Shown: piece by piece, positions 1 to 33,721 of the stretch
How the letters are laid out: each line of letters opens with the position of its first letter
How positions within the stretch are numbered: position 1 is the first letter of the stretch
Notes under the pieces: generated by a model
Seen by the model: the letters and a program-made list of their open reading frames with translations, nothing else
Database searches by the model: none
Told to the model about the DNA's origin: nothing
Position numbers and translations under genes: made by a program
Origin: Candidatus Nitrosopelagicus sp.
Lineage (GTDB): Archaea > Thermoproteota > Nitrososphaeria > Nitrososphaerales > Nitrosopumilaceae
Assembly (NCBI GenBank): GCA_028345295.1
Contig: JAOMDA010000012.1
Span: 1-33,721, forward strand
Reading direction: 5' to 3'
DNA: 33,721 nt

Positions 1-64
1 TTCGCAGATAATATTTAACTATTCATAAACGAAAACTGATTAATCAGAATATTTGAGTTTCAAT

Positions 65-712
65 ATGAAAATAATTGATCATACACTAACTGTTTCGGGT
101 AAAATTCCAACCTTCCCTGGTTCTCCAAAACCACATTTCATAGAGTGGGAAACAATAGCAAAAGATGGATATAATTTAGAATTACTATTTCTTAGTTCCC
201 ATACTGGTACCCATATTGATGCTCCATTTCATTTTATAAAAAATGGGAAAAAAATTCATGAAATTTTACCGGAAAGATTGGTGAACGAGGCTATTTTAAT
301 CAAAATTAGAAAAAAAGCAAATCAGGCAATAGTAAAGGCTGACATACAAAAATTTGAAAAAGAACACGGACAAATTAAATCTGGAACAGCAATAGTTTTT
401 TGGACTGGATGGCAAAAGAATCTAGAAAAGGAATTTTACTTTTCCAAAAATCCCGGATTAAATTCTTCTGCTGCAAACTATTTGGTTTCAAAAAAGATCA
501 ATCTTGTTGGAATTGACTCACCAAGTATTGATTTAGGCTCAGATTCAAAATTTTTAGTTCATCATATTCTAGCTAAAAATAATATTCTAATTGTTGAAAA
601 TTTAGCAAATCTAGAAAAAATTAATTCTAATAAATTCCATTTAATCACTGCACCACTAAAATTGAAAAATGCTACTGGATCGCCTATTAGAGCTCTTGGG
701 TTTGTTGACTAA
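65..712 (+). CDS. Cyclase family protein (kynurenine formamidase-like metal hydrolase)
   Basis: The 215-residue protein belongs to the cyclase family (PF04199), metal-dependent hydrolases that include kynurenine formamidase. The family metal-binding signature HTGTHIDAPFHF lies about 45 residues in, and a later GIDSPSIDLG segment matches the second conserved block. An in-frame TTG at 53 would add four residues; ATG at 65 is preferred because it gives a normal MKIIDHTL start. The gene stands alone, followed by a small membrane protein gene. The substrate cannot be read from sequence, and kynurenine formamidase activity is only one possibility. The family call is secure and the exact reaction is not. 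Confidence 0.85.
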   Translation: MKIIDHTLTVSGKIPTFPGSPKPHFIEWETIAKDGYNLELLFLSSHTGTHIDAPFHFIKNGKKIHEILPERLVNEAILIKIRKKANQAIVKADIQKFEKEHGQIKSGTAIVFWTGWQKNLEKEFYFSKNPGLNSSAANYLVSKKINLVGIDSPSIDLGSDSKFLVHHILAKNNILIVENLANLEKINSNKFHLITAPLKLKNATGSPIRALGFVD

Positions 713-791
713 CCTAAAAGTAAAAAGTTGGCACTAGTCAAAATTTTCTCCACTTGGTTATATTTTCTATATGCATAAGTAAGGTAAGAAA

Positions 792-1112
792 ATGCAAAAA
801 ATATCACAAAATGAAAAAGGCATCACACGTGCAGCAATGCTGGTATTGATGATTGCTGGAGCAGCCATCATCATGACACTACTGATTGCACCTTGGAATT
901 GGATGCCAACTGTATACAGCGACGAGATTATCGTAATCGCTGTAACTGACTATGGCTGCGTTGGTGAATCTCAGACGGGCCAATCAATAGTAGTAAGCGA
1001 GTGTTCAGCCAGGGTAGGTGATATCATATCAGCAAAATACTACGCACCTGCTAGTGAGCAAAATGGTTACTATGACAGAATCTATGAAAAGCTAGCAATG
1101 GTAAACCCATAG
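792..1112 (+). CDS. Small membrane-anchored protein, unknown function
   Basis: The 106-residue protein is not recognised. Residues about 14-36 form one hydrophobic helix (AAMLVLMIAGAAIIMTLLIA), preceded by a short basic N-terminus, so the remaining 70 residues probably lie outside the cell. That part has two cysteines (in YGCVGES and SECSARV) that could form a disulphide. A TATA-like ttatatttt lies about 30 bases upstream. The short N-terminus plus helix resembles archaeal pilin-like or signal-anchor proteins, but no clear class III signal-peptide motif is seen. Confidence 0.6.
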   Translation: MQKISQNEKGITRAAMLVLMIAGAAIIMTLLIAPWNWMPTVYSDEIIVIAVTDYGCVGESQTGQSIVVSECSARVGDIISAKYYAPASEQNGYYDRIYEKLAMVNP

Positions 1113-1132
1113 ATCCTTCTCTTTTTTGATAA

Positions 1133-1426
1133 TCATCTCTCGTAATATTCAACTGGATAATCAAACTGCTTGTTGTAATCAACTGCATTCCAGAATTTTT
1201 CATCATCAATTTCACGTCCTTCTGACATCCAAACATTAAGGACTTTTTGCATAAACATTTTTGTACTGTCATCTATCTCTGGCCTTTTGCCTGTCTGCTT
1301 TTCAATTTTGTCTCTATTTTCTTTAAAGATCTTTAGGAGTTTTTTCAGTTCCTTTCCATTCATAATTGATTGGTTTTTTTTAAGTTTGGCAATTTTTTCC
1401 TCTTTAGATTTTCCAAATAAGCCCAT
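1133..1426 (-). CDS. Small charged cytoplasmic protein, unknown function
   Basis: The 97-residue, lysine-rich protein is not recognised. It begins MGLFGKSKEEKIAKLKK and is mostly predicted helix (KELKKLLKIFKENRDKIEKQ), ending in an aromatic FDYPVEYYER tail. No signal peptide or membrane segment is visible. It is divergent from the zinc-ribbon microprotein at 1485, with a 58-base shared promoter region. It is probably a conserved lineage-specific protein. Opposite-strand frames over the same span are much less protein-like. Confidence 0.55.
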   Translation of the reverse strand: MGLFGKSKEEKIAKLKKNQSIMNGKELKKLLKIFKENRDKIEKQTGKRPEIDDSTKMFMQKVLNVWMSEGREIDDEKFWNAVDYNKQFDYPVEYYER

Positions 1427-1484
1427 GATTGTATTATGAATCTATTCCCTAAGTATAAGTAAGGTCTTAAAAATACAAAGTATA

Positions 1485-1631
1485 ATGCCTTACGAAAGAA
1501 GACCACGAGAAATGCATAAAGCAACATGTGGAGATTGTGGTAACGAATGTGAGGTACCTTTTGAGCCAAAAGATGCTAGACCAGTCTATTGTAATGATTG
1601 TTTCCAGAACCATAAACCAGAAAGACGATAA
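1485..1631 (+). CDS. 48-residue CxxC zinc-ribbon microprotein
   Basis: The ORF begins ATG CCT TAC and ends at TAA 1629-1631. The protein carries CGDCGNEC near residues 15-22 and CNDC at residues 36-39, a four-cysteine zinc ribbon with basic ends (MPYERRPREMHK and HKPERR). The layout resembles the small CxxC-x-CxxC zinc-binding proteins common in archaea and in the bacterial Patescibacteria group, often annotated as CxxCxxCC-type. RNA or DNA binding is an inference from the basic ends. Confidence 0.75.
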   Translation: MPYERRPREMHKATCGDCGNECEVPFEPKDARPVYCNDCFQNHKPERR

Positions 1632-1669
1632 TTAGTCGTTTTTATACAAATAATCCCAGCTAGATATTA

Positions 1670-1861
1670 TTGAATTTCAATTGTGTTTATCCATCTTGTG
1701 ATTTTAAAAAAAATGACATTGAAGAAGAAGAGTTCCTAAAGCATCTGAATGATGTGCATCATGATGAGATGCTAGAGGCATCAGAAAGAGAAAGTATTCC
1801 AATTAAAATGATTGAGATGATTTCGGTGTCTAATTCTACTGTGTTCATAAATTCTGGCTAG
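1670..1861 (+). CDS. Small C2H2-type zinc-finger protein (TTG start)
   Basis: The 63-residue protein has C5-x4-C10, then H25-x4-H30 (FLKHLNDVHH), a single C2H2-type finger, followed by an acidic helix and a hydrophobic end. The start is TTG at 1670, with no ATG near the N-terminus. The gene begins 38 bases after the zinc-ribbon microprotein on the same strand, so the two may be co-transcribed. The spacing C-x4-C-x14-H-x4-H is looser than the classical finger. The DNA target is unknown. Confidence 0.6.
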   Translation: MNFNCVYPSCDFKKNDIEEEEFLKHLNDVHHDEMLEASERESIPIKMIEMISVSNSTVFINSG

Positions 1862-1878
1862 TTTAATAGAAAATTATC

Positions 1879-1963
1879 TTAATATTCCGAGTCAAGGAAG
1901 CTTCACTGGGTTAATAGAATCCAGTGTTTTATGACTGGTATAAACTAGGATATGGAATATTAA
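1879..1963. promoter_or_regulatory. Nested inverted repeats around the promoter of the gene at 1985
   Basis: An outer perfect 10-bp inverted repeat is seen: TTAATATTCC at 1879-1888 and GGAATATTAA at 1954-1963. Inside it CACTGG (1904-1909) pairs with CCAGTG (1921-1926), and CCAGT (1921-1925) can alternatively pair with ACTGG (1934-1938). A TATA-like TATAAAC lies at 1939-1945, placing transcription start near 1965, so most of the structure is upstream of the transcript. A regulator-binding site is more likely than a riboswitch. Confidence 0.4.
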
Positions 1964-1984
1964 CGACTTACACTCACATCATCT

Positions 1985-2188
1985 ATGGGAAGTGGAACAA
2001 AATATGTGGCTTTGGAAAAATTCTTAATGGATAAGACTGAAAATATTACTTTGACATTTGTAGAAATTAATGAAATAATTGGAGAAAAACTCCCGGTTCC
2101 AAGCGATTCAGCAGTATTCAAAGCAGGTTACAAAGTTGAAAAGATTGATTTTAAAACTAAATCCGTAATATTTTCAAAAATTGATTAA
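1985..2188 (+). CDS. Short DUF7662-like protein
   Basis: The 67-residue protein starts GTKYVALEKFL, continues with ITLTFVEINEIIGEKLP and ends with AGYKVEKIDFKTKSVIFSK. From memory this follows the pattern of small DUF7662-type domains found in many bacteria and some archaea, which have KY-x-L near the start, an LTFxEIExIxG centre and a GYxVExVD end. The stretch of about 15 residues usually found between the last two blocks, containing a WW/NDxxHxQAxAWL-like motif, is missing. Function is unknown. ATG is at 1985, about 40 bases after a TATA box. Confidence 0.55.
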   Translation: MGSGTKYVALEKFLMDKTENITLTFVEINEIIGEKLPVPSDSAVFKAGYKVEKIDFKTKSVIFSKID

Positions 2189-2213
2189 TTATTAAACTTG
2201 AAATAATTCGCAA

Positions 2214-2588
2214 CTAATATTGTATTTTCTGCCCATATTTTTCTTGTAGATTATCGTATAGTTTTTTCCTGTCTGGCTTGATCTTTTTAGATTCATCATA
2301 CATTTTTGTAAAAAAACATCCAAGAACACGCGCTCCATTTTCGTCAAAAAATCGTATGCTGTAACTGGTTCTCTCAGGCTTTTCTTCCACAACAAATTCT
2401 GCATTTTTAATCATATCATTATTAACATGCATGTGACAGGGTCCATCATTTTCTCCTATGGTAATCCATTGTTCCTTTTGTCTAATTGAAAGCGAATTAC
2501 TCCTAATTTCGCTTGTGACACCATTACTTTTGACTATCATCAGAACATCATCAACTCTAACAATATCAGAAAGCAGATCTTTTAACAT
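2214..2588 (-). CDS. ChuX/HutX-like heme-utilisation fold protein (tentative)
   Basis: The 124-residue protein has a central block WITIGENDGPCHMHVN followed by VVEEKPERTSYSIRFFDENG and RVLGCFFTKMYDE. This resembles half of a HemS/ChuX domain, where a WxxiGxxDGPxHxH strand precedes the SxxirFFDxxG hairpin. ChuX-type proteins bind heme in bacteria; in archaea the role is unproven. It lies 55 bases downstream of the Hsp20 gene on the same strand. The resemblance is read by eye and needs a profile search. Confidence 0.5.
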   Translation of the reverse strand: MLKDLLSDIVRVDDVLMIVKSNGVTSEIRSNSLSIRQKEQWITIGENDGPCHMHVNNDMIKNAEFVVEEKPERTSYSIRFFDENGARVLGCFFTKMYDESKKIKPDRKKLYDNLQEKYGQKIQY

Positions 2589-2643
2589 TCTATCATTAGT
2601 GATTTAGTTACCAATTAATATTTTAAAATTAGAAAAAAAGGGA

Positions 2644-3177
2644 TTAGAGTACGTTTACAGATTTGCCCTTTGGTTTGGTATCCAAATTGAAGGTTAGTTC
2701 AAGGATGCCATTTGTGTAAGTGGCCTTTGGAGAGTCTGATTCGACCTTGTGCTGAATTGGGACGTTTACATGGTATTTCTTTTCTCCATGTTCAGCATCG
2801 ATGTGAATGATATCCTCATCCACAATGACTTTTACATCGGTCTTTTCAACACCTGGCATCTCGGCAACAATCTTGAGAGTTTGTTCCTTGTCGTCAACCA
2901 AGGTGTCTATCAGAGGCTCTCTTTTTTCTGCAATAGATTCTTGGGAGTGGTTGGCACATCCACAAGAATCTGCGGTAGGTAATACGTCTGGCTTGACGTT
3001 TCCGTACTCTTGGATAACGGGTTTTCCATCTGGTCCAACGGTCATGGTATAACCGAAATAGATTGGTTCAGATAGTCCGTTTGAATTTTTTAGCATCTCA
3101 AAGACATCATCTAGATTCCCAAAGGAACTAGACATCTGCTTGAAGATTCTATCGAAGTCGTCGTTGAACATTGTCAT
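2644..3177 (-). CDS. hsp20: Small heat-shock protein (Hsp20/alpha-crystallin)
   Basis: The 177-residue protein ends in an alpha-crystallin domain (about residues 90-177): PLIDTLVDDKEQTLKIVAEMPGV, then DVKVIVDEDIIHIDAE, and ATYTNGILELTFNL, the A-x-x-x-n-G-v-L motif. The N-terminal arm has the archaeal GYTMTVGPDGKPVIQEYGNV pattern. It is an ATP-independent holdase that oligomerises and protects unfolding proteins in the cytoplasm. The usual C-terminal I-x-I/V motif is weak (KSVNVL). It is divergent from the ACT-domain gene at 3302, and each gene has a matched copy of an inverted element at its TATA box. Confidence 0.93.
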   Translation of the reverse strand: MTMFNDDFDRIFKQMSSSFGNLDDVFEMLKNSNGLSEPIYFGYTMTVGPDGKPVIQEYGNVKPDVLPTADSCGCANHSQESIAEKREPLIDTLVDDKEQTLKIVAEMPGVEKTDVKVIVDEDIIHIDAEHGEKKYHVNVPIQHKVESDSPKATYTNGILELTFNLDTKPKGKSVNVL

Positions 3178-3193
3178 ATTTACCTCTATTATG

Positions 3194-3294
3194 TAATATC
3201 TATGACATTATATATACTTTATTTTGTACTTATGATTAAACTTACATATTTCATGTTTAATTACATAATCTTATTATATATGTCATAGGTATTA
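3194..3294. promoter_or_regulatory. Divergent promoter with a matched 15-bp inverted element at each TATA box
   Basis: The segment TAATATCTATGACAT at 3194-3208 is repeated in inverted orientation as ATGTCATAGGTATTA at 3280-3294, matching at 14 of 15 positions. Next to each, on the inner side, is an A/T-only TATATA stretch that serves as TATA box for the outward-facing gene: Hsp20 starts at 3177 and the ACT gene at 3302. The same motif lies just downstream of each TATA box, between it and the start codon. A repressor bound there would block both transcripts together. The regulator is unknown. Confidence 0.6.
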
Positions 3295-3301
3295 TAATAA
3301 T

Positions 3302-3958
3302 ATGAGAACTGCTGGAGTTTCTGTACCTGACGTTGTACGTGAAATCATCACAAGGAACCGCTCAATTTACGAGTGTATGAAGATGGATGTCATCAACTAT
3401 ACGGCCCTAGCCGTGAAAATTCAGCCAGATGTTGAAAAGGCAATTGGGAACCCTGCAAACCTGAATACCATTGTAGTTGCAATAAAGCGATATGCTGATT
3501 CGTTTGATGACAAAGAAGGGATTTCAGATGAGCCCATTCTAAAAAATGCCAGGCTTTCCCTGACTGATGGAATAATGGGTATTCAGTGGAACATGGTTGA
3601 TGCAGGTGATGAGATGGCTAAAATGCTAAACGAGTTTCATAAAGAATTTTCAGATTCTGAATTTTTCAGGCTTGGAGATTCCTTTAGAATTCTTACAGAA
3701 GACAGTGACAGAGTTAGACGAATGTTCCAATCATTACCAAAAGAGAATGAATACAATGCAGGGCTGGCAAAGATCAAGGTCTCAGTTCCACCTAATCATA
3801 GCAGATCAGATGTAATGGCTTTTGTGACTGAAATTCTGCATTTTAATGGAATTGACATGGCAGATGCACTATTCACACAAGATGGACTTGTGATAGTTCT
3901 AAAAGAAGAAGATGCTCCTAGAGCATATGAAAAATTACGTGCACAGATTTCTAGATAG
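3302..3958 (+). CDS. ACT-domain protein, likely regulatory
   Basis: The 218-residue protein has two parts. Residues 1-150 are mostly helical (MRTAGVSVPDVVREIITRN), with an HTH-like pattern near the start. Residues about 155-218 (KIKVSVPPNHSRSDVMAFV and DGLVIVLKEEDAPRAYEKL) form an ACT-like beta-alpha-beta-beta-alpha-beta small-molecule-binding domain. ACT domains usually sense amino acids. It is similar in build to archaeal COG2150-type predicted regulators. It shares its promoter element with hsp20 and ends one base before the convergent gene at 3960. The ligand is unknown. Confidence 0.6.
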   Translation: MRTAGVSVPDVVREIITRNRSIYECMKMDVINYTALAVKIQPDVEKAIGNPANLNTIVVAIKRYADSFDDKEGISDEPILKNARLSLTDGIMGIQWNMVDAGDEMAKMLNEFHKEFSDSEFFRLGDSFRILTEDSDRVRRMFQSLPKENEYNAGLAKIKVSVPPNHSRSDVMAFVTEILHFNGIDMADALFTQDGLVIVLKEEDAPRAYEKLRAQISR

Positions 3959-3959
3959 A

Positions 3960-4283
3960 TTATACACCTAAAGTCTCTGGTTTTGATAAATCCAAAAAGA
4001 CCTTATCTCCAACTGAGAGGTTTAGCTCTTTGTATTCATGCATTTCTAGTTTAATGCTGGTATTTCCAGGACCGCCTCCCATGCCACCCATTCCACCTGC
4101 CATCATTTTGTTAAGATTCTTCATCATGTCGTCCATGTTGGTAAATCCCATTACATTTGATCCAAGTTGAGATGGTGGTTGATTTCCTTCTTTCATGTCT
4201 TTTGCCAAAGATAATGAAACTAGAACATATGGAGCACCATCTGGTGCTGCATCAATTCGCATTACAACAAACTCTTTTCGCAT
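3960..4283 (-). CDS. Conserved small protein with Met/Gly-rich linker
   Basis: The 107-residue protein is not recognised. It begins MRKEFVVMRIDAAPDGAPYVLVSLS, has a flexible centre rich in methionine and glycine (MMAGGMGGMGGGPG, about residues 61-74), and ends with a beta-rich segment (LNLSVGDKVFLDLSKPE). It has no signal peptide. It lies 25 bases upstream of the KamA-like gene on the same strand, but they are probably separate transcripts or loosely linked. The Met-rich linker could bind metal or just be disordered. Confidence 0.6.
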   Translation of the reverse strand: MRKEFVVMRIDAAPDGAPYVLVSLSLAKDMKEGNQPPSQLGSNVMGFTNMDDMMKNLNKMMAGGMGGMGGGPGNTSIKLEMHEYKELNLSVGDKVFLDLSKPETLGV

Positions 4284-4308
4284 GAATTATTCCAAAGAAA
4301 TCTATATT

Positions 4309-5682
4309 TTAATCTGTCATTTGTGTATGCTTTTTCTCTTTTATTGCCTTTAGTCCATCTTCAAAAAAGAATTTTTCATCAAATGCTGGCTTTAGATCAT
4401 CCAACCAAATTGCATTTTCGTCATATTTTGCAAAGAATGGCTGATTCACCCATTTTGGATCTCTGCCCTGAAGCATGCGTAAAACCATGACTTTTTGACC
4501 ATTTATCTGACCTACACCGTCCATCTGGACTTTACCAGGAGTTGCTGACATACTAGGACCTCGAACAGTTCTAGCTAACCCACTAACTTGTTCAATAGCA
4601 GTTTTGAAAATTTGATGTGCTCTAACTAGAGGAACCCCAAAATAATCTTGTGCCCCAGTATCTCTTACAACAAACATGTAATATGGAATACAGCCGAGTT
4701 CAACTTGTTTTTGCCACATCTGAGCCCACATATTTGCGTCATCATTAATATGAGTTAGAAGTGGTGATTGAGTCCTAATTTGTGCCCCAGTCTCTCTCAT
4801 TTTTTTAATTGCTTGTTTGACTGAACCTGTCTTTAATTCTACAAGATGATTAAAGTGAGCCATTATGGATAGATGGATTCCTTTTGAGATAATTCTTCTA
4901 AATGTCTCTAGTGTTTCTTCTGCGTCTTTATCTGTCAAAACTTTGTATGGCCAATATGACAGAGCCTTTGTTCCAATTCTGATTGTCTTTAGATTTGGAA
5001 GATCTGCATCAAGTAATTTATCAATATATGCAGCAAAGAGGCTTGCCTTCATTATCATAGGATCTCCGCCTGTGAATAGTATGTCGCTTACTTCTGGATG
5101 TTCTCCTACATACTGTGCAAGAGATTCGCCTTCTTGCATTGCAAATTTCATTTCATCCATTCCTACGAATTGTGGCCATCTGAAACAAAAAGTGCAATAT
5201 GCATGACATGTCTGCCCCTGACTTGGGAAAAATAATACGGTTTCATTATATTTGTGTTGCATTCCGTATAGTTTTGTTCCATCTTTTAGAGTTGGAACAT
5301 TTAGCTCCATTTGACCTGCGGGGTGAGGATTTAACTGTAGTCTAATTGTATTTGCTGTTTCTTGAATCTCTTTTCTATCTCCTCTTTTCAATACTTCTGC
5401 CATTTGATCAAAATGTTCAGATTTGAGCATGCCTTTTTGTGGAAATGTTAATGCAAAAATAGAATCATTTTGAGTATTATTCCAATCAATTAGCTGTTCA
5501 ACTACGTAGTTATTTGCCTTAAATGGTAAAACATTTCCAACAACCTCCATTTCAAAAATCTGTTCTTCAGAAAATTTTTCGATTTGAGGAAGTTTTCTAA
5601 GATTAGCTAATGTGTATGATTTTATGCTAGGAGATTCATTAACTGACCAAATAGATTCTTGATTTTGTGCTGATTGTGCCAT
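4309..5682 (-). CDS. kamA: Radical SAM aminomutase, lysine 2,3-aminomutase (KamA) family
   Basis: The 457-residue protein has the radical SAM iron-sulfur motif C159-x3-C163-x2-C166 (TCHAYCTFCFRWPQF), followed by the SAM-binding GGDP motif (DILFTGGDPMIM) and the PLP-enzyme region typical of the KamA family. Known members use SAM, a 4Fe-4S cluster and PLP to move an amino group on lysine or glutamate. In salt-adapted archaea a related enzyme starts N-epsilon-acetyl-beta-lysine synthesis, but no acetyltransferase gene is beside it here, so the substrate is open. It is divergent from the MscS channel gene, which could hint at osmotic adaptation (inference). Confidence 0.88.
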   Translation of the reverse strand: MAQSAQNQESIWSVNESPSIKSYTLANLRKLPQIEKFSEEQIFEMEVVGNVLPFKANNYVVEQLIDWNNTQNDSIFALTFPQKGMLKSEHFDQMAEVLKRGDRKEIQETANTIRLQLNPHPAGQMELNVPTLKDGTKLYGMQHKYNETVLFFPSQGQTCHAYCTFCFRWPQFVGMDEMKFAMQEGESLAQYVGEHPEVSDILFTGGDPMIMKASLFAAYIDKLLDADLPNLKTIRIGTKALSYWPYKVLTDKDAEETLETFRRIISKGIHLSIMAHFNHLVELKTGSVKQAIKKMRETGAQIRTQSPLLTHINDDANMWAQMWQKQVELGCIPYYMFVVRDTGAQDYFGVPLVRAHQIFKTAIEQVSGLARTVRGPSMSATPGKVQMDGVGQINGQKVMVLRMLQGRDPKWVNQPFFAKYDENAIWLDDLKPAFDEKFFFEDGLKAIKEKKHTQMTD

Positions 5683-5845
5683 TTGGTTATTAACACTCTA
5701 TGTTTGTTAAACCTTAGGATCTGGGGAGAATTTGCTTTAAAAAGAATGAAAATTCTTTAAAAAAGTTTGACTGTTATTCGTAAACTAGGCGACAAATTAA
5801 CATAACTTCAGTAGATCGGGCAAATTATCGAGATTAGTGGAATAG

Positions 5846-7585
5846 ATGGAAGAAGAACTTACTGAAATTTCTGTTGGGCAGTTTGATACAGTGTCCCAGC
5901 TAATAGCATCATCACTGTCCCTTCAACTAGCAGTAGCAGGTCTGATAATTGGAATAATTGTAATCGGTATAGTTTATACAAAATTTTCAAAATGGATAAA
6001 ATCCCAAAAAATGAATCACTCAAAACCACATGTTTCAAGATTTGCAAGAAAGATAATTTTACCGTTTTTGGCTATAGCATTAATTACTTCAGTTAACACG
6101 TACATCCAAGTTTTTGAGTTATTTGATGAAGAAATCAATCAGATTTCAATAGATGGTGAGATGGCACCTAGTGAAGTTTTTGCAAAGATGTTAAACACTA
6201 TGAATATTTTGGTTATTGGATATACAATTTCACAACTTGTACCTATTGCATTAACAAAACGTGAAAGCTCAAATTCTGAACGTGCTGACTTTGAGGCTTG
6301 GAGAGAGATGAGGGGTTTTGTTGATGATAAAGATGATCTGTTTCATAAATTGTACAAATGGGTACCGCCAAAACAAAAACCTGATGACCTAACAGAAGAA
6401 GAATTTCAAAATTATATACAAACAGATGAAGGAATGAGATTCCTAGAAGGATTTAGAACTTCAAAAGGTATTCCAGTTGGAAGTTTTGAAAAAAGAATGT
6501 CAAACCCATTTGAGGAATGGAAAAAATCTGAACGAATAAAATATGAAAATTACTATAATGAATGTGTTAGTGGTAATAATACATCTGGAAGAAAACTTTT
6601 TCCTGGTTCAGTTCCTGAAGAAATTTTTCCAATTGATATTTGGAGAGAACAAAAAAGAGTTACAGGATTTGATCCAATAGTTCCAGCATCAAAACCACCT
6701 GGATTTTATAGAAAACAAAAAGAGGGTGTGCCAAAATCTGCAAAACAAGTTTTACCTGTTTTAATTTTTGTTGGAGTTATAATTGGAATTGTTTCATGGT
6801 GGGGAGTAGATTTAATTGTATTAGCCACTGCAACAGGAGGAATTGCATTTGGTGTTGGTCTTGCATTAAAAGAAACTTTGGAGAACTATTTCTCGTATAT
6901 ACTAATTCGCAAAGATAAGATTGTAAAAGAAGGAGATAGAATACAGCTAGAAAGTGGATACAATGGTGTTGTACATAAGATTGCACCAAGAGTTACATAC
7001 ATCAGAGATGCATTAAATGAATCAGTTGCAATTATTCCTACAAGACAATTAGTAACTGCTCAGATAGTAAACTACACAAAAGAGATCAAACTTGTTCCTG
7101 CCATAGTTAATGTAGGAGTTTCATATCTAAATAATCCACGTCAAGTTGCTTCCATTCTGGTTAAAGTTGGAAAACGCGCAATGACCGAAACAGTTGATGC
7201 TAAAGGACGACACCTGGTAAGACAAAACAGATGCCCATATCTTGATGTAAATCAACCAAGCTGTGGCTGTGATAAAGACATTCATGTTGATGTAACACAA
7301 CCAGTAGTAAGATTTGATAAATTCAATGATTCTTCTTTGGATTTCTCAATGTGGGTCTATGTTAGAGATTATGGTGCACAATTCAAAACAAAAAGTGACA
7401 TGCGAGTAATAATGTATGAAGAATTCCAAAAGTATGATATTAGAATTCCATGGCCAATTCGTACTGTTTACCAGGGTGATGAAAAGAAAGAGGCACAAGA
7501 GATTGGAACGCTTGAGGCTGAACGAAATGATGTTGTAGAAGAATATGGAGTTGGAGACCTAGGTAGAGGTGAAGGCGATGAATAG
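5846..7585 (+). CDS. MscS-family mechanosensitive channel with large soluble insert
   Basis: This is a 579-residue membrane protein. Helices lie at about 27-47, 70-90 and 115-137. A soluble segment of about 160 residues follows (140-300), then a helix at 302-321 and the pore-lining helix 322-345, rich in Gly and Ala (TATGGIAFGVGLALKETLENY). The beta domain (KIVKEGDRIQLESGYNGVV) and C-terminal vestibule follow. Tension-gated channels of this family release solutes on hypo-osmotic shock. Unusual features are the long charged insert before the pore unit and a Cys cluster (CPYL...CGC, about residues 469-485) in the vestibule, which may bind metal. It is preceded by 163 bases of divergent intergenic DNA. 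Confidence 0.88.
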   Translation: MEEELTEISVGQFDTVSQLIASSLSLQLAVAGLIIGIIVIGIVYTKFSKWIKSQKMNHSKPHVSRFARKIILPFLAIALITSVNTYIQVFELFDEEINQISIDGEMAPSEVFAKMLNTMNILVIGYTISQLVPIALTKRESSNSERADFEAWREMRGFVDDKDDLFHKLYKWVPPKQKPDDLTEEEFQNYIQTDEGMRFLEGFRTSKGIPVGSFEKRMSNPFEEWKKSERIKYENYYNECVSGNNTSGRKLFPGSVPEEIFPIDIWREQKRVTGFDPIVPASKPPGFYRKQKEGVPKSAKQVLPVLIFVGVIIGIVSWWGVDLIVLATATGGIAFGVGLALKETLENYFSYILIRKDKIVKEGDRIQLESGYNGVVHKIAPRVTYIRDALNESVAIIPTRQLVTAQIVNYTKEIKLVPAIVNVGVSYLNNPRQVASILVKVGKRAMTETVDAKGRHLVRQNRCPYLDVNQPSCGCDKDIHVDVTQPVVRFDKFNDSSLDFSMWVYVRDYGAQFKTKSDMRVIMYEEFQKYDIRIPWPIRTVYQGDEKKEAQEIGTLEAERNDVVEEYGVGDLGRGEGDE

Positions 7586-7646
7586 TTTTTTCGAGTCTTT
7601 TTGACATCTACGAAAACTTAAGAATCCGTTCTGGCTCGTTGATTCA

Positions 7647-8522
7647 TTGTCAAAATATGTGGTAATTGGAGGTAATTCTTCTCAAGATTTGGGCCGAAAA
7701 ATAGCAAAAAAACTGAAATGTGGTTATGTGAATACTTCAACTCGTACTTTTCCTGATGGTGAAAGTAAAATTACAATAAAGAAAATTCCTAAGAAAAAAA
7801 TCATTGTTGTGGTTCAATCAACGCCTCCTCCTGTTGATTCAAATCTTTTACACTTACTTTCTATTATTTCACAAGCAAGAAAATATTCCTCGAAAATTTA
7901 TGCAGTGATTCCATATTTGGGATACGCAAGACAAGATAGAGAATTTTTGGATGGTGAAGTAGTTACAGTCTCAGTAGTGGGTAAAATGCTAAAATCTGTA
8001 GGTACAAAAAAACTCATTGTTGTTGACATACATAGTAAATTAGCTTTAAAACAACTTGGAATTTCATCTGAAAATATTAGTGCAGTATCTAATTTAGCAA
8101 ATTACATTAAAAGGCTAAAATTAAAAGATCCACTTGTAGTATCTCCTGATCAGGGTGGAAAAGAAAGAGCTGGTGAATTTGCAAATGCATTAAAAACCAA
8201 TTTTATAGCATTAAAAAAACATAGAGATCGAAGAACCGGTAAAATTAATATAATTACATCAAAGGTTTCTGTTAAAGACCGAGATTTGATTCTAGTTGAT
8301 GATATGATAAGTACTGGAGGAAGTATCATCAAAGCAACACAATTTCTTAAAAAACAGAAATGCGGACGAATCTATATTGCATGTACACATGGATTATTTG
8401 TAAATGGTGCAGAAAAGAAAATTAAACAGGCAGGAGTTACACGGATTATTAGTACAAATAGTATACCCACAAATTCATCAAAAGTTGATATATCTAAGAT
8501 AATAGCAGAGTCTCTTTTGTGA
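7647..8522 (+). CDS. prs: Ribose-phosphate pyrophosphokinase (PRPP synthase)
   Basis: The 291-residue enzyme converts ribose 5-phosphate and ATP to PRPP for nucleotide, histidine and tryptophan synthesis. Visible motifs are [11 protein letters not shown] near the start, the catalytic region [11 protein letters not shown], the pyrophosphate loop [14 protein letters not shown] and the ribose-phosphate loop [14 protein letters not shown]. The length fits the short archaeal class. The start is TTG at 7647; no in-frame ATG lies before the conserved first strand (KYVVIGGN). It ends 10 bases before rnz on the same strand, a likely two-gene operon. Confidence 0.95.
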
Positions 8523-8532
8523 ATGTGATATT

Positions 8533-9435
8533 ATGAAATTAGTCTTTTTGGGAACATCTGGTGCTATGCCAACGGTTAGAAGAGGATTAAGTTGTATTTG
8601 CTTGATAAAAGATAATGAAGTTTTAATGTTTGATGCAGGAGAAGGTGCACAAATTTCATATCTAAAATCAGGTTTGCCATGGAATAAAAAAATGAAAATT
8701 TTTGTTACACACCTTCACGGTGATCATTGTATTGGAATTCTTGGTCTATTACAAACAATGAATTTACAAAACAGAACAGAATCTGTTGAAATCTTTGGGC
8801 CTGATGGAATAGACGAGTTTATTGCAGCTAACATTAAGATTTTAAACTTTGGTTTATCTTTTCCAGTTCTTATTTCAATAATTAAGGAGGGTTTAATTGT
8901 TGATGAAAAAGATTATTCTGTTTTTGCAAATAATGCTAAACATGGAATTCCAGCATTTTCATTTCGTTTTGATGAAAAAGATAGACCTGGTGAATTTTAT
9001 CCAGAAAAAGCAAAAGCATTAGAAATACCAGAAGGAGAATTGTGGCATGAGCTACAAATGGGTAATTCAATAGAACTAGATGATAAGGAAATTCAATCAT
9101 CACAAGTAACTGGAGATAAAAGACCTGGAAGGAAAATTGGTATTTCTGGAGATACAAGGCCGACTGATAACCTGATAGAGTTCTTCAACAACTGTGATTA
9201 TCTTACTTTTGATTCAACATTTGCTGATGAATTGAAGGTGAAAGCCATGGAAGCTAATCATTCAACAGCAAAGGAAGCAGCAGAATTAGCTGAAAAAGCT
9301 AATGTTTCAACATTAATTTTAACACACTTTTCTGCAAGATATAATGATGAATCTATTTTGTTAGAAGAAGCCAAGAAAATTCATGACAAAACAATTGCTG
9401 CTAAAGATTTGTTAGAAATTAATATTTTGAAATAA
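8533..9435 (+). CDS. rnz: Ribonuclease Z (tRNase Z, tRNA 3'-end processing)
   Basis: The 300-residue metallo-beta-lactamase-fold nuclease cuts the 3' trailer from tRNA precursors. The zinc motif HLHGDHCIG (H60, H62, D64, H65) is followed by ISGDTRPTD and the HST/AxEAAELA block, and ends with [10 protein letters not shown], all typical of RNase Z. The length matches the short form (ELAC1-like), which is the archaeal type. It is co-directional with prs. With cca and a tRNA gene in this window it makes a tRNA-maturation set. Confidence 0.95.
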
Positions 9436-9436
9436 A

Positions 9437-9724
9437 CTATCCTTCAATGTTCAATATTTTGTTTGGAGAAAGTTCCATGTCACTAATTGAATCTTCTACT
9501 GTTATAGCGACATCAGTTAGCTTATCACCAACCTCAATTCCAACATCATAAAGAGTGTCACCTACTTGCTCGGTATTGGAATTGTATTGTTTTATACTCA
9601 TAATATCCTCTATTATTGCACTAAAAACATTAGTGCCTTCAGGAAGTTGTTCCACAGTTTGTGGAAAGAACAAAATTCCTCCTGCTATAAGTACAATACC
9701 AACAATTGCAAGTTGTATTTTCAT
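9437..9724 (-). CDS. Small signal-anchored protein, unknown function
   Basis: The 95-residue protein has an N-terminal hydrophobic segment (about 4-20, QLAIVGIVLIAGGILFF), then an acidic soluble part containing repeated VGD-x-L-x-DV units (VGDTLYDVGIEVGDKLTDVAI). It is probably anchored in or secreted through the membrane. The gene ends one base after rnz on the opposite strand. No family is recognised. Confidence 0.5.
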   Translation of the reverse strand: MKIQLAIVGIVLIAGGILFFPQTVEQLPEGTNVFSAIIEDIMSIKQYNSNTEQVGDTLYDVGIEVGDKLTDVAITVEDSISDMELSPNKILNIEG

Positions 9725-9812
9725 AAAAAATTTTCGAAAAATTTGAATTTTATATCAAAACTTAAAAAAATTTATCAAATTAGATGGATTTTTTGATCTG
9801 ATTAGGCGTGAA

Positions 9813-10199
9813 TTAATCAAAAGCAAGTTTTTCTATGATTTCTTCAATATTGTTTGAATTTAGAACAATTTTGATTGGCCCTAAAGCAGATTCATCTGCC
9901 TCGTTACATAATGCAACTACATCAACAAAAGCAGCTTGCTTATTCAGATAGAACCATGTTGAATCATCTGTCATATTTGACCTCATAATACGTGATAAGA
10001 CATTAATGGTTTTTCTATTTTTTATTGATTTTACAACTTTTGATAATAATTCAATATCATTAGAACTACCAGATAATTGATTTTCTTGAATTTTAATTTT
10101 TAAATCTGGAAATAAATTAAAAATTGAGGTTTTAATTTTTTCTAGATCCTCAGAAGGATTAATTTCACAAAAAATTTGAACCATTATTTTTTGATTCAT
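9813..10199 (-). CDS. UPF0201 family RNA-binding-domain protein
   Basis: The 128-residue protein starts NQKIMVQIFCEINPSEDLEKI, holds a central SRIMRSNM segment and ends with WFYLNKQAAFVDVVALCNEADESALGPIKI. The CEINPSED start and the FYLNKQAA...ALGPI end are hallmarks of archaeal UPF0201 (COG1325, predicted exosome-associated RNA-binding proteins). The chosen ATG at 10199 overlaps the last base of the upstream UPF0200 stop codon in a TAATG arrangement, implying translational coupling. An ATG at 10211 would add four residues. Confidence 0.85.
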   Translation of the reverse strand: MNQKIMVQIFCEINPSEDLEKIKTSIFNLFPDLKIKIQENQLSGSSNDIELLSKVVKSIKNRKTINVLSRIMRSNMTDDSTWFYLNKQAAFVDVVALCNEADESALGPIKIVLNSNNIEEIIEKLAFD

Positions 10200-10747
10200 T
10201 ATGATGTCCATTTTTGAAAAATTTTGATTGCAGAATTAACCATTTGTTCTATTGTTACATTGTTATTTTCAATTGATTCGTCAGCAAGCTGTATTATTTC
10301 TTCTAATCCTACACCTATCTCACGGTTATCACGCTCTTCAAATTTTTCTCTTGTTAAAGGATCATCTGATCTTCTACGTTTACTTAAAAAATTAAATCTC
10401 GTATCAGATAACGATTTTACTGCCAATAATTTAACAGTTCCAGTTTCTTTTAGAACATTAATTTCATGAATAGAACGAATTCCATCAATGATTATGATTT
10501 CATGAGTAGACTTCATAATTGAATCCTTGAGTAATTCCGCGACGGCGCCAGGTCCATTTTTTTGTCGTAATTCTAACATCATCTTTCCTAAATTTTCACC
10601 AGTTGGATTCAAGTTTTGTCTTTTAGCTTCAGCTCTTACTCCATCACCAAGATTAAATGTCTCATAGCCTTGTTCTTTTAATTTTGAAACAATGGTTGAC
10701 TTTCCAGCACCAGGCATTCCAGTTAAACACACCACTAATTTTGACAC
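10199..10747 (-). CDS. UPF0200 family nucleotide-binding protein (dephospho-CoA kinase-like)
   Basis: The 182-residue P-loop protein begins SKLVVCLTGMPGAGKST (Walker A) and carries the lid-like segment SKRRRSDDPLTREKFEERDNRE. It belongs to archaeal UPF0200, distant relatives of AMP and dephospho-CoA kinases. GTG at 10747 is the preferred start, just before the P-loop strand as is usual in the family; ATG at 10813 would give 204 residues with an extra stretch that would overlap divergent thpR by two bases. UPF0200 and UPF0201 genes are commonly linked in archaea. The substrate is not known from sequence. Confidence 0.85.
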   Translation of the reverse strand: MSKLVVCLTGMPGAGKSTIVSKLKEQGYETFNLGDGVRAEAKRQNLNPTGENLGKMMLELRQKNGPGAVAELLKDSIMKSTHEIIIIDGIRSIHEINVLKETGTVKLLAVKSLSDTRFNFLSKRRRSDDPLTREKFEERDNREIGVGLEEIIQLADESIENNNVTIEQMVNSAIKIFQKWTS

Positions 10748-10811
10748 AGATTGTTTTTGAATGACTAGTCTATGAAGGTAGCGATAAATAATTAGAAATG
10801 TTTTGTTTTCC

Positions 10812-11354
10812 ATGAGAACGTTTGTTGCAGTTGAAATCACTGATGTAAAAATACTAGAGAAAATTCAAAAATTTCAACAAGAATTCCAAATTAATGCAAA
10901 ACCGATAAAAATTAACCAAATTCATTTTACCTTACAATTTTTGGGTGAGATTTCTGAAGAGAAATGTGAAGAGGTCAAACAACAGTTGAAAAAAATTACA
11001 TTTTCACAATTTAATTTATCATTAAAAGGAGTGGGTGTATTTCCAAATTTAAAAAATCCTAGAGTTATCTGGATTGGAACTGATGAAAGGGGAGCTGAAA
11101 AGCTAATCGCAATAACTAAAGAAATAGGAATGAAATTAACATCATTAGGTTTTCAAAAAGATGAAAAATTCAAGCCTCATTTGACAGTTTTCAGAATAAA
11201 ACACAAAATTGAAGATATTTCATTAAGAGTAAATGAGTATAAGACAGTTGAATTTGGAACACAAGTTATAACAAAAATTAAATTAAAAAGAAGCATTTTA
11301 TGTCCAAAAGGACCAGAGTATTCAGATTTATTGGAGGTTAATGGAAATGAATAA
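10812..11354 (+). CDS. thpR: RNA 2',3'-cyclic phosphodiesterase (LigT/ThpR family)
   Basis: The 180-residue 2H phosphoesterase has both H-x-T motifs: IHFTLQFLG (H38, T40) and KPHLTVFRI (H123, T125). It opens 2',3'-cyclic phosphate RNA ends. ATG at 10812 gives the typical MRTFVAVEI start; an in-frame TTG at 10803 is less likely. The natural C-terminus appears altered: the last 36 bases before the stop are repeated at 13932-13967, where the thpR frame continues NENEKRNFKKS to a stop at 13989-13991. The present stop TAA is supplied by the inserted DNA. Confidence 0.9.
   Translation: MRTFVAVEITDVKILEKIQKFQQEFQINAKPIKINQIHFTLQFLGEISEEKCEEVKQQLKKITFSQFNLSLKGVGVFPNLKNPRVIWIGTDERGAEKLIAITKEIGMKLTSLGFQKDEKFKPHLTVFRIKHKIEDISLRVNEYKTVEFGTQVITKIKLKRSILCPKGPEYSDLLEVNGNE
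11316..11351. repeat. Direct repeat copy 1A, proximal border of carbamoyltransferase cassette
   Basis: These 36 bases at the 3' end of thpR run from GAGTATTCAGATTTA through TGGAGGTTAATG to AAATGAA. They match 13932-13967 at 34 of 36 positions (T/C at offset 16, G/A at offset 29). The insert-derived stop codon of thpR begins at the next base. Confidence 0.9.
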
Positions 11355-11387
11355 TTCAAGCCTCACTTACTATAACATTTACTTTTA

Positions 11388-13026
11388 TCAAATTACATGA
11401 CCTAACCAATCTTTAGTAATCAAAATATTTCCTATACATAAATAATCTATCTCGGAAGAAAAGAAAGTCCTTAAACCGTCCTGTAGACTATTAACCATTG
11501 GCTCTCTTGGTAGATTTAGACTAGTATTTATTAAAACTGGAACTCCATTAACTTTTTCGAATTCATTTAAAAGATTCCAATAAAGTTGATTTGATTTTTT
11601 AGAAACTGTTTGCTGCCTTGCAGTTCCATCAACATGAACAACTGCTGGAATTTTTTCTTTTTGTTCATTTTTAACTTTAGAACTTAATAGCATAAAAGGA
11701 GATTTTAATTTTTTGCTAGAAAAATAATTCGATGTTTTTTCTTCAATAACAGATGGTGCTAAGGGACGCCAATACTCTCTTCCTTTAACTCTGTTTAATT
11801 TTTTCCACATTTCCGGAGTTGTTGGATTTGCTAGGAGGCTTCTAGAGCCAAGTGCTCGTGGTCCAAATTCAGCTCTACCTTGAATCCAAGCAACTATTTT
11901 ATTTTCGGATAATATTTTGGCAATTTCATTAGGGACATCTGATAATTGTTTGTAAGCTATGGCTGAGTTTTTTAAATATTCTTCAACTTCAGAATGAATA
12001 ATCTCTGGACCTAGATATGTATCTTCCATGGTAGAGATCTTTTTGCTAGAATATTGATGATGTACATACAAAGCTGCACCAAGAGCTGTTCCTGCATCAC
12101 TTGATGCTGGCTGAATAAATATATCATCAATTCCGTCACTGTTGAGTATTTTACTATTCATATCAATATTAAGAGCAGAACCACCAGCAATACAAATTTT
12201 TGAAATATTAGAAACTTCTTTTAGTTGTTCTACTAATGATAATGCACATTTTTCCAAAAGATGTTGTGCAGTAGCAGCTATGTCTTTTCTCTCATCTTTT
12301 GTTGGATCATCTCCTGTAAAGGAATTTTGTCCAAGATTCATCAGTCTTCTCCCATCAATGATAATTTTCCCGCTTTTGTCAATCTTGGCTAAATCACTTA
12401 GGGCCTTTATTGGATTTCCATATGGTGCTAATCCCATGGTTTTCCCTTCTTCAAAGTGAGATCTGAACCCAATCGCTGCAGTAAATTTGGAATATAATTC
12501 ACCTAATGATTCATAACGACTAATACGCCTTAAAATTTGGAAATCACCATTCTCATAAATTCCCATAATACCTGACTCAAAATCGCCTCTACCATCTAAT
12601 GTTAAAAACAAGGATTTTTCGAAGCCGCTCACTAAGCAAGAACTTGCAGCATGAGCAATGTGATGTCGAACTTTAATTATCCTTGAATTTTTAAATCTTT
12701 TTTTAATAAAATTTAAAAATATTTTTTTCAACTCCTATGCATTCTAACCAGAATGATGCTTCATCTTTTTGTTGTTCGGTGAGATTACATTCTATTTCTT
12801 TTTTTGAACTATATCCATCCCACCCTATGGCAATTATATCAACGTCATCATAACTAATTCCAGAATTTTTTAAACACCAATCTATAGCATTAAATGGAAA
12901 CATACGTGGTGCCTGTTTTATACGAGTGAATCTCTCTTCTTCTACAGATGAAAGAATTTCTCCATCTCTAACCAATGCTGCCGCATTTGTGCTTGCTATA
13001 GGATGAGAAATTCCTAGGATTATCAT
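11388..13026 (-). pseudogene. Carbamoyltransferase (NodU/CmcH/TobZ family), split by a single-base frameshift
   Basis: Two overlapping frames make one enzyme. Residues from 13026 down to about 12728 give MIILGISHPIASTNAAALVRD and VEEERFTRIKQ. The second frame, down to 11388, gives VRHHIAHAASS, then GPRALGSRSLLANP, YWRPLAPSV and VPVLINTSLN. Together they make about 545 residues, near full family length. The shift lies at an A7 tract (T7 at 12722-12728 on the plus strand); with six A the frames join as GVEKIFLNFIKK. Family members transfer carbamoyl from carbamoyl phosphate to sugars or antibiotics. It may be a true pseudogene, an assembly error in a homopolymer, or expressed by slippage. All motifs after the shift are intact, so decay, if real, is recent. 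Confidence 0.75.
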
Positions 13027-13059
13027 AGTTTCACCGAAACCTCATAATAAAACTCCATA

Positions 13060-13908
13060 TCAATTCAACTGTAGGGTTATCCAGTAATTTTCTGTATTTT
13101 CACCATTTGTATCTATTACTTCAAAATTATTATTTTGAGCTAAAACAAAAATTTCTTCACTGGAAAAACGGACACTTTGCCATTTATCATCTAATAACTT
13201 ATCATCTTTTTTTCCTCGAACTTGAAATTTGAACAAACAGTTTTTTTTCAATACTCTTGAAACCTCTTGAATAAAAGTAGAAACAATCTTTTTGCTAGGA
13301 ATCCATCTAAATGATTCTACTATATAACAAAAATCAAAGAGATCATTTGAAAAAATAGATAGATCTATTCCATTGTTTTCATAAATTTGGCAGTTAAAAC
13401 TATTTTTATTTAATTCGTTAGATGTTCTTACTCTGTCTATCGAAATATCAACTCCAATAACTTGCCCAAAAATTTTTGACATTTTTTCAAGAACTTGACC
13501 TGTTCCACATCCAATCTCTAAAATCTTCATATCGAGAAAATTTTTTCTTTGAAAGATATTACCAAGCTTTGATTCGAGTTCATTAATTATCAACGAATAA
13601 TATATTTCTCCTGACTCCAAATTTTTTTCCTGAAAAAATTCAGATTCGGTCAATCTTTCATTCCATTGAGATTTTGTCCAATCTATAGATGATAACCAAT
13701 TTCTATTCAAAGGAGGGAAAGATGCTCTTAATTCATCTGATTTTTTAAGAATATCAATCAAGTCATCATGACTAATGATTTTTTCTTTTAGTTGGCTAGT
13801 TAAACTTGTAAGGCTATTTGAATCCACATCTCTGCCTAGTACATCCAGATAAGATTTTTTCACAAAGTTTTCATCATCCATATACACGTGTGAGAATTGA
13901 ATATTCAT
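13060..13908 (-). CDS. SAM-dependent methyltransferase with N-terminal DUF4214-like domain
   Basis: The 282-residue protein has two parts. Residues about 12-62 (NFVKKSYLDVLGRDVDSNSL ... LKKSDELRASF) match the DUF4214 pattern, with vLgRd.D..gl and a final SdEfr. These domains are often attached to glycosyltransferases and other surface-glycan enzymes. Residues about 125-280 are a class I methyltransferase: motif I ILEIGCGTGQ (129-138), acidic GVDIS, and a later FCYIVESFRWIP in place of motif IV. It starts 34 bases upstream of the carbamoyltransferase gene on the same strand, so they likely act on the same glycan or small molecule (inference). The acceptor is unknown. Confidence 0.75.
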   Translation of the reverse strand: MNIQFSHVYMDDENFVKKSYLDVLGRDVDSNSLTSLTSQLKEKIISHDDLIDILKKSDELRASFPPLNRNWLSSIDWTKSQWNERLTESEFFQEKNLESGEIYYSLIINELESKLGNIFQRKNFLDMKILEIGCGTGQVLEKMSKIFGQVIGVDISIDRVRTSNELNKNSFNCQIYENNGIDLSIFSNDLFDFCYIVESFRWIPSKKIVSTFIQEVSRVLKKNCLFKFQVRGKKDDKLLDDKWQSVRFSSEEIFVLAQNNNFEVIDTNGENTENYWITLQLN

Positions 13909-13931
13909 ATAGATTTGCCTATATTTGACAT

Positions 13932-13967
13932 GAGTATTCAGATTTACTGGAGGTTAATGAAAATGAA
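13932..13967. repeat. Direct repeat copy 1B, distal border, containing the cca RBS and start codon
   Basis: This copy matches 11316-11351 at 34 of 36 positions. It carries the GGAGGT ribosome-binding site (13949-13954) and the ATG of cca (13963), ending two bases after that codon. The thpR reading frame stays open across it until 13991, showing that this is the ancestral operon junction. Confidence 0.9.
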
Positions 13968-15303
13968 AAAAGAAATTTTAAAAAAAGTTAAAGAAATTGC
14001 AATTCCAAATAATAAACAAAGAAAAAAAGTTGACGTTATTGCAAACCAAGTTTTTAGTTTAGTAAACAGAGAAGCTGAAAAAGAGAAATCCATTGTATCA
14101 GTACACTTTGGTGGTTCTTATGCTAAAGAGACCTGGACTCAAGGGAAAGTTGATATTGATATCTTTGTAAAATTTAAAACAACAATAACTGAAAAAAATT
14201 TTGAAAAACTTGGTAAAAAAATTGGATTTGATTCTCTTAAAAAATTCAAACCATATGTGCGATATTCTGAACATCCGTTTGTTGAAGCAAATATTGATGG
14301 GGTGGGAGTAAATGTAGTTCCCTGCTATAACGTCAAAAAAGGTGAATGGAAAAGTGCAGCAGATAGATCAACATTTCATACTGAATTCATGAGTGAGAAA
14401 CTAACTGGGTTAATGAAGGATGATATCAGAGTTTTGAAATGTTTTATGGAAAAAAACGGAATGTATGGAGCAGAAATTGCAAAGCAAGGATTTAGTGGTT
14501 ATGTCTGCGAAGTTTTAGTCTACTACCTAGGAAGCTTTGAAAATGTACTAAAGAAAATAGCTAAAATGGAAAATAATGAAATGATAGGAGAGTCTCCAAG
14601 AAAATTTGAATCACCAATAGTAATAATTGATCCAATTGACAGGAATAGGAATCTTGGTGCAGCCATATCAATTAAAAATGTTACAAATTTCATTTTAATT
14701 ACTAGAAACTTCTTAAAGAAAAATTCAATTTCATACTTTAAAGAAAAATCTAGAATTAAAATTCCAAAAGAATTAACAAAAAACATACTAGTAATAAATT
14801 TCAAATACAAAAAGAGAAGTGACGACATAATTTATGGCCAAATAAAAAGAGCAACAAGCTCAATTGAATCTCAAATGAATAAAGAGGGATTTAATGTTCT
14901 TAGAAATGATGCAATTGCATATGACAAGAATAAAGCTGCATTGTTATTTTTGTTAGAATCAACCACAATATCAAAAAATGAGATTAGGACTGGTCCTGAA
15001 GTATTTTCTAGCGAATTCTCTAGTAAATTTATTAACATTAATTCAAAAAAATCTAAGTTAATGTGGACAGATAAAAATGGAAAATTACAATCATTGCAAA
15101 CTAGACGATATGAAAGCGTCAAATCTTTTCTTAATGATTTAATTAAAAATCATATTGGTGAATCAGGAATTCCAAAAGGTCTTAGGGCAGAATTTAAGAC
15201 TGGATTTAAGATTACAAGTGGAAAAGACAAACAAAACATATCTGTTAAAAAGAGCATTTCAAGACTGTTAACTACCGATGACACAGCATTTTCAATCAAT
15301 TAG
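13963..15303 (+). CDS. cca: CCA-adding enzyme (tRNA nucleotidyltransferase, archaeal class I)
   Basis: The 446-residue enzyme adds the CCA end to tRNA 3' ends. The catalytic nucleotidyltransferase signature GGSYAKETWTQGKVDIDIFV (G-S, D-x-D) is followed by YVRYSEHPFVEANIDGVGVNVVPCY with the third acidic residue. Its position and spacing fit class I archaeal CCA enzymes of about 440-460 residues. ATG at 13963 follows GGAGGT by eight bases; ATG at 13957 is too close, and earlier in-frame codons lie in the inserted DNA. Its 3' end overlaps the kinase-AlkA gene by 26 bases. Confidence 0.92.
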   Translation: MKKEILKKVKEIAIPNNKQRKKVDVIANQVFSLVNREAEKEKSIVSVHFGGSYAKETWTQGKVDIDIFVKFKTTITEKNFEKLGKKIGFDSLKKFKPYVRYSEHPFVEANIDGVGVNVVPCYNVKKGEWKSAADRSTFHTEFMSEKLTGLMKDDIRVLKCFMEKNGMYGAEIAKQGFSGYVCEVLVYYLGSFENVLKKIAKMENNEMIGESPRKFESPIVIIDPIDRNRNLGAAISIKNVTNFILITRNFLKKNSISYFKEKSRIKIPKELTKNILVINFKYKKRSDDIIYGQIKRATSSIESQMNKEGFNVLRNDAIAYDKNKAALLFLLESTTISKNEIRTGPEVFSSEFSSKFININSKKSKLMWTDKNGKLQSLQTRRYESVKSFLNDLIKNHIGESGIPKGLRAEFKTGFKITSGKDKQNISVKKSISRLLTTDDTAFSIN

Positions 15304-16645
15304 TGTTTTCACAAAGGATCCTTACAAGAAAATCCTTGCATTTCCAACACCAAAAAATTCAGAAATTAAAAAACGAATTATTGAATTAAAAAAATTAGGA
15401 GTTTCCCATGTGTCTTTTACAGGACCGCTACAAATTGGGAAGTGCCAAATTCTTGGAAAAGGGTACGTTGGAATGGTTGTGCTTGCTAAACAAAATAGGA
15501 ATTTAGTGGCATTAAAGATTAGACGAATTGATTCACCAAGAAAAAATATGCTAAATGAAGCTAAACTACTAAAAATTGCGAATAAAATTGGTGTTGGACC
15601 AAGATTTATCGAAAATTCAAAAAATTTTTTGGTTATGGAATTTATCGATGGTGAAAAAATTATTGATTGGGTAAGAAAATCTGAAATAAAATCAAAAGAT
15701 CTACGTTCTGTAATTAACAATGTTTTGAGAGAATGTTTTCTTTTAGATAATGTAGGATTGGATCATGGAGAATTAAGTACTATTGACAAACATGTAATTG
15801 TTCAAAAAAATAAAAACACAATCATTGATTTTGAGAGTTCAAGCATTAATAGAAAACCATCCAATGTATCAGGTGCAACACAAGCAATTTTCATTGGAAC
15901 TGGGCTAGCTAAAATTGTTCAAAAAAAAGTAAAATTGCCTACAAAAAGGAAAATTATCAACCTAATTCGAAAATATAAGAAAAATCCAACTCTAGAAAAT
16001 TTTGAAAAGATTACTTTTGGGTTGAAATTACAAAAGAAAGGAAAATTTGTGAAGGAAGTTTCTATTCTATCTAAAGACAAAAAACTTGGTCACCTGGTGA
16101 AAAAGATTGGTCCATGTACAATGAGGATTACAAAAAATCCATATCAAACTCTAGTTGAGGCAATAATTTACCAACAGTTGTCTGAGGCTTCAGCCACTGC
16201 AATTACTAAGAGATTTCTAGAGATCTACGGAAAATTTCCTACACCAAAGCAAGTATTTGATACATCTAATAAGAAATTAAAAGATACAGGAATATCTAGT
16301 ACTAAAATCAATTACATCAAGGGTTTATCAGAACAAATTCTTCAAAATAAAATTAATTTTAGAAAAATTTCAAAATTAGATGACGAAGAAATAATTTCAG
16401 AGTTAACAAAGATTAAGGGAATTGGAAATTGGACTGCACAAATCTTTCTCATGTTTTGCTTACAACGAAAGGATGTTTTGCCGGTAGATGATTTAGGAAT
16501 TAAAAAAGGAATCAGAGATTTGTTTTCATTAAAAGAATTGCCTACTACAAAAACCGTGGAAAAATTTTCAGATGGATGGAGACCAAACCGTAGTATTGCA
16601 TGTTGGTACATGTGGAAGAATCAAAGAATTAACTCAATTGGTTAA
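15278..16645 (+). CDS. Fusion: COG2112-type protein kinase + AlkA-type DNA-3-methyladenine glycosylase
   Basis: This is one open frame of 455 residues. Residues about 30-245 form a compact archaeal Ser/Thr kinase-like fold: glycine loop LGKGYVG (59-65), VALKIRR (K80), E94, LDHGELS (161-167) and IIDFESS (182-188), like Bud32/RIO-type lipopolysaccharide or COG2112 kinases. Residues about 262-455 are an HhH-GPD glycosylase: YQQLSEASATAIT, helix-hairpin-helix LTKIKGIGNWTAQIF (376-390) and catalytic VDDLG (D405), which removes alkylated bases from DNA. The start overlaps the cca 3' end, and the stop directly abuts tRNA-Pro. No frame break was seen at the joint. Confidence 0.85.
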   Translation: MTQHFQSISVFTKDPYKKILAFPTPKNSEIKKRIIELKKLGVSHVSFTGPLQIGKCQILGKGYVGMVVLAKQNRNLVALKIRRIDSPRKNMLNEAKLLKIANKIGVGPRFIENSKNFLVMEFIDGEKIIDWVRKSEIKSKDLRSVINNVLRECFLLDNVGLDHGELSTIDKHVIVQKNKNTIIDFESSSINRKPSNVSGATQAIFIGTGLAKIVQKKVKLPTKRKIINLIRKYKKNPTLENFEKITFGLKLQKKGKFVKEVSILSKDKKLGHLVKKIGPCTMRITKNPYQTLVEAIIYQQLSEASATAITKRFLEIYGKFPTPKQVFDTSNKKLKDTGISSTKINYIKGLSEQILQNKINFRKISKLDDEEIISELTKIKGIGNWTAQIFLMFCLQRKDVLPVDDLGIKKGIRDLFSLKELPTTKTVEKFSDGWRPNRSIACWYMWKNQRINSIG

Positions 16646-16720
16646 TGGGATCGGGAGGATTTGAACCTCCGACCTCCAGCACCCCAGGCTGGCATCATAG
16701 CCATACTAGACGACGACCCC
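16646..16720 (-). tRNA. tRNA-Pro, anticodon GGG
   Basis: The 75-base sequence read on the minus strand folds as a cloverleaf. The acceptor stem GGGGTCG pairs with CGATCCC (one G-U), followed by discriminator A. The anticodon stem CCAGC/GCTGG encloses loop CTGGGGT, giving anticodon GGG. The T arm is GGAGG TTCAAAT CCTCC. The D arm has one weak pair and the conserved GG in its loop. CCA is not encoded, which fits the cca gene nearby. No intron is present. The AlkA stop codon touches its 3' end with no gap. Confidence 0.95.
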
Positions 16721-16775
16721 TGAAAAATTTTACTAACCATGAAATAATTAAATCGTGGTATCGTAAAATTATAAT

Positions 16776-16985
16776 ATGAAAATTTGTTCAATTTGTAAGA
16801 AGATCTCTGGTACTGAAAGTGATCATTTAGACTGTCTAGAAAAAAGACGAATTGAATTGGAAGATGGTGGATTAAAAGAAAAGTTAGTTGAGAAATTAGA
16901 TCTGGATAAAGATCCAAACAACATAGGCAAAGAAATCAAAGCATTGTTAGGACATTTAAACAGAGAAAAAGAAACTAAAACTTAA
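16776..16985 (+). CDS. Small protein with N-terminal CxxC, unknown function
   Basis: The 69-residue protein begins KICSICKKISGTESDHLDCLEKRR. C4-x2-C7 with H17 and C20 could hold one zinc ion. The remainder is a charged helical tail (LKEKLVEKLDLDKDPNNIGKEI). The gene ends with a four-base overlap against the convergent SDR gene. It is similar in style to the other zinc microproteins in the window. No function is recognised. Confidence 0.6.
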   Translation: MKICSICKKISGTESDHLDCLEKRRIELEDGGLKEKLVEKLDLDKDPNNIGKEIKALLGHLNREKETKT

Positions 16986-17722
16986 ACTTCTTGTGCAGTT
17001 GGTCTGATTAGAATTTCATTTACGTTCATGTGATTTGGCGCATCGATTGCAAAGATGATTGCATTTGAGATATCTGCAGCTTGTAATCCTTCCATTTCTT
17101 TGTGTTTCTCTACAAATGCTTGTAGAGATTCTTCAGTAATGGTGTTTGTTAATTCAGTCTGTACAACTCCAGGTTCTATACTGGTAACTCTAATGTTTTT
17201 TCTTACACTAAGTTCTTGCCTTAGACCTTCTGAGAATGCAGTTACGGCGTGTTTTGTGGCACAATAAACACTTCCAGCTGGAAAGACAATTCTCCCTGCT
17301 ACAGATGAAATGTTGATTATATGACCTGACTTTTTCTCAACCATTGTAGGTACAACTGCTCCTGTACAATACAACACACCTTTGATGTTTACATCCACCA
17401 TTCTATCCCATTCATCAATTTTTAGGGATTTTACAAAACTAAGAGGCATTAAGCCTGCGTTGTTTACCAAAACATCTACGGTTCCATACTTGTCAATTGC
17501 TTGTTTTACCAAATTATCACAATCGGCTTTTTTGGTTACGTCCATTTCACAGATAGTTATTTCTCCACCATCACCAGTGATTTCTTTTTGTAGTGTTTCT
17601 AGTCTGTCTAATCTTCTTGCACCAGCAACTATCTTTGCACCTTTTTTTGCAAGTGCCTTTGCAGTTGAATAGCCAATTCCACTAGAACCACCAGTGATTA
17701 CTACAACCTTATCTTGTATCAA
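16982..17722 (-). CDS. Short-chain dehydrogenase/reductase (SDR family)
   Basis: The 246-residue oxidoreductase has the nucleotide motif TGGSSGIG (about 10-17), NNAG (about 87-90), active-site Ser in NISSVAG and catalytic YCATK (Tyr-x3-Lys, about 152-156). The arginine in AGARRLDR after the second strand suggests NADP(H) preference. Its length is normal for a classical SDR. It resembles 3-oxoacyl-ACP reductase-like or serine dehydrogenase-like (YdfG) proteins. The substrate is not determined. Confidence 0.92.
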   Translation of the reverse strand: MIQDKVVVITGGSSGIGYSTAKALAKKGAKIVAGARRLDRLETLQKEITGDGGEITICEMDVTKKADCDNLVKQAIDKYGTVDVLVNNAGLMPLSFVKSLKIDEWDRMVDVNIKGVLYCTGAVVPTMVEKKSGHIINISSVAGRIVFPAGSVYCATKHAVTAFSEGLRQELSVRKNIRVTSIEPGVVQTELTNTITEESLQAFVEKHKEMEGLQAADISNAIIFAIDAPNHMNVNEILIRPTAQEV

Positions 17723-17792
17723 AACTGATCTAAAGCAAATTTTTGGATGTAAATGTGTTTTCGTCTTTTAGAAGAAGTTGTAAATTTATTAG

Positions 17793-18038
17793 ATGAAAAA
17801 ACATACATGTATTATGCTTCCGGAAAAATGTGCATATTGTGGCGATATGGTTGACATACCTTTCGAATGCAATTACTGCAAAGATCCTTTCTGTGCAGAA
17901 CATAGGCTACCAGAAGATCATAGATGTGTAAAATTAACACAGATTAGAGCAAAAAAATTTGGTCAGCGCGGAGTAATTAGAGATGGTGGACCAAATGATT
18001 CGGGATTAAAAAAATTTTTTAGAAAATTCAAAACTTAA
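17793..18038 (+). CDS. AN1-type zinc-finger protein
   Basis: The 81-residue protein holds CAYCGDMVDIPFECNYCKDP and FCAEHRLPEDHRC, the AN1 pattern C-x2-C...C-x2-C...C-x2-H-x5-H-x-C that binds two zinc ions. The basic tail ends KKFFRKFKT. ATG at 17793 gives seven residues before an alternative ATG (MLPEKCAYC). In eukaryotes AN1 fingers occur in stress and ubiquitin-linked proteins; the archaeal role is unknown. It ends in a four-base overlap with the convergent membrane protein gene. Confidence 0.88.
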   Translation: MKKHTCIMLPEKCAYCGDMVDIPFECNYCKDPFCAEHRLPEDHRCVKLTQIRAKKFGQRGVIRDGGPNDSGLKKFFRKFKT

Positions 18039-18355
18039 TAATCTGATTTTTTTGGATCAATTTTTGAACGTCGTGCTTGATAGAATAGTGTTACTGCAAG
18101 TGCAAGCAAAACAAAAGCTGAAAGCCAATGTGGTTCTGCATGAATATTTGCATCTGAGCTGGTAGCAATATATGGCATAAATCCAATATATGCAATTGCA
18201 AATGCAATCATGGTAATACCTTGAATTGTAAGCTTTATCCATGATGGAACAATTTTGATTGTTCTGCAAGTTATTTCTATAATGAATAACCCAATAACAG
18301 GATAAACTGTTAATAAAATAAAATCAATTATATCAACTGAGCCGGCATGGGACAT
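18035..18355 (-). CDS. Three-helix membrane protein, unknown function
   Basis: The 106-residue protein has hydrophobic segments at about 10-27 (DFILLTVYPVIGLFIIEI), 39-60 (WIKLTIQGITMIAFAIAYIG) and 78-92 (WLSAFVLLALAVTLFY), with a basic cytoplasmic tail (QARRSKIDPKK). It starts 8 bases downstream of GINS51 on the same strand and is probably co-transcribed. No family is recognised. Confidence 0.6.
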   Translation of the reverse strand: MSHAGSVDIIDFILLTVYPVIGLFIIEITCRTIKIVPSWIKLTIQGITMIAFAIAYIGFMPYIATSSDANIHAEPHWLSAFVLLALAVTLFYQARRSKIDPKKSDY

Positions 18356-18363
18356 TTTATTTC

Positions 18364-18921
18364 TTATTTTTCTGGATGAATTTTTACTGCTAATTTTTTT
18401 ATAATCAATTCTTGAGCATTTTCATTAGGTATTGTTGCAATATCTTCTGGATTAAAGGAACCATATCTTTCTGAATCAGCACCCATAAATTCTTCAACGT
18501 CTTTTAAAAATCTAACAGAAATTGGTTTGATTTTATTATTTTTTGAAATAGATTCTAAAACCTTAGTTTTTCCATTTAAAGTACTAGACAAAACCATTTC
18601 ATTTCTTTCTTCCATTTCATTACTTGATTCTATTACAAATTTTTCTTCGTCAATTAAACCAACTTTTTTAACACCTGAAGAAGCAATTGCTTTTTCTAAA
18701 CGAAGTTTCATTATCAATTCTGTTAATAAACTCGTTTTTTCAACTAGACCACTTTTGATCTTATCTTCTACTCCACTATATTCTTCATTTTTTAATTTTC
18801 CAAGAAATTGTGATAGTATTGTATAAAATTCTGAATCTATCTTCTGAATATCATTATTTTCTAGTTCAGTTATAGTAATTCTGTATAATATATTAAGATC
18901 AGGAATTTCAGTGATGGACAT
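18364..18921 (-). CDS. gins51: GINS complex subunit, archaeal GINS51 (Sld5/Psf1-like)
   Basis: The 185-residue protein has the alpha-helical A domain first (FYTILSQFLGKLKNEEYSGV, LIMKLRLEKAIA) and the small beta B domain at the C-terminus (VRFLKDVEEFMGADSERYGSF, then EDIATIPNENAQELIIKK). This order marks the Sld5/Psf1 class. GINS joins MCM and Cdc45/GAN at the replication fork. It lies about 8.5 kb from the putative origin. It faces away from glnA with a 57-base divergent gap. Confidence 0.85.
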   Translation of the reverse strand: MSITEIPDLNILYRITITELENNDIQKIDSEFYTILSQFLGKLKNEEYSGVEDKIKSGLVEKTSLLTELIMKLRLEKAIASSGVKKVGLIDEEKFVIESSNEMEERNEMVLSSTLNGKTKVLESISKNNKIKPISVRFLKDVEEFMGADSERYGSFNPEDIATIPNENAQELIIKKLAVKIHPEK

Positions 18922-18978
18922 TTGTATGCTAGTTAATCTTAAATGGCACGTTTAATTCTTTTAGTTTGTCGAAATTAA

Positions 18979-20439
18979 ATGCCGTACAAAGTAATTGGGG
19001 GAAAAGCAACACACGTCAAATATTCATCTGATGAGGTATTTTCACGAATAAAACATGAAGGAATAAAGTTTATTGATCTTCAATTTACTAGTTTGCCAGG
19101 AAGATTTCATCATACCACAATATCAGCAGACACATTTACACCCGAGCAAATGGAGGATGGGTTACCGAAACTGGATGGTTCTTCAATTGTTGGTTTCACT
19201 AGTATACATGACTCTGACCTTATCTTAAAGCCGGATCCTAGTACATTTGCTGTTATTCCATGGATAGATGATAAAAAAACTGCACGGCTTCTTTGTGATG
19301 TTTACTGGGGAGGTGGTAGAGGAAGACTTGAAAATGACCCCAGAGGAATTTGCCAAAAAGCTGAGAAATATGTTACAACACAAGGATTTGATTTTAGTAC
19401 TTGGGGACCTGAAGTAGAATTTTTTGTTTTTGATAAAGTGAATTGGGATGTATTAACTCCATACAAAGGCCAATCATATTCAATTGAATCGGTAGAAGCA
19501 CCATGGAGCCAAGAAGGAACTGGTTATCCTATGGGATTACAGGAAGGATACTATCCTAGCACTCCATCAGATACATTAACTCCATTTAGGAATGAATGTG
19601 TTGATATTCTCAATAATAGTTTTGGAATTTTATGTGATAACCATCACCATGAGGTTGCAACAGCTGGTCAGTGTGAAATTGATATCAAATATGACTATAT
19701 GACAAATTCGGCAGATGGTGCACAGTCTTACAAATATGTTGTAAGAAATATTGCCCAAAAATTTGGAAAGGTTGCAACCATGATGCCAAAACCAATATCA
19801 ATGGATTCCGGTTCTGGCATGCACACAAATGTTAGTCTTTGGAAAAATGACAAAAATGCATTTTTTGATCCAGATGGAGAGATGGAACTAAGTCAAGTAG
19901 GTCGTTATTTCTGTGGTGGTATAATGTCTCATGCAAAAGCTCTTACAGCAATTACAAACCCAACAACAAATTCCTATCATAGATTAGTTCCTGGTTATGA
20001 GGCACCAGTTTACATTGCATGGAGTTCAAGTAACAGATCCGCTACAATCAGAATCCCTGCACACTTTAAAGGTGAAAAATATGCGTTTATGAAAAGATTG
20101 GAGTATCGTGTTCCTGATCCTGCTTCAAACCCATATCTAGTATTCTCTGCAGTTTTAGCGGCGGGTTTAGATGGAATAAAGAAAAAACTGGATCCTGGTG
20201 AACCAATTCAAGAAGACATTTACAAAATGTCAAGATCAGAAAGAAGGAAACGTGGTATTGATACGTTACCTGCAAATCTTGGAAGGGCTTTGGATGAACT
20301 AGAAAGTGATAGAAAATTCCTATCGCCAATTTTCAGTACTCCTGTTTTAGATAAAATAATTGATTTGGAAAGAAGAGATCAGAGAGAAATCGCTATCAGA
20401 CCTCATCCTCATGAATTTTATCTTTACTTCGATGTTTAG
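18979..20439 (+). CDS. glnA: Glutamine synthetase, type I
   Basis: The 486-residue enzyme makes glutamine from glutamate, ammonia and ATP, the key step of ammonia assimilation. Signature parts are LDGSSIVGF, WGPEVEFFVFD, GQCEIDIKYD, SGSGMHTNVSLWKN, the ATP-binding NPTTNSYHRLVPGYEAPVY, NRSATIRIP and LEYRVPDPASNPYLV. The adenylylation-loop sequence NLY seen in enterobacterial enzymes is absent (IYKMSRSERRKRG instead), suggesting GSI-alpha-like regulation. It has a short leader and a TATA-like cttaaatg about 35 bases before the ATG. Confidence 0.97.
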   Translation: MPYKVIGGKATHVKYSSDEVFSRIKHEGIKFIDLQFTSLPGRFHHTTISADTFTPEQMEDGLPKLDGSSIVGFTSIHDSDLILKPDPSTFAVIPWIDDKKTARLLCDVYWGGGRGRLENDPRGICQKAEKYVTTQGFDFSTWGPEVEFFVFDKVNWDVLTPYKGQSYSIESVEAPWSQEGTGYPMGLQEGYYPSTPSDTLTPFRNECVDILNNSFGILCDNHHHEVATAGQCEIDIKYDYMTNSADGAQSYKYVVRNIAQKFGKVATMMPKPISMDSGSGMHTNVSLWKNDKNAFFDPDGEMELSQVGRYFCGGIMSHAKALTAITNPTTNSYHRLVPGYEAPVYIAWSSSNRSATIRIPAHFKGEKYAFMKRLEYRVPDPASNPYLVFSAVLAAGLDGIKKKLDPGEPIQEDIYKMSRSERRKRGIDTLPANLGRALDELESDRKFLSPIFSTPVLDKIIDLERRDQREIAIRPHPHEFYLYFDV

Positions 20440-20467
20440 TAGTTTAAAAAATTAATTTTTAGAAATT

Positions 20468-22162
20468 CTACATCATTCCGCCCATATCAGGCATACCCAT
20501 TCCTGGTGGCATTCCGCCCATTCCACCCATTCCTGGTGGCATTCCACCTTCAGCTCCTGGTGGTGGACCTGCTGATTTTGCAGTTGCAATAACATCATCA
20601 ATTCTTAGTATCATACAAGCAGCCTCAGTTGCTGCTGATACAATTTGTTCCTTAACTGCCAATGGTTCAATAATATCACTTGATTTCATATTTCCCACTT
20701 TTCCCTTCATTACGTCAATTCCGACCCACTTATCGCCCTTAACTTGCTTTGAGCGCAAATTTGTTATTGTGTCAATAGGATCCATGCCTGCATTTTCTGC
20801 CAAGGCTAATGGAATTGATTCTAATGCGTCTGCAAATTTTTCTGCAGCCAATTGCTCACGTCCTTCAAGTGATTTAGCCCAAGAACGGATTTTTGTTGCT
20901 GCAAATGTTTCAGGCGAACCGCCGCCTGCAACTATAGAAGGCATCTCCATTACATCTTTTACTACCATAAGAGAATCATGAATTGATCTTTCAACTTCGT
21001 CAACTACTCTTTGTGAGCCGGCACGTAATAGGATGGTTACAGATTTTGGATGTCTGCATCCCTCGATGAACACCCATCTGTCTTCTTCAATTTTCTTTTC
21101 TTGAATAGTTTGAGCAGTGCCTAAATCTTTTTCAAAAAGATCATCAAGATTTGTTACTATTCTTGCGCCAGTGGCTTTTGCAAGTTTTGTCATATCACTT
21201 TCTTTTACACGTCTTACAGCCAATATTCCAGCCTTTGCAAGATAATGCTGAGCCATGTCATCAATTCCTTTCTGACATGCAACAACGGTTGCGCCAGAAC
21301 CAATTACTTTGTCAACCATAGTTTTCAACATTTTATTTTCCTCATCTAAGAAGGATTTCATCTGTTGTGGGTTTGAAATGTTGATTTTTGCGTCTGTCTC
21401 AGTTTTGTTAATTTCAAGTGCGGTGTTAAGCAAGGCAATTTTTCCCTCAGAGACTTTTTTTGGCATTCCAGAATGAACAATTTCTTTATCGAGTACAATG
21501 CCTTGAATAATTGAAGAGTCTTTAATTGAGCCTCCTGTTTTCTTTTCGACTTTAATGTCATCAATGTCAGCTGTATATTTTTCGCCGTTTCTTTCTGCTA
21601 TTGCTAAAACAGATTTTACGACCATATCAGCCAACTGGTCTGAATCTTTTCTAACAAGTTTTGTCTGCATTGATGTTTTTGCAATTTTTAACAAGTATGA
21701 TTTATCATTTGGAGAAATTTGTTCGGAGATGTCTTTCAAGAATTGTTTTGCTTTCTTGCCAGCCTTTCTATAGCCGTCTACGATAATTGTTGGGTGAACG
21801 TCTTGAAGTATTAATGACTCTGCATGTTCAAGTAGTGCTCCTGCAAGGACTACTGCTGATGTTGTTCCATCACCAACCTCATTGTCTGTTGTTTTTGAAA
21901 TTTCAACAAGCATTTTAGCGGCTGGATGTTGTACGTCTATCTCTTTGAGAATTGTAGCACCATCGTTTGTAATTGTAACATCGCCTAATGTGTCAACTAG
22001 CATTTTATCCATACCTCTTGGTCCCAAACTGGTATGGACTATTTCTGCGATAATTTTAGCAGCTGCAATATTATTTTTTTGTGCATCTCTACCTTTTTGT
22101 TCTGATGCACCATCTTTGAGTAAAACAACTGGCATGTTGCCTTTTGGGGTTTGTGCTGCCAT
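20468..22162 (-). CDS. thsA: Thermosome subunit (group II chaperonin)
   Basis: The 564-residue protein folds other proteins in an ATP-driven double ring. Motifs are [38 protein letters not shown] (ATP/Mg site) and a [13 protein letters not shown] region. The C-terminus is a flexible GGM-rich tail ([18 protein letters not shown]) lying inside the ring cavity. The family usually has two or three paralogues; only one is seen here, so the subunit letter is a guess. A clear TATA box lies at 22188-22194. Confidence 0.96.
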
Positions 22163-22187
22163 ATATCGAAAAACTGGTCTATCATCA

Positions 22188-22194
22188 TTTATAC
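22188..22194 (-). promoter_or_regulatory. TATA box of the thermosome gene
   Basis: The minus-strand sequence GGTATAAATG lies 26-32 bases before the thermosome ATG at 22162, so the transcript should be nearly leaderless. This is inferred from spacing only. Confidence 0.6.
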
Positions 22195-22266
22195 CTTATT
22201 TTTCTAGATTGTTGAAATTTTAAAAAAGATCGCTGGTCTTAAATTAGGAAAATAAGGCTCAATTAC

Positions 22267-23586
22267 ATGACCGAAACACCAAAGGAATCTTATGATAAGG
22301 TATTTTCTAGTCTCGAAAAGCATCATAGTTGGTTTGAAAATTCAATTCCTTTGATTGCCAGTGAAAACATTCCAAGCCCAGCTGTAAGGGAGGCTGTAAT
22401 GTCTGATTTTGGTAATAGATATGCAGAGGGCTGGCCTGGTGAACGGGTCTATGCAGGATGTACTCACATTGATGAAGTTGAGATTCAATGTATGGAATTA
22501 GCACAAAAACTGTTTGACGCTGAATTTGCAGATGTAAGAGCCGTTTCTGGAGTTGTTGCAAATCTGGCAATTTATTCATCATATTCAAATCCCGGCGATG
22601 TTATGATGGCCTCATCTATTCCAGCTGGAGGTCACATATCACACGGAAAAAAGGAACACTCTGGAACTGCGGGTTTGGTACATGGTCTTGATATTGAATT
22701 TTTTGCTTTTGATCCAGAGGAAATGACACTTGATGTAGACAAGACAAAAGCAAAAGTTGAAGATTTGAAAAGTCAAAACAGACTTCCAAAGATTGCAATG
22801 TTTGGTGGTTCTGTTTTCCTGTTTCCTCATCCTGTAAAAGAACTGGCTGACTTTTTGAAAGGCCATGGTATGCACATCAATTATGATGCAGCTCATGTTG
22901 CAGGCTTGATTGCTGGTGGAAAGTTCCAAGACCCACTACGGGAGGGAACTGACACGATGACTATGAGTACACACAAAACCTTGTTTGGTCCTCAAGGAGG
23001 CTTGGTTTTGGGCTTTGACAGGCATGAAGAGTCAATCAAAAAGGCAATGTTTCCTGGTCTTACCAGTAGCCATCACATTCATCATATGGCTGGCAAAGCA
23101 GTTGCTTTTGCTGAAGCATTAGAATTTGGTAAAGACTATGCAGCCCAGACAATTAACAATGCCAAGGCTTTGGCTGCAGAATTGAATAATGTTGGTTTCA
23201 AAGTTTTGGGAGAAAAACGGGGATATACAGAATCCCATCAGGCAGTTGTCAACGTTTTAGATTTTGGTGATGGTGGAACAATCGAAGCTGATTTGGAAAA
23301 GGCAAACATCATTGTCAACCGCCAATTAATTCCTGGTGACTTGAAGGCAAACCGTCACTACATGCATCCTGGCGGAATTAGACTTGGAACATCAGAGATT
23401 ACCCGACTTGGCATGAAGGAATCTGAGATGAAAGAGATTGCCTCCATGATCAAAGATGTCGTCATTGACAAGAAGGAACCAGGCGAAATGACGGCTAAAA
23501 TCGCCGAATTTAGGAAGGAATTTCAGAAAACCCAGTATTGTTTTGACAATAAAGTTGGGGCCTATGAATACATCAAGCTGAGATAG
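22267..23586 (+). CDS. glyA: Serine hydroxymethyltransferase
   Basis: The 439-residue PLP enzyme interconverts serine and glycine with transfer of a one-carbon unit to a pterin. The signature contains SENIPSPAVREA, GNRYAEGWPGERVYAGC, NYDAAHVAGLIAGG (D207, H210) and the PLP lysine region STHKTLFGPQGG (K237). The length is typical. The promoter cttaaatt lies about 25 bases ahead, and the gene is divergent from the thermosome gene. Confidence 0.96.
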   Translation: MTETPKESYDKVFSSLEKHHSWFENSIPLIASENIPSPAVREAVMSDFGNRYAEGWPGERVYAGCTHIDEVEIQCMELAQKLFDAEFADVRAVSGVVANLAIYSSYSNPGDVMMASSIPAGGHISHGKKEHSGTAGLVHGLDIEFFAFDPEEMTLDVDKTKAKVEDLKSQNRLPKIAMFGGSVFLFPHPVKELADFLKGHGMHINYDAAHVAGLIAGGKFQDPLREGTDTMTMSTHKTLFGPQGGLVLGFDRHEESIKKAMFPGLTSSHHIHHMAGKAVAFAEALEFGKDYAAQTINNAKALAAELNNVGFKVLGEKRGYTESHQAVVNVLDFGDGGTIEADLEKANIIVNRQLIPGDLKANRHYMHPGGIRLGTSEITRLGMKESEMKEIASMIKDVVIDKKEPGEMTAKIAEFRKEFQKTQYCFDNKVGAYEYIKLR

Positions 23587-23698
23587 CCTCTCATAGAGAT
23601 GTAAAGAGATGTATGAAATTACGGATTTTCATATTTTAAAATCAATGCCTAATGTCTTATTTGTGCCTAGCAATATGCTCATAAACCGTTTTAAAATT

Positions 23699-23965
23699 CT
23701 ACCAGAATCCGAAATGTTCAAACTTGATATGATTTTGAAGATTCTCCGGCTTCATCCAAGCGCCATCATTTAGTGGATCACATTTTGGGCATTTTACGAG
23801 TGGTTTTGGGGCTTCTGCTGGTTCTTCTATGACTGCTTTTGGCTGACAATCGTGAGGTCTGCCTTGTGAACTGTGAAGTAGCCTCCATTTTCCTGAAATT
23901 TCATGGTAAGATCTGTCCCAGATCAGATCTTCAGATTCATAATTACATCTTTTACATCGAGCCAA
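23699..23965 (-). CDS. Small two-zinc-site protein
   Basis: The 88-residue protein starts ARCKRCNYES, a CxxC knuckle, has a middle HDC, and ends with KCPKCDPLNDGAWMKPENLQ then HIKFEH, a C2H2-like finger. A proline/alanine linker (EEPAEAPKPL) separates them. It lies 17 bases downstream of GGGP synthase on the same strand. Nucleic-acid binding is likely but not shown. Confidence 0.6.
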   Translation of the reverse strand: MARCKRCNYESEDLIWDRSYHEISGKWRLLHSSQGRPHDCQPKAVIEEPAEAPKPLVKCPKCDPLNDGAWMKPENLQNHIKFEHFGFW

Positions 23966-23982
23966 ATCGTTCCCAAGAAGGG

Positions 23983-24723
23983 TTACTTTCTAATGCTTTT
24001 GATAATTTCGGTGAATTTCTTTAGACCACCAGTCTGCTCTAATAACGTTCCAATTACTAGACCATCAGCTCCAGCCTTTGCCAATGCTTTTGCCGTTTTC
24101 GTATCCTTAATTCCGCCACCAACAATTAGAAATCCCTTAAAGACACTTCTTACGGTTTTTACCATCTCTGGGGTGACGTTTTGTTTGGCGCCAGAGCCAG
24201 CTTCGAGATATACAAATCTCATGCCCATGTATTGTGCTGCTAGGGCATATGCTGCTGCAATTTTTGGCTTCTCAAATGGAATTCCTCTAGCAGAGCCTAC
24301 AAACCAAGCTGATGTACCCTCTCCTATGACTAAATATGCAGTTGGAAGTGCCTCTAGTCCAAATTTTAGGACGTTTGGGGCTCCCAATGCCTGAGCTTGT
24401 GAGATAAAGTATGGGTTTTCCGAGTTTAACAGGGAGCTAAACAGTATAGCGTCAGCCTGTGGAACCACGCCTGTAACGTTTCCTGGGAAAAGAACTATTG
24501 GAATTTTGACTGCTTTCTTCAAACTACCTACTACTTCGGCCATTTCCATCTGATCTGTGGCTGATGAGCCGCCTACCATAATTGATCCTGCACCTAGCTT
24601 CTCAGCGTCTTTTGCAAGCTTAACAGATGATTTGATGTTTGAGACCTCAGAATCAATCAAAACAAAGACTATTGGAGACTTTTTGCGCCTAGATAACAGT
24701 AGTTTTTCTACTTTCCCAACCAT
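23983..24723 (-). CDS. Geranylgeranylglyceryl phosphate synthase
   Basis: The 246-residue TIM-barrel enzyme makes the first ether bond of archaeal lipids, joining geranylgeranyl diphosphate to sn-glycerol-1-phosphate. Visible parts are VFVLIDSE, AGSIMVGGSSATD, PIVLFPGNVTGVVPQADAIL, FVYLEAGSGA and IVGGGIKDTKTAKAL, the phosphate-binding glycines. It defines the host as archaeal. It is divergent from the HTH-like gene at 24789. Confidence 0.94.
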   Translation of the reverse strand: MVGKVEKLLLSRRKKSPIVFVLIDSEVSNIKSSVKLAKDAEKLGAGSIMVGGSSATDQMEMAEVVGSLKKAVKIPIVLFPGNVTGVVPQADAILFSSLLNSENPYFISQAQALGAPNVLKFGLEALPTAYLVIGEGTSAWFVGSARGIPFEKPKIAAAYALAAQYMGMRFVYLEAGSGAKQNVTPEMVKTVRSVFKGFLIVGGGIKDTKTAKALAKAGADGLVIGTLLEQTGGLKKFTEIIKSIRK

Positions 24724-24788
24724 GCCATACGATCGAGATGGGTGCTTTAATCTTTTATTTTAGTACTGGTATACAGATTTGTATAGCT

Positions 24789-25151
24789 ATGAGCGACATT
24801 AATTCGAGTAATTTTCCTAATATTTTGAATGAAATAATCAAAAAATCATTGTTTACACCACGACAAATTGAAATTATTCTAAAATACAAGGATTTGTCTG
24901 ATAGTGAATTTACTATAACGAAAGGTGCGTATTACAGGCAGGTTTCACAATCACGTGAAAAGCTTACGCGTTTGTATTACACATTCATTGTATTGAGGGT
25001 TCTGGACATCCTTCTTGCTGATGATATTGATGTGATATCTAGGCTCACTGAGCAGGTTTCTGTGATAAAAAATGGTGATGTTTTCCCAGAACGTGAGCAT
25101 GAGATACTAAATGTAATTGAGCGTGTAGTGAAACAGACCACAGGTATGTGA
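24789..25151 (+). CDS. Small HTH-like protein, possible sigma-region-4-like DNA-binding fold
   Basis: The 120-residue protein has SLFTPRQIEIILKYKDLSDS followed by YYRQVSQSREKLTRLYYT. The pattern ltPRQ-x-i/v-L...ls-x-S-x..sReKL resembles the LuxR/sigma-70 region 4 helix-turn-helix. ATG at 24789 is chosen because the longer frame from 24738 adds an unlikely hydrophobic start. It is followed by another regulator gene at 25298. DNA binding is inferred from the pattern. Confidence 0.55.
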   Translation: MSDINSSNFPNILNEIIKKSLFTPRQIEIILKYKDLSDSEFTITKGAYYRQVSQSREKLTRLYYTFIVLRVLDILLADDIDVISRLTEQVSVIKNGDVFPEREHEILNVIERVVKQTTGM

Positions 25152-25297
25152 TTCATGCCTAGTTTTGTGTGCTTGAAGTGTTTTAATGAGTATTCTTGCG
25201 TCTAATCCGCCCATCTATGATGTGATGTTTAGATTGATGCAAAATGTGAATTAATGTTGTCCTATCACGATAAATCACAATCTTATCATGTTGCATC

Positions 25298-25891
25298 ATG
25301 TTAGTAGAAATTCCTGATCCTAATGTGATTCTAGGCGTGATTTTGCCAATCTTTGTAGGATTATTCTCACTGTTTGCATATTTAAAAATAAGGCAAATTT
25401 CGGGTTCTAATGCCCAAAATAAGGCAGATATGGAGAGATTGGAGTTCTATGAAAGACAATTAATCGATATGAAGATACGATTGGACTCAATTGACATTGA
25501 AAATATCTCAAATACGCCTGAAATACATAGGAATTTCGCAAGTTATGAGCAGAAAATACATGAAAGTGTACCTGCAGCCACTATTAGAGAACCAAAATCT
25601 ATGCCTACGACTGCCCAGCCACGAAGAACACCTAATATGAGCTTGGATAACACAGTCGAGGTTGTCTTAGGATTAATCACGGATAGATCCATGACATCAC
25701 GTGATATTCAAGTCACACTAGGCAAAAGTAGGGAGCATATTTCCAGGACAATGAAGAAATTGTTTGAAGATGGATATGTTGAAAGAAATATGAGAACCAA
25801 GCCATACAGCTACTCGATTACCCAAAAAGGACGTGGAAGACTTGGTTTGGATCAAAACCCGGCACCCGAAATGGCCCCACAGACAGCATAA
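25298..25891 (+). CDS. Membrane-anchored winged-helix (MarR-like) regulator
   Basis: The 197-residue protein has a membrane helix at about 10-29 (VILGVILPIFVGLFSLFAYL), a coiled-coil-like charged stretch (MERLEFYERQLIDMKIRLDS), a flexible Pro/Thr linker and a winged helix at about 118-190: VEVVLGLITDRSMTSRDIQVTLGKSREHISR then LFEDGYVERNMRTKPYSYSIT. This places a DNA-binding domain at the inner face of the membrane. The signal it senses is unknown. No operon partner overlaps. Confidence 0.75.
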   Translation: MLVEIPDPNVILGVILPIFVGLFSLFAYLKIRQISGSNAQNKADMERLEFYERQLIDMKIRLDSIDIENISNTPEIHRNFASYEQKIHESVPAATIREPKSMPTTAQPRRTPNMSLDNTVEVVLGLITDRSMTSRDIQVTLGKSREHISRTMKKLFEDGYVERNMRTKPYSYSITQKGRGRLGLDQNPAPEMAPQTA

Positions 25892-26013
25892 TCCTTCAAT
25901 TTTATCCAAAGTCATTTTCCTGTTTTTTTGGCATTTTGCTTCATTTTTTTACATTAAATTATTAAGAAATAAAATTACAAATTAATTAATATTATAATTT
26001 TATAAAATATCAT

Positions 26014-26172
26014 ATGAGTGAGGTAGAAGAAGAGTTAGTAAAGATAACTTCTGGAGGCACAATCTCAATTCCGAAGCAGTTTCGAAGGTATTTGGAGATG
26101 CAAAAGGGTGATTACGTAAAGATTGGTCTTGAAGGAGATCATCTTGTTGTCCGAAAGGTAAGAATAACTTAG
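26014..26172 (+). CDS. AbrB/MazE/SpoVT-type DNA-binding protein
   Basis: The 52-residue protein has LVKITSGGTISIPKQFRRYL and KGDYVKIGLEGDHLVVRKV, the swapped-hairpin AbrB fold. It is preceded by an extremely A/T-rich promoter region. The fold serves as transcription regulator or antitoxin; no toxin gene is adjacent, so a stand-alone regulator is more likely. It lies in the regulator cluster upstream of the origin. Confidence 0.85.
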   Translation: MSEVEEELVKITSGGTISIPKQFRRYLEMQKGDYVKIGLEGDHLVVRKVRIT

Positions 26173-26230
26173 TTTTTAATGTCTAAAATGGGGTTTTAGA
26201 TGTTGAAAATTACGTTTTTACTAGCTAAAA

Positions 26231-26392
26231 TCAACAATTTGGGCATCCATAGCCTGGAGAGCTTTTCTTCTGTTTGCCGTGGGCTTTGAACATATGTCGG
26301 ACTAGTCTGTCTGTTGATGCAAAACTCATTCCACATGCTTGGCATACTGTGCCAGTTATTGTGATTTCTTTTCTCTTTTTCAAAAGACCCAT
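26231..26392 (-). CDS. Single C2H2 zinc-finger microprotein (origin-left)
   Basis: The 53-residue protein reads CQACGMSFAS...RLVRHMFKAH, a classical C-x2-C-x12-H-x4-H finger, with basic ends and a final CPNC. It is paralogous to the protein at 28698 on the other side of orc1/cdc6 (both end the finger RHM-x-KAH followed by a basic tail). Basic ends suggest DNA binding. ATG is at 26392. Confidence 0.75.
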   Translation of the reverse strand: MGLLKKRKEITITGTVCQACGMSFASTDRLVRHMFKAHGKQKKSSPGYGCPNC

Positions 26393-26458
26393 GAAAAGCG
26401 GTGGTGTTTTTTGATTAAAAAGGTTGTTTTAGGGAGATTATTGATATTTTACATCATA

Positions 26459-26477
26459 TACGGTACTATTTACCGTA
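26459..26477. promoter_or_regulatory. Perfect inverted repeat between two minus-strand genes
   Basis: TACGGTA (26459-26465) and TACCGTA (26471-26477) are perfect complements with a 5-base spacer, ending right at the stop codon of the gene at 26478. It could be an operator for the zinc-finger gene start at 26392, about 70-85 bases away, or a weak transcript-end hairpin. Confidence 0.4.
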
Positions 26478-26864
26478 CTATGAGCGTGGGTTAGGGGAGA
26501 TTATTGTTTGATAAGCCCACTCCCTGCCTCTTCTGGCCCTTTGGACCTTGTTCTTTGTAGTAAATCTCGATAAATATGTGGAAATTACACTAAGTTTTAT
26601 CGGCTCGTTGTACTCATCTTCATATCTTTCTAGTACCTCTGATGATGTGAATCTGCCTGTAGGATAATACTTGTCCACCAAGTACCATATTTTGCCTCCT
26701 ACAGAGTCTGTTTTTGGGTTATTATCATGTTCTTCAATATTGACCATTTCCATTAATTCGAAAATTTTGAGGACTTTTTCCCTGGTGACGTTTCCCTCTA
26801 TGGAGATTTTGGTCTTAACGCCGTCGTTGTCCTCTACATCTATTCTTACTTGCTTCTTTGTCAT
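26478..26864 (-). CDS. Winged-helix-like small protein at the origin
   Basis: The 128-residue protein is not firmly recognised. Its first half is beta-rich (QVRIDVEDNDGVKTKISIEG), and its second half has a winged-helix look: KIWYLVDKYYPTGRFTSSEVL then LSVISTYLSRFTTKNKVQRARRGREWAYQ. The last part resembles the recognition helix plus wing of a DNA-binding protein. Its ATG lies beside the first GTTAAC palindrome of the origin region, so self-regulation or origin binding is plausible (inference). Confidence 0.55.
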   Translation of the reverse strand: MTKKQVRIDVEDNDGVKTKISIEGNVTREKVLKIFELMEMVNIEEHDNNPKTDSVGGKIWYLVDKYYPTGRFTSSEVLERYEDEYNEPIKLSVISTYLSRFTTKNKVQRARRGREWAYQTIISPNPRS

Positions 26865-27027
26865 ATTAGATCATGAAGGATCCTATGTTAACTCATGAAC
26901 TGATCCTCCGAGATTTGTTAACAAATTACATTGTTAACTTTGACACGCCTGAGCCACGCCTAGGTCTGTTTTTCTATGTTAACAACCATTCTGGCCAATC
27001 TCCCCTTTCCAGCCTAGGATTTCATGA

Positions 27028-27055
27028 CTAGAGTGGAAATTAAGGGGTTATTTTT
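27028..27055 (+). promoter_or_regulatory. ORB-like Orc1/Cdc6 binding element A
   Basis: Its core GGAAATTAAGGGGTTA resembles the archaeal ORB consensus with its G-string. It shares 17 of 23 aligned positions with element B, 62 bases away in the same orientation. Confidence 0.65.
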
Positions 27056-27089
27056 CACATATTAACAGTGTTAACGTACTGCTTAACGC

Positions 27090-27118
27090 CTAGACCCGAA
27101 ACAAAGGGGTCAATTTTT
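27090..27118 (+). promoter_or_regulatory. ORB-like Orc1/Cdc6 binding element B
   Basis: CCGAAACAAAGGGGTCA is very close to the mini-ORB core GAAACAAAGGGG described for other archaeal origins. It lies at the edge of the T-rich tract. Confidence 0.7.
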
Positions 27119-27291
27119 CCTTCTTTTTATTTTTCTTAACACAACCTTAACATTGTTTTTTCTCATTATTTTTTCTCCTGGCTTCTTCTACCCACACACC
27201 TATCTTTCCACTCTTTTTTCTTTAAAAAAATTTTTTATGACAAATAAATTTAATCTATTTTCCACTTCTATTTTCTTATCTATCACTAGAA

Positions 27292-27363
27292 ATGAAGGTG
27301 TGTGAGTGCGATCAGAGCGATCTGAAGATAGTCAATGAGAACGATCAATGTTGTAAAAAATAA
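27292..27363 (+). CDS. Possible 23-residue cysteine-containing leader ORF before orc1/cdc6
   Basis: An ATG at 27292 opens 23 codons with CEC near the start and CC near the end, stopping at TAA 27361-27363. It follows a TATA-like aaatttaatc and precedes the cdc6 ATG by 47 bases. Four cysteines could bind a metal ion. It may be a regulatory upstream ORF or chance; no ribosome-binding site is seen. Confidence 0.25.
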   Translation: MKVCECDQSDLKIVNENDQCCKK

Positions 27364-27387
27364 CAAAAGGATCAGTTGAACTCATGG

Positions 27388-27411
27388 TTTGAGATAAGAA
27401 ATGATCTCAAA
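27388..27411 (+). promoter_or_regulatory. Hairpin over the orc1/cdc6 start codon
   Basis: TTTGAGAT (27388-27395) is a perfect complement of ATCTCAAA (27404-27411) with an 8-base loop. The last paired base is the A of the start codon. As RNA it could limit translation; as DNA it could be an operator. Confidence 0.45.
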
Positions 27412-28646
27412 TGAGCACAACAGTAACTGACCCAATTGATCGACTATTAGACGCTGCGCAGAGCGGAAAATCCCTAATCAAGAATAGGGATGTATTACAT
27501 TTCACCCATATTCCGGATCTAATCTTACACAGGGATCCAGAACAGGAACAATTAACCCAATCACTAATTCCAATTCTTATGAATTCAAGACCATCAAACC
27601 TATTGGTGTATGGCAAGACTGGAACAGGCAAGACCCTAGTTATACAGAAGGTTCTATCAAAAATTCAAAAGAGGGTAGAGGAAGGTTCTTTTCCAATTAA
27701 ACTAGCGTACACAAACGCTAAACAGGAAACCACCCTATACGGCCTTTTGGTAAGCTTTGGTAGGCAACTGGGACTATCAGGTCAGAAGACCAATGATGAA
27801 AAAATGTGGCTTCCAAGCACAGGACTATCAATCAGTGAAGTATTCAACCGAATCTTATATGTAATCTCAAAACACGAAACTAACGCAGTCTTTGTAATTG
27901 ATGAAATTGACTATCTAGCAGAACTTATACAAAAAACAGGCAAAGACGTACTTTATCAAATTACCAGGGCAAATGAGAGGCTGGAAACTGGCTCATTGAC
28001 ACTAATAGGTGTCTCAAACGACCTTACTTTCAAAGAGAGGCTTGATCCACGTGTAATTAGTAGCCTTAGTGAAGAGGAGGTTGTTTTCACAAACTATAAT
28101 CTTAATCAAATCAAACAGATTCTCAACGCTAGAATCCAAGTCGCGTTCTCTGAGGGAATAGTAGAAGATGCAGCACTCAACCTATGTTCTGCTATGGCAA
28201 GCCGAGAATCAGGCGATGCCAGAAGAGCAATTGACCTCCTTAGGGTTGCAGCAGAAATTGCTGAAAGAACACAGAGTGCCAAAATCAATGAAGAACATGT
28301 CAGAAAGGCTAGCCAGAAAATTGAAGAAAATAAAGAAATTGTGGCACTAAAATCATACCCATTACATGAGAAACTTCTAATCTTAGCAGTTATGAAATCA
28401 TCAGAAATTTCTACGGGAGAGACCTATATGACATACAAGGCACTTTGTAAGGAAATTCGCCAAAAAGAGCTAACCCAGAGAAGGGTAACTCAGATGCTTA
28501 GTGAGATTGAAATGTCTGGAATAATCAGTGGTAGAATTGTTCACCAGGGAACTCACGGAAACACCAAAAAATTCAAAATTACAATATCTCCTGACATCAT
28601 CAAAGAGACATTCAAAGACGAGCTAGCCCTACAAGACATTCTCTAA
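27411..28646 (+). CDS. cdc6: Orc1/Cdc6 replication initiator
   Basis: The 411-residue AAA+ protein binds origin boxes and loads MCM helicase. Walker A is VYGKTGTGKT (68-75), Walker B is VFVIDEIDYL (about 160-169), sensor 1 is LIGVSNDLTF, and sensor 2/arginine region is SGDARRAIDLLRVAAEIAE. The C-terminal part from about 320 is a winged helix (YKALCKEIRQKELTQRRVTQ, FKITISPDII). The length is normal. Its placement right after ORB-like elements is the classical archaeal origin arrangement. The start is ATG at 27411, inside a hairpin. Confidence 0.96.
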   Translation: MSTTVTDPIDRLLDAAQSGKSLIKNRDVLHFTHIPDLILHRDPEQEQLTQSLIPILMNSRPSNLLVYGKTGTGKTLVIQKVLSKIQKRVEEGSFPIKLAYTNAKQETTLYGLLVSFGRQLGLSGQKTNDEKMWLPSTGLSISEVFNRILYVISKHETNAVFVIDEIDYLAELIQKTGKDVLYQITRANERLETGSLTLIGVSNDLTFKERLDPRVISSLSEEEVVFTNYNLNQIKQILNARIQVAFSEGIVEDAALNLCSAMASRESGDARRAIDLLRVAAEIAERTQSAKINEEHVRKASQKIEENKEIVALKSYPLHEKLLILAVMKSSEISTGETYMTYKALCKEIRQKELTQRRVTQMLSEIEMSGIISGRIVHQGTHGNTKKFKITISPDIIKETFKDELALQDIL

Positions 28647-28697
28647 AACCTCAAACCAAAAGCTAGATTATATACAATCAAATTATATCTTCACCAA

Positions 28698-28856
28698 TTG
28701 GATTTATTCAAAAAAAAACCTAAAACCCCAAAAAGTTTAGTATGTAAAATATGTGATATGAAATTTTCTGATCCTCAAAGAACAATGAGACACATGCTTA
28801 AAGCACATTCAAAACCACAAAAAAAGAAAAGGATTGGCAGTGGCAAATATGCTTAA
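28698..28856 (+). CDS. Single C2H2 zinc-finger microprotein (origin-right, TTG start)
   Basis: The 52-residue protein reads CKICDMKFSD...RTMRHMLKAH, a C-x2-C-x12-H-x4-H finger with highly basic arms (FKKKPKTPKS and KPQKKKR). It starts with TTG at 28698, 51 bases after cdc6 on the same strand. It resembles the origin-left protein at 26231. A 17-base stretch coding MLKAHS is repeated over its stop codon (28849-28865). Confidence 0.7.
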   Translation: MDLFKKKPKTPKSLVCKICDMKFSDPQRTMRHMLKAHSKPQKKKRIGSGKYA

Positions 28857-28865
28857 AGCACATTC
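28794..28865. repeat. Short direct repeat, two 17-bp copies at the end of the zinc-finger gene
   Basis: ATGCTTAAAGCACATTC occurs at 28794-28810 and again at 28849-28865, both followed by an ACC/ACAAAA-rich run. In the second copy the shifted frame supplies the stop codon TAA. It looks like a local duplication that set the end of the gene. Confidence 0.7.
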
Positions 28866-28914
28866 TATAACCACCACAAAACCTCAAATTATCACTTAGA
28901 AAAAGAACATTACA

Positions 28915-29436
28915 ATGTATCTTAGAATCATCATATTTTTCATCTTTACAGGCATATTCTGTGTGGTTTTTGCCCTAGGAACAACGGCAGAACCAACACC
29001 CGAAGAAGTAGCTCAAATCATGGATTATTTCGAGGAGATACTTTTGAAAGTAGATTCTACACTAATTTTCACTCATAACCTAACCATTGCCCTACCAATG
29101 TTTATTCCAGGATTTGGGGCATTTTGGGGGCTTTTCTCTGCTTGGTCTACAGGATTCGCTTTTGCTGCAATACAAGTGGCAACACCAGAACTTGCAGATG
29201 TTAATCCACTGGCACTTTTACTAACACCATTTGGATTAATGGAACTGACAGCCTATTCTATTGCCATGTCAAGAAGCTTTCTACTTGCAAAAACACTATT
29301 ACAAAGAAAGTCAATTTTTGCACAAAAAACCATTATTTTAGCTGAGATTGGGATTGTGACTGCCCTATTGGTTATTGGTGGAATTGTTGAAATGTATATG
29401 ATTGATGCAGCAGAAAAATTCCAAAGTATAGTATAA
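28915..29436 (+). CDS. SpoIIM-like (DUF95) membrane protein
   Basis: The 173-residue protein has an N-terminal hydrophobic helix (3-22), then the DUF95 core: HNLTIALPMFIPGFGAFWGL, WSTGFAFAA, PLALLLTPFGLMELTAY and a last helix at about 143-165. The FxPGxGxxxGxxSxxxxG and P-G/F-xxELxA motifs fit the stage II sporulation protein M family, common in archaea with no sporulation role. It could act in membrane or vesicle organisation (inference). Confidence 0.8.
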   Translation: MYLRIIIFFIFTGIFCVVFALGTTAEPTPEEVAQIMDYFEEILLKVDSTLIFTHNLTIALPMFIPGFGAFWGLFSAWSTGFAFAAIQVATPELADVNPLALLLTPFGLMELTAYSIAMSRSFLLAKTLLQRKSIFAQKTIILAEIGIVTALLVIGGIVEMYMIDAAEKFQSIV

Positions 29437-29461
29437 TATAGTCATTCAAAGGAGTTTTTTC

Positions 29462-29599
29462 ATGTCTAGTATGAAATGTGCATCGTGTGGAATTGGATTT
29501 TTCTCCCCTGATGGAAAAGACAAATGTTCCAAATGTAGATCATCTGAATCTCATAGTTCTGAGAGTCATGACTCATGTGGCTGTGGTCATAGCCACTAA
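29462..29599 (+). CDS. 45-residue Cys/His-rich zinc microprotein
   Basis: The ORF has a ribosome-binding site AAAGGAG 10 bases before ATG. The protein reads MKCASCGIGFFSPDGK, then CSKC, a Ser/His stretch (SSESHSSESH) and the end SCGCGHSH. The first four cysteines form a zinc ribbon, and the His/Cys end resembles metallochaperone tails. It lies 25 bases after the SpoIIM-like gene on the same strand. A longer frame on the same strand is its shadow. Confidence 0.65.
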   Translation: MSSMKCASCGIGFFSPDGKDKCSKCRSSESHSSESHDSCGCGHSH

Positions 29600-29610
29600 A
29601 TTCTTTATTT

Positions 29611-30030
29611 CTACAAAATCTTTTTCAGACCAACAAAAGTCCTATTTATACAAATTCTGTATTTTTCAAATTTTTTGTTAACACCAACCAGTTTTGGTGC
29701 AGATCCAATAAAGTCCAAGTCTCTGATGTAGTTTGATATCCGCTGCTCATTTGGCTCTAATTTATGAGCATATCTAGTTCTAATGCTGTTTATCAGCCCA
29801 ATATTTTTTTTAATGTTTCCCTTGATCAGACCAGATTCTGACAGTATATCCATTTTGAGGGCTGTTGTAAATCGTGTACTATCAATTGACTTTGAAGGAA
29901 TATTGAATTTTTTTTCTAAAATCCTATCAATCGTATTTTCAATATAGATATGTCCCACTATGAACAAATCTCGTTCATTGGCAGTTTCAAGAATCTTTTT
30001 CAACTCTAGACTAGATAATGGCTTTCGCAT
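29611..30030 (-). CDS. HEPN/MltR-like protein
   Basis: The 139-residue protein is all helical. IVGHIYIENTIDRILEKKF, then LINSIRTRYAHKLEP, reproduces the pattern of HEPN-type proteins (G-x-x-x-IE..L and IRxxxAH, an R-x4-H motif). HEPN domains are often RNases; the MltR-like branch may only bind RNA or partners. It starts 2 bases after cbiE ends, same strand, so the two are co-transcribed. No partner nucleotidyltransferase gene is nearby. Confidence 0.55.
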   Translation of the reverse strand: MRKPLSSLELKKILETANERDLFIVGHIYIENTIDRILEKKFNIPSKSIDSTRFTTALKMDILSESGLIKGNIKKNIGLINSIRTRYAHKLEPNEQRISNYIRDLDFIGSAPKLVGVNKKFEKYRICINRTFVGLKKIL

Positions 30031-30032
30031 AA

Positions 30033-30731
30033 CTAATCAAAATTCACATATGATTCAAGTGTTGCCTGATTAAACACCATTACACAGAGATCAGAGAATT
30101 CCTTACCTTTCAAATCACTCACCATACCCTCGAATTTACTCTCCATTTCTGTCGTGACTGCCTCAAAAACATGGACTTTCATCTCTGATGTGTCAAACCC
30201 ATTTTTCTTCAAGTATAATGCAATCTCAGATGGCATGAAATGCTTCTCTGGAACTTTTGGCCATGGTCGTGGAACTAAAACTACACTATATCCATCAATC
30301 AACGCCTTTTGTAGCTCTAATTTCTTTTCCTCAATTGAAGTTGAAATATGCATTGTGATGACTTTGGATTTATCGGTTGCAACTTTTGCCATTGAAGCGG
30401 CAACTTGAGTTGAGCTTATTCCCGGAATGATTTCAACCTCATCAAAAATCTCAATCAATCTGTCTACCACTTCTGATTCGGAAAAATTCACATCTCCAGT
30501 AAATGGCACCAAAATAGTATGATTTCCCTCACTGGAAATTTTCTGATAAGCCTCCTCTTGATTTTTCATAGTTACCTCAATGACCTGTTTACCTTTCAAT
30601 AATCCTTCAATTGTCTTCAACGTGTAACCATAACCAATTACGACATCACACTTAGAAATTATATCCTTGACTATACCCGTGACATAATTAGGTGAACCAG
30701 GACCAACACCAACAGCATAAACTTTATTCAA
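30033..30731 (-). CDS. cbiE: Cobalt-precorrin-7 C5-methyltransferase (CbiE)
   Basis: The 232-residue tetrapyrrole methylase begins VYAVGVGPGSPNYVTG, has VVIGYG, the strand ILVPFTGDVNFSES and EIIPGISSTQVAAS (the GISS loop that holds SAM). It adds a methyl to the corrin ring in cobalamin synthesis. CbiT, the usual partner, is not fused or adjacent. It lies between the PH/GRAM-like and HEPN genes with gaps of one to a few bases, a tight operon. Confidence 0.9.
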   Translation of the reverse strand: MNKVYAVGVGPGSPNYVTGIVKDIISKCDVVIGYGYTLKTIEGLLKGKQVIEVTMKNQEEAYQKISSEGNHTILVPFTGDVNFSESEVVDRLIEIFDEVEIIPGISSTQVAASMAKVATDKSKVITMHISTSIEEKKLELQKALIDGYSVVLVPRPWPKVPEKHFMPSEIALYLKKNGFDTSEMKVHVFEAVTTEMESKFEGMVSDLKGKEFSDLCVMVFNQATLESYVNFD

Positions 30732-30732
30732 T

Positions 30733-31227
30733 TTATTCCGTAATTTGCTGCCTAGATTTAATGAAATCTACAAATGAATTCCAATTTACTTTTAGAAATC
30801 TTGTTGGGTCTTTTAATGGATATTGTACCCAATCTTGTACTACCGCATATTGATATTCCTTCTTTTTCCCCTCTTCAATTATCTCCATTTTTAAAACATT
30901 ACCCCAAACCTTTTTCTCAATTTTTAGATTTAAAATGTTGTTAAAAGTTACTTCACTACTCTTTTTTTTATTTTCCAGATCAATTTTCAAATCATCTTCA
31001 TTATAACCATCATGAACGATCATAACATCCCCATTTTGAATTAATCTTACAACCTGCCGTGTAACAGTGGCTTTCCACCACTTTTTCATCCGCTCAGTTT
31101 TTCTAACAAACATTAGATGCTTATCTGTTAGAAATAACATTCCTTCTTTACCACCTATACTCATAAACGAACCACCTTCTCTCCAAACAGAGACAATATG
31201 CGCTCTAATTTTTTCATCAGATTCCAT
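30733..31227 (-). CDS. PH/GRAM-like domain protein (tentative)
   Basis: The 164-residue protein has a beta-rich pattern from MSIGGKEGMLFLTDKHLMFV, through EVTFNNILNLKIEKKVWGNV, to a final helix (WNSFVDFIKSR). This fits a PH-like/GRAM domain, with the first strands ending FLTDKHLMFVRK. ATG at 31227 is chosen because the longer frame from 31275 starts within direct repeat copy 2A. It leads the operon with cbiE. Confidence 0.5.
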   Translation of the reverse strand: MESDEKIRAHIVSVWREGGSFMSIGGKEGMLFLTDKHLMFVRKTERMKKWWKATVTRQVVRLIQNGDVMIVHDGYNEDDLKIDLENKKKSSEVTFNNILNLKIEKKVWGNVLKMEIIEEGKKKEYQYAVVQDWVQYPLKDPTRFLKVNWNSFVDFIKSRQQITE

Positions 31228-31265
31228 AAACAAAAGCAACAAAAACTTGGTTAATAATTGATTTG

Positions 31266-31314
31266 CTCGACCCATTTTTATTGAGGCTATTTTTTCTGCA
31301 TCTATGAGTAAATT
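31266..31314. repeat. Direct repeat copy 2A, proximal border of methyltransferase cassette
   Basis: These 49 bases begin CTCGACCCATTTTTATTG and end ATGAGTAAATT. They match 32403-32451 at 47 of 49 positions; the two mismatches are in the triplet before ATG (tct/gtt). Here the cyclophilin start codon is followed by only four codons and a stop, a cut-off gene start. Confidence 0.92.
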
Positions 31315-32402
31315 TTTCTAATATAAAGATCCATTCTAGTTTTTTGACCAAACAATGACTGAATATCCATCAATAAACATACTGCCGATGTAACTTCTTT
31401 GTGCTTTTAGAATTTTCAATTCACCCTTAGACTCTAAATTTCTCAAATGTTCTAGATAACCGTTCAAATAATTTCTTTTTTTGATATATTCTATTGATAA
31501 ATTATCTATTTTATTTTTTTCATCTAGGTGTTCAATTATGGGTTCAATGTGTATACATAATCCAACATTTTGTTTTAAAAGATAATCTATAAACTTCTTA
31601 AAATCGTTACCAACTTGCTCTAATGATACAACAGTAAATACAACTGAATCATCTTTTAACTTAAAATCATAATCTGGATTAAAATAATCAAAATTTTTTG
31701 AATTAAATCTATATTTTGAATTTTTTTGAGAAAGTTTTTTTATAATTTCTTGTGAAGATTTTGTCCAATCCAATCCCCACATTTCTGCATCTTGATTAAT
31801 TTCACGTGCATGTAGCAAATTATGTCCTGTCCCACATCCAAATTCATAAATCGTTTCTACATTTCTTATGTATTTATCAAAAAGCCAATCTTGTATAACA
31901 TATAGGGAATTTAACTCAAAATTTTTTTTTAATGGTTTTACAAATTTCTGTTTCCATCTTAAGATGTCATGTTTTGCAAAATATTTTGGAATAATTTCTT
32001 GTGGAGAAAATTTTGCCCAACTAGGTCTAAAGGTTTTAGGAAATCCATTTTTATCTAAAAGAATTGCTTCATCTAAGTTTTTGAGATTTTCTTCCCATCC
32101 TTTTTCCCATTGGTCTCTTCTATGTTTACCTGCTTTAACAAAATCTTCTTTTCCAAGATGTTGTTCTATTTTTTGAATAATTTCTTCTTCTTCTTCTTTT
32201 GAAAATTCATAGTATGCAAAATCATATTCATCAATTTTTTGTTTTAAATATTCTGAAATTTTTTCACCTAAAACTTCTTCAAAGTCTGTTACTGTAATTT
32301 TTTTAATTTCAGACATAAAATTGAATTTCCTGAATAAAAGGAGTTTAAGATGGCCATTTAATGTTTAGTCTAGAATTATTCCATTTTATAGTAAATTATA
32401 TA
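31315..32402. mobile_element. 1.09-kb inserted cassette between direct repeats (methyltransferase)
   Basis: The segment between the 49-bp repeats holds one minus-strand methyltransferase gene and short flanks. The outer repeat copy is a useless fragment of the cyclophilin 5' end, so the segment probably split that promoter region from the gene at 30733. The form is the same as at 11352-13931. No mobility gene or terminal inverted repeat is seen. Confidence 0.6.
31336..32316 (-). CDS. SAM-dependent methyltransferase, class I
   Basis: The 326-residue protein has an N-terminal helical part rich in Lys and Glu (about 1-110), then a methyltransferase core: motif I IYEFGCGTGHNLLHA (156-170), acidic MWGLDWTKS, and VVFTVVSLEQVG at about motif IV. 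It has no DUF4214 part and is not a close copy of the enzyme at 13060. Similar proteins are common in glycan or small-molecule loci; the acceptor is unknown. It is the only gene in the second cassette. Confidence 0.75.
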   Translation of the reverse strand: MSEIKKITVTDFEEVLGEKISEYLKQKIDEYDFAYYEFSKEEEEEIIQKIEQHLGKEDFVKAGKHRRDQWEKGWEENLKNLDEAILLDKNGFPKTFRPSWAKFSPQEIIPKYFAKHDILRWKQKFVKPLKKNFELNSLYVIQDWLFDKYIRNVETIYEFGCGTGHNLLHAREINQDAEMWGLDWTKSSQEIIKKLSQKNSKYRFNSKNFDYFNPDYDFKLKDDSVVFTVVSLEQVGNDFKKFIDYLLKQNVGLCIHIEPIIEHLDEKNKIDNLSIEYIKKRNYLNGYLEHLRNLESKGELKILKAQRSYIGSMFIDGYSVIVWSKN

Positions 32403-32451
32403 CTCGACCCATTTTTATTGAGGCTATTTTTTCTGCAGTTATGAGTAAATT
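32403..32451. repeat. Direct repeat copy 2B, cyclophilin leader and start codon
   Basis: This copy lies directly before and across the ATG (32441) of the cyclophilin gene and matches 31266-31314 at 47 of 49 positions. The TATA-like AATTATATA (about 32393-32402) lies just outside it, in the inserted segment, so the insertion may have changed the promoter of the cyclophilin gene. Confidence 0.92.
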
Positions 32452-33721
32452 ACCTGTAATTATCTCAGGAATTATTCTATTATCGATTATACCTTATGCA
32501 TTTGCTGAGTATGAAGACACATTAGTTCTACTCAAAACAAATTCAGGAGATTTAGTAATTGAATTTTTTCCAAGTGACGCACCAAATCATGTTGAGAGTT
32601 TTCTTAAACTGTCATCAAATGTAGACACTGATCCAAAAATCATGGATAAGTTAGCTGAAGTTCAAGTGCCACAAAATATCTACAAGGAGACGGTATTTCA
32701 CAGAATAATTCCTGAATTTATGATCCAGGGTGGAGATTTTAATACAAGAGCGAATTTTGACGATGATAGAAATTGGGGGCAGGGAAATATTGGCTATTTT
32801 ATTGACTGTGAATTTAATGACATTAAACATAAAAGAGGAATTGTATCTATGGCCAGAGCCCCAGATCCTAATAGTGCAGGAACACAGTTTTTCATAGTCC
32901 ATAAAGATTCTACTTTTCTTGATGGGCAATACACTGTTTTTGGTAGATTAGCAACCCAAGAAAGTTTTCAAACACTTGACAAAATTGCATCATTAGAGAC
33001 AGGTCAACGTGACATTCCAGTAGATCGTGAGGCAGCTAAAATAATTGAAACCCAAGTTTTGGATCGCTCTGCTTTTGATAACTTGTTAGAATTAGATCCA
33101 CCAAAAAGAGGCAATATATCTACTGGATTATGTTATGATAAAGGTAATTCTGGAGAATATGCAGATGAAGAATTAGGTTTTTCATTTAATATACCAATAG
33201 GTTGGTCGGTTTCTAATCCAGAAATTCAGAACATAAACACACCACAAGTTGCTGTACTTGGACCTGTAGGATCAGATGGCATTCCTGCTGCTTTTGCAGT
33301 GAATGTTAAGAATTCTACCGCATCACTAGATGAAGTTATCTTGGCTTTTGAGAATACAATACTAACTGCAATGGATGTTAACGTAATTGAAATTATTTCT
33401 AAAGAAAACATAAAACTTGGTAACTTTGATGGGCAAAGAATTGCATTTTACCAAATTTTTGATAAAGCTGAATCAGGAGAGAATGTATCTGATGGGATGG
33501 TTCAACTTAGAATTGAAATATATTTTATCAAAACCTCAGATGATAGAATCTTCACTTTACAATTTACTAATGTTTCAGAAAACTATAACGACACAACAGG
33601 CCAATTCAAAGATATTTTAGATTCATTTAAGATTAAAAACGCCATTTTACAAGCATCAGCAACTAACGAATCAGAATTACAGCCTATCGAGGAACAATCA
33701 GAATCATCTGAAGGCGGCGGC
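32441..33721 (+). CDS. Secreted cyclophilin-type peptidyl-prolyl isomerase with C-terminal PsbP-like domain (partial)
   Basis: The frame is open to the window end, giving 427 residues without a stop. Residues 1-22 are a signal peptide (LLSIIPYAFA then E). Residues about 25-195 are a cyclophilin: FHRIIPEFMIQGGDF, SMARAPDPNSAGTQFFIVH and FLDGQYTVFGRL. After LCYDKGNSG a second domain begins (ELGFSFNIPIGWSV ... FDGQRIAFYQIF ... ILDSFKI), resembling PsbP/DUF1795-type domains. The end turns Ser/Glu/Gly-rich (EEQSESSEGGG), perhaps a linker to a membrane anchor beyond the window. It acts outside the cell on protein folding. Confidence 0.88.
   Translation, partial: MSKLPVIISGIILLSIIPYAFAEYEDTLVLLKTNSGDLVIEFFPSDAPNHVESFLKLSSNVDTDPKIMDKLAEVQVPQNIYKETVFHRIIPEFMIQGGDFNTRANFDDDRNWGQGNIGYFIDCEFNDIKHKRGIVSMARAPDPNSAGTQFFIVHKDSTFLDGQYTVFGRLATQESFQTLDKIASLETGQRDIPVDREAAKIIETQVLDRSAFDNLLELDPPKRGNISTGLCYDKGNSGEYADEELGFSFNIPIGWSVSNPEIQNINTPQVAVLGPVGSDGIPAAFAVNVKNSTASLDEVILAFENTILTAMDVNVIEIISKENIKLGNFDGQRIAFYQIFDKAESGENVSDGMVQLRIEIYFIKTSDDRIFTLQFTNVSENYNDTTGQFKDILDSFKIKNAILQASATNESELQPIEEQSESSEGGG

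Follow-up and report, generated by a model that had tools for sequence, protein, structure and literature searches.

A methyltransferase gene is enclosed by two copies of a gene junction

The window analysed here is an entire contig of 33,721 bp from a Candidatus Nitrosopelagicus assembly of 1.07 Mb that is 92% complete. Near its right end, a class I SAM-dependent methyltransferase gene stands between a conserved gene and a cyclophilin gene, with a 49-bp direct repeat on either side. The region contains the following features (positions are those of the window).

30733-31227, minus strand: left-flank gene of unknown function, conserved in relatives
31266-31314: left repeat copy, 49 bp; the native junction from the viewpoint of the minus-strand gene, with an orphan start and the predicted core promoter of cyclophilin
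31275-31282, plus strand: second occurrence of the TTTTTATT box, preceding the orphan start in the left copy
31315-32402: putative inserted DNA, 1088 bp; GC 25.6% versus a genome sample mean of 32.2%; missing in relatives
31336-32316, minus strand: class I SAM-dependent methyltransferase (cargo), assigned from weak Pfam matches and homologues
32403-32451: right repeat copy, 49 bp; spans the functional cyclophilin gene from -38 to +11
32412-32419, plus strand: cyclophilin TATA-like box TTTTTATT, within the right repeat copy at -29 to -22
32441-33721, plus strand: right-flank cyclophilin (peptidyl-prolyl isomerase); PF00160, 3.8e-40; PF18933, 3.5e-11

The cyclophilin has an N-terminal signal-like segment and a PsbP-like C-terminal domain, and its gene runs past the contig end. 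The two repeat copies are identical at 47 of 49 positions, the mismatches being two adjacent bases (TC versus GT). An earlier sequence-only reading of this DNA had described such a repeat enclosing about 1.09 kb with a methyltransferase gene alone, and our analysis bears this out: the enclosed segment measures 1088 bp and has one gene-sized ORF with family support. The same reading placed the cyclophilin start codon, four further codons and a stop in the outer copy, and from 31304 the left copy indeed reads ATG AGT AAA TTT TTC TAA (MSKFF*), an orphan cyclophilin start. Its description of this copy as a stranded fragment of the gene holds for the orphan start but is too narrow, as the span from -38 to +11 takes in the greater part of the divergent intergenic region, with the TATA-like box.

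The repeat is far from what chance would produce. Order-1 Markov shuffles of 270 kb of the source genome contained no repeats of at least 30 bp at 85% identity, and the repeat score here is 43, versus a best of at most 13 among 150 random pairs of 300-bp windows. When up to 3 mismatches were allowed, the 30-mer core of the repeat had two sites only in the whole 1.07-Mb assembly, both at this junction. The repeat is therefore not dispersed, and the possibility of a conserved dispersed element, named beforehand as evidence against an insertion, falls away.

The enclosed DNA differs in composition from the rest of the genome: its GC content ranks among the six lowest in 1192 unmasked windows of 1088 bp from the genome sample. 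No transposase gene was found in it, no inverted repeat pairs of at least 25 bp were found at its ends, and no Rfam families were found in the region. The word AGTAAATTA at 32390-32398, within the last 20 nt of the segment, is found again in cyclophilin, from +4 to +12. A match of this type arises in about 1.4% of shuffles, and the recurrence is perhaps a trace of slipped copying.

Relatives carry a single junction and no methyltransferase

We compared the junction with that of related genomes. The left-flank gene and cyclophilin lie directly back to back, without the methyltransferase, in about 20 of them, and the distance from start to start is 73-88 bp, or up to 147 bp in a few with an uncertain start. 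G010, the most closely related genome that is informative here, shares a median protein identity of 88% with the source genome over 259 orthologues; it has one junction copy, no methyltransferase and 76 bp between the starts. In the source genome, 77 bp separate the ATG of the left-flank gene (31227) from the orphan ATG (31304), so the left side retains the ancestral spacing. For the left-flank gene, a start at 31227 is more likely than one at 31275, because homologue alignments begin near M17 (most within about 13 codons of it, many right after a stop codon) and a TATTAA lies at -29 from 31227, just beyond the left repeat copy.

The sequence-only reading had proposed that relatives with a single copy and no methyltransferase would support an insertion, and that both copies plus the gene in all relatives would speak against one. 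The relatives' junctions show the former, and these comparisons support the interpretation that the methyltransferase segment is an insertion. At the same junction, another relative (G024) has an open frame of about 1 kb, NHL-repeat-like, between the left-flank gene and the cyclophilin domain; this frame is apparently an N-terminal domain fused to cyclophilin.

The divergence of the copies gives the insertion a relative date. They disagree with each other at 2 of 49 positions, but 16 of 49 separate them from G010 (the right copy is identical to it at 33/49), which indicates that the duplication is later than the split from G010. This bears on the reverse polarity, in which both copies and the methyltransferase are ancestral and the relatives lost the segment by repeat-mediated deletion. 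Such a reading has a precedent in Haloquadratum, whose repeat-bounded indels were mostly read as deletions (PMC3119063). It would require the same loss in all relatives and in other genera, and the cargo is absent from the family genomes searched, its relatives being bacterial. With the copies so much nearer to each other than to G010, we regard ancestral presence as scarcely credible.

A chimeric contig in a metagenome-assembled genome could also place foreign DNA at this position, and this contig ends 1.27 kb past the right copy. However, expected orthologues lie on both sides of the cassette, and a second case on the contig (below) has a different sequence. Short-read assembly also tends to collapse repeats rather than to make diverged copies, and these copies differ. 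An assembly artefact is thus most improbable.

The cyclophilin promoter appears duplicated rather than replaced

The earlier reading placed the TATA box now serving cyclophilin in inserted DNA and suggested that the insertion had rewired the promoter. To assess candidate boxes by position, we used the source genome itself: upstream of 561 ORFs, TATA-like words form a peak between about -30 and -24 relative to the start codon, which is consistent with leaderless archaeal mRNAs. The insert does contain two such words 5' of cyclophilin, TTTTATAG at about -57 and TTATATAC at about -45, one or other of which was probably the box that the earlier reading had in mind; both are off this peak. In contrast, TTTTTATT lies at the canonical position in the duplicated native segment, with its box at -29 unchanged. 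The arrangement C/T-TTTTATT, exactly 21 nt and a start codon occupies the orthologous place in 17 of the 20 relatives checked.

A promoter PWM trained on the source genome did not separate the native box from TTTTATAG and TTATATAC, which leaves the insert words as candidates by that rough scan, and our promoter assignment consequently rests on position and conservation. By these two measures, a cyclophilin box derived from the insert is very unlikely, and neither the location proposed for the TATA box nor the rewiring built on it found support. Instead, as the box lies inside the repeat, both copies carry it, and the cyclophilin core promoter would have been duplicated, not replaced. Each neighbour seems to retain its own promoter, including the TATTAA of the left-flank gene. 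In the left copy we predict an orphan promoter aimed, in antisense, at the 3' end of the methyltransferase gene.

The cargo resembles bacterial genes of polysaccharide loci

Pfam matches of the methyltransferase (Methyltransf_31, Methyltransf_12 and Methyltransf_25) are weak and below curated cut-offs. Motif I (E-x-G-x-G-x-G) is present as EFGCGTGHN and is kept in the homologue. A structure predicted from two sequences had a mean pLDDT of 49 and was too poor a model for use. Among 200 genomes of the family, the source genome is the one that carries the gene; it was not found in the other 199.

The relatives that we found are solely bacterial or viral-contig genes, in sugar or polysaccharide loci. 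The best homologue, from a Bacteriovoracaceae genome, is 53% identical in the alignment (50% in the best tblastn segment) and follows a pair of transketolase genes and two genes of NDP-sugar epimerase type, as named from their ORFs. A 39% homologue on an IMG/VR viral contig lies among apparent glycan genes with transketolase-like halves and an epimerase. A domain of about 28% identity is part of an Azospirillum plasmid ORF annotated as a glycosyltransferase, whose neighbours are transketolase, epimerase and O-methyltransferase genes. No relatives were found in phages, nor in viral contigs with a single-sequence query. Because three distant homologue loci keep the same gene company, the cargo methyltransferase probably acts on a surface-glycan sugar.

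A second gene junction on the same contig is duplicated around an insert

A similar arrangement occurs between thpR and cca on the same contig.

11316-11351: left repeat copy, at the thpR 3' end; 34/36 identical, or 39/44 if extended to 11311-11354
11352-13931: second insert, with a NodU-type carbamoyltransferase and a DUF4214-methyltransferase, both on the minus strand
13932-13967: right repeat copy, at the cca 5' end

In the 27 relatives whose retrieved stretch included both genes, thpR overlaps cca or almost touches it; in the source genome, 2.6 kb lie between them. The contact of these genes in relatives, together with the repeats, points to a second, independent insertion that duplicated a gene junction. 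The DUF4214-methyltransferase was found in none of 60 relatives, and homologues of the carbamoyltransferase at about 40% identity occur in 9 of the relatives searched. The carbamoyltransferase gene (11388-13026) is split over two overlapping frames of 447 and 107 amino acids, where relatives have open frames of about 573 amino acids, owing to a frameshift or a sequence error. The right copies of both cases (ending at 13967 and 32451) stop at +11 from the downstream gene's start codon, possibly by coincidence.

Repeats of this kind are rare. In about 672 kb of the source genome (with small overlaps), these two were the only junction-type repeats, and no convincing ones were found in 1.43 Mb sampled from four relatives (400 kb of G026, 363 kb of G020, 298 kb of G010 and 374 kb of G027). 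The other repeats in the surveyed DNA were tandem gene, domain or non-coding duplications. Synteny among four genomes revealed 17 gaps or insertions, including thpR/cca, and the other long repeats there were tandem gene duplications only. Since other indels lack such repeats, genes are not usually gained by junction duplication in these genomes.

No recombinase was detected in the source genome

Target-derived direct repeats lie at both ends of the segment, as in integrated elements. We searched the source genome for the corresponding enzymes. Neither a tyrosine recombinase nor a serine recombinase nor Cas1 turned up in the 92% complete assembly, while the same searches were positive in 14/14, 10/14 and 9/14 control genomes, respectively. 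The Cas1 homologue that characterises casposons is accordingly missing from the genes found. PF00589 (Phage_integrase) genes, even of the Xer type, were found neither in the source genome nor in complete G026, a genus-mate assembled as one contig of 1,232,128 bp, nor in 95%-complete G020. RadA/RadB-type genes are present in the source genome. Since no recombinase or Cas1 was found and RadA is present, recombinase-free repair or recombination by the host is favoured. A recombinase gene might be missed, as the assembly is 92% complete, and a recombinase of the invading element acting in trans would leave no gene behind, which counts against the recombinase-free reading.

These considerations bear on site-specific integration, in which the 49-bp repeats would be attL and attR of a small CIME-like element that lacks its integrase or was served by one in trans. 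The length of the repeat falls within the crenarchaeal att range of 29-69 bp (median 45; PMC6563490), gene ends are restored as at many att sites, and integrases exceed the cut-off in 5 of 31 genomes of the genus. However, thaumarchaeal att sites and target duplications are mostly below 26 bp, with a median of 17 bp (Krupovic et al. 2019, PMC6563490), and the target here is a divergent promoter, neither a tRNA gene nor a 3' gene end. The two cases on the contig share no common site sequence, and neither repeat core was found in the viral contigs searched. With no tyrosine or serine recombinase found in the source genome either, we consider an att origin distinctly unlikely.

The repeats may derive from re-copying of the target

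We consider it probable, with some reservation, that the locus arose by one junction-duplicating capture in this lineage, which was recombinase-free and kept the core promoters and start codons of both neighbours. A foreign methyltransferase gene would have entered the divergent intergenic region of about 77 bp between the left-flank gene and cyclophilin, and the insertion would have left two copies of a 49-bp stretch of the target, from -38 to +11 of cyclophilin. The left copy would then be a stranded promoter with a five-codon start fragment, and the right copy the working cyclophilin promoter. The incoming DNA was most likely a fragment captured during repair of a staggered break or a stalled fork, with fill-in or re-copying of 49 nt. 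Selection probably retained the insertion, because the duplicated junction leaves both neighbours intact, while non-duplicating insertions at so tight a junction would have been lost.

The close alternative is a Campbell-type single crossover by RadA, with a circle that shared the junction sequence and already held the methyltransferase and the 49-bp junction, for example from another strain. This event would yield exactly the anatomy observed, RadA is present, and a direct analogue has been proposed for transposed genes of Arabidopsis that are flanked by repeats of target origin, whose origin was attributed to inserted circles (Woodhouse et al. 2010, PMC2869330). But the donor must already hold the archaeal junction, which merely pushes the first insertion back by one step, and no such donor DNA was found in relatives or viral contigs. 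We regard the crossover as rather unlikely, though a possibility to be reckoned with. Between the two routes we favour capture of a fragment, because an incoming gene of bacterial type would need no archaeal homology.

Comparison with known systems and significance

The Arabidopsis genes are like this case in that single non-transposon genes occupy new sites and the repeats, mostly genic, match the empty target of a relative. They differ in belonging to a eukaryote, and many of them have a parent site in the same genome, whereas here the cargo is of bacterial type and no parental copy was found. Haloquadratum walsbyi offers an archaeal parallel, with strain-specific DNA between direct repeats and a single copy in the other strain. 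Its repeats are nearly all below 20 bp and were read as deletions (PMC3119063), in contrast to the 49-bp repeat and the polarity of insertion here. Integrated elements of Thaumarchaeota, too, are foreign DNA between direct repeats in ammonia-oxidising archaea; they occupy intergenic regions or the ends of genes, which are restored. Those elements are recognised by signature genes of mobile elements or by features of site-specific integration, whereas this segment has no mobility gene and a longer repeat. In Nitrosopelagicus brevis, no integrated elements were found (Krupovic et al. 2019, PMC6563490). The microcin H47 genomic island of E. coli is also small, with short direct repeats at its ends, and excises without a site-specific recombinase of its own (PMC5426353); its excision was shown by experiment, whereas excision here would be a prediction.

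The interest of the insertion lies chiefly in the second case and in the lack of a detectable recombinase. Compact archaeal genomes with overlapping genes offer few harmless places for insertion, and the complete genus-mate G026 (1.23 Mb) seems to be without mobile elements. This case shows how a very compact genome acquires a gene with its neighbours unbroken, and two junction-duplicating insertions of surface-modification-type genes on one contig suggest an integrase-free way round the constraint. This reading predicts an orphan promoter and the product of a precise excision. Tentatively, and with more doubt than confidence, we suggest that junction-duplicating capture is a distinct recombinase-free route for single surface-modification genes into streamlined marine ammonia-oxidising archaea. 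By re-copying 35-50 bp across two gene ends, such a route would let overlapping or back-to-back genes survive the insertion, and the repeats would allow precise loss of the cassette.
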